NCBI RefSeq assembly: GCF_030758775.1
Contig: NZ_CP132384.1
Span: 1-64,000, forward strand
DNA length: 64,000 nt
Direction: 5' to 3'
DNA from: Bifidobacterium asteroides
Lineage (GTDB): Bacteria; Actinomycetota; Actinomycetes; Actinomycetales; Bifidobacteriaceae
Below are positions 1-64,000 of this stretch, one piece after another. The notes beneath the pieces were generated by a model that was given only the letters and a program-made list of their open reading frames with translations, did no database searches and had not been told where the DNA came from. The translations under genes and the position numbers were made by a program. Numbering within the stretch: position 1 is the stretch's first letter; each line of letters opens with the position of its first letter.

Positions 1-1746
1 ATGGCGCAGGATCCGCTGGATGCCGCTGCCCAGGCCAAGAGAATCTGGGATGCGGTCCTGCAGGTGCTCCGCTACAGCAGTTCGCTGACCTCCAGGGACA
101 AGGGCTGGCTTGAAGACATCACCCCCGAGGCGGTCTTCGGCACCACCATCGTTCTGCGTGTCTCCTCCAAGGCCACCCAGGAAGCTATTCAGGGACCGCT
201 CAGCCAGCCTGTCCTCAGCGCATTGCAACTGGTCACCAATCAGGAAATGTTCCCGGCCATCAAAATCGTCTACCCTGAGCAGATGGCCAAGCAGATGGCT
301 GCCGACCAACAGAACGACCAACGCGCATCCGCCATGGCTGGCTCCGCCCCGGGAAGCGGCGAGTTCCGTCAGGTCCCCGGCCCAGCCCACGATCCATACG
401 GCGACTACCAGCGCCAGAACAGCACCGGCCGATCCTCCTCCGACACAGAGACCCGTTCAAATTGGAGGCCTGAGACCGCAGGGACCGCCAAAACCCCGAT
501 CGTCTCGGCCAATGATTTCCATCAGGGCACCTACGTGCCCATGACTTTGGACATGCAGGCCGAGCTGTCCGAGTCCTCCCCTGCTACAAGGTCCACGGCC
601 AGCGCCGATGCCGATCAGCAGGCCGAGGCCGAGCGGACAACGTCGCGGCCCGCTTTTACCGTGCCTCGCTTCCCCATGAGCCAGAACCGGGTGGAGCGCG
701 ATCCGCAGACTCATCTGAACAAGAACGCCACTTTCGATACCTTTGTCCCAGGCGACTCCAACCGCTTCGCGCGGACCGTGGCCCTGGCCGTGGCCGAAGG
801 CTCGGGCCAGGACTTCAATCCCCTGTGCATCTATGGCAGCTCAGGTCTGGGCAAGACCCATCTGCTCAACGCCATTGGCAACTATGCCCTGGTTAAGGAT
901 CCTTCGCTCAAGGTCCGGTACGTCAACTCGGAGGAATTCACCAACGAGTTCATCGACGCCCTGCAGAACTCAACCCAAGGCTCGGGCCAGATCGCAGAAT
1001 TCAACCGCCGCTACCGGCAGGTGGATGTGCTCCTTATCGATGACATCCAGTTCCTGGGGGGCAAGGAAGCCACCCTGGACCAGTTCTTCCACACCTTCAA
1101 TGCCCTGCACGACGCCAACAAGCGCATCGTCATCGCCTCGGACGTGGCCCCCAAGAATCTGAAAGGCTTCGAATCGCGACTGATCTCGCGCTTCGACTCG
1201 GGCCTGACCGTGGACGTCAAGCCGCCAGACCGGGAGACCCGGGTGGCCATCCTGAGAATGATGGCCTCCATGAACGGGGTCAGCATTCCCAACGAGGTCC
1301 TGGATCTGATCGCGGAACGCTTCACCGAGAACATCCGAGAGCTTGAGGGGGCTCTGACTCGTGTCACAGCCGTGGCCAGCCTCAATAACCAGCCAGTCAC
1401 CACGGCCTTGGCTGAACAGACCCTGCAGGACTTCTTCTCCACGGACGTAGAAATCAAGCCCACCGACATCATCTCCCAGGTGGCCAAGTACTTCCATCTG
1501 ACCTTTGACGATATCGTCGGCCGTACGCGCACCAAGAACATCGCCCTGGCCCGCCAGATCGCCATGTATCTGGCCCGGGAAATGACCAGCATGTCCTTGG
1601 TAGACATTGGCGAGGTCTTCGGCGGCCGCGACCATACCACAGTCATGCATGCCTATACGCGCATCTCCAATGAGATGCAGGAAAAGCGGGAGATTTACAA
1701 CTACGTCATGGAGCTGACGGTCCGGCTCAAGCAGCCTCAGAACTGA
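1..1746 (+). CDS. dnaA: Chromosomal replication initiator DnaA
   Basis: DnaA binds DnaA boxes at oriC and, as an ATP-bound filament, opens the duplex and recruits helicase. The 581-residue protein has the four DnaA domains: an N-terminal helicase-contact domain (about 1-100), a long low-complexity linker rich in Ser, Ala and Gln (about 100-235), the AAA+ domain, and a C-terminal DNA-binding domain. Walker A is G279-SSGLGK-T286, Walker B holds D347-D348, and the DnaA signature GGRDHTTVMHA lies at 541-551. The ATG is the first base of the window, which suggests that the assembly was rotated to dnaA. The long linker is normal for actinobacteria. The adjacent DnaA boxes confirm the context. Confidence 0.99.
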   Translation: MAQDPLDAAAQAKRIWDAVLQVLRYSSSLTSRDKGWLEDITPEAVFGTTIVLRVSSKATQEAIQGPLSQPVLSALQLVTNQEMFPAIKIVYPEQMAKQMAADQQNDQRASAMAGSAPGSGEFRQVPGPAHDPYGDYQRQNSTGRSSSDTETRSNWRPETAGTAKTPIVSANDFHQGTYVPMTLDMQAELSESSPATRSTASADADQQAEAERTTSRPAFTVPRFPMSQNRVERDPQTHLNKNATFDTFVPGDSNRFARTVALAVAEGSGQDFNPLCIYGSSGLGKTHLLNAIGNYALVKDPSLKVRYVNSEEFTNEFIDALQNSTQGSGQIAEFNRRYRQVDVLLIDDIQFLGGKEATLDQFFHTFNALHDANKRIVIASDVAPKNLKGFESRLISRFDSGLTVDVKPPDRETRVAILRMMASMNGVSIPNEVLDLIAERFTENIRELEGALTRVTAVASLNNQPVTTALAEQTLQDFFSTDVEIKPTDIISQVAKYFHLTFDDIVGRTRTKNIALARQIAMYLAREMTSMSLVDIGEVFGGRDHTTVMHAYTRISNEMQEKREIYNYVMELTVRLKQPQN

Positions 1747-2160
1747 TGCGACACGCAGGAACCGGTGTGGATCGACAGAAAAAGATATCCACCTGTTTAT
1801 CCCCAGATGTGGGCAAACCTTGGGAATAACCCACCGATTTTCCGGGGACAAGTGGTGGATCTTTAGCGAATAACCACCATACTTTTGTGGATAACTCAGC
1901 AAAAATCCGCCCTTGTGGATAATTTGGCTTTTTAGTCACATCGATCTCACCACTTATCCACAGCACCTGGGTGAGGTATATCCACCGCATTGCAAGGATT
2001 TGGAAACTTATCCACACCATCCACCGGGCTTATTACGATGACTCTATGTATATTTATGCAACAGTCATCGTCATATTCAAGCACACTTCCTCACTCCAAC
2101 CACATCCCCTGGCCTATTCGATAGAATGAGTCCAGTTCATTCATCGACAAGAAGGCTCCC
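1747..2160. other. oriC: oriC region with DnaA-box cluster
   Basis: This 414-base gene-free interval between dnaA and dnaN carries four perfect copies of TTATCCACA. Two are on the minus strand (1886-1894 and 1914-1922) and two on the plus strand (1954-1962 and 2008-2016). Near matches include TTATCCCCA at 1797-1805 and ATATCCACC at 1785-1793 and 1978-1986. The perfect boxes form two inward pairs of opposite orientation. The segment after the last box, about 2028-2085, is AT-richer and is a plausible unwinding element. The dnaN promoter must also lie here. The origin role is inferred from box density and gene order, both typical of actinobacterial origins. Confidence 0.95.
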
Positions 2161-3285
2161 ATGAAAGTAGAAGTGAATTCATCCGCACTCTCGGATGCGG
2201 TGGCTTGGACCACCCGCATCATCCCCTCCCGACCGGCTTCGCCGATTCTGGCGGGCGTGAGAATGGAAGCCTCTGACGGAACATTGAAGCTCTCTGCTTT
2301 CGATTACGAGGTTTCGGCGAGAAACCACATCGAGGCAGGCATCGACGAATCCGGAACGGCTCTGGTATTGGGCAAACTTCTAGCGGACATCACTAAATCA
2401 CTGCCCTCGGAGAAGACCTACCTATCAACCGAGGGATCCAAGATGACCATCACTTCGGGCAAATCCACTTTTTCCCTGCAGCTGATGCCTGACAGCGAGT
2501 ATCCCGACCTTCCTGCCGTTCCCGAACCCATGGGCCAGGTGGATGCTGAGACCTTTATCCAATCCATCTCCCAATCCATCGTCGCTGTTTCCCGGGAAGA
2601 AAGCCGGCCAGTCCTGACTAGCGTAAAAACCGAAATCGCTGGGGACAAGGTGGTCATGACCGCCACTGACCGTTTCAGGCTGTCCCGTTCGAGCTTCACT
2701 TGGACTCCTCGCGACGCCGACTTCTCCGCATCGATGCTGATCCGCGGTTCTCTGCTGCGGGACATCGCCCGCTCCCTCGACGAGCACCAGAACGTGACCA
2801 TGGATTACGAGGCTGACAACCCCACCATCATGGGCGTGGAAAACGCCGGCAAGATATCCACCACCCAGCTGATTGACGGGGAATTTCCGGCCGTGGACCG
2901 TCTCTTTTCGGACGAGTACCCCATCCAGGCGGTCATCGCCCGGCAGGATCTGATCGACGCCATCAAGCGCGTGGCCCTGGTTGCCGAACGCAATGCCCCC
3001 ATTCGCATGGTCTTCTCCGGCAACGAGGTGACACTGAGCGCAGGCACGGCTGACGAGGCACAGGCCCATGAGGTTCTGCAGGCGGATCTGGATGGCGAAG
3101 ACATCACGGTGGCCTTCAATCCCAGCTATCTGATCGACGGGCTGGGCGCCATCGCCGAGCCCTTTGTCCGTATCAAAATGACCTCGGCGGTCAAGGCCGT
3201 GGAGTTCAACGGCCAGCAGGAGCAGGATTCCGAGGAGTCCATGGACTACCGTTACCTGCTGGTGCCCATGCGTTTCAACAACTGA
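2161..3285 (+). CDS. dnaN: DNA polymerase III sliding clamp, beta subunit
   Basis: DnaN is the ring-shaped processivity clamp that tethers the replicative polymerase and many repair factors to DNA. The 374-residue length and the collinear match to the three repeated clamp folds (each about 120 residues) fit the family. The C-terminal segment ending in YLLVPMRFNN is the usual conserved end (YL-x-P-M-R). The ATG follows an AGAAGG-type ribosome site at about 2150. It sits downstream of oriC and 29 bases ahead of recF, the standard order. Confidence 0.98.
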   Translation: MKVEVNSSALSDAVAWTTRIIPSRPASPILAGVRMEASDGTLKLSAFDYEVSARNHIEAGIDESGTALVLGKLLADITKSLPSEKTYLSTEGSKMTITSGKSTFSLQLMPDSEYPDLPAVPEPMGQVDAETFIQSISQSIVAVSREESRPVLTSVKTEIAGDKVVMTATDRFRLSRSSFTWTPRDADFSASMLIRGSLLRDIARSLDEHQNVTMDYEADNPTIMGVENAGKISTTQLIDGEFPAVDRLFSDEYPIQAVIARQDLIDAIKRVALVAERNAPIRMVFSGNEVTLSAGTADEAQAHEVLQADLDGEDITVAFNPSYLIDGLGAIAEPFVRIKMTSAVKAVEFNGQQEQDSEESMDYRYLLVPMRFNN

Positions 3286-3314
3286 CACCCGGGCAGGTTC
3301 GAGGAACGATCGCC

Positions 3315-4577
3315 GTGCACATCTCCCGTCTGGTTCTGGATCACTTCCGTTCCTGGGAGCACTGCGTCCTCGATCTGGAGCCCGGAGTGACCATTCTGGA
3401 GGGACGCAACGGCCTGGGCAAGACCAACCTGGTCGAGGCCATCGAGGTTCTGTCCACCGGCGGCAGCCATAGGGCCTCATCCTCGCTGCCCCTGGTAGAG
3501 CGTGGGCAGTCCAAGGCCACTGTCAGGGCCAGGCTGGAGCAGGACGGGACCGCCACCGACTATGAGCTGACCATTGCCGCCAAGGGGGCCAACCGGGGAA
3601 GAATCAACGGCGGGCCTTCCCTCTATCAGCGTGACCTGGTGGGCCGGGTGCCCTGCGTGACCTTCAGCCCCGAGGATCAGCTGATGGTCTCCGGAGAGCC
3701 GGCAGCCAGGCGTGCCGTGCTGGACCAGGCCGGCAGCCAGCTCGATGCCGACTACTTCCAGGTTCGGCAGGATTTTCGCCATGTGGCCAGGCAGCGCGCC
3801 GCCCTGCTCAAGCAGCTCTCCCAGGCGGGCCGCGACCCCTCGGGTGACGGGCGTGACGCAGCCCTGTCCGGCCTAGAGGTATGGACTGGGCAGTTTATTC
3901 GCACGGGGCTGGATCTGAGCCGACGACGGGCGGCTCTGGTAGAGGCTCTGGACCAGCCCTTCAGTGATCTGTATGGTCGGCTGGCAGGCCCTGATCAGGA
4001 TGCTCGATTGACCTACCGGCCCTCCCTGGAGGAGATAGGACCCGATGGGCAGACCGGTCCCGAGGTCGCCGAAGCCGTCAGTCGTCACTTTCAGCGGATA
4101 TACCCGGGAGAAGTGGCCCGGGGCACCAATCTGATCGGCCCCCAGCGCGATGATCTGGCCTTCACCCTCAACGGCATGCCTGCCAGGGAGTTCGCCTCCA
4201 ACGGTGAGATGTGGACCCTGGCCCTGGCTCTGAGGCTGGCTCTGCTGCAGGTGGTCAAGGATCGTCGCGCCCTGGAGCCGATCGTCATTCTGGATGATGT
4301 CTTCGCCCAGTTGGATCGGGGCCGCAGGGATCAGATCCTGGACTTTGCCCGCCAGCAGGACCAGGTGCTGATCACTGTGGCCGCCGACAGCGATATCCCC
4401 TCCCTGCAGGGTGCCAGCTTGGTGGATGTGTCCAGGTTGAGGCCTGTGCAACCATCCGATCCGGCCGCTCAGGATCCGGCCATCGCCAGTGCCATGCAGG
4501 ATCTGCGTCGAACCAGAGGGACGGCTCATGACGACTCGGATACGAAGGATGTGCCAGAGGGGAACGACCTGTCATGA
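3315..4577 (+). CDS. recF: DNA replication and repair protein RecF
   Basis: RecF is an SMC-like ATPase that loads RecA with RecO and RecR at single-strand gaps. The 420-residue protein has Walker A at G30-RNGLGK-T37, the expected Lys/Thr pair, and a Walker B with D327-D328 in ILDDVFAQLD. The start is GTG, with GAGGA 8-10 bases upstream; it gives the conserved N-terminus beginning xHISRLxLxxFRSW. The last four bases overlap the next gene (ATGA, 4574-4577), indicating translational coupling. The C-terminal tail after about residue 375 is polar and poorly conserved. Confidence 0.97.
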   Translation: MHISRLVLDHFRSWEHCVLDLEPGVTILEGRNGLGKTNLVEAIEVLSTGGSHRASSSLPLVERGQSKATVRARLEQDGTATDYELTIAAKGANRGRINGGPSLYQRDLVGRVPCVTFSPEDQLMVSGEPAARRAVLDQAGSQLDADYFQVRQDFRHVARQRAALLKQLSQAGRDPSGDGRDAALSGLEVWTGQFIRTGLDLSRRRAALVEALDQPFSDLYGRLAGPDQDARLTYRPSLEEIGPDGQTGPEVAEAVSRHFQRIYPGEVARGTNLIGPQRDDLAFTLNGMPAREFASNGEMWTLALALRLALLQVVKDRRALEPIVILDDVFAQLDRGRRDQILDFARQQDQVLITVAADSDIPSLQGASLVDVSRLRPVQPSDPAAQDPAIASAMQDLRRTRGTAHDDSDTKDVPEGNDLS

Positions 4578-5071
4578 AGGCGCCCATGGTTGAGGCTCTG
4601 CACCTGGACCAGCGTCGATTGCCGGCCCTGGTCTTCGAGGGTTGCACACGACGGGCGGCCACTCGTCGGCAGCGGGAGGACAACTCCCGCAAGGCCTGGT
4701 ATGCATTCGGAAAGCCAGGCCGTGACCCAGCCAAACTGGGAGGAGTGGTGACCAGCCTGGCTGCCGGGAGCGGGTGGACCAGCCATCTGAAGGTGGCCCG
4801 GCTGCGCAACCAGTGGGACAGTGTGGTGGGCCCCGGCATCGCAGCTCATTCGAGAGTGGTCTCCTACCGGGAGTGCGTGCTGACCATCCAGGCGCAGACC
4901 ACAGTCTGGGCCACCCAGCTGACCTACCTGGTCCCCCAGCTCAAGGCGACCATTGTCAAGCGGCTGGGCATGCCGGTCAAGCAGATCCGGGTGACCGGCC
5001 CCCACAACTACAGCTTTCGCCGTTCACGGTTCGATCCGCCGGGCCGAGGCGTGCGCGACACCTACGGGTGA
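4574..5071 (+). CDS. dciA: DciA-type protein (DUF721)
   Basis: Proteins of this family load the replicative helicase DnaB in bacteria lacking DnaC-type loaders, and in actinobacteria the gene lies between recF and gyrB, as here. The 165-residue protein has the DUF721 KH-like fold in the C-terminal half, recognisable by the run W-x-x-V-V-G-P-x-I-A-x-H-S near residues 80-95 followed by an L-x-x-x-V-W-A-x-x-L pattern. The N-terminal part is basic. It starts inside recF through an ATGA overlap. The helicase-loading function is known from family members and is inferred here. Confidence 0.9.
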   Translation: MKAPMVEALHLDQRRLPALVFEGCTRRAATRRQREDNSRKAWYAFGKPGRDPAKLGGVVTSLAAGSGWTSHLKVARLRNQWDSVVGPGIAAHSRVVSYRECVLTIQAQTTVWATQLTYLVPQLKATIVKRLGMPVKQIRVTGPHNYSFRRSRFDPPGRGVRDTYG

Positions 5072-5282
5072 GCCCATAATCTGCGGATACCGTCTTCCCA
5101 GCTTTCTGTCAGCCTAAAGTCCCCTAGCGCTGGTAATCTATAGGTTATAGGGTCAAACGCTTCCAAGGCCCCTTTATGGACGATTTGGAACCTGGTGACC
5201 ATGACTCGATCCCCCGCTCGACCACGAACGGAAGCTGCTTTGTCGTCAGTGGGCGACCATGGGGGTGCAGAAAGGACTATCC

Positions 5283-7403
5283 GTGGCAGATCTCAACACT
5301 GACCCGTCCCGGACCCCGCAAGAGGGCCGGGAGCATGAGGAGGACAAGCCTCAGGATGACGGCATGACGGGCCAGGATCAGCTGGACGACGCGCAGCTGG
5401 ATGACTCGCTCTCCCCCGAACACTATGACGCCAGCGATCTGAAAGTGCTGGAGGGGCTGGAGGCTGTTCGCGTCCGTCCCGGTATGTACATCGGTTCTAC
5501 AGGTCCCAGGGGCCTGCATCATCTGGTCTACGAGATCGTCGACAACTCGGTCGACGAAGCCCTGGCCGGGTACGCTGACCATATTGAAGTCACCATCCTG
5601 CCCGACAACGGCATCCGGGTGGACGACAACGGCCGTGGCATACCTGTGGACGAGGTGCCGGGCGAGGGCAAGAGCGGCGTCGAGGTGGTCATGACCAAGC
5701 TGCATGCCGGCGGCAAGTTCGGCGGCGGCGGCTACGCGGTTTCAGGCGGCCTGCACGGCGTGGGCATATCCGTGGTGAACGCCCTGTCCACCCGGATCGA
5801 CGTCCAGGTGCGCCGTCAGGGTTACCACTGGCATCAGAGCTTCCGCAATCAGAAGCCCACGGCTCCCCTATCCAAGGATCAGGCCATGGGGCCGGACGAG
5901 GGCACCGGCACCTCGGTGACCTTCTGGGCCGATCCCAAAATCTTCGAGACTACGGTCTACGACTTCGAGACTCTGCGCAGCCGTTTCCAGCAGATGGCCT
6001 TCCTCAACAAGGGCTTGAGAATCACCCTGACCGATCTGCGCCCCAACAACCAGGCCGGTGACGAGGTGGCGGGCGAGGAGCAGACCCCTGAGCAGAAGGG
6101 CCAGTCCGTCAGCTACCAGTATGCCAACGGCATCAAGGACTATGTGGACTATCTGGTCAAGGTCAGGAAGGCCACGCCTGTGGAGGCTGAGGTCATCGAC
6201 TTCGAGGCCGAGGACCTGAAGCTGGGCATCTCCGCCGAGGTGGCTATGCAGTGGACCACCGCCTACTCGGAGTCGGTCCACACTTTCGCCAACACCATCG
6301 CGACCACCGAGGGCGGCACCCACGAAGAGGGGTTCCGTGCAGCTCTGACCAGCATGATCAACCGCTACGCCCGGGACAAGAACATCCTCAAGGACAAGGA
6401 TGACAACCTCTCGGGCGATGACGTGCGCGAGGGGTTGACCGCCGTGGTCTCCGTCAAGCTGACCAATCCGCAGTTCGAGGGCCAGACCAAGACCAAGCTG
6501 GGCAACTCCGAGGCCAAGACCTTCGTCCAGCGGGTCATGACCGAGAGGCTGAGCGACTGGTTCGACGCCCACCCCGGCGAGGCCAAGTCCATCATCCAGA
6601 AGGCCATGGAGGCCTCCCGGGCCAGGATCGCGGCCAAGAAGGCCCGCGAGAACACCCGTCGCAAGTCCATCTTCGAGACGGCCGGCATGCCCGACAAGCT
6701 CAAGGACTGCCAGTCCAGCGACCCCGAGGAGTGCGAGCTGTTCATCGTGGAGGGCGACTCCGCAGGCGGCTCGGCCATCCAGGGGCGCAACCCCATGACC
6801 CAGGCCATCCTGCCCCTGCGCGGCAAGATCCTCAACACGGAGCGGGCCAGTCTGGACCGCATGATGAAGTCCGACACCATCGAATCCCTGATCACGGCTG
6901 TGGGCGGCGGATACGGCGAGGACTTCAACATCGACAAGGTGCGCTACCACAAGGTCATCATCATGGCCGACGCCGATGTGGACGGCGCCCACATCGCCAC
7001 CCTGAATCTGACCCTCTTCTTCCGCTACATGCGGCCCATGATCGAGGCTGGCTACGTCTACGTGGCCATGCCCCCGCTCTACCGGCTCAAGTGGACCAAG
7101 GGGCCCCACAGCTTCGTCTACACCGACGCCGAGCGCGACAGGGTCCTGGCCGAGGGCAAGGCCTCCGGCCGACAGCTGCCCAAGGGCGAAGGGATCCAGC
7201 GTTACAAGGGTCTGGGCGAGATGAGCTACCAGGAGCTCTGGGAGACCACCATGGATCCGGATCACCGCATCCTCAAGAAGATCCGCATCGATGACGCTGA
7301 GCAGGCCGACGAGACCTTCACCATGCTCATGGGCGACGAGGTCGAACCTCGGCGTCTGTTCATCCAACGCAATGCCCACGACGCCCGCTTCATCGACGCC
7401 TGA
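5283..7403 (+). CDS. gyrB: DNA gyrase subunit B
   Basis: GyrB is the ATPase subunit of gyrase, which introduces negative supercoils. GHKL ATPase motifs are present (EIVDNSVDEALAG, DNGRGIPV, GGLHGVGxSVVNALS). The TOPRIM motifs EGDSAGGSA and DADVDGAHI follow, and the C-terminus is the conserved GyrA-contact tail. I chose the GTG at 5283 because AGAAAGGA (5269-5276) sits six bases upstream. An in-frame ATG at 5259 has no comparable site but would add only eight residues. The first 45 or so residues are acidic and variable. The protein has 706 residues from this start. Confidence 0.97.
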   Translation: MADLNTDPSRTPQEGREHEEDKPQDDGMTGQDQLDDAQLDDSLSPEHYDASDLKVLEGLEAVRVRPGMYIGSTGPRGLHHLVYEIVDNSVDEALAGYADHIEVTILPDNGIRVDDNGRGIPVDEVPGEGKSGVEVVMTKLHAGGKFGGGGYAVSGGLHGVGISVVNALSTRIDVQVRRQGYHWHQSFRNQKPTAPLSKDQAMGPDEGTGTSVTFWADPKIFETTVYDFETLRSRFQQMAFLNKGLRITLTDLRPNNQAGDEVAGEEQTPEQKGQSVSYQYANGIKDYVDYLVKVRKATPVEAEVIDFEAEDLKLGISAEVAMQWTTAYSESVHTFANTIATTEGGTHEEGFRAALTSMINRYARDKNILKDKDDNLSGDDVREGLTAVVSVKLTNPQFEGQTKTKLGNSEAKTFVQRVMTERLSDWFDAHPGEAKSIIQKAMEASRARIAAKKARENTRRKSIFETAGMPDKLKDCQSSDPEECELFIVEGDSAGGSAIQGRNPMTQAILPLRGKILNTERASLDRMMKSDTIESLITAVGGGYGEDFNIDKVRYHKVIIMADADVDGAHIATLNLTLFFRYMRPMIEAGYVYVAMPPLYRLKWTKGPHSFVYTDAERDRVLAEGKASGRQLPKGEGIQRYKGLGEMSYQELWETTMDPDHRILKKIRIDDAEQADETFTMLMGDEVEPRRLFIQRNAHDARFIDA

Positions 7404-7446
7404 GACGGAAGCCTCCCCTTTTCACCATTTGAGCTAAGGATCGATT

Positions 7447-10164
<2,718 letters not shown>

Positions 10165-10172
10165 GCAGGTCC

Positions 10173-10198
10173 GCTACCAGTCTGACAAGACTGGTAGC
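10173..10198 (+). terminator. Hairpin after gyrA
   Basis: GCTACCAGTC (10173-10182) and GACTGGTAGC (10189-10198) form a perfect ten-base-pair stem with a six-base loop, nine bases after the gyrA stop. No T-run follows, so this may be a weak or factor-assisted terminator, or an attenuator before the DUF3566 gene. Confidence 0.6.
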
Positions 10199-10268
10199 CT
10201 CGTAAGAAGTTGTGCAGGTCCTGCGGCGGTGTGCGCGGACTGGTGAATGCAAGGATCAAGGAGTGCCC

Positions 10269-10868
10269 ATGAGCCAGGATGATCAGAAGCAGGCCAAGGC
10301 CGGTACCGGTAAGAAGGGTACAGCAAAGCCTAAAACCGGCAAGACCAAGGCTGATGAATCCGAAAAGGGCGAGTCCCGCCAACCCTCATCGGCCACTCCC
10401 CCGGCTTCTGCTGCCGGCCGGACGGCAGCAGGGCGCTCCGCAAGAACCACAGCTTCGGCTGCCGCTCCGGTCAAAGCCCCTTCGACAACGCGTCCTCACG
10501 TGCCTCGGGCCCGGCGCATGCAGCTGTCCTTGACCCGGTTGGAACCTTGGTCGGTGGCCAAGGTCACCTTCCTGCTGTCCATCGCCGGGGCCATCATTCA
10601 GGTGGTGGCCGCCGCCCTGCTCTGGATTCTGCTCAACGCTATGGGGCTCTTTGACAATCTGACCCAGGTCATCTCCAAGACAGGCCTGGATGCGGGTGGT
10701 TTCGACCTGGGCCAGGTGCTGAGCCTGGGGACGGTCCTGAGCTCGGTGACCATTTTCTCTATCTTCGAGATCGTCATAGTAGTGGCTCTGGTCACCATTT
10801 TCGCCTTTCTCTACAACCTGGTCAGCTCCCTGGTTGGCGGCATCCACATAACCCTGGGCGACGACTGA
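10269..10868 (+). CDS. DUF3566 membrane protein
   Basis: A DUF3566 protein is encoded just after gyrA in most actinobacteria; its function is not established. The start at ATG 10269 is supported by AAGGAG at 10258-10263. The first ~75 residues are Lys/Ala/Thr-rich and probably disordered. Two transmembrane segments follow, near residues 95-125 and 160-185, joined by a predicted extracellular loop. The pattern R-L-x-P-W-S-V-x-K at about 85-95 marks the domain. The total is 199 residues. The position beside gyrA is the strongest context evidence. Confidence 0.9.
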   Translation: MSQDDQKQAKAGTGKKGTAKPKTGKTKADESEKGESRQPSSATPPASAAGRTAAGRSARTTASAAAPVKAPSTTRPHVPRARRMQLSLTRLEPWSVAKVTFLLSIAGAIIQVVAAALLWILLNAMGLFDNLTQVISKTGLDAGGFDLGQVLSLGTVLSSVTIFSIFEIVIVVALVTIFAFLYNLVSSLVGGIHITLGDD

Positions 10869-10926
10869 GCTCTTCGTTGGCGCAGTCAATCGGTCGATAG
10901 CCTTAAGCGCGATTTAAACTGGAATT

Positions 10927-12039
10927 GTGCTCTCGACATACCTGGACTACTTCAGCGGCTCCTTCGGCATATCTCTGGTCTTTTGGCCCCTGGCCTCGTT
11001 GATCCTGACCCTGCCCATTCTTGCCCTGATCTACAACCGCTATCACCGGCTCCGGTTGACAGCAGCCATGGCGGCCTACCTGACCGTCTTATATCTGCTG
11101 GCCCTGGTCTTCTTCACCCTCTGGCCCATGCCCGACGACCGTGCCGCCTTCTGCGCCACCCATCATCTGACCCCCCAGCTCAACCCCCTGCAGTTCCTGA
11201 CCGACCTGAGCACAGGCGGTCGGATGGCCATGTTGCAGATTCTGCTCAATGTGGCCTTCTTCCTGCCCCTGGGCTTCATCATGGGGCGGGTCTTCCGCTG
11301 GCGCTTCATCCTGGCCTTGCCGGTTGCCTTCCTGGTCTCCCTCTTCATCGAAACGGCCCAACTGACCGGGGTGTTCGGCATCGTGGGCTGCGCCTACCGT
11401 CTCTTCGACGTGGACGACCTGATCTGGAACACTTCAGGCGCTCTGATCGGCTACCTGGTGGCCATGGCGGCCAACAAGCTCGTTCCCACCCGTCAGGCTG
11501 ACGCTGCCCAGCTGGTCACCAACCCCGGGTTCATACACCGTGCCGTCTCCCTGGCTCTGGATCTGCTTCTGGCCACCATCCTGTCCCTGTCTCTGGGGAT
11601 GGGCGTGACCTATGCGGTCCATCGCCTGGGCACCTATCAGCTGGATGGTCACTACCGCTTTGGCGGATTGCTGATCGCCCCATCCGCTCTGGATGTGTTC
11701 GGGACCGTGGTGGATCTGGCCATGCTGCTGATCTTTGAACTGCTCATCCCCCTGCCCCGCCGGGGACGGACGCTGGGCGCCACCTTCACCCACATGACCG
11801 TCGAAACCAAGCAGCGGCATGGCTGGTCCCGCTTCCTCTTCTATCTGTTCCGGACCGCAGTCATCCTGGCCGTCTTCGGCCCCTGGACCGGCAAGGTTCA
11901 GACTGCGACGCGCATCCTGGCCCTGCTCCTGCTGGTCTTCTACCTGATCAAGCGGCAGATGCCCTACGACCTCTTGCCCGGAACAGCCTACCGGGAGGAT
12001 CCGGCTGCTCAGGAATCCCTCGACAGCCGGCGGGGGTGA
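10927..12039 (+). CDS. VanZ-like and RDD-domain membrane protein
   Basis: The 370-residue integral membrane protein has a VanZ-like N-terminal half (about 1-190). It shows the family pattern of a hydrophobic core with N-P-L-Q-F, L-x-P-L-G-F and E-x-x-Q near helices 2-4. The C-terminal half from about 200 resembles an RDD domain (R-A-x-x-L-x-L-D-x-L-L). VanZ proteins are linked to low-level teicoplanin resistance in one transposon, but most chromosomal relatives have no known role. The start is GTG at 10927 with no strong ribosome site. The 3' end overlaps the convergent EamA gene by 31 bases. Confidence 0.8.
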   Translation: MLSTYLDYFSGSFGISLVFWPLASLILTLPILALIYNRYHRLRLTAAMAAYLTVLYLLALVFFTLWPMPDDRAAFCATHHLTPQLNPLQFLTDLSTGGRMAMLQILLNVAFFLPLGFIMGRVFRWRFILALPVAFLVSLFIETAQLTGVFGIVGCAYRLFDVDDLIWNTSGALIGYLVAMAANKLVPTRQADAAQLVTNPGFIHRAVSLALDLLLATILSLSLGMGVTYAVHRLGTYQLDGHYRFGGLLIAPSALDVFGTVVDLAMLLIFELLIPLPRRGRTLGATFTHMTVETKQRHGWSRFLFYLFRTAVILAVFGPWTGKVQTATRILALLLLVFYLIKRQMPYDLLPGTAYREDPAAQESLDSRRG

Positions 12040-12938
12040 AGCCTGACCTCGGATAGGATGATGGCGGCGAAGATGATGGCGAAGCCCAGCAGATGGGTGG
12101 CCGTCAGCTCCTCGTGCAGGACCAGGACCGAGACCAGCATGCCGAACAGGCTCTCCGAGCACAGGATCAGCGAGCCCTGGGCGGCGGGGACCCTGGAGAA
12201 GGCGATGTTCTGAAAGTTCTGGGCCATCAGGGTCGAGATCAGCGTCAGATAAATCATGGAGCCCAGGGTCGAGGGTGTGAAGTCGGCCGCAGTGGGCAAG
12301 GGATCGAAGATCAGCGCGCAGACCAGGAAGAGAATGCCGCCGAAGAGCAGCTCCAGATAGGTCAGCGTGGGGGCGTCGAACTTCTTGGTCAGGAACCCGG
12401 TGATCACCAGGTTGATCCCGTAGAGCAGGGCGCCGGCCAGGGTCAGCAGGTCGCCGGTGCTCAGAGCCAGCCCCTGTCCCCCGCCCTGGGCCGGCAGCGA
12501 GATCAGAGCCACGCCCAGGATGCAGATGGCGGCCGCGACGAAGTGCCGCAGGGCCGGCCGTCGGCGGGCCATGATCCAGACCAGGAAGGGCACGAAGATG
12601 CAGTAGGTGGCCGTCAGGAAGGAGTTCCGGCCCGGAGCGATGGTGGTCAGCCCCATCATCTGCAGGCTGAAGGCCGCCCAGTAACTGACTCCCAGGATCA
12701 GTCCCGGCACCAGGGTATGTATGGCCCCGGTTCTGCGCAGCCTGGGCAGCAAAAAGGGTGTCATGATCACGATGGCGCAGAGGATGCGAATGCCCATCAG
12801 CCAGCGCACGGTCAGGGTCTCCATGGCAACCTTTTCGAAGGTGTATCCGGCTCCCCAGGCGGCCGCAGCCATCAGCAGCATCAGGCGGGCCAGCCAGGTG
12901 GAGGGTTTCCAAGACGAAGAGGGTGCGAAGGTAGACAT
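12009..12938 (-). CDS. EamA-family (DMT) transporter
   Basis: This is a ten-helix drug/metabolite transporter of 309 residues, made of two repeated five-helix EamA halves (about 15-145 and 165-300). The N-terminal half has the typical A-x-x-W-G-x-x-Y/F pattern (AAAWGAGYTFEK). The second repeat ends with L-x-L-H-E and L-G-F-A-I-I, common at the end of EamA proteins. Members export amino acids or other small metabolites; no substrate can be assigned here. It is transcribed away from the two-component gene. The 3' end overlaps the VanZ-like gene tail-to-tail. Confidence 0.88.
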   Translation of the reverse strand: MSTFAPSSSWKPSTWLARLMLLMAAAAWGAGYTFEKVAMETLTVRWLMGIRILCAIVIMTPFLLPRLRRTGAIHTLVPGLILGVSYWAAFSLQMMGLTTIAPGRNSFLTATYCIFVPFLVWIMARRRPALRHFVAAAICILGVALISLPAQGGGQGLALSTGDLLTLAGALLYGINLVITGFLTKKFDAPTLTYLELLFGGILFLVCALIFDPLPTAADFTPSTLGSMIYLTLISTLMAQNFQNIAFSRVPAAQGSLILCSESLFGMLVSVLVLHEELTATHLLGFAIIFAAIILSEVRLHPRRLSRDS

Positions 12939-13086
12939 GTTTCGACTCTAATCGTTCCCGCCCACAAGTGAGAATAGATTCGCAGCGTAAAAAAACGAGT
13001 GGTTCAAACTTGTTTGCTTTTTCCAAACCAACCCCTGTTTGTCGGCGTTCGGCTTCAGGCAAGCGGGGTCTGCCTTGCGGACATCT

Positions 13087-13115
13087 CCGATATCATTGAA
13101 GAACGGTGATAACGG
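13087..13115. promoter_or_regulatory. Inverted repeat upstream of the LytTR regulator
   Basis: CCGATATCA (13087-13095) and TGATAACGG (13107-13115) are inverted with eight of nine bases complementary and an 11-base spacer. The site lies 45 bases before the regulator start, in the divergent interval with the EamA gene. It could be an operator or a binding site for the regulator itself. No function is shown. Confidence 0.35.
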
Positions 13116-13159
13116 CGGCCATGGGTCCTTGGCCGACGGGGTAAGGAGTGTGTGCCAGG

Positions 13160-15235
13160 ATGATCAGAATCGCAGTGGTGGATGATGATTCCATCAGCTG
13201 TCGGACCATGGTCAATTACCTGAGCCGCTACCGCAAGGAACGTCAGGAAGAACTGACGGTCAGCGTCTTCACCGATGGCAAGGCTTTTGCGGATGGCTAT
13301 CGACCCGTCTATGACATCCTCCTTCTGGACATTCAGATGACCCCCATGGACGGAATCGAAGTGGCCCGCAGGGTAAGAGCCCGTGACGAGTCGGTGGTCA
13401 TCGTTTTCATCACCTCCGCCCCCCAGTACGCCATCAACGGCTATGAGGTGGGCGCTCTCTCCTACCTGCTCAAGCCCCTGCCCTGGTTCGCCTTCTCCCA
13501 GGAGCTGGACCGATCCATCGCCCAGGTGCGCGGTCGCGTGGACCTGTCCATCCTGATCACCGAGGGTGCCCGATCCACCAGGATCCCCCTCAAGGACATC
13601 GTCTTCATCGAATCCGTCCGCCACAGCAGCGTCATCCACACCTTGGATTCCTCACTGACCACGAACAGCACGCTGAAAAGCCTGGAGGGCCAGCTGGACC
13701 AGCGAGGGTTCTTCCGCTCCAACTCCTGTTACCTGGTCAACCTAGCCCATGTGATGGGCATGGAGGACCAGGACTGCATCATGTCTACCGGCCAGCGGCT
13801 GCGGGTCAGCCGACCCCGCAAGAACGGCCTTCATGACGGCTCTGACCGCCTATGTGGCAGGTCGGCCATGACCAGCACCCACATCCTCAATGCCCTGCCC
13901 GACATCCCCCGACTCTATACAGCCATCAGCGAGTGGCTGGGTTGCCTGGTCTATCTATTGGCTATTGGGGCAAGGACCTCACGCCTAAGAATGGTGGCTG
14001 TGCTTCTGCCCGGTCTGGCTGTGCTCATCGGGGTCCAATATTGGGCCGGCACCCTGCCTATCGCCTTCTGGATCATCAGCATGTGCCTGGCCGTGGCCTG
14101 CATGTATGCCATCATCATGCTGGCTTCGGGGTTGAGGGCGCTGGACGGGGCCTATCTGCTGGCCCGTGCCTTCGTCCTGGCCGAGCTGGTTGCCTCCCTG
14201 CACTGGCAGCTGGACTCCTTCATGCGTCCTTCCAGCCACAGCCTGTACGACCCGGCCTCCTTGATCCTGCTGGTGCTGATTTATGGCGGTGTAGGACTGC
14301 TGGCCTGGGTGGCGGAACGGCGCAACTTCGCCGATGCCCAGCCTTCTGTGCCAGGACGCAGCGTCTTCATAGCCGCAGTCATCGCTGTGGTTACCTTCGC
14401 CATGTCCAACCTGAGTTTCGTTTCCACCAACACCCCCTTCTCCGGTCGGGTCGGCCTGGAGGTCTTCTACATCCGTACCCTGGTGGACCTGTGCGGCTTC
14501 GCCATGCTCTACGCCCAGCAGGAACAGCTGCGGGAGAGCCATACCAGCGCCGAGCTGGCCTCCATCAACGCCCGGGCTTACAGCCAGCATCGGGAGTACA
14601 TGCGGTCCAAGGAAAATCTGGAGGCCATGGGCAGGCTCGCCCACGACCTCAAGCATCAGATCGCCGCCCTGCGCTCGCAGATGGACCCTGAGCGCAAGTC
14701 CCAGGATTTCGAGGAGCTGGAGGCTGCAGTCGGACGGTATGGGTCGCAGCAGCACACCGGCAACCCCATCCTGGACGTGGTCATGTCAACCAAGGAGCGC
14801 ATATGCTCCGAAGAGGGGATCACCCTGACCATGGTGGCCGACGGCTCCCTCTTGGAGGGGATGTCTCCAATGGACATCTCCACCCTCTTCGGCAACGCCT
14901 TGGACAACGCCATTGAGGCTTTGAGGAAGGTCAAGGAATCCGACCGCCGCCTGATCAAGGTGGCCCTGTATGCACGGGGACAATTCGTGGTGATTCGCAT
15001 TGAAAACTATTTTGTATCGCCTCTGAATTGGAAGGGCAATGGCGAGCTGGCCACCACCAAGACCAGGACTGAGGATGGCCTGCATGGCTACGGGGTCAAA
15101 TCCATCCGGCACATAGCCCATCGCTACCAGGGCGAGATGACCCTGCGCACCGAGCATCACTGGTTCAGCCTCTGCGTGCTCCTGCCGCGGGTGGGCGATC
15201 AGTTGAAGCCCATGGCGGCTTCGGCGGCCTTGTAA
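13160..15235 (+). CDS. LytTR response regulator fused in frame to GHKL sensor kinase
   Basis: As sequenced this is one ORF of 691 residues. Residues 1-125 are a receiver domain (VVDDD, phosphoacceptor D57 in LLLDIQM, later lysine in SYLLKPLP). Residues 135-225 are a LytTR DNA-binding domain. From about 240 there is a membrane sensor of about six helices. The kinase part has AHDLKHQIA as the likely dimerisation/His segment, an N-box NALDNAIEA and a G-box HGYGVKSI. AgrA/AgrC-type pairs are normally two genes. Here the regulator frame fails to stop and runs into the kinase; an extra base near 13820-13829 explains this (see findings). ATG 13160 follows TAAGGAG at 13142-13148. The signal sensed is unknown. 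The 3' end overlaps the convergent GT2 gene by 37 bases. Confidence 0.88.
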   Translation: MIRIAVVDDDSISCRTMVNYLSRYRKERQEELTVSVFTDGKAFADGYRPVYDILLLDIQMTPMDGIEVARRVRARDESVVIVFITSAPQYAINGYEVGALSYLLKPLPWFAFSQELDRSIAQVRGRVDLSILITEGARSTRIPLKDIVFIESVRHSSVIHTLDSSLTTNSTLKSLEGQLDQRGFFRSNSCYLVNLAHVMGMEDQDCIMSTGQRLRVSRPRKNGLHDGSDRLCGRSAMTSTHILNALPDIPRLYTAISEWLGCLVYLLAIGARTSRLRMVAVLLPGLAVLIGVQYWAGTLPIAFWIISMCLAVACMYAIIMLASGLRALDGAYLLARAFVLAELVASLHWQLDSFMRPSSHSLYDPASLILLVLIYGGVGLLAWVAERRNFADAQPSVPGRSVFIAAVIAVVTFAMSNLSFVSTNTPFSGRVGLEVFYIRTLVDLCGFAMLYAQQEQLRESHTSAELASINARAYSQHREYMRSKENLEAMGRLAHDLKHQIAALRSQMDPERKSQDFEELEAAVGRYGSQQHTGNPILDVVMSTKERICSEEGITLTMVADGSLLEGMSPMDISTLFGNALDNAIEALRKVKESDRRLIKVALYARGQFVVIRIENYFVSPLNWKGNGELATTKTRTEDGLHGYGVKSIRHIAHRYQGEMTLRTEHHWFSLCVLLPRVGDQLKPMAASAAL
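13820..13871 (+). other. Apparent frameshift junction between regulator and kinase genes
   Basis: Removing one base near 13820-13829 lets the regulator end with a typical LytTR tail (FMTALTAYVAGRP) and a TGA at 13869-13871. That stop overlaps an ATG at 13868 that opens the kinase frame, a classic ATGA coupling. The kinase alone would then be 13868-15235 (455 residues). The junction has no long homopolymer. Confidence 0.75.
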
Positions 15236-16248
15236 CCCAGCCGGATGGCCAAGCGGCCCGGCCTGCCCGGCATGTTGATCATCCTGCAGAGCAGGGTGGA
15301 GCGCACGTCGGAGGCGATGACGGGGGAGCGGTGCTCCAGCCTTCGCCAGAGCATGTCCTTGTTCCGGTAGTTGCTGGGCTTGCGTGAAAGAATCAGGAAG
15401 ACCGAGGTCACCACGCAGTTAATGGACAGATAGTGGATCATATAACGATAAAGTCCACGGGGAACCGTCCCCGGGTCAGGCGTGGAATCCGCCATGAGCC
15501 CGTTGACCAGCAGCAGTTGCGAGACCCGGGCGATCATGATCGAGGTCTGCACTGACTGGCCTTGACGGCCGGTGTGATAGCGGTAGAAATTCGTGTCCAG
15601 GTAGAGCAGGGTGTGCACCCAGGGCAGGGGCTGATAGGAGTAGATGAAGTCCACGTAATAGGTGTGCTCGGGCAGATGGGTGTGAGCCTGGCGGAGCACC
15701 TCGGTGCGCAGGATCAGGGCATGCATGATCATGTACTGGGCCAGCCCGAACCGCCGCAGATGGTTCCAGTCCAGCACCCGTCCCGGATCCATGACGCTGC
15801 GGAAGTTGATGACCCGCTTATGTCTGCGGCCTTCCTTTTCGTAGACGTAGTTGGTGACCACCATGTCCACCGGATTCGTACGTTGTGACTGGTCGCGCAG
15901 CTGGTCCAGGACCAGACTCAGGGAAGTCGGGTCCACCCAGTCGTCGGCGTCGACCACCTTGACATAGCGGCCCCGGGCGGCTGCCAGGCCGGTGTTGACC
16001 GCGCCGCCGTGGCCCTTGTTGGTCTGGCTGATCAGACGGACAGTGTGCGGATGGCGTGCCTGATATGACTGCACTACCTGCGCTGTGGCATCGGTGGATC
16101 CGTCATCGACCACGATGACCTCCAGGTCCTCCCCCTCCCGGCTCAGGAGCGAATCCAGGCAGGTCGGCAGATGCTGGGCCATGTTGTAGGCGGGGACGAT
16201 GAAGGTGAGAACGGGCGGGCTCGTAGAGGCCGGTCGGTCAACTGTCAT
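15199..16248 (-). CDS. Family 2 glycosyltransferase
   Basis: The 349-residue GT-A enzyme transfers a sugar from a nucleotide-sugar donor to an acceptor, probably a cell-surface glycan. N-terminal motifs are FIVPAYN (about 17-23), VIVVDDGSTD (about 43-52), NKGHGGAVNTG and the metal-site segment VVDADDW near residue 100. The C-terminal half (about 230-340) has no clear membrane helices, so it is likely a peripheral enzyme. The start at ATG 16248 has only a weak ribosome site. A terminator-like hairpin at 16358-16417 separates it from the GtrA gene, so it may have its own promoter. Confidence 0.9.
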   Translation of the reverse strand: MTVDRPASTSPPVLTFIVPAYNMAQHLPTCLDSLLSREGEDLEVIVVDDGSTDATAQVVQSYQARHPHTVRLISQTNKGHGGAVNTGLAAARGRYVKVVDADDWVDPTSLSLVLDQLRDQSQRTNPVDMVVTNYVYEKEGRRHKRVINFRSVMDPGRVLDWNHLRRFGLAQYMIMHALILRTEVLRQAHTHLPEHTYYVDFIYSYQPLPWVHTLLYLDTNFYRYHTGRQGQSVQTSIMIARVSQLLLVNGLMADSTPDPGTVPRGLYRYMIHYLSINCVVTSVFLILSRKPSNYRNKDMLWRRLEHRSPVIASDVRSTLLCRMINMPGRPGRLAIRLGYKAAEAAMGFN

Positions 16249-16357
16249 GAACGATCACTTCGCAAAAGAATGGGTCGGCGGGCATGTCGGCGGGGTTGCC
16301 GTAATCCCGTCGGCGGCCGTTGTATGCGACCACTGTACATGATGGGTTTGAGGAAAA

Positions 16358-16417
16358 GGCCCCGCCCCTCTGGCTGCCGATGCATGCCGGTTCATTGGCG
16401 GCCGGGGGAGTGGGGCC
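16358..16417 (-). terminator. Terminator of the GH3-GtrA transcript
   Basis: On the minus strand GGCCCC-type arms (16412-16417 and 16358-16363, with further internal pairing) close a GC-rich hairpin followed by TTTT (complement of 16354-16357). It lies a few bases past the GtrA stop and fits an intrinsic terminator. Confidence 0.55.
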
Positions 16418-16423
16418 GGAATT

Positions 16424-17095
16424 TTACTGGGCGCTCGCCTCGGATTCGGTGGGCTCCTGACGGAAGATGACCTTGAAGATGGGGAAGAAGACCCAGAAGG
16501 AGATGGCCGAGTTGATGATCATAGTGACCAGATCAGCAATGGTGGTCCCCAGGCTGCCCCAGTTCAGGGTGTGCTGGAAGAAGCCGTATATGGGATCCTT
16601 GTACCAGCCCTGCAGCGCCGCCGCTATGATGGTGATGATCACGTAGGCCACCAGGTACCAGAAGGCCGCTTTCCAGACCGAGGAGTTGGACTTGAAGGTG
16701 ATGTTGCGCTGGAGGAAGAAGTTGATGATCTGGGCGATCAGCAGGGTGATCTCCACCGCAAGGAAGTAGGCCAGGCCGCCCCCGCCGCCGTGGCCGATGG
16801 ACCCGGCCGCGTAGTCGAACAGGTAGTAGGGCTTGCCGCCGACGGTCCCCATGCGCCAGATCTGGAAGTTGGTGCCCACTAGGGAGGTGCCGTTGAAGAT
16901 GGCCTTGAGCACGGGCATGAGCACCAGCTGCAGGACGGTGACCCCGTTGGACAGGATGAAGAAGACGATGAACTGGGCCAGGGTGGTGTGCCGGTCGCTG
17001 AACCGCCGCCACCAGCGCACGATCGCCCACTGTGAGGCTGTTGTCGCTTTCCCCTGGGCCGGCTGTCCGGCCTGCTGGCTGTGCTGATCACTCAT
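16424..17095 (-). CDS. GtrA-family membrane protein
   Basis: GtrA-family proteins are small four-helix membrane proteins thought to help move lipid-linked sugars across the membrane. This 223-residue protein has four hydrophobic segments (about 40-65, 95-125, 140-165 and 185-210) and the family pattern F-x-x-Q-R-x-x-T-F in FFLQRNITF. ATG 17095 is supported by AAAGGAG upstream. It overlaps the end of the GH3 gene by eight bases, so the two are probably translated together. The coupling of a flippase-like protein with a glycosidase is noteworthy. Confidence 0.88.
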   Translation of the reverse strand: MSDQHSQQAGQPAQGKATTASQWAIVRWWRRFSDRHTTLAQFIVFFILSNGVTVLQLVLMPVLKAIFNGTSLVGTNFQIWRMGTVGGKPYYLFDYAAGSIGHGGGGGLAYFLAVEITLLIAQIINFFLQRNITFKSNSSVWKAAFWYLVAYVIITIIAAALQGWYKDPIYGFFQHTLNWGSLGTTIADLVTMIINSAISFWVFFPIFKVIFRQEPTESEASAQ

Positions 17096-19517
17096 GATTG
17101 AGCTCCTTTCCGGTCCTGCGGTTGGCGGACATGTTCCTGAAGAATCCGGCGATGAATCCGCCCAGCCCCCTCCATAGGTGGCCGTTGGGGATGCGGACGA
17201 TGGCTTCGACCATGGCCGTGTCAATCAGCCCGTTGGTCATCTTGGCCATGGCCCTGGGAGGCATGTTGAGCAGGAAGAGGGTGTTCAGGTCGGGGTTGCC
17301 GGTCTTGGCCTCGTGGCGGCTCTCGCTCTTGGCTAGGAAGTTGGCCACGAACCTGGCCAGGGCGCTTCTTGAGTCCTTCCAGGACGAGAGCGGATCATTG
17401 GCGCCGAAGGTGCTGACGGCGCCCTGTCGGACCACTGGGTGGCCGAAGAGCGCTGTCACAGCGGCATCGTCTACTTCCTTGACCCGGCCGGTCAGGTAGG
17501 CGCCCAAGGCAGGGTCGGGACTCTGCGGATCGACGGTGCCTTGGACTCTCAGGTGCCCGCTCAGCTCCATCTTGCGTGCGTCGGATCCGATCATGATGGT
17601 CCAGTCGCCGGACTCGACCTGCCAGGAGTTGCTGGCCGTATCGAAGTGCCGGAAGGTCGTCTGGTCGAAGTCGATGCGGACCTGGGTTGACTGGCCGGCC
17701 TCCAGGCTGACCTTTTTGAAGCCCTTCAGTTCGCGGACTGGCCTGAGCACGCCACCCTTGGGCGCCTGGACGTAGAGCTGGGGAACAGTGGCCCCCTGCC
17801 TGTCTGAGTCGTTGGTCAGGGTGAAGGTGACTCCCTTGTCGTCCACGGTCAGATCGGCGTAGGCGAAGTGTGCATAAGACAGGCCGTATCCGAAGGGGAA
17901 GCGTTCCTCCACGTCGGCGGTCAGGTAGTAGCGGTAGCCGACGAAGGGGCCCTCCCGGTAGATGGACTCGTGCGCGGGGTCGGGGTACCAGTCGGCGCTG
18001 GGGCAGTCGGCATAGGACTTGGGCCAGGTTTCCGCCAGGTGGCCGGAGGGGTTGACCCGGCCGGTCAGGATGTTCAGGGTGGCTGAGGCTCCAGCCTGTC
18101 CGGACAGTCCTATGTAGAGGACGGCATCGCACTGGTCGATCCAGTCGGTGGTGACGGGGGAGCCCGCCACCAGGACGACCACCAGGGGCTTGTCCGTCGC
18201 ACCCAGCGCCTTGATCAGGTCGACCTGGTTGCCGGGAATGTCCATATGGGAACGGTCCAGACCCTCGGATTCACTGCGCTCATCCAGGCCCACGCAGGCG
18301 ACAATCACGTCAGCCTGGCCAGCCGCAGCCACGGCCTGGTCGATCAAAGACCGGTTTTTCTCGCCATGGCGTTCGTAGCCCTGGCTGTAGGAGGCCAGCT
18401 CCAGTCCGTCGCCGTTGCCCTGCCTGAGCAGGTCCAGCATGCTCTCCTGCTTGGCTGCGTTGACCTTTGAGGATCCGGATCCTTGGAACCTTGCGGTTTT
18501 GGCCATATCCCCGACCAGGGCGACCCGGGTGCCGGCGGCCAGTGGCAGGCGTCCCTCCCGGTTGACCAGAAGGACGGCGGATCCCTCGGCGATGCTCCTC
18601 GCCACCTGATGATGGTCCCGTATCTGGTCTGCGGTCAGGTTCCCATCGGGGTCCATGTCAGAGTGGTAGGTCAGCTTGGCCAGCCGTGCCACCTCTTCGG
18701 CCCGGGCGTTTAGGTCGGCTTCGTCCAGGCGGCCCTCCTGCACGGCCTTGGCGACCTGTCGGACGGAGTCATATCCGGCCTGGGGCATCTCCAGGGAGGA
18801 GCCATTGGCGGCTGCGGCGACCGCGCTGTTGGAGCCGCCCCAATCCGAGACCACCATGCCGTCGAAGCCCCACTCTTTGCGCAGGATGTCCTTGAGCAGG
18901 TGGGGATTCTCGTTGGCATAGGTGCCGTTGACCATGTTGTATGAGGTCATGATGGCCCAGGGGTGGGCCTGGCGCACAGCAATCTCGAATCCGGTCAGAT
19001 AGAGTTCGCGCATGGTGCGCTCGTCCACCACGGAGTCGGATGCCTGACGGCGCAGCTCCTGGCTGTTCATGGCGAAATGCTTGGGGGTGGCGGCCACGCC
19101 CTGGGACTGGATGCCCTCGATCAGGCCTGCAGCCATGTGACCGGCCACCTGGGGGTCTTCGGAATAGTATTCAAAGTTTCTGCCGCACAGGGGATTGCGC
19201 TTGATGTTCATGCCCGGACCCAGGACCATGTTGACGCCCAGGCTCCTGGCCTCGTTGCCCAGCGCCTGGCCCATGGTTTTGGCCAGCTCCGGGTCCCATG
19301 AGCAGGCCACCGTGCCGGCTGTGGGGAAGCAGGTGGCGGGCTTGGACTTGCCCATGCCCAGGTTGTCCCCTGATCCGGTCTGGCGGCGCAGACCGTGCGG
19401 TCCGTCGCTCAGGACCATGCTCGGGATGCCCGCCCTCTTCAAGGCACGGGTCGCCCAGGTGGATTTTCCGGAGAGCAGCGATGCCCGTTCCAGAACTGTC
19501 AGATCCTTGACTTCCAT
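17088..19517 (-). CDS. GH3 beta-glycosidase (normal domain order)
   Basis: The 809-residue glycoside hydrolase family 3 enzyme cleaves terminal beta-linked sugars, most often beta-glucosides. The N-terminal barrel has LGPGMNIKRNPLCGRNFEY and KHFAMNSQE, and the nucleophile is D225 in VVSDWGG. The alpha/beta sandwich follows (about 310-530), then a fibronectin-III-like domain with the FPFGYGLSY motif. A C-terminal extension of about 120 residues lies beyond the usual end. There is no signal peptide, so the enzyme is probably cytoplasmic. ATG 19517 is chosen for the GAGGG ribosome site. Sugar specificity cannot be read from the sequence. Confidence 0.93.
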   Translation of the reverse strand: MEVKDLTVLERASLLSGKSTWATRALKRAGIPSMVLSDGPHGLRRQTGSGDNLGMGKSKPATCFPTAGTVACSWDPELAKTMGQALGNEARSLGVNMVLGPGMNIKRNPLCGRNFEYYSEDPQVAGHMAAGLIEGIQSQGVAATPKHFAMNSQELRRQASDSVVDERTMRELYLTGFEIAVRQAHPWAIMTSYNMVNGTYANENPHLLKDILRKEWGFDGMVVSDWGGSNSAVAAAANGSSLEMPQAGYDSVRQVAKAVQEGRLDEADLNARAEEVARLAKLTYHSDMDPDGNLTADQIRDHHQVARSIAEGSAVLLVNREGRLPLAAGTRVALVGDMAKTARFQGSGSSKVNAAKQESMLDLLRQGNGDGLELASYSQGYERHGEKNRSLIDQAVAAAGQADVIVACVGLDERSESEGLDRSHMDIPGNQVDLIKALGATDKPLVVVLVAGSPVTTDWIDQCDAVLYIGLSGQAGASATLNILTGRVNPSGHLAETWPKSYADCPSADWYPDPAHESIYREGPFVGYRYYLTADVEERFPFGYGLSYAHFAYADLTVDDKGVTFTLTNDSDRQGATVPQLYVQAPKGGVLRPVRELKGFKKVSLEAGQSTQVRIDFDQTTFRHFDTASNSWQVESGDWTIMIGSDARKMELSGHLRVQGTVDPQSPDPALGAYLTGRVKEVDDAAVTALFGHPVVRQGAVSTFGANDPLSSWKDSRSALARFVANFLAKSESRHEAKTGNPDLNTLFLLNMPPRAMAKMTNGLIDTAMVEAIVRIPNGHLWRGLGGFIAGFFRNMSANRRTGKELNHE

Positions 19518-19700
19518 AGTGTTCCCTCTCTGTGACGGGGGCCGATCCTGCTGCGGGAACCCTCGTTGCTTCCACAATCGGCCTCGGACTGGTACTGAAT
19601 TTCATTATTCCCCGACTGCCGAGGCCTGCTCGGGCGGGTTGCATAACCTGTTGTTTTCCTGGCATGAATGCTGCCTGGGCGCCAACGGGTGTGTCGATCC

Positions 19701-19741
19701 GCTCCTTGGCGGACGGTGCATAGGTCCGTCTGCCAAGGAGC
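19701..19741 (-). terminator. Strong hairpin downstream of the anchored GH3 gene
   Basis: Arms at 19701-19716 and 19726-19741 pair over 16 positions with one mismatch and a nine-base loop. It lies 21 bases past the stop of the 995-residue GH3 gene on the minus strand, so it most likely ends that transcript and separates the two GH3 genes. No T-run is present. Confidence 0.65.
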
Positions 19742-19761
19742 AAATCAACAGAGATGGAGGA

Positions 19762-22749
19762 TCAGGCCGTCGGCCCTTGGTCGGAGCTGTCCTCGGACGG
19801 CGTGGTCTCCATGCTGGCCGGATCCTGGGCGCGGGTCTGCCGGGCGTCGTCCGCCAGATCGCTCAGGGTGCCCACGTCGACAGCGCTGCGCCGTGCCTTG
19901 AACCTTCTGAAGGCCAGGTACTCCAAGGCCAGGAAGATCAGGGCCAGCACAACCAGTGCCACATAGAGGGCGATCTGCCAGGCCGGGGTCTGCACCTTGG
20001 GGTCGCCATTGGCGTACTTGTAGCCGTGCACGACCGTATAGAGGATGTTGTGGCTGGCCTGGCGCATGGCCTTGACCGAGGTGGCGCTCTTGTCCTTGAC
20101 GTGGTTGGTCACCTCGGTGGTGGCCAGCATGGCGTCGTTCCCGTTGCGGATCAACTGGTCGGCGTTCTGGTAACCATAGACGCCGAAGTAGTCGGTCAGA
20201 ACCATGCCGCGGAAGCCCCACTCACCGCGCAGCACATCCTGCATCAGCGGCGCATAGGCGGCCACGTAGGTGGTGCCGATGTAGTTGAAGGAGCTCATGG
20301 CAGCCTGGGCGCCGCCCTTGACTACAGCAGCCTGGAATGGCTTCAGGTAGATCTCGCGGATGGTCTGCTCGTTGGCCCAGGTGGCCAGCATGTTGGTACG
20401 GTTGGTCTCCTGGTCGTTCATGGCGAAGTGCTTCATGAAGGCGTAGACGCCCTTGGACCTGGCTGCCGCGACCTCGTTGGATCCCATGACCGCATTGATT
20501 TCGGGGTCTTCGGAGAAGTACTCGAAGTTACGTCCGGAGAAGGCGCTGCGGTGGATGTTGAAAGCTGGCGCATACCAGCCGGAGACATCCATGTCATGGG
20601 CCATGGTGCCGATCATCTCGCCGTAGCGGGTGGCCAGACCGGGGTTCCAGGTGCAGGCCAGGGAGGTGGATGAGGGGAAGCCCAGGGATCCGACCTTGGT
20701 GAAGTTGTTGTTCAGGGCGGCGGGGCCATCGGCGTCGGTGAGCTCGATCTTGCCGATGCCCTTGACGGCCTGGGTACCATAGCCGCTCATGGCGATCAGG
20801 CTGTCCATATCCTTGACGCTGAGCTGGTCCAGCAGCTTGTCCCACATGGGGTCGTCGTACTTCTTGTCACGCAGCTGGTAGAGCTTGACGTTGTTCTTGG
20901 CGCCTGTCGTGGGCATCTTGTCACTGTCTTTGTCGAACTTCTTGGGGTCGTAGTTGCTGTTGTTGTAGAAGTGGGCCTTGGCCTCCTCGGGCATCTCGGT
21001 GCTCTTGGGTGCCGCCACAGCATCAGCATAGTTGGCGAAGTGGTTGGCCCTGGACAGATAGGTCACCGTGCCCTTGGCATCGTCGAACCTGTTGGTGGCC
21101 GCGACCTTGTCGACGGAGCGGGGATTGCTCTTGTCATAGGTGACCGTATGGGCGATGTTGACCGTGTCGGACTGGATCGGACGGTGGGAGTCGGAACGGA
21201 TGGAGATGCCGTAGTCGCCCTGGTCCAGCACGTAGGCCTTGGCATGGTCGGCATCATAGGAGGCCATGTCCTCGTCCTTGAAGCTCACCGGGATGGTCTG
21301 GCTCTTGCCGGGATCCAGGATCCTGGTCTTCTTGAAGGAGATCAGGTTGGCGCTGGCCTTCTCGATGCCCCCGTTGGTGTAGGGAGGCTCGAAGTAGGTC
21401 TGGACCGTGTCGCGGCCGGCCTTGGCGCCGGTGTTGGTGACGGTCACATCGAAGGAGATCTTCCCGTCAGCATGATGGATCGGTCCCATCTTCTGGCTGA
21501 AGGCGGTGTATGACAGGCCGTATCCGAAGGGGTACTGGACCATCTGGTCGTAGTTGATCAGGCCTTCCTTGGCTGCAGTCTCCCAGAAGCGGTAGCCCAC
21601 GTAAATGCCCTCGTTGTAGTCCACGAAGGTAGGCGTACTGGTTTCGGGCTTGCCGGTGAACCCGGTGAAGGTGGCCTTGTGGTCGTCCATATTGGTGTAG
21701 GTGAATGAGCCGAAGTTGTTGTAGGTCGGCGTCTTGGTCAGATCGCGCACGAAGGTGTCGGAGGTCTTGCCCGAGGGGTTGACCTTGCCTTTCAGGACCT
21801 CGCCCAGGGCGGTGAAGCCGGCCTGGCCCGGGGGCGGGCACCAGAGGACGGACTTGATCTGAGGGTATTGACCCACGAAGTTCAGGTTGAAGGTGTTGGC
21901 GCCGTTGTAGACCAGAACCACCTTGTCGAAGGAGCTGGTGACCTTGGCGATCATGTCGCTCTCGGGCTTGGACAGCTCCAGGAAGCTCTGGCCCTGCTTG
22001 AAGTCCGGGTTGGCCTTGTCGTTGTCGTGATAGGTGATGTCCTTGGCCTTCATGTCCTTCGGCAGGTCGGCGCCCTCGCCGCCCACTCGGCCGATGACCA
22101 CTACAGCGGTGTCGGAGAACTGCTTGGCGTCATCCATGAGCTTGCTGGTGTACTTGTCGGCCGTGGGCTCGGGCAGGGTCCAATCCTGGGCGAACATCTC
22201 GACCTTGGGGCGGTCCGCACGGTACTTGGTATAGAAGTCGCTCAATTCCTTGTTGGTCTTCAGACCGGCTGAGGAGATGCCGTCGAGCAGGCTGGTGGTG
22301 GGGTTGTCAGCCGACATGGAGCCGGAGCCTGTGCCGCCGTAGACGGGGTTAGTCGAGGCCCAGCCGAAGACATTGACCTTGTCGGACTTCAGGGGGAGCG
22401 TCCCGTCTGAATTCTGCAGCATGGTGACGGACTCACGCTGGATGTCCTTGGCCAGGTTCCGGGCTGCGGTAACGGTCGCCGGCTGCAGCTCGTGCTTGCT
22501 GGTGGACTTGGTGATCAGGTTGGACAAGGGTCCCAGGAGCATGGTCGCCAGGGCTGCGACGACAGCCACGAAGGCCACCAGCCAGGACTGGGAGTGAATC
22601 ATCTTTCGGTTGGCTACGTTTTTGACGGTGTGCTTGTTCACGGCGATCGTGATCAGCAGGGCCAGTACCAGAAAGACGCCGATGACCACCAGCTGGGGTA
22701 TCAGCGACTTGAGTACGGCGACCACATCGCTCAGATTGACACTGAACAT
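19762..22749 (-). CDS. Membrane-anchored GH3 glycosidase with inverted domain order
   Basis: This 995-residue family 3 glycosidase has its parts in reversed order. Two N-terminal transmembrane segments (about 15-37 and 54-76) precede the alpha/beta sandwich (R-E-S-x-x-L-L/M-Q-N-x-D-G-x-L-P-L near 105-120). The fibronectin-like part with YPFGYGLSY (near 410) comes next, and the catalytic barrel comes last (SGRNFEYFSEDP; KHFAMNDQE; nucleophile D853 in VLTDYFG). A further membrane segment lies near 925-950, followed by a charged cytoplasmic tail. The catalytic body should lie outside the cell. AGAGGAAAG precedes ATG 22749. Known inverted-order GH3 enzymes come from gut and rumen bacteria; the substrate is unknown. 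Confidence 0.9.
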   Translation of the reverse strand: MFSVNLSDVVAVLKSLIPQLVVIGVFLVLALLITIAVNKHTVKNVANRKMIHSQSWLVAFVAVVAALATMLLGPLSNLITKSTSKHELQPATVTAARNLAKDIQRESVTMLQNSDGTLPLKSDKVNVFGWASTNPVYGGTGSGSMSADNPTTSLLDGISSAGLKTNKELSDFYTKYRADRPKVEMFAQDWTLPEPTADKYTSKLMDDAKQFSDTAVVVIGRVGGEGADLPKDMKAKDITYHDNDKANPDFKQGQSFLELSKPESDMIAKVTSSFDKVVLVYNGANTFNLNFVGQYPQIKSVLWCPPPGQAGFTALGEVLKGKVNPSGKTSDTFVRDLTKTPTYNNFGSFTYTNMDDHKATFTGFTGKPETSTPTFVDYNEGIYVGYRFWETAAKEGLINYDQMVQYPFGYGLSYTAFSQKMGPIHHADGKISFDVTVTNTGAKAGRDTVQTYFEPPYTNGGIEKASANLISFKKTRILDPGKSQTIPVSFKDEDMASYDADHAKAYVLDQGDYGISIRSDSHRPIQSDTVNIAHTVTYDKSNPRSVDKVAATNRFDDAKGTVTYLSRANHFANYADAVAAPKSTEMPEEAKAHFYNNSNYDPKKFDKDSDKMPTTGAKNNVKLYQLRDKKYDDPMWDKLLDQLSVKDMDSLIAMSGYGTQAVKGIGKIELTDADGPAALNNNFTKVGSLGFPSSTSLACTWNPGLATRYGEMIGTMAHDMDVSGWYAPAFNIHRSAFSGRNFEYFSEDPEINAVMGSNEVAAARSKGVYAFMKHFAMNDQETNRTNMLATWANEQTIREIYLKPFQAAVVKGGAQAAMSSFNYIGTTYVAAYAPLMQDVLRGEWGFRGMVLTDYFGVYGYQNADQLIRNGNDAMLATTEVTNHVKDKSATSVKAMRQASHNILYTVVHGYKYANGDPKVQTPAWQIALYVALVVLALIFLALEYLAFRRFKARRSAVDVGTLSDLADDARQTRAQDPASMETTPSEDSSDQGPTA

Positions 22750-23234
22750 GTTCGCTACTTTCCTCTGTTCTCTGCCGAAGCTTCACCCGGTCACGACTAT
22801 GGACCGGTCACGCAGCAGACGGAGCATTTGAACTGTGGTCCGCCTCCTGGGTGGGCGAGCGACCTTCAGCTGCATCGACACGCCTTTATGCCACGGTTTC
22901 AGTTAATCATTTACTACGTGTTTCTGCGGCTGCGTATGCGCGAACTGTCAAATTTGCCGCATAACCTGACTTGTTTTGCGGTGTGTATTTGCGTGTGATG
23001 AGGACTGGTCCTCATCTGGTTTGGCTTGGCAGGACACATACGGAGCAGCTTGCTTTTACAGCGAACGGCAAACTGCCAGAACGGAGTCGTTCAGGATGGC
23101 GATGATGCCGGGAGACCCTTAAAGAAACGGATTTTATCGCAATTGAATGTTTCTGGTTCCGCACCTAGAGGGAGGGAGTGCCAGTGTGCAGCCATAAGGC
23201 GAGAGATAGATAAGGAGACAGATAAAATGACTAT
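22750..23234. other. Divergent regulatory interval
   Basis: These 485 bases separate the minus-strand GH3 gene from the plus-strand hydrolase. No ORF here looks real. The interval holds an 18-base palindrome (listed separately), an AT-richer stretch at about 22885-22995, and an AAGGAG at 23212-23217 serving the hydrolase side. Confidence 0.6.
22998..23015. promoter_or_regulatory. 18-base palindrome, likely operator
   Basis: ATGAGGAC-TG-GTCCTCAT has eight-base perfect arms with a two-base centre. It is centred between the divergent GH3 and hydrolase genes. Length and symmetry fit a dimeric repressor such as a LacI- or GntR-type protein. No regulator gene is adjacent, so the factor is unknown. 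Confidence 0.5.
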
Positions 23235-23238
23235 ATGA
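23227..23238 (+). other. Three-codon leader ORF overlapping the hydrolase start
   Basis: ATG-ACT-ATA-TGA begins nine bases after AAGGAG (23212-23217), and its stop overlaps the hydrolase ATG at 23235. The good ribosome site is spaced for the mini-ORF, not for the hydrolase, so the hydrolase may rely on re-initiation. Confidence 0.4.
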
Positions 23239-24152
23239 CTAGTCGTGCCGACGTAGTTCCCAGTCGCTCTCGCCCATATAGGACGCGGATCAATGGTGCG
23301 CGCTTTGTTTTCTCGATGAATCCGGCACCTCCTCGTGCTCCTATCATTCTTTACCTCCATGGTGGTCCGGGTGATGCCTGCATTCCGCTGACCATGCGCT
23401 ACAACGCGGCCTTGGAGCGCGATTTCCGCTTCATCAACCTGGATCAGCGAGGCAGTGGACTGTCCTACCATCCTTTTGCGCCTGGCGAGGTAGTGACCAT
23501 CGATTCGATGGTTGAGGATGTTCACCAGTTCGTGCTACAGCTTCTTCGCGCCTACGGGCAGGATTCCCTCATCCTCGTCGGTCATTCATGGGGCAGCGTC
23601 CTGGGACTGGAGATGGTGAAGCGGTATCCCTCGCTCGTTCGCTGCTACATCGGCCTTGGGCAGGTCGTCAGCATGCGCGCCGCTCTTCGGCTAAGACGGC
23701 ATTGGGGGCAACAGAGTTTGGGCTCCCGGCTTGGTGCGATCGTCAGCAAGGAGAGCGGGGCTGCCGACATGGTGCTGATGATCGATGAGCTGCTGTCTCG
23801 TGGCGGGGTTGCCATGCTGTTCGGATCTCTGGGACGGATCATGACCTACCTGCGCTCGCCCTGCTACAACTGGTCGCGTCTGCTCAACCATGTCAAGGGG
23901 GTGGCTCAGTCCCGGGCGCGCTTGGACGCCGAGCTGGAGCAGGTCGATTTCAACGGGCAGACCTCTTTCGGGGCCCCTGTTTATTTCATCAGCGGCAAGT
24001 ATGACCGTCATCTGCCAGGCAGTCTGGTTGAGCGGTTTGCTGATGGGCTGAAGAGCACGCATCGGTTCATCCGATTTGACCGGTCAGGGCACTGCCCACA
24101 GTGGGATGAGCCAGAACGGTTCGCAGCAACGGTTAAAGCCCTCTGCTTGTAG
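23235..24152 (+). CDS. Alpha/beta hydrolase, proline-iminopeptidase-like
   Basis: The 305-residue alpha/beta hydrolase has the oxyanion segment HGGPG (about 43-47) and the nucleophile elbow GHSWGS. A likely acid is the Asp of KYDRH and the histidine is in SGHCP near the end. The DQRGSG motif after HGGPG is typical of S33 prolyl aminopeptidases and related esterases. The lid region (about 135-230) is divergent, so peptidase versus esterase activity cannot be decided. There is no signal peptide. The start at ATG 23235 overlaps a tiny leader ORF. Confidence 0.85.
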   Translation: MTSRADVVPSRSRPYRTRINGARFVFSMNPAPPRAPIILYLHGGPGDACIPLTMRYNAALERDFRFINLDQRGSGLSYHPFAPGEVVTIDSMVEDVHQFVLQLLRAYGQDSLILVGHSWGSVLGLEMVKRYPSLVRCYIGLGQVVSMRAALRLRRHWGQQSLGSRLGAIVSKESGAADMVLMIDELLSRGGVAMLFGSLGRIMTYLRSPCYNWSRLLNHVKGVAQSRARLDAELEQVDFNGQTSFGAPVYFISGKYDRHLPGSLVERFADGLKSTHRFIRFDRSGHCPQWDEPERFAATVKALCL

Positions 24153-24675
24153 CGCCTGTGTAAGAAGGAACTGCAGCCTGGCTGCACGCACCCATCCGCA
24201 TGGTGGAAATACCTCTTGCGAAGAACCGAATCTACTAATATGAGTCATTGAAGATATTGGTTTGAGCCTCGCTGAAGAGTGCGCGGGGCTCCTGGATAGG
24301 TGAAGGCCAATTGAGCGGGGCTTGGTCGGCAAAAACCGACACGCCGTAGAAACCGCGAAATCATTGGGTTCCACCGTAATTTCAGTATGCCAATTTGCGG
24401 GTCAACCCAAACTCGTGTAAGTTTACTTCTTGCTGCCCGGCAGTGATGAGAACTCTTCGGAGGGCTTGGAGCTGTTGGTGTGGTGGTGGTTTGAGAACTC
24501 AAGAGCGTGTTTGTGCTACTTATAGCTTTTTGATTGCCAGTCCGATGCCCGCCCGGCTGTTGTCGGGTACGTGGGAGCGTTGTGAGGGGTGTCGGGGTTT
24601 TTCGTGGGTTGGTTTCCTCCTTATGGAAGCTGGCCCGTCAATTTATTATGAGAGTCGTTTCGGCTTCTTCATGGT
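24153..24675 (+). other. rRNA operon leader and upstream region
   Basis: No protein gene is visible in these 523 bases. TTGAGAACTC at 24491-24500 resembles the conserved antitermination-type leader motif found ahead of actinobacterial 16S genes, and a related TTGAGAACT is repeated in the spacer at 26440-26448. The promoter must lie here, but I cannot place it with confidence. Confidence 0.6.
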
Positions 24676-29684
<5,009 letters not shown>

Positions 29685-29851
29685 ACACCCGCCCCCGTGA
29701 GGGGCGGCGGCATCAACCCTGCTGCGAAACACATGCCTGCGGCAATATGCACGAACACGCACAGGCGATCAGACAATCGGAACACGCGTCCACCATCCGG
29801 TCCCCAAGCCGCCAGGAGACCCCGACCCGGCAGGGTCGGCAGAATTGAAGA

Positions 29852-29969
29852 TTCGCGGCGGTCATGGCCTGGGGGAGACGCCCGGTCCCATTCCGAACCC
29901 GGAAGCTAAGACCCAGCACGGCAATGGTACTGCACCCGGAAGAGTGTGGGAGAGTAGCACACCGCCGCC
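29852..29969 (+). rRNA. 5S ribosomal RNA
   Basis: GCGGCGG near the start pairs with CCGCCGC at the end. Internal segments CCCATTCCGAACCCGGAAG and GGGAGAGTAG are diagnostic for 5S rRNA. It follows 23S after about 170 bases, completing the operon. Confidence 0.95.
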
Positions 29970-29985
29970 ACAACACCTAAAAGTA

Positions 29986-30019
29986 AAGGCCTCTGATGAC
30001 ATCAGTCACCAGAGGCCTT
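29986..30019 (+). terminator. rRNA operon terminator hairpin
   Basis: AAGGCCTCTG (29986-29995) pairs with CAGAGGCCTT (30010-30019), a perfect ten-base-pair stem 16 bases after 5S. There is no T-run. Confidence 0.7.
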
Positions 30020-30492
30020 ACTGTATGTCCGGCTATACACTCCACAAAACACTCTTTGTCTGCGCTCCGCGCCTCTATATGTAAGTGCACTTTAGCTTTA
30101 TCAGCATGTTTCATGGTGTGGTAAGCCCACGAGGCGTATGCAGGTCAGCTTTATCCGATCCGTGCTCGTGTTCTCACGACACAATAGACAATAAAAATAC
30201 AACTTTCGTGGAGCAACTTACTAATATTCCGGCTCATTCGATATTGAAAAAGCCATTAACAGTGACTTACGCCGTTGATCGGGATTAGTGCAGCAGTCAG
30301 CACGTTGCCCAGAAATCTTGAGGTTATGTTCAATTGATGAAGGGCCTGGTGCATTCAATGGAACATATCCACGAACTATATTTTTAATGCACTTTTGATG
30401 ATGCCCCAAAACCCATGTGTGTCAATACATAAAACGTTGAAGCAAATAAGTAAAATGTCAGCTGTTGTCCACTATATACAGGGAGGTATTAG
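30020..30492. other. Intergenic region before the OPA antiporter
   Basis: About 470 AT-rich bases with no convincing gene. It should hold the promoter of the transporter-phosphatase pair. I see no clear palindrome or riboswitch. Confidence 0.4.
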
Positions 30493-31887
30493 ATGGCTGG
30501 CAGGATATTCGATATCCATTTGGACAAACATGTGCCGAAGACGACCATACCGGTAGCTGAACAACGACATCTCTGGTTCCGTGAGTTCATGAAACCATAT
30601 CTGATGGTAATCATTCTGTACATTACCATGTACCTTGTTCGGAATAATTTTAAAGCAGCGCAGCCTTTGATGAAACAGCAGCTGGGCATTACTACCCAGC
30701 AGTTGGGCGTAATCGGTTTTGTTTTCTCTGTTGTCTATGGAATCGGAAAAATCGTTGTGGGATATCTAGTCACCGGCAAAGACAACAAGAAGATTGCATC
30801 GATTATGCTTTTCTGCTCGTCTATCGCGGTCATCTGCATTGGTTTCCTGTTCACCCTGAGTCATGTGCCTATGGGGTGGTTGATCGTTCTATGGGCCCTG
30901 AACGGGATCTTTCAGTGCGCCGGAGGCCCAAGCTGCGCCACGGTGATTTCTAACTGGACGACGAAGACGACTTATGGCCGATATTTGGGTGTTTGGAACG
31001 CTTCACACAATATCGGTGGCGGTTTGGCTGGAGTATTCGCCATCTGGTGTGCCCAAACCTTCTTTGGAGGAAAGGTGGCCGGGATGTTTATTGTCCCGGG
31101 AATAGTGGCGCTCCTTGTTGCTATTATGTGCTTTCTGGTCGGCAAGAACCGGCCTGAGGACCTCGGGTGGGAACCCTCGGAGACGATCTTCGATGAGCCT
31201 GTCAAGCAGGAAGACGAAGAGTCGCATGACGATACCACTTGGCAGATTTTCCGCCGGTACCTGCTTTCCAACCCTTGGGTTTGGGTGCTTTGCGTCAGCA
31301 ACGTTTTCGTCTATCTGATCCGCATCGGCATCGACAACTGGGCGCCTTTGCGCGTGACTGAGCAGCTGCATTTCAGCAATCAGGTCGGTGCACGGACCAT
31401 CTTCTATTTCGAGATGGGTGCTTTGATTGGATGCCTTCTCTGGGGCGTGGTGTCTGACTTCCTGGGTGGCAGGCCCGCCCTTGTATCCACGCTTTGCGCC
31501 ATCTGCCTGCCGCTCGGAATGGCAGGCTACCAGCTGGGCCGCACCCCTGTGGTCATTTATATTTCGCTGTTCTTTTTGGGTATGTTCATTTTCGGACCCC
31601 AGATGCTGATCAATATCTCCATGCTCAATCAAATTCCAAAGCGAGCAAATGTGCTGTCCGGCGGCATGGTCGGTGCATTCGCATATCTGTTCGGTGATTC
31701 CACTGCCAAGGTCCTGCTGGCTAAAATCGCAGATTCCTCGTCCGATGGGCTGACCGTGCTGGGGCATGTGCTGCATGGTTGGAACGACACTTTTATTGTG
31801 CTGTATATCGCCATTGTCTGTGCAGTTGTGCTTTTGGGCCTAGTGGCCTTGATGGAAGAGAAACGTATTAGAGGAGGTCGTCGATGA
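30493..31887 (+). CDS. Organophosphate:phosphate antiporter (OPA family, UhpT/GlpT-like)
   Basis: This 464-residue, 12-helix MFS protein belongs to the OPA family that exchanges sugar phosphates or glycerol-3-phosphate for inorganic phosphate. Family features are the N-terminal YLVRNNF motif on helix 1, G-K-x-x-x-G-Y-L-V near 90-100, the cytoplasmic loop between helices 6 and 7 (about 225-255), and G-P-Q-M-L-I in the second half. GGGAGG lies upstream of ATG 30493. The stop overlaps the phosphatase start (ATGA), so both are one operon. The exact substrate cannot be assigned. Confidence 0.9.
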   Translation: MAGRIFDIHLDKHVPKTTIPVAEQRHLWFREFMKPYLMVIILYITMYLVRNNFKAAQPLMKQQLGITTQQLGVIGFVFSVVYGIGKIVVGYLVTGKDNKKIASIMLFCSSIAVICIGFLFTLSHVPMGWLIVLWALNGIFQCAGGPSCATVISNWTTKTTYGRYLGVWNASHNIGGGLAGVFAIWCAQTFFGGKVAGMFIVPGIVALLVAIMCFLVGKNRPEDLGWEPSETIFDEPVKQEDEESHDDTTWQIFRRYLLSNPWVWVLCVSNVFVYLIRIGIDNWAPLRVTEQLHFSNQVGARTIFYFEMGALIGCLLWGVVSDFLGGRPALVSTLCAICLPLGMAGYQLGRTPVVIYISLFFLGMFIFGPQMLINISMLNQIPKRANVLSGGMVGAFAYLFGDSTAKVLLAKIADSSSDGLTVLGHVLHGWNDTFIVLYIAIVCAVVLLGLVALMEEKRIRGGRR

Positions 31888-32636
31888 ACATCACCAATTT
31901 CCGGGATCTGGGTGGCATGCGGACCATCCACGGCCGCCGGGTCCGCCAGCACAAGTTCATCCGGTCCGGGCAGCTGGTCGGCCTGGACGAGGAGACCAAG
32001 AGGGATTTGGTTAACCGTTACCGGGTGACGGAGGTCGTGGACTTCCGTAGGCCCTTCGAGATACAGGAGAGTCCTGACGACTCAATCGAAGGCATCTCTT
32101 TTACCAACATCGATCTGCTGGGTATGATCGGTGCCCGTAATACCAGCTTGGACGACTTCGCCTCAATAGGTTCGGTCGATCGGGTCAATGACCATATGCT
32201 GGGCACCTACCACGATATGGTCCTGAATCCAGGCGCTCAGAAAGGTTTTGGGCGCTTCCTGCGCATCGTCGTGGGCAACACACAGGGGGCCACTCTCTTC
32301 CACTGCTTTGCCGGCAAGGACAGGACCGGGTTCGCCGCGGCCCTGGTGCTCTGGCTGCTGGAGGTGGACGACGACCAGATATTCGCGGACTATCTGAAGA
32401 CCAACGAGGAGAGGGTTGCGGCCAACAATCAGCTGCTGGACCAATTCCGCGCCAAGGGCTTCGACCAGGATTCGTTGGATGCACTGGCGGTCGCGCTTTA
32501 TGTCAAGAAGGAATATCTGATCTACGCCCGCCAGCTCATGATTGATGCCTATGGTGATGTCTTCGCCTATGCACATCAGGCCCTAGGGTTCGGATCAGAC
32601 CAGGTGGAGGCCCTGCGTCGCAACCTGCTTGAGTAA
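31884..32636 (+). CDS. Tyrosine-phosphatase-fold phosphatase
   Basis: The 250-residue protein has the Cys-based phosphatase loop HCFAGKDRTG, with C141 as nucleophile and R147 binding phosphate. The N-terminal NFRDLGGMRT segment is the usual opening of this bacterial family (Y_phosphatase3 type). GGAGG lies upstream and the start overlaps the antiporter stop. Family members act on phosphoproteins or phospholipids and some on small phosphates. Pairing with an organophosphate carrier suggests action on the imported compound, which is my inference. Confidence 0.9.
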   Translation: MNITNFRDLGGMRTIHGRRVRQHKFIRSGQLVGLDEETKRDLVNRYRVTEVVDFRRPFEIQESPDDSIEGISFTNIDLLGMIGARNTSLDDFASIGSVDRVNDHMLGTYHDMVLNPGAQKGFGRFLRIVVGNTQGATLFHCFAGKDRTGFAAALVLWLLEVDDDQIFADYLKTNEERVAANNQLLDQFRAKGFDQDSLDALAVALYVKKEYLIYARQLMIDAYGDVFAYAHQALGFGSDQVEALRRNLLE

Positions 32637-33048
32637 CCGGACAAGACCAAATAGGTGCGGACAGGCGATCGGGCTTGAGTGCCAATTGTAAGGAGGGCAT
32701 CGTGCATACATAAGTCTGGGACGGTGGTGATTCCGGGCCTCCCGTGTGGCTCTGGTCGGTCAATGTTGATCACCAGACGACCGGGAGGCCCGGGCCATTG
32801 TGAAGCGGCCATGAATGCGGGCGCGGGTTTCTTTCACACAGACGGATTGCCGCGTAGACTGCGATTATATGGTCAGCAAAACGGTATGGAAGCAGCTGGA
32901 TCAGTCTTGGCTGACCATATCAACGCTGCAGGTGTCTGGATGATCTAGGAGGATTTTGGACCCAACTTAAAAGAGATATCCATGTCCTGGAGCGGCTGCA
33001 GTTGTCTCCCTGCCCGGTCTGTTTACGCCCTTTCTTATGTCGCTGGGG
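32637..33048. other. Gene-poor interval after the phosphatase
   Basis: No credible gene. It contains the long hairpin at 32733-32793 and a ribosome-site-like AAGGAGG near 32690 followed only by a four-codon reading frame (GTG-CAT-ACA-TAA). An 89-codon frame at 32679-32948 lacks coding character. Confidence 0.5.
32733..32793 (+). terminator. Long hairpin downstream of the OPA-phosphatase operon
   Basis: CCGGGCCTCCC (32733-32743) pairs perfectly with GGGAGGCCCGG (32783-32793). An inner TCTGGT/ACCAGA pair (32751-32756 and 32772-32777) extends the stem. It is about 100 bases after the operon and probably terminates it, though it lacks a T-run. Confidence 0.5.
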
Positions 33049-33216
33049 TCAGAAGATGCCGTTGCCGTTACGGGACTGTACGTCTTCCAGGTTGTGCTGG
33101 ATGTAGTCGTTTCGCATGAACCTGTCGAGGTTGCTGGTATCTCCCCGGCTGAAGACCTGGTCGTAGAACTCATACACCAGGGACTTGCTGGCTGCCGTCT
33201 CAGTCTCGCCCATCAT
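33049..33216 (-). pseudogene. Truncated SnoaL-like (NTF2-fold) remnant
   Basis: The 55-residue reading frame starts at ATG 33216 with GGAGG upstream. It matches the first helix and strand of SnoaL-like NTF2-fold proteins: V-Y-E-F-Y-D-Q-V-F, then D-R-F-M-R-x-D-Y-I-Q-H-N. Full members have about 120-140 residues, so only the N-terminal third remains. No downstream frame continues the fold. It is probably a decayed gene. Confidence 0.55.
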
Positions 33217-33341
33217 GAACCTCCGCTTTCTGCCTGTATATAAATATTCGAGTTTCTTCATGAGTAGGTGTCTTTGCGCAGGCTCGTAAGCACGTATGCG
33301 GTTTCTGATGAGCGGGGGACGGCAACAGGCGGGAAGGTTAG

Positions 33342-34214
33342 TCAGGCCTTGAACCGGCGCTCATCGTTCATGGTGGCGAAGTTCAGGCCGATCAGGATGC
33401 CCCCGCCTATGTAGTTGCCCAGCATGGCCACTAGGACCACCAGGATCGCCTTCCAGGCGTTGACCCGCCCGAAGACGCCCAGGATGAGGAAGAGGGCCGA
33501 ATCGGCTATCGAGTGCTCGAACCCGCAGAAGGCGAAGACGAAGACGGCCACGACCATGATGATGCACTTGGTGAAGTCGTTGGAAAGCTTGCCGTTGTAA
33601 ACCATGAGCATGGCGATGTTGATGCAGAAGTTGCACAGGATGCCGCGCACGAACAGGTCAGCGAAGCCCATGGGACCGCCGGAGACGTAGCCGGTCTTAG
33701 TTGCCGCGGCCGTCAGCATCTGGTCCAGGGTGGGGCCGCTGACGATGGATGAGAAGCGCAGGATGACGGCCACGATCAGGGCTCCGGCCAGATTGCCCAG
33801 AAGGCAGAGGACCAGGATCCGCAGGGAGGCCAGCCAGCCCAGGCGCTTGTGATAGGCGCCTATGGTGACCACCATCATGTTGGAGGTCAGCAGTTCGGAG
33901 TTGGTGTAGTAGATCAGGACCAGGGCCCAGCCGAAGGTGGTCGCCGCCAGGACCCGGCCTGCCAGGATCAGGCCGTGGTCTGCGGGGTTCTGGCCGGCCT
34001 GGCCCATGATGACGAAGTAGGCCGTGAAGAAGATACCCACAAAGAGGCCGGCCATGGTGGCTCGTTGCATGTACTTGCCGGTCAGGGCGCCGCTCATGGT
34101 CTTCTTGCTCTCGACCACGTCCAGGACGGTGCTGATGAAGGCCCGCCCGGGGAAGAGGGGCTGCCGTTTCTGTTGATCTGTCATCTGATTGGATTGCTCA
34201 TTCACGGGGTTCAT
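33342..34214 (-). CDS. Formate/nitrite transporter (FNT family)
   Basis: The 290-residue FNT channel forms pentamers that pass formate, nitrite or related anions. Six helices are predicted. Diagnostic segments are the SELLTSNMM region after helix 2, G-I-L-C-N-x-x-x-N-x-A near residue 195 and the central-histidine loop FCGFEHSIADS near 235. Bifidobacteria make formate, so an export role is plausible. In-frame ATGs at 34214 and 34184 are both possible. It stands alone, next to the FtsX-type ABC genes in the same orientation. Confidence 0.93.
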   Translation of the reverse strand: MNPVNEQSNQMTDQQKRQPLFPGRAFISTVLDVVESKKTMSGALTGKYMQRATMAGLFVGIFFTAYFVIMGQAGQNPADHGLILAGRVLAATTFGWALVLIYYTNSELLTSNMMVVTIGAYHKRLGWLASLRILVLCLLGNLAGALIVAVILRFSSIVSGPTLDQMLTAAATKTGYVSGGPMGFADLFVRGILCNFCINIAMLMVYNGKLSNDFTKCIIMVVAVFVFAFCGFEHSIADSALFLILGVFGRVNAWKAILVVLVAMLGNYIGGGILIGLNFATMNDERRFKA

Positions 34215-34305
34215 TATGGCATTCCCGAGTAAAGAGGGACCGCCCCCAAGGCCCGACTGTGCGGGAATTCACTTCTTTGCCAGTGTCACCCAGTGTCGCT
34301 CAGCC

Positions 34306-37143
34306 TCACTCGGTGCGCAGGGCGGTGGCGGGATCCTGCTTGGCCGCCTTCCGTGAGGGGATCAGGCCGCCGATCAGGGTCAGGACCACGCTCAGGATGA
34401 CCAGGGCCACGCCGCCCGATGCAGGCAGGGCCGCGTTCACCTCGGTGGTCCCCATGAAGTGGTGCATGATGCTGTTGGCCGGAATGATCAGCAGCAGGGT
34501 GATGCCCACTCCCAGCAGACCTGCCAGAAGTCCGATGAGGCCGGTCTCGGCGTTGAAGACGTTGGAGACGTTCCGCTTGGAGGCGCCCATGGCGCGCAGG
34601 ATGCCGATCTCCTTGGTCCGCTCCAGAACCGATATGTAGGTGATGATGCCGATCATGATGGAGGAGACCACCAGCGAGACCCCGACGAAGGCTATCAGCA
34701 CGTAGGTGATGACGTTGATGATGGTGGTGACTGAATTCATCATCAGGCCCACGTAGTCGGTATAGACGATCCTGTTCTTCTCCGCGGCCTTGTCGTTGTA
34801 GTGCTTGATGGAGTCGCCCACGGAATTCTTGTTCTCGAAGCTGTCCGTGTAGATGCTGATGCGGGAGGGGGCGTCCCGGGAGATCAGGCCGAAGTCGCTC
34901 AGGTTGTCGGCGTAGGTGCCGGTGGAGACATACTGGTTGTAGATGGCGACCAGGGCGTCCTGCGGGGCGGTGGCGATGTACTGGTCGAAGGCCTGGGCCG
35001 TCTGCTGTTCGGCAGAGGCCCCCGTGGGGATCCCCGCAGAACCTTGGGCTCTCGCAGCGGCTCCGGCCCGGCTCTGACCCAGACCTTGGGCATCCTGGCC
35101 GGCCATGGCTGCCGAGCCCTTCATGATCTCCTGGGCCATGCTGGCCTTCTGGCTGACGCCCAGGGAAGCGATGTAGGCCTTGGCGTCGTTGGCCTTGGCG
35201 GCATCGTCGGCAGGGGCGAAGGCCATCCCGTTGAGGACGCTGTGGCCCTGGTCGGCCTCCTGGTCGGTGACGATGGGGCTGGTCTTGGCCTGGTCAATCA
35301 GGTAGTCGGTCAGCTGGCGGGTATACCCGACGCCGACCTTGAGTGGCGTGGCCTTGGCCCCCTGGTTGGGGCGGACGATGCCGACGATGTGCAGCTGCAG
35401 GCCCTGGTCGGCGGCCTTGGTCATCTGGTCGGTGTTGTCGCCGATGTAGTGGTAGTGGCCGTCGGTCCCCTTGGCATACTGGTCAGCAGCGGGCACCAGG
35501 GAGAGTTTCTGGTCCATGGCCTTGGCGTATTCGATGGGCTTGGTGTCTACCTTGACCTCCTGGCCGCTGTTGAGCTTGTTCATCATGTCGGTGTACTGGC
35601 TGGAGGGGAGGATGCCCAGCTTGTAGAGGCTGGTGACGGGCATCTGGTTGTTCTTGTCCAGCACCAGGACCACCTGGTCCTTGGCCTTGGGCCAGGTGCC
35701 GTTCACCACCTGGTAGTTGTCGGTCACCACCTTGCTGATGGTGGTCTTGGCATCGGCCCCCGGCATGATCTCGCCGAAGATCTCCGGGGCCTTGTTCTTC
35801 TCGGTCTTGCCGGTCAGGTAGGACATCTGCATGGACTGGATATCGCCCATGTCGCTGTCGGTGTTGGCTGTGGCCATCTGGCTGGCGGTGGAGCTGGCAT
35901 CGTCCTGCCCGCCCATGGTCACCTTATCCGCAGAGACCAGCTTGCCGTCCGGATCGTGCCCGAAGACCGAGAACTTGGTGGCGTAGGAGTATTGGATGCC
36001 CACGGACCCTACGTACTGGTGGATTTCACTCTTGGGATTGTCCAAGTATTTTTTGAAGTCTGTCAGGTTGTTCTGGGTGATGCTGCTGGTCAGGCTGGAG
36101 GCCCCCTTGACGCTGGAGTCGTCCGGCTGAATGGCCTTGAGATCCTTGTGGGCCTTGGCCTCTTTCTGGGTTTCCTGGGCAGAGTCCACTATTTTGTTCA
36201 GGTCGAAGGACTGCTGCTGAATGGTGATGGGGTAGGAGGTCATGGTCTCCCGCTGTATTCTGTCGATGTAGCGGTTGACCCCGGTGGACACCGACAGGAT
36301 CAGGGCGATGCCGATGATGCCGATGGACCCAGCGAAGGATGTCAGGGCTGTCCGGGCTTTCTTGGTCCGAAGATTGTTGAAGCTCAGCGACAGGGAGGTC
36401 AGCAGCCCCATGGAGGCCTTGCCGAAGGTGCGGTGGCGGGCCCGGCGGATGGGCACCTGGTCGTCGGGCAGGGGGTCGGAGTCGCTGATGACCGAGCCGT
36501 CGTGCAGCTCCACGATCCTGGTGGCGTACTGGTGGGCCAGCTCGGGGTTGTGGGTGACCATGACCACCAGCCGGTCCTGGGCCACCTCCTTGAGCAGGTC
36601 CATGATCTGGATGGAGGTCTCGGAGTCCAGGGCTCCGGTGGGCTCGTCAGCCAGGAGGATGCGGGGGTTGTTGACCAGAGCCCTGGCGATGGCCACCCGC
36701 TGCATCTGCCCGCCCGAGAGCTGGTTGGGCCGCTTGTTCACGTGCTGGACCAGCCCCACCTGCTCCAGGGCTTGCCTGGCCCGTTCGCGCCGCTCCTGCC
36801 GGTGCACGCCCGAGATGGTCAGAGCCAGCTCCACGTTGGACAGGATGCTCTGGTGGGGGATCAGGTTGTAGCTCTGGAAGACGAAGCCCACGGTGTGGTT
36901 GCGGTAGGAGTCCCAGTCCCTGTCCTTGTACTTTTTGGTGGAGGTGCCGTTGATGATCAGGTCGCCCTGGTCATAGCGGTCCAGCCCGCCGATGATGTTG
37001 AGCAGGGTGGTCTTGCCGGAGCCGGAGGGGCCCAGGATGGCCACGAACTCGTTGTCGCGCAGGTTGACGCTGACATCGTTCAAGGCCTGCTGGACGAAGT
37101 CCCCCGTTTTGTACTGTTTAGAGATGTGTTCGATCTGCAGCAC
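34306..37143 (-). CDS. ABC transporter with fused ATPase and FtsX-like permease (MacB type)
   Basis: This 945-residue fusion has an N-terminal ATPase (about 1-235) with Walker A GPSGSGKT, signature [10 protein letters not shown] and Walker [13 protein letters not shown]. An FtsX-type permease follows: a helix at about 270, a large extracellular domain (about 310-790) and three helices at about 795-930. Such proteins drive export or envelope mechanotransmission without moving the substrate through the membrane. The extracellular domain has an Ala/Gln/Gly-rich stretch near 690-715. It is encoded 104 bases after the second FtsX permease, probably in the same operon. Confidence 0.92.
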
Positions 37144-37247
37144 CGTCGTCCTCCGCTTTCTGGATTCTCAATGGCTTTAATGGCATGGACTCATGGACTC
37201 TTGGAGTGCCAGCTTACGCCATCAGCATGGGTAAATGCCGATATGGC

Positions 37248-40200
37248 CTAGTCCACCGACTTGAGGGCCTCCAGCATATCCACATGCTTGAGCTTGTTGT
37301 TGACCATCCAGCCCAGTCCGGCCGTGATGACCGTAATCATGACCAAAGGCACAACGAAGGCCACCCAGCTGATGGAGGGGTCAAAGAGGACGTTGTCCGG
37401 TGGAACGGTGGTGATGATGTAGCGGTGCAGCCAGGCTCCGAACCCGTACCCGGCCAGGACGCCGATAGCTGAAAGAAGGATGGTTTCCCGGTAGATGTAC
37501 ATGGTCACCTCGCGGTCGTAGAAGCCCAGCACCTTGATGGTGCTCAGCTCGCGGATCCGCTCCTCCACGTTCAGGTTGGTCAGATTGTAGAGGATGACCA
37601 GGGCCAGCAGGGTGGCCACGATGATCAGCACCTGCATGATCATGTTCAGGGACCTGACCACGGTGTCGATCTGGCTCATCAGGGTCGTGTTCTGCACCAC
37701 CCCCTGGATCCCGTCGATCCGCATGAAGGAGGCGGCCTGCCTTCTGGTGTTCTCCGCGCTGGAGTCCTTGAAGGTGACCAGATGGGCGTTGGGCGAGAAG
37801 TCCTGGTGGAAGACGGTCCTGTAGGCCGATGGGCTCATGAAGACGAAGTGCCCCAGATACATCTCGCAGATGCCGTCCACCCGCATGGCCCTGTCCCTGC
37901 CGCCTGAATCCTGCAGGGTGATCCTGTCGCCGACCTTGGTCCCTGTCAGCTGGGCGATCCTTTCGGAGAGGATCACGCCGTCGCCCTTGAGACTCAGGGG
38001 CTTGTGCCCGGACCGGGTGTCCATGCGGATGAAGTCGTCCAGATGTTCGGCGCTGGCCGGCGCGATCATGGTGATGGACTGCTTGTCGGCGTTGTGGCCG
38101 GCTGTCTTGCTCATCTCCTCGTAGCGCACGTTCAGGGAGCGGCTCACATCGGGCTTTTCCAGCCGTTTTTTGATGGATTGCCGCTGGTCGGATGTGGCCT
38201 GGCTGTTCTCGGCGGCGATCAGGTCGTAGCGGATCACCTGGCCGAACTGGTGCTCGTTGATGGCGGAGATGGACCCCTGCACGCCGAAACCGGCCATCAG
38301 GAGGGCCACCGAACCGCAGACCCCGAAGATGGTCATCAGCATCCGTTGCTTGTAGCGGAAGATGTTCCGGGCGGTGACCTTGTGGGTGAAGCTGAGCCGG
38401 TTCCAGATCAGGGGTATGCGCTCCAGGAAGATCTTCGAACCGGCGCTGGGCGGCTTGGGCAGGAGGAGGGCCGACGGCTTCTCGCGCAGCTCCCGCCAGG
38501 CGCTCAGGAAGGCGGGGACCACGGCGCTCAGGAAGGCCAGCAGGCAGGCCAGAAGGGTGATGGGCAGGTGGAAGCCGTAGTGGATGGGCGGCATGTCGAA
38601 GGCGTGGACATAGGCCTGGTAGACGATCCAGGGCAGCAGGGTGTGGCCGGCGATGATGCCCAGGAGGGCGCCCAGGGCCGAAGCCGCTCCGCCGTAGACC
38701 AGGAACTTGGCCATGACATCCCGGTCCCTGTAGCCCAGGGCCTTGAGCGTTCCGGCGTTGATCCGCTCCTCGTCCACAAAGCGCGTCATGGTCGTGAAGG
38801 TGACCAGGGCAGCCACCAGGTACATGAAGTAGGGGAAGACCTTGGCCAGCGAGTCCACGATGAATGAGACGGAGGCGTAAACCTTGTAGCCCTCCGAACC
38901 GGGCGCCTCACGACGAGAGTCCAGGGCGTAGACCGGCTTTTCCAGCCGGCTCAGCTGGTCAGCCGCCTTGTTCAGCTTCTTCTGGGAGTCGTCGATCCTC
39001 TTCTGGGCGTCCGGGCTCTCCCTCTTGAACTTGTCCAGTTTGGTCCGGTATTCCGCGGTTTTCTGATCCAGGGTGGCCTGGGCCTGGTCGATCCGCCCCT
39101 GGGCTGAGGCACGGCTGCCGGCCAGCTGCTGCCGGGCCTGGGCCAGCTTGGCCCTGCCCTGGGCCAGCTGTGCTGAGCCTTGGTCGAGTTGGGCCTTGCC
39201 CTGGGCCAGTTGGCGCTCGCCTTCTTCCACTTTGGCTCTTGCCTGGGTCAGTTCCTGCCGCTTTGCGTCCAGGGTCTGCTGGTTGGCCGCAATCTGGGCC
39301 ATGCCGGGGGTGTACTGGTTGGTCATGAAGGCATCTCGGCCCGCCTTGGCCTTGGCTGCCAGGGCATCGATCTGCGGCGACTGCCGGTTGAGCTCGGCCA
39401 GTTGGGCCTGGAGCCCGGTCTTTCGGCGGTTGAGCTCCTCCTGCTGCTGGGGGGTCAGCCCGGGGGCGGCCAGCTGGGCGTCGATGGCCTGAATGAGGCC
39501 GGTGACCTGTGCGATGCCCTGTCTGCATTGCTTCTGCGCTGCCTGGGCCTGGGCTACAGCTTGGTCGGCCTGGGCCTTGCCGCCCTCCAGCTGCTGGCGG
39601 GAACCATCAAGCTTGGCCTGTCCCTGGTCGATGGCCTGCTGACCCTGATCGGCCTGCTGCCTGCCCTGGGCCACCTGGTTGGCGGAGGACTGGTACTGCT
39701 TCTGCTTTCGGGCCAGCTCAGCCGAGCTCAGATCCACCTCCTGCTGTCCCTGGTCGATGGCCGCCTGGGCCTGCACCGTCTTGGCGGCCAGTTGGTTCTT
39801 GGCGGACTGGATGCCCTGGGCGCCCTGGTCCAGATCCCTCCTGGCCTGGTCCAGCTGCTGCCGGTTCCCTTCCAGTTCCGCTCTGGACCGGTCCACCTGG
39901 GCCTGCCCCTGGTCCAGCTTCTGCTTCAGGGGGGCCTTGATGGCGTTCAGCCTCGCTGTGGGGCGGCCTGAAAGGATCCTGTTCAGATCGTCCTTGTGGG
40001 TCTGCAGGGCCTGGATGTACCGGTCGGAATAGTGGTCCCTGGTCCGGTCCAGGTCCTTGAAGGTCAGGCGGGCGATCATGTACTCGTCCGAGTCGAAGGC
40101 CCCGGGCGTGGTCACGGCGTAGGAGTCCAGGGATCCGGATCCGGCTGTGGAGGGGCCCATGTTGACCTTGCTCAGGATCTCGGTCGACCTGACCGTGCCC

Positions 40201-40706
40201 ACCACGCGCAGCTTGTGGTGCCTCAAGACCTTCCTGCCCAGCTGGTCGGCCTTCTCATCCACCTGGATGCTGCTGCCGATGGGGTGGCTCCCGGCCAGGG
40301 CCGTGTCGACCGCTATCTGGTCGGGTCTGGTCGGCATGATTCCGTCGACCAGCTCATAGGTGGAGATCCTGTCGGGGGCGGAGTAGATGCGCAGGCTCTT
40401 GTCGGTGCCCTTGAGCACCACATCCTTCAGATATCCGTATTCGATGCCGGAGTTGCCGGGGGCGGTGTCGATGGCATCCTGATCCTCCTGGTCCAGCCCG
40501 TAGCTGCTGATGACCATCAGATCGGCCAGATGGTGGTCGGACAGGTAGGCGTTGCCGGCCTGCCGCATGTCCGGCCCGGTCACGCTCAGCCCGACCAGGG
40601 CGAAGGAACCCAGCGCCACCAGGCAGACGATGGAGATGAACCGTCCCAGGGACTTGCGCAGGGAGACCCGGATGTCGTGCCAGAGCACCCTCCTGACAGG
40701 CTGCAT
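37248..40706 (-). CDS. Large FtsX-like permease with long coiled coil
   Basis: This is a 1152-residue permease partner of the upstream ATPase. A first helix at about 17-40 is followed by a macro-domain and then roughly 300 residues (about 270-590) extremely rich in Gln, Ala, Lys and Leu heptads, predicted to be a long coiled coil. Two FtsX membrane modules follow (about 615-770 and 1030-1145). ATG 40706 has GGAG eight bases upstream. A GTG at 40715 overlapping the ATPase gene is an alternative. The substrate is unknown; similar proteins occur widely in bifidobacteria and lactobacilli. Confidence 0.88.
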   Translation of the reverse strand: MQPVRRVLWHDIRVSLRKSLGRFISIVCLVALGSFALVGLSVTGPDMRQAGNAYLSDHHLADLMVISSYGLDQEDQDAIDTAPGNSGIEYGYLKDVVLKGTDKSLRIYSAPDRISTYELVDGIMPTRPDQIAVDTALAGSHPIGSSIQVDEKADQLGRKVLRHHKLRVVGTVRSTEILSKVNMGPSTAGSGSLDSYAVTTPGAFDSDEYMIARLTFKDLDRTRDHYSDRYIQALQTHKDDLNRILSGRPTARLNAIKAPLKQKLDQGQAQVDRSRAELEGNRQQLDQARRDLDQGAQGIQSAKNQLAAKTVQAQAAIDQGQQEVDLSSAELARKQKQYQSSANQVAQGRQQADQGQQAIDQGQAKLDGSRQQLEGGKAQADQAVAQAQAAQKQCRQGIAQVTGLIQAIDAQLAAPGLTPQQQEELNRRKTGLQAQLAELNRQSPQIDALAAKAKAGRDAFMTNQYTPGMAQIAANQQTLDAKRQELTQARAKVEEGERQLAQGKAQLDQGSAQLAQGRAKLAQARQQLAGSRASAQGRIDQAQATLDQKTAEYRTKLDKFKRESPDAQKRIDDSQKKLNKAADQLSRLEKPVYALDSRREAPGSEGYKVYASVSFIVDSLAKVFPYFMYLVAALVTFTTMTRFVDEERINAGTLKALGYRDRDVMAKFLVYGGAASALGALLGIIAGHTLLPWIVYQAYVHAFDMPPIHYGFHLPITLLACLLAFLSAVVPAFLSAWRELREKPSALLLPKPPSAGSKIFLERIPLIWNRLSFTHKVTARNIFRYKQRMLMTIFGVCGSVALLMAGFGVQGSISAINEHQFGQVIRYDLIAAENSQATSDQRQSIKKRLEKPDVSRSLNVRYEEMSKTAGHNADKQSITMIAPASAEHLDDFIRMDTRSGHKPLSLKGDGVILSERIAQLTGTKVGDRITLQDSGGRDRAMRVDGICEMYLGHFVFMSPSAYRTVFHQDFSPNAHLVTFKDSSAENTRRQAASFMRIDGIQGVVQNTTLMSQIDTVVRSLNMIMQVLIIVATLLALVILYNLTNLNVEERIRELSTIKVLGFYDREVTMYIYRETILLSAIGVLAGYGFGAWLHRYIITTVPPDNVLFDPSISWVAFVVPLVMITVITAGLGWMVNNKLKHVDMLEALKSVD

Positions 40707-40708
40707 CC

Positions 40709-41413
40709 TCACCACTCCACGTTTTCGATGTCTTCGGGGCTGTCATTGGTCTGCACGGCCTGGACCCGGGCGTCGTGCATGCGGATGACCCTGTCGGCGA
40801 TGGGGGCGATGGCCGCGTTGTGGGTGACGATGACCACGGTGGCGCCCTTCTTGCGGCACTGGTCCTGGAGGATGCGCAGCACCTGTTTGCCGGTCCGGTA
40901 GTCCAAGGCTCCGGTGGGTTCGTCACAGAGCAGGATCTTGGGGTTCTTGGCCACGGCCCGGGCGATGGCCACACGCTGCTGCTCGCCGCCGGAAAGCTGG
41001 GCGGGGAAGTTGTCGATCCGGTCGCCCAGGCCCACGTCAACCAGGGTCTGGACAGGGTCGGCGGCATCGTCCACGATCTCCGAGGCCAGCTCAACGTTCT
41101 CCCTGGCGGTCAGGTTGGCCACCAGATTGTAGAACTGGAAGACGAAGCCCACGTCGTAGCGGCGGTAGGTGGTCAGCTGCCGGGCGTCGTAGCCGGCGAT
41201 GTCCTTCCCGTCCACGATCACCTGGCCCTCGTTGCAGGTGTCCATGCCGCCCAGAATGTTCAGCACGGTCGACTTGCCAGCCCCGGAGGCGCCGAGGATG
41301 ACCACCAGCTCGCCCTTCTCGATGGAGAAGGTGACCTCATTGTTGGCCACGATGGTCGTCTCGCCGGTCACATACCGTTTCGTCTCTCCGATGACGTCGA
41401 TATAGCCCATCAT
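40709..41413 (-). CDS. ABC transporter ATP-binding protein (LolD/MacB type)
   Basis: The 234-residue ATPase has Walker [11 protein letters not shown]-loop in FVFQFYNLV, signature [14 protein letters not shown], Walker [13 protein letters not shown] and the H-loop VIVTHN. It powers the FtsX permease encoded immediately downstream. It is the first gene of the three-gene cluster that continues through 34306. Confidence 0.93.
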
Positions 41414-41565
41414 GCCCTCTCGTAACCCTGGCTGTGCGGCGGGGCCGTCCGACGCGAGGGACGCCCCCTGATGCTCTTTTCCCCACTACTGTATACGTTC
41501 GCGGGGTCCGGAGCACAGGAGAACCGCCTGCCGGGAGGCGTCATGTTCACCGACCCTGCAAGGGC

Positions 41566-43017
41566 TCAGAGGGCTTGCAGGAGGTTGCCCAGTTTCCGGC
41601 TGTCCCTGACCGGTCTGCCCTGGCGGAAGGTGATGAACCGCTGGCAGGTCTGGGCCAGGAACTCCTGGTCGTGCGAGATGACGACCACCATGACCCCCAG
41701 GGAGCGCATGTAGCGGATCATCCCGGTCACCTGATTCATATGGAGCAGGTCCAGGCCGCTGGTGGGCTCGTCCAGAACCACCAGGCGCTTGCCCGACAGT
41801 ATGGCGGCCGCGATGGCCACCCGTTGCTTTTCCCCGCCAGAGAGGGTGTTGGGGTGTCGGCCCAGGAGCCGCTCCAGGTCCAGCTTTCGTGCCACCTCCT
41901 CGAAGAGGTCGGTCCGTTTGGCTCCAAGGAGCATCTCGCCCTCAACGGTCTCGCTGAAGAGCTGGTAGTTGACATCCTGAAAGACCATGTAGGAGTCCTC
42001 GACGCGCTCCCTGGCGGTCTGTTTCGTCCCATTCAGGCTGATCTCCGACCTGTCGCCAGGCTTGAGCAGTCCGGTCAGGACCGAGGCGAAGGTGCTCTTG
42101 CCGGCACCGTTGCGGCCGATGATGCCGGTGATGTCATCGCTGGACAGGGTCAGGTCGTCCACATCCAAGGCAGGAGGCTGGTCGTGATGGTAGGCATAGG
42201 TCAGGTTCCTGACCCGGAGCAGGTCGGGGGTCCTGTCATCGATGACCCTGGCAGGGGCGCACGCATTCTCGGTCGCATCCAGGTCCAGGGCCCGCAGCCC
42301 CATAGCCTGGCGACTCGGACCATCCAGCCCCCTCATGGCGGCAGGGGTCAGGTGCTCTGTCAGCCTGCCGTCCTTCATGACCAGGAAGTCGTCGGCCAGG
42401 CCGTCCAGGTAGTAGAGGCGGTGTTCGATCAGGACCATGGTCAGGCCCCGGTCCTTCAAGCGGCCCAAAATTTGCGCCAGGCTGGCCACCGCTTCGACGT
42501 CCAAGTTGCCCGAAGGCTCGTCCAGGACCAGGATCTGAGGGTCCATCATGCAGGAGGAGGCGATGGCGATCATCTGCTTCTCGCCCCCGGACAGGGAAAA
42601 GATGTCCCGATCCAAGAGCTGGGTGATGCCGAAGAGGTCGGCCACCTGGTCTATGCGCTCCCGGATGGCTTCCGGCTGGACCCCGGTGTTCTCCAGGGGG
42701 AAGGCCAGCTCGCTGCGGACGTCGGTGGTGAAGAATTGGGTTTTGGGGTTCTGGAAGACCGATCCTACCTGCTCCGAAAGCCGGTAGATGGGCCGGGCCG
42801 TGGTGGGCTCGCCCCCGATCAGGCACTCTCCCTCCAGCTTGCCCTCGTAGAGTTCGGGAATCAGGCCGTTGATGACCCTGGACAGGGTGGTCTTGCCGCA
42901 ACCGCTCGGCCCGGTGACCACGGTCAGCCTTCCCTGGCCCATCCGGCAGGAGACCTCTTTGAGGGATGGCTGGCTGGCACCCTCGTAGGTGAAGCTAAGC
43001 CTGGAACATTGCAACAT
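41566..43017 (-). CDS. ECF transporter energizing ATPase, two fused ABC domains
   Basis: The 483-residue protein fuses two ATPase domains. Domain 1 (about 1-225) has GPSGCGKTT, LSGGEKQMIAIAS and ILVLDEPSGNLD. Domain 2 (about 265-480) has GRNGAGKST, LSGGEKQRVAIAAA and LVVLDEPTSGLD. It energises vitamin or metal uptake with the EcfT and S components encoded just upstream. ATG 43017 overlaps the EcfT gene by 23 bases and has GTGGAG before it. Confidence 0.93.
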   Translation of the reverse strand: MLQCSRLSFTYEGASQPSLKEVSCRMGQGRLTVVTGPSGCGKTTLSRVINGLIPELYEGKLEGECLIGGEPTTARPIYRLSEQVGSVFQNPKTQFFTTDVRSELAFPLENTGVQPEAIRERIDQVADLFGITQLLDRDIFSLSGGEKQMIAIASSCMMDPQILVLDEPSGNLDVEAVASLAQILGRLKDRGLTMVLIEHRLYYLDGLADDFLVMKDGRLTEHLTPAAMRGLDGPSRQAMGLRALDLDATENACAPARVIDDRTPDLLRVRNLTYAYHHDQPPALDVDDLTLSSDDITGIIGRNGAGKSTFASVLTGLLKPGDRSEISLNGTKQTARERVEDSYMVFQDVNYQLFSETVEGEMLLGAKRTDLFEEVARKLDLERLLGRHPNTLSGGEKQRVAIAAAILSGKRLVVLDEPTSGLDLLHMNQVTGMIRYMRSLGVMVVVISHDQEFLAQTCQRFITFRQGRPVRDSRKLGNLLQAL

Positions 43018-43693
43018 AGGCTCCACATCCCATAAGGACCAGACCCAGGGCGCACATGAGCGCATCCAGTCTGGTGAAGGCAATCCGTTGGATGGAGGTC
43101 TTGGGACCGGGGTCGCCAATCCCCCTGGTCAGGGCGGCCGAGGTCAGGTCGGAGGCCACGTTGGTGGCGTTGTTGAGCAGGGGAACGTAGATGTACTCCA
43201 TGGTTCGCATCGGATGCCGGACCATGTCGCCGGTGGTGACCGCGATCCCCCTGAATTTCATGGCCCGTCTGATCTGGGCGTAGTCGTGCCTGACGGTCGG
43301 GAAGAAGCGGAAGAGGACGCTGACGGGGATGACCAGCCACTGGGGGGCATGGATCTTGCGCAGCAGGTAGACCAGCTCCGAGACCTTGGTGGTGCCCATC
43401 ATGAAGGCCGCCACCAGCACCAGGGGGAGGATCCTGCCTACGCCGACGAAGAGGAAGAGCAGGTAATGCCCCGGCAGGTTCTCGGGAAAGACCATGGCCA
43501 GGGAGGCGCCCAGGGCGAAGACCAGACAGACCAGAAGCCAGGCCTGGCCCTTCCTCACTCTGCCCACGATGACCTGGAAGCTGCAGAAGTAGATGTTGAT
43601 GGCCAGGACCAGCGGAGTGGGGAGGGTGACGAAGATCAGGGCGTTGGCGAAGATGACCAGCAGGAATCTGGTGTAGATGGAGATGGGCCTCAT
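42995..43693 (-). CDS. ECF transporter transmembrane component EcfT
   Basis: The 232-residue EcfT-type scaffold joins the ATPases to the substrate-binding S component. It has four to six helices and the coupling-helix segments with R-R-A-M-K-F-R-G near 135 and A-L-T-R-G-I near 190, which fit the A-R-G signature positions of the family. ATG 43693 overlaps the S-component stop (ATGA). Confidence 0.88.
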   Translation of the reverse strand: MRPISIYTRFLLVIFANALIFVTLPTPLVLAINIYFCSFQVIVGRVRKGQAWLLVCLVFALGASLAMVFPENLPGHYLLFLFVGVGRILPLVLVAAFMMGTTKVSELVYLLRKIHAPQWLVIPVSVLFRFFPTVRHDYAQIRRAMKFRGIAVTTGDMVRHPMRTMEYIYVPLLNNATNVASDLTSAALTRGIGDPGPKTSIQRIAFTRLDALMCALGLVLMGCGAYVAMFQA

Positions 43694-44298
43694 TGCTTGG
43701 CGGGGATCCGGTTGAAATGCCGGTCGACGATCCGGGCGCCTATCCATGCCCCGAGCAGGGCGCCGACCAGGGTGGCCAGGATGCAGACCAGGAAGGTGGC
43801 TCCGGTGATGGGCGCGAAGACGCCGTTGATGTACTCCTGGCTCTTGCCGCGGCGGACCAGGCTGGCCACATAGGCGTCCTTCATGAACCAGAGGGGCAGG
43901 ACGGGGCCGGTGCAGCCGAAGGTGAGGATGACGTAGCTCAGGTAGCGGGCCAGGTTGGGACGGCTCTCCCTGAGGGAGGACTGAACCAGATCAGCCAGCA
44001 GGCCGCAGAAAGCGTAGGGGATGAAGGAGAGGGCGAAGTGACCGAAGACCAGCAGGAAGAGGCCCATGATGACGCCGACGATGGTGATGGCCCCGAACCT
44101 GGGCACCCGGCGGATCATCAGCATGTAGACCGGGCCGGAGACCAGCCCCACCACAGCGGGGATGAAGAGGGAGGACAGGCCGGGCATGACCAGGCCAGCC
44201 AGGAAGACGGTGATGAAGTTGCCCACCGCCATGCTGACGAAGTAGAGGGCCGTGAAAATGCCGACGTTGACCAGGTCTTTTGTCTTCAGTGCTTTCAT
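43690..44298 (-). CDS. ECF transporter S component, MptD family
   Basis: The 202-residue, six-helix membrane protein begins MKALKTKDLVNVGIFTALY, a recognisable start of the MptD/Trep_Strep family of S components. It binds the ligand for the ECF complex with the two downstream genes. The ligand is not known for this family. It heads the three-gene operon, divergent from the CydDC-like exporters. Confidence 0.88.
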   Translation of the reverse strand: MKALKTKDLVNVGIFTALYFVSMAVGNFITVFLAGLVMPGLSSLFIPAVVGLVSGPVYMLMIRRVPRFGAITIVGVIMGLFLLVFGHFALSFIPYAFCGLLADLVQSSLRESRPNLARYLSYVILTFGCTGPVLPLWFMKDAYVASLVRRGKSQEYINGVFAPITGATFLVCILATLVGALLGAWIGARIVDRHFNRIPAKQ

Positions 44299-44517
44299 AA
44301 AGGATCGCTCCCATCTGGGTGGCGGTCGCTCGGCCCTAGGCCATATCCGCCGATTTCAGGTTGTGCCGTCAAGTTTAGGAGGGCCGGGAGGGAAAGTAAA
44401 TGATATTTTTTTATGTCTCTTGCCAGTGCTTCACAATCAGGGTATTGCCTGGCGCGCGAGGATTTTGTTAGTGTCCACTGAGAGAGGCGTATCAGAAAGG
44501 CGGCACGGAGGACAGGC

Positions 44518-46397
44518 ATGATCAGCAAGCGACTACTTCATCTACCGGGAGCCAGGATGGGCGCCAGCCTCCTGCTGGCCCTCCTGCAGACGATCGGCGC
44601 GTTGGCAGAGGTCCTCCTCCTGCCGGTGGCCATCGCGGCCGTGGGCCGTTCCCTTCGCCTGCCTGTCCCCCATGCCCTTGCCTGGGTGCCCGGTCGGCCC
44701 GGACCCTTGGCGGCGCTGATAGGCGGGCTGATCCTGGTTCGGCTCCTGGCCCAGGCGGTCGCCAAGTTCGTCAGCGCCCGGCTGGCTGATGGGATGGGCA
44801 AGGCGCTCTCCCAGGCCCTGTATCTATCCGTGTTCGACCCCAACAGGCAGGAGGACGACCTGGGCGTTCCGGCGCAGACCCTGGCCAGGCTTTCGACCGA
44901 GGGGGTCAAGTCGGTCGTCTCCTACTTCACGGCTTATATTCCGGCGCTGGTCCAGACCGCCCTGATGCTGGTCGTGACCCTGGCCGTCCTCCTGCCTGTC
45001 AGCCCGCTGGCTGCGGCAATCGTCGTGATCGGCATGGTGTCTCTGCCCCTGGCATCCAAGCCCACCATGGGCGAGAACATCAAGGTGCAGCTGGGCCAGT
45101 TGCGCAAGTATGACAAGGTCGGCGTCCACTTCGAGCATGCCCTGAGGGGGCTCAACACCTTGAAGATCTTCGGGGCAGACCAGCGGCAGGCCGACGACCT
45201 GGCCGAGGAGTCCGAAGGGTTCCGCCGGATAACGATGGGGGTTCTGGGCGGGCAGCTGCGCTCGCTGATCAAGGCCGACGTGGTCATTTACACCAGCCTC
45301 ATTCTGGCGGTCGTTGCCACCGTTCTGATCGGGCAGGGCGGGCCCGCTCGAGTGCTGTCCTGCCTGGTTGTTGCTTTGGCTGGGGTCCGGCTCTTTGCAC
45401 CTGAGCGGCAGTTGGTCTACATGATGCATTCCGGCATGGTCGCCATCAAGCAGGGCAAGGCCATCGACGATATTCTCCAAGCGCGGCAGGGGAGCAACGG
45501 GGAGTCGGCGGCTCCAGGGACGACTCCTGAGTCATGCAAGAGTACGGGTTCGGAGACGGCTCCGGAAGCGAGTCTCGAAACTTCTGAGAAAGCAGTTCGG
45601 GAGTCTGACTCGGAATCCGCTTCGAAGCAAGCAGATCAGGCGGATATGTCTGGCGATGATTCGCTAGGCATCAGCGCTCGCGATTTGACCTACACCTATC
45701 CTGACGGCTTCCAGGCCCTGACCGATCTGAACTTCGATCTGCCTGCCAAGGGACATGTGGGCTTGGTCGGCGCTTCGGGCTCCGGCAAGAGCACCTTGGC
45801 GGGCCTGCTGTCCGGCGCCTTCAGGGGTATGGCGGAGAGCTGACCATTGGCGGGCGCCAGATCAGCGACCTGTCACGCGAGGACTTGGTCGGCCTGCAGA
45901 CTGTGGTTCGGGGAACCGATCACCTCTTCACCGGAACCATCAGGTCGAATCTGGACCCGGCCGGACTGGGCTACTCGGATTGGGAGCTGCAGGATGCGCT
46001 GGACCAGGTCGGCCTGACCGGTCTTGTCCAAAGCAAGGGCGGACTGGACGCTCCTATCGACCCCGAGGGAGGCAACCTATCCGGAGGGCAGCGGCAGCGC
46101 CTGTCCATTGCCCGCGGGCTCCTGCGGCGTTCCCCCGTCTATATCTTCGACGAGGCCACCAGCGCCGTGGATCGCGAGCATGACGCTACACTGGCAGCCC
46201 TGATGGACGCGCTGGGCAAGGAGTCCATGGTCCTGACCATCACCCACCGCCTGGCTGGGGTCCGCAATGCCGATTCCATTCTCTTCTTGCAGGGGGGCCG
46301 TCTGGCGGAGTGCGGCGGTTTCCGTGAGCTGTTGGATGCCGGGGGCGGATTCGCGGCCCAGTGGAAGGAGCAGGCTCAGTATGAGGACGGGGAGTGA
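44518..46397 (+). pseudogene. CydD-like ABC exporter half, frameshifted
   Basis: Six membrane helices (about 1-310) and the start of an ATPase domain are encoded from ATG 44518. Walker A GASGSGKST is reached before a premature stop at 45841-45843. The rest of the ATPase (YGGELTIGG, LSGGQRQRLSIARGL, VYIFDEATSAVD, TITHRLAG) is in the next frame to 46397. Adding one G to the G4 run at 45824-45827 would restore a protein of about 626 residues. Residues about 325-380 are low complexity (Ser/Glu/Thr). The first half resembles CydD. It may be a true pseudogene, a slippage gene, or a base-calling error. Confidence 0.8.
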
Positions 46398-46401
46398 CGA
46401 C

Positions 46402-48129
46402 ATGCAGCAGACGACCGGCAATCTGACGATGATGCGCCGTATGGCCCGGCTGATGAAGCCTCTGGCCGGCACGGAGGGCAAGGCCATCCTCTGCGGCAGT
46501 CTGGGCCATCTCTTCGCAGTCTGGAGCATGATGGCAGCCGCAGCGGCCCTGATCGGCCTGGTCGCGGACTGGCCGCCGCTGAATGGCCAGTGGGTCGTCT
46601 GGGCCCTGGTGGCGGTTCTGACTGCTCTCAGCCGAGGGGCTATGGCCTATGGGGAGCAGTACTACAACCACGAGATGGCCTTCAGCATGCTCCGGGACAT
46701 CCGCACGACGGTCTTCGACAAGATGCGGTCCCTGGCCCCGGCCGGCCTGCGCGACCAGGCGCGCGGGGACATGGTGACGGTGATCACCAACGACATCGAG
46801 CTGCTCGAGATCTTCTACGCCCATACGCTTTCGCCCATTGCCATCGCCCTGGTGACCTCTCTGGCCAATTTGGCCCTGCTCACCTGGCTCTCACCCTGGA
46901 TGGGACTTGCCGCCCTGGTCTCCTACCTGATCGTCGGCCTGCTCATCCCCATCCTGAGCGCCAGGCCCACTTTCAAGGTAGCCATGCAGGAGCGAACAGC
47001 CCAGGCCAGCCTGCACTCCCTGCTTCTGGAGACCCTGCAAGGCCGCACCGAACTGGCTGGATTGGGGGCTCTTGGCAATACCCGCCATCGAGTGGGAGCC
47101 GCCACCGACCAGATGTTGGATGCCCGCGGGCGCACCTCTGGGCGGACCATCGCCAACGACATGGTCACCAATGTGGTCACTCTGATCTGCGCCGGAGCCT
47201 TCACACTGATGGCCTGCTGGCTTGGCTCTGAGGGGTTGATGGATCCTGCCCGGGGGATGATCGGACTGATCGGCTTCCTTTCCTCCTTCGCCCCCCTGAT
47301 ACCTGTGGCCCGGCTAGGCGCCGGCCTGCAGCCCACTCTGGCTGCTGCCAGGAGGGTTTTCGCGCTTTTGGACAAGGAGCCGCCTGTACGTGAGGTGGAA
47401 TCCGGTCACGGGAATCCTTTGGCGAAATTTACCGGAGAAGAGGCCAAGGCAGTTTCCTTCTCTTACTCTGGCAAGACTGACACGGATAAGAATGACTCAG
47501 GTGAACATGGCGGTCGAATTGCAGTTTTGCATGGTCTGAATCTGTCTATCAAGCCTGGCGAGCTGATTGGTATCCAAGGCGCCAACGGGGTCGGTAAATC
47601 TACTTTGATCGATCTGCTGATGCGGTTCCAGGAGCGTGGCGGCGGGGATCTGACCGTCTCCGGCCTACCTATCGAAACCATCCGCACCGTCGACCTGCGC
47701 GCCCAGCAGGCTCCGGTGAGCCAGGACACTTATATATTTAGCCTCACTCTGGCGGACAACATCGCCTTGGCCCGGCCAGATGCCAACAGGGCAGATGTTG
47801 AGCAGGCGGCCCATGATGCATGTCTGGATGATTTGATCGACCAGCTGCCCGATGGCTTGGATCATCTACTCGCCGACAACGGCTCCGACCTGTCCGAGGG
47901 GCAGCGGCAGAGGGTAGCATTGGCTCGCGCTTTCCTGAGCTCGGCGCCCTTCATACTCCTGGACGAGCCCACCAGCAATATGGATGCTCTCTTGGAAGGC
48001 CGTGTCCTGACCAGGTTGATCAAGCGCAAAGGCGACCGTACCTGTCTAATCGTCTCCCATCGCCCCTCGGTCCTAGCCAGGGTTGACCGTCTGCTGACGC
48101 TACAGGACGGCAGATTAATCTCTGCATGA
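46402..48129 (+). CDS. CydC-like ABC exporter half (fused permease-ATPase)
   Basis: The 575-residue protein has six helices (about 15-315) and an ATPase domain with Walker A GANGVGKST, signature LSEGQRQRVALARA, Walker B FILLDEPTSNMD and H-loop LIVSHRPS. GGGGAG and a four-base gap after the previous stop indicate coupling to the CydD-like gene, its presumed heterodimer partner. CydDC exporters move thiols needed for cytochrome bd; related pairs move other substrates, so the cargo is undecided. Confidence 0.88.
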   Translation: MQQTTGNLTMMRRMARLMKPLAGTEGKAILCGSLGHLFAVWSMMAAAAALIGLVADWPPLNGQWVVWALVAVLTALSRGAMAYGEQYYNHEMAFSMLRDIRTTVFDKMRSLAPAGLRDQARGDMVTVITNDIELLEIFYAHTLSPIAIALVTSLANLALLTWLSPWMGLAALVSYLIVGLLIPILSARPTFKVAMQERTAQASLHSLLLETLQGRTELAGLGALGNTRHRVGAATDQMLDARGRTSGRTIANDMVTNVVTLICAGAFTLMACWLGSEGLMDPARGMIGLIGFLSSFAPLIPVARLGAGLQPTLAAARRVFALLDKEPPVREVESGHGNPLAKFTGEEAKAVSFSYSGKTDTDKNDSGEHGGRIAVLHGLNLSIKPGELIGIQGANGVGKSTLIDLLMRFQERGGGDLTVSGLPIETIRTVDLRAQQAPVSQDTYIFSLTLADNIALARPDANRADVEQAAHDACLDDLIDQLPDGLDHLLADNGSDLSEGQRQRVALARAFLSSAPFILLDEPTSNMDALLEGRVLTRLIKRKGDRTCLIVSHRPSVLARVDRLLTLQDGRLISA

Positions 48130-48189
48130 TCCCCTTGTATGAGTGAAAGAATCAATAAGTGCTGGTGCAGATTTTTAGACATGCTTTAC

Positions 48190-48213
48190 GATTGCCGATG
48201 CAGATCGGCAATC
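48190..48213 (+). terminator. Hairpin after the ABC exporter pair
   Basis: GATTGCCGAT and ATCGGCAATC form a perfect ten-base-pair stem with loop GCAG, 60 bases past the exporter stop. No T-run. Confidence 0.6.
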
Positions 48214-48443
48214 ATAACAGTCCCTCAAAGGGCAGACGAATCAAGCCGCAGGCTTCCTCGTCGGGTTAGGGTTTGGGAAGTTAAGTCATTCGATACTGTG
48301 ACTGATTTTGCAATAAGGACAATATTGATTCATTGAAACCAAGGTTGACACTGTCTTCTGTTCTGGCTATAGGCATATCACAGCATCTACAAGCTTTGTG
48401 GCTCTAGGGCGTGGTTCTAAAACTCGCAGATACTGTTAACTGC

Positions 48444-49027
48444 TTAATGAATAAGCATAACATCCTTGGAATGCTGTTCGAAGGCCTTGTCTTGAGAAAA
48501 GACCCTAATGACATGAATGCCGCAGGTCAGTAAGACGTAGTAGATTCCGAGAAAAGACTGATGATAAAGTTCAACGCCATCCTGATTTTTCGTATTGAGG
48601 GATGTTAATAGTTGCCAGATACTTCATGTAGATGCTGTCCGTCATATCCAATATTGTGTGCAACCTTCACCCACTGCATAGTTGAGATTCTGCTCTTGGA
48701 CTGTAAATATGGGCCCTCTGGGTGCCTGTGCGCTTTTCAGTAAAACTCATCATAGTTGCCGATGAGGATCTCCTTGAGAAACGCTAGACCGTACGGTGGG
48801 TAGTAGCTACATCGTGAGCAAACTTGAGGCTGGGTAGACAAATGATCAAAGTAAGAACCTGTAACGAGCAACCGTAAGGGCTTGGGCGAGGCAGACGATG
48901 ATATCGCTAAATTGATTGGTTTTACAGTAGCGATGCATGCTGTGTCTACATAATAATGGAAGACGTGCTTTAGCGAACGGTCGTTAACAAGATGCCAGTT
49001 CTGGTTAGGGATGATAAATATTATCAT
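48444..49027 (-). pseudogene. Possible decayed gene
   Basis: A 96-codon frame (49027-48737) ends in TGA but continues in the same frame for 43 more codons of protein-like sequence (to 48605). A neighbouring frame then gives a protein-like stretch ending at 48444 (contains SFLGIYYVLLTCGIHVIRVF). The pattern fits an old gene broken by a nonsense change and a frameshift. I recognise no family, and random AT-rich DNA can look similar. Confidence 0.2.
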
Positions 49028-49809
49028 AAATAGCTAGGTACTTTGAACCCTGTGCAACGGGCTTTGAATGCGAAGATTCTCCCGTACGATCAACGGCCGC
49101 AAAAATTATGATGATTAGCTTGATTGCGTTAATGACTCTGTTGTATGCCCTCTTGTCAAGAACTTTTCGCAAGTCGTTGAAAAGATTGTCGTAATACAGC
49201 TGGCACTATGAATCAAACTTAATACCGACGCTCGCCTTAATTCGATGCCTCTACTTGAAATTATTACAATATATTTTGACTGTGTGCGATCAAAAATATT
49301 CAATAAATTAAAATTATGGCGAATCCGTGCGCTCTTGAAAAGACCTTCAAGAAACATCTAGAAGAGAATCGGTGATTGTTAAATCTGTATTGGAATCAAA
49401 CTGCGAAAGCCAGCAACATAATCAACGTTATATGTCAATAATGTCGGGATTTATATGATCAACAGAGTGATAAGGATAGGCGGAACTTTATGAACGTATA
49501 CTTTGAAGTGGCGAAGGGGTGGCCATACTATCGTGAGTTGAAAAGAAAGAAACTTATAGAATAAGTCAAAGTATGCAAGTATCCACTCGAAGCACAGACT
49601 GATCAGTTGGGGCTTGACACTATTGCGACTAAGAACATGAATAACATTTAGGGATAAGCAGATCAGAAGAAAAAATGCCGTACTTCCTAACCAATGACAA
49701 TGATGCGTGAACTATTAAGGCACTAAGCTTGGCCGCGGTATTGTGGTAATCTTTCTTAGATAAGACGTATTCTCTCATGCGCATAAGTAGATTAGGGGGC
49801 ACTATTATC

Positions 49810-51501
49810 ATGGATTTCGAACCGGCTGTACCATCAAAAATGCGTAGCGTCCATCATTATGCAGATTGGAGTTACAGAAAAAACTATAGTGTCCCTCCGC
49901 GTCCAGACTTGCACATACCAAACTGGCTTCAGGGACAAAGCCAGATAAAGGATCCGGAACGCTATCTTTTTGCCTTCAGGACTTTACTAGTGCCAGAGGC
50001 TATGTTTGGCATTCCATGTTATAACGTCGAGTTCGACGACACCGATGAAGGATTAGGCTATTCATATAGTTTAATAATTGATGGAATAAAACCGAATCGT
50101 GACGGTAGACCGGATATCCCTGCCCCCGATTCGTGTTCATGGAAAGAGCATGCACCTGATTACTTAATAGCGGCTTGGTTTTCTCACCTTCAACTAACTG
50201 CCGAACTTGTTGAGTCGTCAATGAGAGATTTGGCTAGGGGGCGGTTCGTCGTCTCCGCAGTTGAAGTCAGAGCTGCTCTGGAAGTATCTGCTCGTTTATT
50301 TTTTTATGCTAAGACAATTGAGGAACACGATAATCTGCAAGATAGCTCCGGATTGATTTATAAGCTCTTCACGGGTCGTGGGAAATCGCAAGATCAACAA
50401 AAAACGATTACAGGCAGAATTAATCGATTGGCGCAGATTGTTGCAGATACGAATAGTTGGCCCAGCTTACCTAATCTATATCAATCGCTATGTAGCCTAG
50501 CGCATCCAACTCGACATCTAGTGGATTTATATCTATCTAAAGTTTCGGGTGGTTATATTCTTAATGTTCCTCGGGAACCATACTGGACAGACGACCAATG
50601 GTGCAAAGGTGGTATAACCATCCTTACGGCAGCAATAGTCGCTACAGAAGGTTTCCGCTTGAGTTGGTATAAAGTCAGGAAGGCGTGGCGCACTCTTTTG
50701 TCTTCGAAGCAGGGCTCTTCTACCTGCGACCTTAGTATGCGTCGATTTTATCTAGAAGATCCGTTAGGAAGTTTTGGGCCGTACAATTATCAAACCCACC
50801 TGGGCGCGTGGACACTGTCTCTGCACCCTGTCCCGAGCTGGGACTGGTGGACGGGAAAGTGGACGAATCACCTTGCACAACAGCTCAAAGTGTTTGAAGA
50901 CGACTGCATTCCAACGAAATACTTCAATCATGATGGCGCTTCAGCAGTATATGGATGGACGTGGCTGAGAATCCACTGTCTGTTGGAACTGGAACTGTCT
51001 ATAACAGAACACCTAAATAGAGGTGAGGTGGACACATCTGCTGTATTGTCCCGATTTGCACTTGAACATGCTGAGTCACTATGTAATGCCATACAGTCTA
51101 AGAACAGCTCTGAATTGCTTTGTAGATTACAAAACATTAAACGAGATAAGCCCACAGGTTTAGTGCTTGCCCAGACTGGTCAGGATTTACCGCCAATATC
51201 CGGCATCCCCCGAGATCCAAACGAAGCGGCGATAGACATAGCAAACAAAGGTTTAAATCGCTTTGTACACTCAGATTGGGAACCGCGGAAGATATACTGG
51301 GAGTATTTTAAATATCCGCATGGTGACTGGTTGTTGGAAATTCCGGGAAGTCCTAAGCACAAAAGTGGGAAGTCGGACGACGAGAATTATGACTTGGATA
51401 ATCCATGGTCAGCATCCGTAGCGTTGCTATACGTTATAGAGAATGAATCGGCCGATGCAATAGCGAGAGCACGGCAAGTTTCAGATAGTGACTTTGAGTA
51501 A
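49810..51501 (+). CDS. Unrecognised protein in the defence island
   Basis: The 563-residue protein matches no family I can name. ATG 49810 is favoured because GGGGG (49795-49799) is ten bases upstream; an ATG at 49777 would add 11 residues. It has no signal peptide or membrane helices. A central helical region (about 125-280) carries A-V-E-V-R-A-A-L-E-V-S-A-R-L-F-F and later S-L-A-H-P-T-R-H, a spacing reminiscent of HEPN-like helical bundles, though no R-x4-6-H site is certain. The C-terminal half is Trp-rich. Codons are AT-rich, as in its neighbours. It stands alone with about 740 empty bases to the restriction enzyme. Confidence 0.8.
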   Translation: MDFEPAVPSKMRSVHHYADWSYRKNYSVPPRPDLHIPNWLQGQSQIKDPERYLFAFRTLLVPEAMFGIPCYNVEFDDTDEGLGYSYSLIIDGIKPNRDGRPDIPAPDSCSWKEHAPDYLIAAWFSHLQLTAELVESSMRDLARGRFVVSAVEVRAALEVSARLFFYAKTIEEHDNLQDSSGLIYKLFTGRGKSQDQQKTITGRINRLAQIVADTNSWPSLPNLYQSLCSLAHPTRHLVDLYLSKVSGGYILNVPREPYWTDDQWCKGGITILTAAIVATEGFRLSWYKVRKAWRTLLSSKQGSSTCDLSMRRFYLEDPLGSFGPYNYQTHLGAWTLSLHPVPSWDWWTGKWTNHLAQQLKVFEDDCIPTKYFNHDGASAVYGWTWLRIHCLLELELSITEHLNRGEVDTSAVLSRFALEHAESLCNAIQSKNSSELLCRLQNIKRDKPTGLVLAQTGQDLPPISGIPRDPNEAAIDIANKGLNRFVHSDWEPRKIYWEYFKYPHGDWLLEIPGSPKHKSGKSDDENYDLDNPWSASVALLYVIENESADAIARARQVSDSDFE

Positions 51502-52238
51502 TAGATTATATTCTCACTCAAAAAATGGGCACTTCGTTCGGCGTAGTCTTCTGCCAAACTATGGAGAGCATAAAAATCTGCTATTTTTGTCAATTATTTT
51601 TTAGTCTGTAGAGCTTGATCATCCTAACAGGAGGCAACTTTTTTGTTAGTGCAATACCTAATTTAGCTGTGCTGCATAATTGGTTTCTATCGAAACTGCG
51701 TCAGACTACCGAACGCTTCGAGTGCAATTCTTCGATGAACAGGTACACGAAATCGAACGTTGTAACATAACACACAACTAAATATAAACTATTAAATACA
51801 TACGATCTATCAATCGATGACCTGTAGTGGTTATTAAGCCGAGCAGGATCTTTGAAGTAGAAGATTCCTTCGCAAGCGATTACGTATCACACATCGTGGA
51901 GCGTTAAGTATTGATAATCGTATTTGCTTTCGATGGTTCTTCCTATATGCTGTAATTCTCAGGTGTATGCTCCACATCGGATGAAATTAGTTTATTCATT
52001 ATGTGTAGGTATTTTGGTCGATCGCATTCTTGTGCCCACGCGTTATAGCTATCGGAGTTGAATTCTCTCGCTGTCGTAAATTAATCGGCAGGATATATTA
52101 TAACAATTAAGACTAAGCATTTTTTATACATGGCAGGTTGTGTGAATGACAGTCCACTCGGATGACGCTGTTAATCACACAAACCTGCTAGTGATTTAAA
52201 ATTTGATATGTCGCAGTTGTTATAGATAATATACTGGT
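51502..52238. other. Intergenic region before the Type ISP gene
   Basis: 737 AT-rich bases with no supported gene. Near its end are an imperfect inverted repeat (GTGTGA...ACAG at 52140-52152 against CTGT...TCACAC at 52168-52180) and a promoter at 52203-52230. Confidence 0.5.
52203..52230 (+). promoter_or_regulatory. Promoter for a probably leaderless Type ISP transcript
   Basis: TTGATA (52203-52208) and GATAAT (52225-52230) are 16 bases apart. The gene's ATG begins nine bases after the -10 box, where transcription should start. No ribosome site precedes the ATG, so translation is likely leaderless. Confidence 0.55.
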
Positions 52239-55200
52239 ATGACAGTCTTTCAAGATGTTCTCGATATTATAGAGAAATCGCCGGCAGCCCGTGTAGAAGG
52301 CGGGGAGAGAATCCGTGGGACGGCTTTCGAATTGGCGACAAAATATTTTCTTACTCATGACGCTGCGTGGGCTCCAATATTTTGTGATGTCTGGATGTGG
52401 TCGGAGGAGGGTAATCCACTTCTAACCAAGGACGCGCTTGGGAAACCTCATAACTTGCCCCGGAATGACACCGGTATTGATTTAGTAGCGCGTAGTTTTA
52501 ATGGCTCATTGTGGGCGATTCAGTGTAAATATGTTGCGGACGACCATATCCTTAATCAGAACGATATATCTTCATTCTTCGTTACTGGGATCGCGAGAAA
52601 AGTCCAACGCGGAAACTTCATTATCGTACATACGGGAGCAGGTCTTACAGAAACTCTCTCTGCGGAGGCTAAAGAATTTGGCGCTACCATTATTGATTCA
52701 AGCGACTTAAGTGGCGATTTGGTCGATTGGTCAGAATTTCTTCCGTCGGCGAGTGTCCGCAAGTTTTCGCCGCGCCCTTATCAGCAAAAGGCGATAAACG
52801 ATTGTCTCCATGGGTTTGAAACACACGATCGGGGTAAACTAATCATGGCGTGCGGCACGGGTAAGACCTTGACTGCACTTCGTCTTGCCGAAGAGATGAA
52901 ACAACGACGCAATGATCAGTTTCCGAATTTGCGTGGCAAACCTTTCAGAGTGTTGTTCCTAGCCCCATCCATAGCTTTGGTGTCGCAGACTTTCAAGTAC
53001 TGGACTCACCAAGCGATGGATCGCATAGTCGGATACATCGTGTGTTCGGATGGAACAGTAAAAAAAAGAGAAGGCGAAGATACGGACGAATGGCTCCTTT
53101 CGATACTTGATGTGCCATTTCCGACTACAACTGATGCGTCAATTTTAAAACGCAATGTTGAGCTATCTAGTACGGATGATGTCCTTTCAGTAGTGTTCTC
53201 TACCTATCAATCAATACAAACCACTATAGATGCGCAGCGCATGGGCATGCCTGATTTCGACTTAGTGATTTGTGACGAGGCCCATCGCACGGCTGGTGCT
53301 GCCGACAACAAGCGCAAAGTTTCTCCGTTCGTTTTGGTGCATGATGCTAAGTTACTTAAGTCTAATAAAAGATTGTATATGACGGCTACTCCGAAAGTAT
53401 ACGCCGATGCTGCAAAAGATCAGGCTAGACGCGAGGACTATACCGCCTATTCGATGGATGACGAGAATGTATTCGGACCAGAGTTTCATCGACTTAAGTT
53501 CGGCTCCGCTGTAGCACAGGGAATTCTGACTGATTATCGCGTATTGGTGCTCGGCGTTGCTCAGGGTCAAGCTTCAAATCTCAAGAGTGAAATGACTAAT
53601 ACGCAGGCAATGCGCAAGGAATACGATAAGATAGAAGATTTACGTCGTAAATCGCGCCGGCCTAATCGTGATGAGTTGGCAGAAAGGCGCAGAGCCGAGA
53701 TAGCCAAGCAGGCACAGTCGTTTGCTGGGAAGATTATTGGTGCTTGGAATGGGTTGCTGACCCGAGGGGTGCATAACGGCGGCGTCCTGAAATCTGTGGA
53801 CATAAATACAGGGTTAGGTGAACAGGTACAATTCGCGGTGATGGGCAACCAACCTCAGCCGCAATCAGAGGGGAAAACTGGGACACAGGCGGTGCGACCG
53901 TTACGAAAGGCGGTTGCATTTACAAGGCGTATTGCCGATTCAAAGGCGCTCGCAGACGGTTTCAATGATGTAGTCTTCCGATATCTTGCTCAGCAGATGA
54001 AGAGCGGGAATGAAGTGGAAGGTCTCTTGGAAGCGAACGTCAAACACATCGACGGTAGTATGCCAGCTAAAAAGCGTAGCAAGCTACTTTCATGGTTGGA
54101 TGAACCTCCTCTTGAAGGTGAATGCCGTATCCTGAGCAACGCAAAATGTCTTACTGAGGGTGTTGATTTGCCACAGTTGGATGCAGTGATCTTCTTTCAG
54201 CCACGGGCTTCGCAGGTCGATATCGTTCAGGCTGTCGGTCGCGTGATGCGCAAGGCTGAGAATAAGGAGTATGGGTATATCATCTTGCCAGTTGTGGTTC
54301 CGGATGATTCTAATGCTAATGACGTGCTCGCCAGTTCTGATTTCGAGACAGTCTGGAAAATTTTGCAATCCCTTCGTTCCCATGACGAGCGTTTGGATGC
54401 GCGCATTAATGCGTTGAGTCTGCATCGTCAGGCTGAGCAGAATAAACGTCGTCGTAAGCCAAATAAATCGAATCGTGTTGGCCGGGGTGACTTTATAGAC
54501 CAGTACGGTAACGATGAGGAAGCGCTGAATGGAGATCAGGGATCTCTAACCGCTATGGTGCAAGGCGAGCTGGGATTCGACGAGCAGGTTTCGGAAAGTT
54601 TTCAAGCCAAATTGGTTCAGAAGTGCGGGGATACTGCTTACTGGGATGATTGGGCCGATTCTGTGGCAAAGATTGCGAAGACCACAGTGAAAGCCATTAA
54701 TGCTGCCATTGTCGATGATGCGCAGGTCGGGACAGCATTCAACATATTCCTTCAAGGACTGCGGGATACTTTGAATCCAGGCATCGACCGAGATGACGCG
54801 ATAGGCATGCTCGCTCAGCATATACTTACCGCGCCTATTTTCGACGCACTGTTTGTCCAGCAGAAGGATTCGCAGGGCCGGAGCTTCGTCCAAGCCAATC
54901 CCGTTTCACAGGCTCTCGAGCCCATTACCAAGCTGCTTGAACCGTTAATCAACAAGGCCGATCCACAACACGAGTTGTCGGAACTCTATGCCCAGGTGAG
55001 ACTTTCTGCTTCGGCTGTGCACAGTGATGAATCCGCTCGTCAGGCGCTGGTGAAGAATCTCTACGAGTCGTTCTTCCGCAACGCGTTCAAGGATGACTCC
55101 AAGAAGCTCGGTATCGTTTACACGCCCACGGAAATCGTAGACTACATTATTCACGCCGTGGACCGCCAGCTTAGTGAGCATTTCGGAAAGCATATAGGCG

Positions 55201-57590
55201 ATCGGGGCGTTACGATCCTTGACCCGTTTACAGGAACCGGCACTTTCATCGTTGAGCTGCTGCGTTCCGGACTCATTCCTGCTGAGAACTTGCGCTACAA
55301 GTATGAGCATGAGATCTATGCGAACGAGATTATGCTGCTCGCCTACTACATAGCGATGGTCAACATCGAATCCGCGTTCTACTCCGTACAGATGGAGCTA
55401 GCCAAGTCTGGGAAAGTTGGTGACAAAGGCAACTCGTTCTACGTCCCCTTCCCGGGCGGGGTACTTACTGACACTTTCCAGACTTCGGAAGATAACGACA
55501 CCATAGACCAGTCAGTGTTTATGGCGAACAGTGAACGTGTGCAGCGTGAGAATGAACAGCCCATCACTGTCATATTCGGTAATCCGCCATATTCTGCAGG
55601 CCAGAAGTCAGCGAATGAGAACAATGCCAACGATCACTATGAAACGCTTGACTCGCGCATAGAGGAAACCTATGTGGCTACTTCATCATCTTCGAACAAG
55701 CGTCAGATCTATGATTCATATATTCGTGCGTTCCGCTGGTCCTCTGACAGAATTGCAGGTGTTAATCGCGATGGCAAGGGCATTATAGGGTTTGTGAGCA
55801 ATGGTGGATGGCTTTACAGCATCGCTTTTAACGGATTCCGCAAGGCTCTATGTAACGAGTTCAGCGATATATACGTATTCAACCTTCGCGGAAATGCATT
55901 AGGCAAGGGAATTGAGAGGAAAAAAGAGTCAGGAAATGTGTTTGGAGGAGGCACTCGTACATCAATAGCCGTAACCCTGTTGATTCGTGATCAAGAAGCT
56001 GATCATCAAGGTATTGTGCACTATCGTGACATTGGTGATTATCTTTCACGTGACGAAAAACTTGCGACTATAGACGAATCTGCAGATGGGGAAGAATTTG
56101 AATGGCAGATATTAATTCCCGATGAGCATGGCGATTGGCTATCTCAAAGGGATGATTCCTTTGATAATTATGCTCCTCTCGCACTGGGCAAACGCAAACG
56201 GATACCAGGGATGTTTGCCACATATTCTCTGGGTATCAATACTAATCGTGATGCGTTCTGCTATGGATTTTCCTTTAATGAGGTACAGAATAATATTCAA
56301 CGTTTGTTGAAGACATATAATTCTGAGTTATCAAGATGGAAAGCAGATGGGAGAAAACAGCCAATCGAAGATTTTGTCGTGAGGGATGCTCATTTGATCA
56401 AGTGGAGCAGTTCTCTATATCAATTATTCGCGAGAGAAAAGCAACTACTGTATTCCGATGAGCATCTTGTCTACAGTCTCTACCGTCCATTTACGAAAAA
56501 ATGGTTGTATTACGATGGCTCTCTTATTCATAGAATATTTCGTAACTTGTCGCTGTTCCCCCCTGCTTTATCAACGCCTGAAACAACGTCGGCTACTGGT
56601 ATGCATATACAACGTGAGACAGCCCTCTCGCCTTTCGTTAATCGAGTGATAGATGTTTCAGGTGTTGGCAACACGGGTTTTTCGTGTTTAATCTCAGAAG
56701 AAACCGTCTGCCTCGATGCAGTGCAAAAAGGTCAGTGCTTCCCCTTGTATTGGTATGAGGCGATAGATGATTCCAGGAAGGTTCCAGAGGGTGAACTTGA
56801 TCTTGGACATGCATCCCTTCTTAAGCCTGGCGACCTTATCGTGAATGACAGTCAGGGCAAACGATATATCAGGCATGATGCCATCACGGATGACACGTTG
56901 CGCGTGTTCCGCGCTGCATATCCCGATAACCGTTCCCTGCATGCGAAAGATGTATCAGCGGCGAAAGAATGTATTTTCTACTATGCATATGGATTGCTGC
57001 ACAGTCCTGAGTATCGTGAGCGTTTCTCTGCGAATCTCCGCAAGGAATTGCCTCGGATCCCATTTGCTGCTGATTTCGACACGTATCAGCTCGCGGGCCG
57101 CCGCCTTGCGACATTGCATGTGGAGTATGAGAACGTTGAACGCTATGTGAGCACCGAGAATGGTCAGAACGGCCGCATAGTTGAGGATTGGTCTGAAGAT
57201 GCCGACCATTCTGATCCAGGAAGAGTGCAGAAGCTCCAATTCGGACGCACTACGAAATCTGAAGACAACCCTCAAGGCAAGGACAGGTCGACGATCATCA
57301 TTAACGATAAGGTATCCTTGCGGAACATTCCCGAGGAGGCGTATCGATACAAGGTATCAGGCCGGTCGGCTATTGAATGGGTCATGGATCAGTATCGAGT
57401 GAAAACCGATAGAGCCAGTGGGATTACTAATGATCCTAACGATTGGGTACGAGAGAGCGGCAATCCCAGATATATCATCGATTTGCTCGAATCAGTTGTC
57501 ACCGTGTCAATCGAGACGATGAAGATCGTTGACTCCTTGCCTCCGATCAACGCGCAGGATAGACCCTCATTCTGGCCCCTAGGGTGGTAA
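52239..57590 (+). CDS. Type ISP restriction-modification enzyme (LlaGI/LlaBIII-like)
   Basis: A single 1783-residue polypeptide with nuclease, translocase, methyltransferase and target recognition. An Mrr-like nuclease lies at the N-terminus (D81 then Q95-C-K97, a D-Xn-QxK site). The SF2 translocase has Walker A G206-TGK-T210, D346-EAH, M381-TATP and Q664-AVGRVMR. The gamma-class N6-adenine methyltransferase has D995-PFTGTGTF and N1115-PPY, and the target-recognition region follows (about 1200-1600). Such enzymes methylate one strand of an asymmetric site and cut after translocating. All motifs are intact. It is likely leaderless. The recognition region is AT-richer than the flanking coding parts. 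Confidence 0.95.
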   Translation: MTVFQDVLDIIEKSPAARVEGGERIRGTAFELATKYFLTHDAAWAPIFCDVWMWSEEGNPLLTKDALGKPHNLPRNDTGIDLVARSFNGSLWAIQCKYVADDHILNQNDISSFFVTGIARKVQRGNFIIVHTGAGLTETLSAEAKEFGATIIDSSDLSGDLVDWSEFLPSASVRKFSPRPYQQKAINDCLHGFETHDRGKLIMACGTGKTLTALRLAEEMKQRRNDQFPNLRGKPFRVLFLAPSIALVSQTFKYWTHQAMDRIVGYIVCSDGTVKKREGEDTDEWLLSILDVPFPTTTDASILKRNVELSSTDDVLSVVFSTYQSIQTTIDAQRMGMPDFDLVICDEAHRTAGAADNKRKVSPFVLVHDAKLLKSNKRLYMTATPKVYADAAKDQARREDYTAYSMDDENVFGPEFHRLKFGSAVAQGILTDYRVLVLGVAQGQASNLKSEMTNTQAMRKEYDKIEDLRRKSRRPNRDELAERRRAEIAKQAQSFAGKIIGAWNGLLTRGVHNGGVLKSVDINTGLGEQVQFAVMGNQPQPQSEGKTGTQAVRPLRKAVAFTRRIADSKALADGFNDVVFRYLAQQMKSGNEVEGLLEANVKHIDGSMPAKKRSKLLSWLDEPPLEGECRILSNAKCLTEGVDLPQLDAVIFFQPRASQVDIVQAVGRVMRKAENKEYGYIILPVVVPDDSNANDVLASSDFETVWKILQSLRSHDERLDARINALSLHRQAEQNKRRRKPNKSNRVGRGDFIDQYGNDEEALNGDQGSLTAMVQGELGFDEQVSESFQAKLVQKCGDTAYWDDWADSVAKIAKTTVKAINAAIVDDAQVGTAFNIFLQGLRDTLNPGIDRDDAIGMLAQHILTAPIFDALFVQQKDSQGRSFVQANPVSQALEPITKLLEPLINKADPQHELSELYAQVRLSASAVHSDESARQALVKNLYESFFRNAFKDDSKKLGIVYTPTEIVDYIIHAVDRQLSEHFGKHIGDRGVTILDPFTGTGTFIVELLRSGLIPAENLRYKYEHEIYANEIMLLAYYIAMVNIESAFYSVQMELAKSGKVGDKGNSFYVPFPGGVLTDTFQTSEDNDTIDQSVFMANSERVQRENEQPITVIFGNPPYSAGQKSANENNANDHYETLDSRIEETYVATSSSSNKRQIYDSYIRAFRWSSDRIAGVNRDGKGIIGFVSNGGWLYSIAFNGFRKALCNEFSDIYVFNLRGNALGKGIERKKESGNVFGGGTRTSIAVTLLIRDQEADHQGIVHYRDIGDYLSRDEKLATIDESADGEEFEWQILIPDEHGDWLSQRDDSFDNYAPLALGKRKRIPGMFATYSLGINTNRDAFCYGFSFNEVQNNIQRLLKTYNSELSRWKADGRKQPIEDFVVRDAHLIKWSSSLYQLFAREKQLLYSDEHLVYSLYRPFTKKWLYYDGSLIHRIFRNLSLFPPALSTPETTSATGMHIQRETALSPFVNRVIDVSGVGNTGFSCLISEETVCLDAVQKGQCFPLYWYEAIDDSRKVPEGELDLGHASLLKPGDLIVNDSQGKRYIRHDAITDDTLRVFRAAYPDNRSLHAKDVSAAKECIFYYAYGLLHSPEYRERFSANLRKELPRIPFAADFDTYQLAGRRLATLHVEYENVERYVSTENGQNGRIVEDWSEDADHSDPGRVQKLQFGRTTKSEDNPQGKDRSTIIINDKVSLRNIPEEAYRYKVSGRSAIEWVMDQYRVKTDRASGITNDPNDWVRESGNPRYIIDLLESVVTVSIETMKIVDSLPPINAQDRPSFWPLGW

Positions 57591-57595
57591 TAATA

Positions 57596-57609
57596 CTGTG
57601 ACGTCACAG
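57596..57609. repeat. 14-base perfect palindrome
   Basis: CTGTGACGTCACAG is fully self-complementary and begins six bases after the Type ISP stop. With the later stem 57688-57693/57711-57716 (GGGCAT/ATGCCC) it may be part of transcript ending. Confidence 0.5.
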
Positions 57610-57720
57610 CAACTCAATCGAACTGGTGCGGTGAAAGCGCATAAAAGGTGGCGGAAGTTCAAGGTGAATGCCGATTCGTGATTGGATGGGCATGGATATC
57701 ATAAATTCCAATGCCCGTCG

Positions 57721-57827
57721 CCCCCCCCCCCCCCGTAAACTAAAATAGGCGTATCAAGTTTAGATAGCCGTTGTTAACCGGTTGTGTCGAGGTAAGCTGC
57801 GTGTCTATGATTTTTTTGGGGGGGGGG
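57721..57827. repeat. C14 and G10 homopolymer tracts between convergent defence genes
   Basis: Fourteen C (57721-57734) and, 83 bases on, ten G (57818-57827) lie between the Type ISP stop (57590) and the AbiH stop (57853). They are complementary and could pair in RNA of either strand. Such lengths are prone to slippage. No convincing gene spans them. Confidence 0.8.
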
Positions 57828-57852
57828 CAAATAATCTTTTCGGGCTTAACGA

Positions 57853-58818
57853 TTACAAGCTGTCGAAGTACTGCTTAGACCTTATTATTGTTAACCCCTT
57901 CAAGGGTATGCCATTTGCTTTTGCCCTTGAGCACATTTCGCTTTTCCGGTTGTTGTCTTCTTTTCGGCATTTATCGCCGTGATAAGTAACAGTCCATTGC
58001 GCTTGTGGATACGCCAATGCCAGCTTGTTGATATAGGGTTTGTCGACGTCTCCTAGTGAGTGGCCGATAACGATAATTTCCTTCACTTGCTTTCCGCTTA
58101 TCCGCTTTAGAAAGTCGTCGAGATTATCGAAACCTGAATCAATATTTTTCTTAGTAACTTCAATAAGTCTCAGACCCACATCTTCAGCAATGTCGCGTAA
58201 TTCAGCTTCCACTTCCCGCTGAGAGATATCGGGCTGATTAGGATACGGATCATATTCGCTGCCTTCTATCTGTGAAAGGCCTCTCACTTCGACATCAGAA
58301 CCATGGCCCACAATGATTTTAGCCGATTTGACAGAACCATGGATATGGCAAATCTGATTTTTTTTAACCCCATATACTTCTTCAAGCAGCATTGTATAGT
58401 TAAAGGTAATAAATAGATCACTTGGCAAGGGCCACTTCGGAATAGGACGAACTCCTTCAAGACTAACGCTGCTGATCCACTCTTTCACATTTTCTGCAAT
58501 TTGGTCATACACATCAGGACCTATATCTAGGCTACTTGATAAATTTAGATTAAAGGGTGAGACGTTGCCTCCTGAGTCCGTATCCATTGTGGATATTGTT
58601 TGTTCGTAGTTTTCCTTAAGCTGTTCGCATATTTCTTCTACGTTAGGTTTGCCGAGATTGCTTTCTAAATCCGCCCACGGGTGTTCAGGATCGTCCGGAT
58701 CTTCAAAAATATTTGAGTTCCATAACGCCCCAGCAGAGGAATAGATGAAATCCTCCCACGAGGTTGGCAACTTGTGGATAAGATCAAAACCATTACCGAT
58801 AACATAAAGACGTACCAT
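57853..58818 (-). CDS. AbiH-family abortive-infection protein
   Basis: The 321-residue protein starts with the family hallmark V-I-G-N-G-F-D-L-x-H-x-L-P-T-x-W-x-D-F and ends with I-G-H-S-L-G-D-V-D near residue 270, as in lactococcal AbiH. These proteins stop phage growth by host shutdown; the biochemical activity is not settled. AAGGAG precedes ATG 58818. It converges on the Type ISP gene, so the two form a defence pair. A 12-base palindrome overlies its promoter. Codon use is AT-rich. Confidence 0.9.
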   Translation of the reverse strand: MVRLYVIGNGFDLIHKLPTSWEDFIYSSAGALWNSNIFEDPDDPEHPWADLESNLGKPNVEEICEQLKENYEQTISTMDTDSGGNVSPFNLNLSSSLDIGPDVYDQIAENVKEWISSVSLEGVRPIPKWPLPSDLFITFNYTMLLEEVYGVKKNQICHIHGSVKSAKIIVGHGSDVEVRGLSQIEGSEYDPYPNQPDISQREVEAELRDIAEDVGLRLIEVTKKNIDSGFDNLDDFLKRISGKQVKEIIVIGHSLGDVDKPYINKLALAYPQAQWTVTYHGDKCRKEDNNRKSEMCSRAKANGIPLKGLTIIRSKQYFDSL

Positions 58819-58843
58819 TACCTTCTCCTTATTATCAGTGTAT

Positions 58844-58855
58844 ATAGTGCACTAT
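58844..58855. promoter_or_regulatory. Palindrome at the AbiH promoter
   Basis: ATAGTGCACTAT is perfectly symmetric and lies 26 bases upstream of the AbiH start, between likely promoter elements. It may bind a repressor or AbiH itself. Confidence 0.4.
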
Positions 58856-59583
58856 TAAATTATAGAGAAAAAGACGGCAGTAAGGTTGAAGCTAACTAAC
58901 ATTGCAGTTGTTCATTCATACCCAACTTACTTTCTAATCAGTCCCAAAAACTACTAGAACCTGAGGAAACCACTAAGAGTCGTTAACGATAGACAGCTGA
59001 TACTAACTAATCAAAATAGCCAAGTCCAAAACAGAAGTCTTACGACACACTGGTTTACTGATCTGGGATTCTTGAAAGGATAATGGCTGATCATTTCATC
59101 GCATAATCCAATACTAAGTTCGATAAAAATAGATCTAAATAATAATTTCTTAATATTACTAATATGTTATGGATGATAGCTTTTGGAGATCTTGAGACCG
59201 ATGAAGCTATAGTGCAAGACTTTTTGAATCGAATAACACAGGTACGGTAGATTGCTGGTAAAATATATAAGCTAGATGCCTTCTCAAGAGTTACGGACGC
59301 TTGCGTTGAGCGATCTAAAATTACGGAGAGATTGACTGCTCGGCGGCGATAGTTGTTTTGTCTTATACTAATTCTGAAATAGAGTGATTTTATCCTTGCT
59401 CGAGGGTATCTAAAGAAGGCATGATCCCGAATACTATCAAGGCTTATTTTAGTTTATTAGGAATTGGAAAATTATATGATAAAGGATATCGACGCTTTAA
59501 AAGGGCATGCTTAAGAAGTACTCAACAATTAGCGGCCCATATATTTTTTTGCCGATAAACTCAATTATTAAGGAGGAAGTAAT

Positions 59584-59637
59584 ATGAGTACTCGTTTCGG
59601 CGTTGTGGGTATGTTGTTGAATATGCGGTCGTGCTAA
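59584..59637 (+). CDS. Possible 17-residue peptide
   Basis: AAGGAGG at 59570-59576 is seven bases before an ATG that opens MSTRFGVVGMLLNMRSC and a stop. The ribosome site is among the best in the island, but nothing resembling a known leader peptide, toxin or pheromone is visible. It may be chance. Confidence 0.25.
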   Translation: MSTRFGVVGMLLNMRSC

Positions 59638-60754
59638 CAGAACTATAGTTGAAGCAAAATAATCTGAGATAAGGAAAATTGGCAACTGATGAAGCAAGCG
59701 TCTCTGGAAAGAGGGAGGCCGTCACAGTCGGAGCGAATTGTAGAAATATTAAATTCTTGGAAATGATAATCTGGTAAGCCCATTCTCTGATCGTCTAAGT
59801 CTGTTACGTGTGTAAATGAAGTGGTTAAAAATATTGGCTCCACTTTCATTATGCATAGTTTAACCTGCTAAGTCTAGTGTCTGGTGTCTTATACAACAAT
59901 TCTCTAATATCTGTGTGACACTGCTGCGTGTGTCCTGGCTGGTATTTGGGTGCCGGAAGATGAAAGCAATGAATCTGGTGACGTCCTCAGTTAAGTTTCA
60001 TTAGTTGATAGACGTCGCACTTGGAAATGCAGTGCAAGTTTATCTATACGTGAAGTTTTGTAGTTGGGCGCATGGATAAGCTACCTACTTTGGCATGCAA
60101 CAATATAGGCACACGCGATGTTACTCGTGATGGAGACGATGAATGCCTACTGTGAATACAGTTGTCAATTATTATGTGTTAATTGTTATGAGAACAGTGT
60201 GGATATTGAAGGAGTAGTGTGCTTCCCAACGTTTCAGTCGCGGTCTTGATCTAGTACTTTGAAGCTTTGGCAGTAGAGCCTTATATAATACAGGTTGTAA
60301 AGTGACATGCTTTGATTCACGTCAGTGGCATCGGCAAAGAAAAAAATCAAAGTTGTTGCTATTCTCAGTGTATACATATTTCCCTCTTAGACCAATTGGT
60401 GTGAGAAGTGCTCTCCCATTTTCGCTCGAGTGCGATAGAACCTCACAAAATCAAGTAGTAGTTCCAGAAAAGTCCTGATGCGTACAGGCTGTCCTCTTCC
60501 ACGGTACAAGCTGCTCTCACTTTTCTAGCCCGGCGCACGTTAATGGGCAAGAGTGTATTTGCACCTAGTCATGTCCTCGTACTCTGTCTAGAGCTGACTT
60601 GAAGTTGCCGGACCTACCTTCATGACATTAAATGTTCATGGATATTCGGGGGATGCAACTTCTCACAGCACTTGATTATTAGGTTTCGTGAAGAATGAGG
60701 TATGGGTAGGGATAAAGAATGACTCCGAAACACTACAGGCAAAGAGTTTGTAGC

Positions 60755-60782
60755 AAAAAAGAAACTGCCTAGGACTTTGCAG
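60755..60782 (-). terminator. Terminator of the tRNA-Ala transcript
   Basis: On the minus strand a short CTGC/GCAG stem (60765-60768 and 60779-60782) is followed by TTTC and T6 (60755-60760), just past the tRNA 3' end. Confidence 0.5.
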
Positions 60783-60794
60783 AGAACCTACCTG

Positions 60795-60867
60795 TGGAGC
60801 TAGCCGGATTCGAACCGGCGACCCTCTGCTTGCAAAGCAGATGCGCTACCAGCTGCGCCATAGCCCC
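60795..60867 (-). tRNA. tRNA-Ala(TGC)
   Basis: The minus strand folds as a cloverleaf starting GGGGCTATGGCGCAGC, anticodon loop TTTGCAA (anticodon TGC) and T-arm GGTTCGAATCC. CCA is not encoded. It borders the accessory island. Confidence 0.95.
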
Positions 60868-60904
60868 GTGAATGTGAAAAGAACTTCAACCGCGCAAGAA
60901 TGCG

Positions 60905-60978
60905 TGGGCCTGGGAGGACTTGAACCTCCGACCTCATCCTTATCAGGGATGCGCTCTAACCAGCTGAGCTACAGGCCC
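60905..60978 (-). tRNA. tRNA-Ile(GAT)
   Basis: The minus strand starts GGGCCTGTAGCTCAGC, with anticodon loop CTGATAA (GAT) and T-arm GGTTCAAGTCC. It lies 37 bases upstream of tRNA-Ala and is probably co-transcribed with it. Confidence 0.95.
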
Positions 60979-61073
60979 ATGCCGTGTGACCGAAGAATCA
61001 CACAAATGGATAGCTTACCATAGTGTCCTCTCAAGTCAATCTCGGCGGCGTCGCGTCGCGTCTTGGCGGAAGA

Positions 61074-61691
61074 ATGGGGGTCATGAGGCGGAAACGGCGT
61101 GCGGAACCAGTCCGATCGGAACAGTTCGAGGTCGGTGGCGAGACTGTTCTGGTCATTAGGAAGCGGATCGCCAACGTCTATCTGCGGGTCAAGCCGCCTG
61201 ACGGCCATCTGGAAGTGACGGCGCCTCTGGCCCTGAGCGACGACCGGATTCGTGCCTTTATCGACGGCAAGCGCCGCTGGATCGCAACCGCTAGAGAACG
61301 TCTGGCCCGCTCGCGCGATGTCTACGCCCAACCTGGAGCCGATGGTCAGTTGCAGCCAGGACGATCCGAGGCCGAAGCCAAGAGAATTCTCCAGGATAGG
61401 CTGCCGACTCTGCTGGATCGGTGGGTCCCTGTGGTAGGTCGCCGGCCTGAGCGTATCAGTCTGCGGAAGATGAAAACCCGCTGGGGGTCCTGCACCCCCG
61501 CCACTGCCAGCATCCGGCTCAACACCGACTTGGCCTGGCTGGATCCTGACCTGCTGGAGTATGTGCTGGTTCACGAGCTGACCCACCTCTACGAGCACGG
61601 TCACGGCCCCGGCTTCCGCGCGCGAATGGATCGCTATATGCCCGACTGGACCGAGCGCCGTCGTCGACTCAACCGCTATCTGGTTTTGTGA
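61074..61691 (+). CDS. YgjP-type metallopeptidase (DUF45)
   Basis: The 205-residue protein has the zinc motif H167-ELTH171 followed by HGHGPGF, the third ligand region of this gluzincin-like family. The M-K-T-R-W-G-S-C segment before it is diagnostic. The physiological role is unclear. ATG 61074 is chosen to exclude a nonconserved extension; GTG 61023 and ATG 61083 are alternatives. It is divergent from the tRNA-Ile gene. Confidence 0.88.
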   Translation: MGVMRRKRRAEPVRSEQFEVGGETVLVIRKRIANVYLRVKPPDGHLEVTAPLALSDDRIRAFIDGKRRWIATARERLARSRDVYAQPGADGQLQPGRSEAEAKRILQDRLPTLLDRWVPVVGRRPERISLRKMKTRWGSCTPATASIRLNTDLAWLDPDLLEYVLVHELTHLYEHGHGPGFRARMDRYMPDWTERRRRLNRYLVL

Positions 61692-62183
61692 CCCGCAAAG
61701 CTTAGACGTCTGAAGTTATGACTTCGAGATCCATGACTTCTAGATTCATGACTCTTGGAGTCATACACTCCTCATGAGTCCGGAACTTGTGGACTGGGAG
61801 CTTGTAAATTACGAACCTGCGGCATCATCCGTGCTGAAGATTCGTGACCAAACCCTAGCTAGGCCATCTGGTGCGAAGTTGAATCGGTTTTTGATCGTCC
61901 TGCCTATCCCGATCTAGACCGACTATACGGTCTGATTCAGCCCGATCTGACTTTGCTCTGTTCTGACTCAACTAATCTGCCTTTGATTCGTTCTGGCTCT
62001 ACTCAAGCCTGGTTTGATGTGCCACATTGGTCATCGAAGACTGACAGGAGACTGCCGCAGCCCATGTTGGTGCGCTAGCGTTGAGGAAGAGGGATGGCAC
62101 TGCAGCAGCTAGGCAGGCTCTCTGTAGCCCGGAGGCGCGTGTGGAGCCGATCCGGGGCAATAGATCATGAAGGAGCAGTTGAA
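61692..62183. other. Intergenic region with low-complexity repeats
   Basis: 492 bases without a gene. It starts with three degenerate 15-base tandem copies (61718-61762), and C/T-rich repeats of the type TCTGACT follow at about 61930-62010. The ribosome site of the SDR gene, AAGGAG, is at 62170-62175. Confidence 0.5.
61718..61762 (+). repeat. 15-base tandem repeat, three degenerate copies
   Basis: ATGACTTCGAGATCC, ATGACTTCTAGATTC and ATGACTCTTGGAGTC follow one another directly, 26 bases after the metallopeptidase stop. Confidence 0.7.
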
Positions 62184-62951
62184 ATGACGGAATCCAAGAA
62201 GACAACCAAGCGCGCCGTGGTGACCGGCGCCTCCAGCGGCATCGGCCAGGCCAGTGTGCGGGCCTTGGTTGACAAGGGCTGGAAAGTGGTCGGCCTGGCC
62301 CGGCGCGAGGACAAGCTCAAGGCTCTGGCTGACCAGCTGGGTCAGAGCTTCACCTATGAGGTCTGCGATGTGACTGACGAGGACTCCACCCAGGCGGCCG
62401 TCGATGCTGTGCTCAAGGGCGGACCGGTCAAGGCTCTGGTCAACTGCGCCGGCGCAGCCTTCGGCAAGGACCCGGTGGCTACCTCCAGCCTGGATGACTG
62501 GAGCGGCATGTACGAGCTGAATGTCATCGGCACCCTGCGGGTCATACAGAAGCTGCTCCCGGCTCTGAAAGAGTCGGAGGGCACAGTTCTGGTCATCTCC
62601 TCGACGGCAGGCATCGAGCCCTACGAGGGCGGTGGCGGATACTGCGCTTCCAAGGCGGCAGAACGGGTCATGGCCCGTATTCTGCGGCTGGAGCTGATTG
62701 GCCAGCCGGTGCGCGTGGTCGACATCGCTCCGGGCCTGGTCCACACCGACGAGTTCTCTCTGAAGCGGTTCGGCGGGGATAGCGACCGGGCCGACGCGGT
62801 CTATGCCGGGGTGCCCGATCCGCTGACCGCCGACGACATCGCCGGATGCGTCACCTGGGCCCTGGAGCAGCCCGATACTGTGGACATCGACCAAATCGTG
62901 GTCCGTCCCCGGGCCGAGGGCTCCTACACCAAGCTCTACCGTCGCAGCTGA
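62184..62951 (+). CDS. Short-chain dehydrogenase/reductase
   Basis: The 255-residue Rossmann-fold oxidoreductase has cofactor motif TGASSGIG near residues 14-21, N-C-A-G-A near 90, and the catalytic S140, Y153 and K157 (Y-C-A-S-K). The R-R-E-D at about 38-41 suggests NADP(H) preference. It resembles YdfG-like serine/3-hydroxy acid dehydrogenases, but the substrate is not certain. ATG 62184 follows AAGGAG (62170-62175). Confidence 0.92.
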   Translation: MTESKKTTKRAVVTGASSGIGQASVRALVDKGWKVVGLARREDKLKALADQLGQSFTYEVCDVTDEDSTQAAVDAVLKGGPVKALVNCAGAAFGKDPVATSSLDDWSGMYELNVIGTLRVIQKLLPALKESEGTVLVISSTAGIEPYEGGGGYCASKAAERVMARILRLELIGQPVRVVDIAPGLVHTDEFSLKRFGGDSDRADAVYAGVPDPLTADDIAGCVTWALEQPDTVDIDQIVVRPRAEGSYTKLYRRS

Positions 62952-62983
62952 GTCTGGTTGGGGGCCGATTCTGTAGGAAACCG

Positions 62984-63058
62984 AGATTGGCATGGGATGA
63001 TTCTGGCAGGGGAAGATTCTGGCATGGGATGACTCTGGCAGAGGGATGAGTCCTGCAG
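62984..63058 (+). repeat. Degenerate tandem repeats after the SDR gene
   Basis: Units related to GATTCTGGCATGGGAT occur about four times in a row, varying between 14 and 17 bases, up to the end of the NhaA gene. Confidence 0.6.
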
Positions 63059-64000
63059 TCAGGATGAGACGTGCCTGGCGGAACCCAGCCGACCGGGGAT
63101 AGTGCCCACGGCCACGATGAGTACGGACAGGACCGACCCTGCCAGCACGCCCAGCAGGGCTGACTCCAAGTGCGGGGATCCGGCGAAGGCCAGGTTGGCG
63201 ATCAGGAAGGACATGGTGAAGCCGATTCCGCAGAGCTGACAGAGGCCGATCAAGTTCCCGGTCGTGGAGCCGGCAGGTCGCCGCAGTCCCAGACGACCTG
63301 CCAGGATCAGCATGGTCATGATCCCCAGGGGCTTGCCCAAAGCCAGTCCCAGAGTGGCGCCCCAAAAGACCCGGTCCGTCAGCAGTCCGGGTCCCAGCTG
63401 ATCCAGGGAGATTGACAGCGAGAAGAAGGCGAAAAGGGGCAGGACCACCAGGGCGCTCAAAGGGGTCAGGAAGTGGTCCAGCCGTTCAGCCGGTGATAGC
63501 GTCGGGTTGCGGTTTGGCTCAATCTCAGTTGGTTCAAACCCAGCTGGTTTGGTATTGGCTTGACTGGTCACTGGTGGATGGGTCTCGGTCGGCTCGGTAC
63601 CGGATGGTTCTGTATCGGTTGGCCTATGTTCGGTTGGCTCAGTTAAATTCGGCGCGGTACTGGCCGAAGGCTCTTCCGCTTCTGCCGCTTCCGCTTCAGA
63701 CGCCTTCGACCTGGCAACAGGAGTCAATAGGCCCATCGCCACTCCCGCCAGCACAGGGTGGATTCCAGCCTTGAAGAGGCTGTACCAGGCCAGCAGACCG
63801 CCCCCAAGGGCGCCCAACAAGCAGAGAGGTACCAAGGGTCGCCAGAGCCGGGCGGAACGGCTCGCCGCTCGGACCAGCAGGGCCCAGACCACTAGGCCGG
63901 CCAGGCAGACAAGCAGCCAGCTCGTTTGTCCCAAGCTGGAGTAGCCCAGGGCGATCAGCAGGACGCCGATCAGGTCGTCGAAGATGGCCAGAGTCATCAA
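63059..64000 (-). CDS. nhaA: NhaA-type Na+/H+ antiporter, 3' part
   Basis: The gene runs off the window at 64000, so its N-terminus is missing. The visible 313 residues include the ion-binding pair in LAIFDDLIGVLLIAL, the KPLGI segment and GIGFTMSFLIANLAF. Between the two membrane blocks (about 105-165) lies a Thr/Glu/Pro-rich low-complexity insert of repeated E-P-T and T-E-P units, absent from standard NhaA. NhaA exchanges two protons for one sodium ion. Confidence 0.9.
   Translation of the reverse strand: MMTLAIFDDLIGVLLIALGYSSLGQTSWLLVCLAGLVVWALLVRAASRSARLWRPLVPLCLLGALGGGLLAWYSLFKAGIHPVLAGVAMGLLTPVARSKASEAEAAEAEEPSASTAPNLTEPTEHRPTDTEPSGTEPTETHPPVTSQANTKPAGFEPTEIEPNRNPTLSPAERLDHFLTPLSALVVLPLFAFFSLSISLDQLGPGLLTDRVFWGATLGLALGKPLGIMTMLILAGRLGLRRPAGSTTGNLIGLCQLCGIGFTMSFLIANLAFAGSPHLESALLGVLAGSVLSVLIVAVGTIPGRLGSARHVSS

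Follow-up and report, generated by a model that had tools for sequence, protein, structure and literature searches.

Beside a Type ISP restriction-modification enzyme and an AbiH family protein in Bifidobacterium asteroides lies a gene for a 563-residue orphan protein, here called P0001. Is it a phage-defence protein, a part of the neighbouring restriction system, or a passenger with an unrelated function? We addressed this within a window of 64,000 nucleotides (the whole stretch of DNA analysed) and at the corresponding site in sister genomes.

A genuine gene in an AT-rich island

The P0001 frame is open from 49777 to 51501 on the forward strand (574 codons counting from the first ATG) and encodes 563 residues when read from the ATG at 49810 (49810-51501, +). 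The ATG at 49810 has an AGGGGG stretch in front of it (Table 1), so this start, the one given in an earlier sequence-only reading of the DNA, is preferred over 49777. In 60 Markov sequences generated with the dinucleotide make-up of the island, stop-free stretches reached at most 223 codons, compared with 563 in P0001. Codon usage, scored with a model trained on the adjoining ISP and AbiH genes, gave +0.055 bits per codon in the P0001 frame, whereas the remaining five frames scored between -0.27 and -0.57, and promoter and terminator scans around the gene stayed near chance level. On the strength of the open frame, the frame-specific codon usage and the AGGGGG stretch, P0001 is a genuine gene, as the earlier reading had assumed. 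The alternative of a decayed or spurious open frame, to which the absence of relatives from every search made would point, is highly improbable: 563 sense codons stand against a random maximum of less than half that length, codon usage is specific to the frame, a ribosome-binding-site-like stretch is in place, and one domain pattern is matched at two separate places inside the protein.

Between 48 and 61 kb, most 2-kb steps have a GC content of 40-50%, with 43% around P0001, and from 33 to 48 kb the content is 60-66%; the P0001 gene itself has 45% GC, and the ABC-transporter gene bordering the island on the left has 62%. This profile and the Pfam matches of both neighbours bear out the earlier statement that the gene shares an AT-rich island with a Type ISP enzyme and AbiH.

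Table 1. Features of the P0001 locus and cargo at the same site in sister genomes (handles beginning with G)
Feature	Position	Strand	Remarks
ABC transporter gene, left hotspot border	46267..48129	+	name read from sequence; conserved in 12/12 up to 48112-48129
Variable cargo hotspot	48130..60786	.	borders align in 12/12 sister loci, contents differ; low GC
Shine-Dalgarno-like AGGGGG	49794-49799	+	10 nt upstream of the P0001 ATG at 49810
P0001, 563-aa orphan protein	49810..51501	+	coding frame; no family, no relative found
Half A, aa 101-305, DUF5677-like helical domain (putative)	50110..50724	+	R154/E158, Y224/H232, P257
Half B, aa 371-563, second, more diverged copy (putative)	50920..51498	+	R415/E419, H487, P515; N479 for the family's Y
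Type ISP restriction-modification enzyme, 1783 aa	52239..57590	+	Type_ISP_C 4e-89, ISP_coupler 4e-35, Mrr_cat_2 5e-18
AbiH family protein, 321 aa	57853..58818	-	PF14253 2.5e-45
tRNA-Ala(TGC) and tRNA-Ile(GAT), right hotspot border	60794..60978	-	
P0002, 614 aa, G019	L019:3938-5782	-	no family found
G003 hotspot			PrsW-type protease and sub-threshold SLATT_5 match; no called defence gene
G004 hotspot			Type ISP enzyme
G007 hotspot			Type III RM
G008 hotspot			AbiD/Abi_2
G009 hotspot			ThsB-type TIR proteins (Thoeris-type)
G010 hotspot			Type I RM, R subunit
G011 hotspot			near-copies of G025's YheO-regulator genes; identified by identity to G025
G012 hotspot			PD-Lambda-5 A and B
G019 hotspot			Type ISP and AbiH
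G020 hotspot			Type I RM; S (specificity) subunit scanned; R subunit 97% identical to G010's
G022 hotspot			Type ISP enzyme, called by its 97% identity to the G004 protein, which was scanned
G025 hotspot			AbiD/Abi_2, plus YheO-type regulator with linked genes

A hotspot with fixed borders and exchanged cargo

Sister loci were sought in 26 other genomes of the genus via the gene just right of the island, and the 12 of the 26 with near-full-length matches were examined, leaving out 13 weak matches and one genome with none. Homology on the left stops at 48112-48129 in all 12 loci. In 11 of them the right-hand homology starts again at the tRNA-Ala/Ile pair (60785-60794); in G019 it already does so at 52209. 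Between these borders, cargo is swapped between sister species and consists mostly of defence genes: a recognisable defence gene was found at the site in 10 of the 12 loci, a count for which part of the cargo frames was scanned. The earlier description of the locus as a defence-gene neighbourhood therefore extends to the same site in sister genomes. A YheO-type regulator with linked genes is also among the cargo, in G025, G011 and G007. Since most cargos hold defence genes and some hold YheO- or PrsW-type genes, the site is a defence hotspot, and not exclusively so.

P0001 is separate from the neighbouring restriction module

Placed directly upstream of the ISP gene and on the same strand, P0001 could serve the Type ISP system as an accessory, for instance as a regulator or a helper protein produced from one and the same module. 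However, 737 bp separate the two genes, and the comparison with G019 argues further against it. The match to the G019 ISP homologue runs from 52209 rightwards with 81% DNA identity up to 56272, and the AbiH homologue follows in the same place and order with 91% protein identity. The homology break in the window falls at 52209, with the ISP gene starting 30 bp further on, and in P0001's place G019 carries the 614-residue P0002 and a 209-residue protein on the opposite strand. As the same ISP and AbiH genes occur there with other genes in P0001's place, P0001 forms a separate module, independent of the ISP module. Two further genomes, G004 and G022, have an ISP enzyme and are without any P0001 relative. 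The accessory role is accordingly disfavoured, and we regard it as improbable.

P0002 resembles P0001 in length and module position and likewise has no PADLOC or Pfam family, but it lies on the opposite strand and similarity between the two is undetectable (best pairwise E 3.7). Its stretch GVDI...YQVKRY, read by eye, is one that we take to recall PD-(D/E)XK nucleases, and for this reason P0002 is possibly an undescribed restriction-type enzyme.

Within the ISP gene, DNA homology to the G019 enzyme is lost for about 360 bp (56272-56630), with both flanks aligning. The gap corresponds to the C-terminal specificity region, about residues 1345-1463, and looks like a target-recognition swap.

No family and no relative in the searches made

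Whole P0001 returned no match against Pfam, PADLOC and NCBIfam at E<=1, nor against PHROGs and PDB sequences at E<=10, in keeping with the earlier description of a protein of no recognised family. The piece covering half A (Table 1) matched no PADLOC family at E<=0.01, and half A alone gave one sub-threshold Pfam row, DUF7626 (E 0.19, 11.9 bits, cut-off 27).

Relatives were sought in overlapping genome samples of the genus, family, order, class and phylum. At E<=0.001, P0001 was found only in its own genome, both in the genus (1/27) and among the sampled genomes of the class (1/246). At E<=0.01, 2 of 396 genomes of the order (its own and one weak row) and 3 of 396 of the phylum (its own and two weak rows) were returned, all weak rows having E 0.005-0.008; in the family, at E<=0.1, there were 11 of 189 (its own and ten rows with E 0.02-0.10). 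Plasmids and phages gave no match at E<=0.01. Scans of viral_contigs, with whole P0001 and two fragments, and of genome_contigs (GTDB contigs) were likewise empty, contig scans that require exact 8-residue peptides and detect close relatives only. P0001 is thus without relatives within the searches made and has been seen so far in one genome; it was probably gained recently.

Of the weak matches, those opened at their loci (L002, L003, L004 and L042) fall in unrelated genes or wrong frames, and all six of L035, L037-L040 and L043 have internal stops within the match. Those in L036, L041 and L044 were judged from alignments to be scraps of 42-104 residues, their local E values of 4e-5 to 2e-4 having arisen when each was aligned to one 3-kb stretch alone and no composition correction was applied.

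Two DUF5677-like halves

Read by eye, both halves of P0001 show R..LE in a helix that follows an RG turn and, further on, L(S/C/N)x(L/F)(A/V)H, a shared pattern that we took to be reminiscent of DUF5677 (PF18928). A two-block test was trained on 31 DUF5677 proteins from P0001's phylum, Actinomycetota (one of them, L071, below Pfam's cut-off), with P0001 excluded; the blocks were helix 2 and Y..LS..H. The best placements of block 1 in P0001 were at residues 403 and 142 (5.3 and 4.2 bits; next -6.2) and those of block 2 at residues 215 and 470 (4.3 and 2.0 bits; next -4.9), leaving a gap to the next-best placement of at least 10 bits for the first block and about 7 bits for the second. The blocks pair in family order and at similar spacing in each half (142 then 215; 403 then 470).

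The resulting figures are optimistic, since the family and the block borders were chosen after the motif had been noticed: of 505 background pieces, none matched the score of half A (8.5 bits) and 1 that of half B (7.3 bits); in a larger background of 1057 pieces the counts were 2 and 3, among 1000 shuffles they were 1 and 2, and neither score was reached by any of 1057 reversed pieces. This background includes non-gene frames, and its best-scoring piece (L032) looks like a true distant relative. A regular-expression motif test, designed after P0001 had been seen, was left out of the evidence.

Among the DUF5677 members, the helix-2 R is present in 31 of 31 and E at +4 in 28 of 31, and Y...H at +8 in at least 90% of 22. 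Half A has R, E, Y and H, and half B has R, E and H. When the halves, cut by hand, were aligned with eight DUF5677 proteins using MAFFT, R, E and H were invariant in 10 of 10 rows, and P joined them as invariant in an alignment with five DUF5677 proteins taken from named records. The two alignments are not independent, because L072-L076 are the same proteins as L052, L050, L051, L046 and L048. P0001 therefore resembles DUF5677 in its helix-2 block, where E follows R at +4, in the Y..LS..H block that follows it in the same order, in the Y-to-H spacing of 8 and in the P after a strand-like stretch; it differs in carrying two copies in a 563-residue chain, compared with one copy in each of the five DUF5677 frames above 380 residues that were checked. 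These likenesses support, if weakly, a reading of P0001 as an N-terminal stretch of about 100 residues followed by two diverged, tandem DUF5677-like helical domains.

Other comparisons set bounds on this link. The Pfam DUF5677 model (cut-off 27.1 bits) matched neither whole P0001 (E<=1) nor its halves (E<=10), and a PF18928 search of G000 found nothing. A full-length HMM of the 31 members scored half A at -0.5 and half B at -1.7, values equalled by 23 and 83 of 505 background pieces, and a first HMM of 15 members gave 4.0 bits for A and -1.9 for B. With hhalign, a four-sequence DUF5677 profile aligned to A at E 0.087, compared with 0.098 for the best of eight shuffles, and to B at E 0.26, within the eight shuffles. 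In the two-block test, 30 of 31 left-out members scored above both halves. Given a two-block signal on which the Pfam and full-length models are silent, we name P0001 DUF5677-like and not a DUF5677 member.

Direct comparison of the halves gave a score reached by 41-50 of 300 shuffles; after trimming, it was reached by 66 of 500 at default gap cost, where the alignment is not significant, and by 6 and 5 of 500 when gaps were made cheaper. Aligned pairwise with five frames from DUF5677 loci, the best scores of A and of B were each reached by 9 of 300 shuffles and the rest by at least 31 of 300. A profile of both halves with DUF5677 matched, besides P0001, one seryl-tRNA-synthetase-like frame in the genus (E 0.018) and nothing further in the family at E<=0.01. 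Two DUF5677 alignments scanned against viral_contigs gave no confirmed relative.

DUF6988 (PF22491) overlaps DUF5677, 2 of the 22 DUF5677 proteins scanned matching it (best E 7e-4), so that the two may share one loose group; DUF6988 matched neither whole P0001 nor its halves. PADLOC, applied to 22 of the 31 members, gave one match, PDC-S52 (E 1e-4). The best match of the DUF5677 profile among PDB sequences, a tyrosyl-tRNA synthetase at E 0.037, was taken as chance. At L032:1249-2853 (-), a frame that overlaps a DUF5677 gene has the score of another DUF5677-like protein (LSSGFAHGRPWAYL), which suggests either that this locus holds a pair of DUF5677-like genes or that the overlap produced an artefact.

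HEPN membership is not supported

The helical region of P0001 had earlier been likened to HEPN bundles, and members of that superfamily (AbiV, AbiD/AbiF, AbiU2 and others) are, like P0001, helical and often found in defence loci. If P0001 were a canonical HEPN ribonuclease toxin, an Rx4-6H bundle would cut RNA on infection. A single-sequence AlphaFold2 model of P0001 is mostly helical, with two similar helix runs (111-297 and 376-554); at pLDDT 33 and pTM 0.24 it is uninformative for fold. For a DUF5677 protein the model had a pLDDT of 47, and comparison of this model with VIA-align returned mixed helical folds (top Z 7.1), among them Csm6 6tug (Z 5.7, 111 residues, rmsd 3.9), which is tied with unrelated helical folds. 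Csm6 contains a HEPN domain according to a survey of the superfamily (PMC3710099).

Half B also offers an RX4H, R415-FALE-H420, as would be expected of a HEPN protein. In the survey's description, however, the Rx4-6H motif stands at the end of helix 3 and the residue after R is usually polar (N, D or H), although families such as AbiV are mentioned with alternative histidines, lacking the canonical H (PMC3710099). The half B motif lies at the helix-2 R and has F, which is not polar, after it; the position of H420 is V in half A and H in just 4 of 31 DUF5677 members. Half A has no Rx4-6H. HEPN families of Pfam matched neither whole P0001 nor its halves, and Foldseek with the DUF5677 model found no match at E<=0.001. 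With a profile match lacking and the catalytic motif absent from one half and out of place in the other, the likeness drawn earlier is not established: HEPN membership of P0001 is not supported by its sequence, though a looser kinship is possible, and we give little credence to a canonical HEPN toxin.

A possible role in phage defence

Its position at a site where antiphage genes are swapped, together with the apparent two-copy helical domain, makes P0001 a good candidate phage-defence protein. As the most likely explanation, held tentatively and at somewhat short of an even chance, we propose that P0001 is one hotspot module of tandem DUF5677-like halves providing a single-gene, abortive-infection-type phage defence. 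In such a mechanism P0001 would act alone as the effector. Halves A and B would pack as an internal dyad, or pseudo-dimer, in which R and E of helix 2 and H of the later helix from both halves might line a shared polar site. This site could bind or cut nucleic acid or a nucleotide, and the protein would be triggered once phage infection disturbs the cell. The defence role, the dyad, catalysis and the trigger are all steps that we infer.

The main rival is that P0001 is a passenger, a real gene of unrelated function that came by chance into a permissive insertion hotspot. Cargo of the YheO type in three sister hotspots is consistent with this, as is the absence of a PADLOC match to P0001. The surroundings of DUF5677 proteins point the same way: at five named loci (three of which are one syntenic locus), the neighbouring frames read by eye included no recognised defence gene and were lar-type, pheT/selB-type or other housekeeping-looking genes. 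A defence role is therefore not transferable from DUF5677 to P0001, and these neighbours of distant relatives weaken the defence reading a little. Against the passenger explanation stand the ten sister cargos, out of 12, that hold a defence gene and the identity of P0001's immediate neighbours, ISP and AbiH; we consider it quite possible, if doubtful.

A more specific form of the defence proposal, in which a new antiphage family, acting by a single gene, has P0001 as the first member to be seen and kills or arrests the infected cell through a two-fold active site formed within one chain by a tandem DUF5677-like dyad, appears unlikely. If it were true, it would provide a function for DUF5677, which Pfam lists as of unknown function. 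Should P0001 protect against phage by whatever means, it would be a defence protein invisible to all four profile libraries used and would give a functional hint for the DUF5677/DUF6988 group. From sequence, P0001 is a real orphan gene in a real defence hotspot, and a new architecture is plausible for it.

Further cargo of the hotspot

A compact, repeatedly swapped hotspot with fixed borders yields a list of candidate cargo, comprising P0001, P0002 of G019 and a PrsW-type pair in G003. The last (L020:2722-4943, +) consists of a 245-residue protein with the sub-threshold SLATT_5 match and a 482-residue PrsW-type intramembrane protease, which have similar N-termini and are possibly a protease-effector pair. 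At L026:11773-14330 (+), two TIR-type ThsB-like proteins and a 256-residue protein with no PADLOC match are encoded consecutively as a Thoeris-like set, of which the 256-residue protein may be the effector. The YheO-like cargo of L021, L025 and L030 comprises a PAS/HTH regulator (scanned in L025 only) and two larger genes, apparently metabolic, and is 95-98% identical between L025 and L030. Three sister hotspots begin on the left with almost the same arginine/histidine-rich frame (L019:2239-2730, L020:5253-6035 and L022:13358-13849), probably a decayed gene read in the wrong frame.
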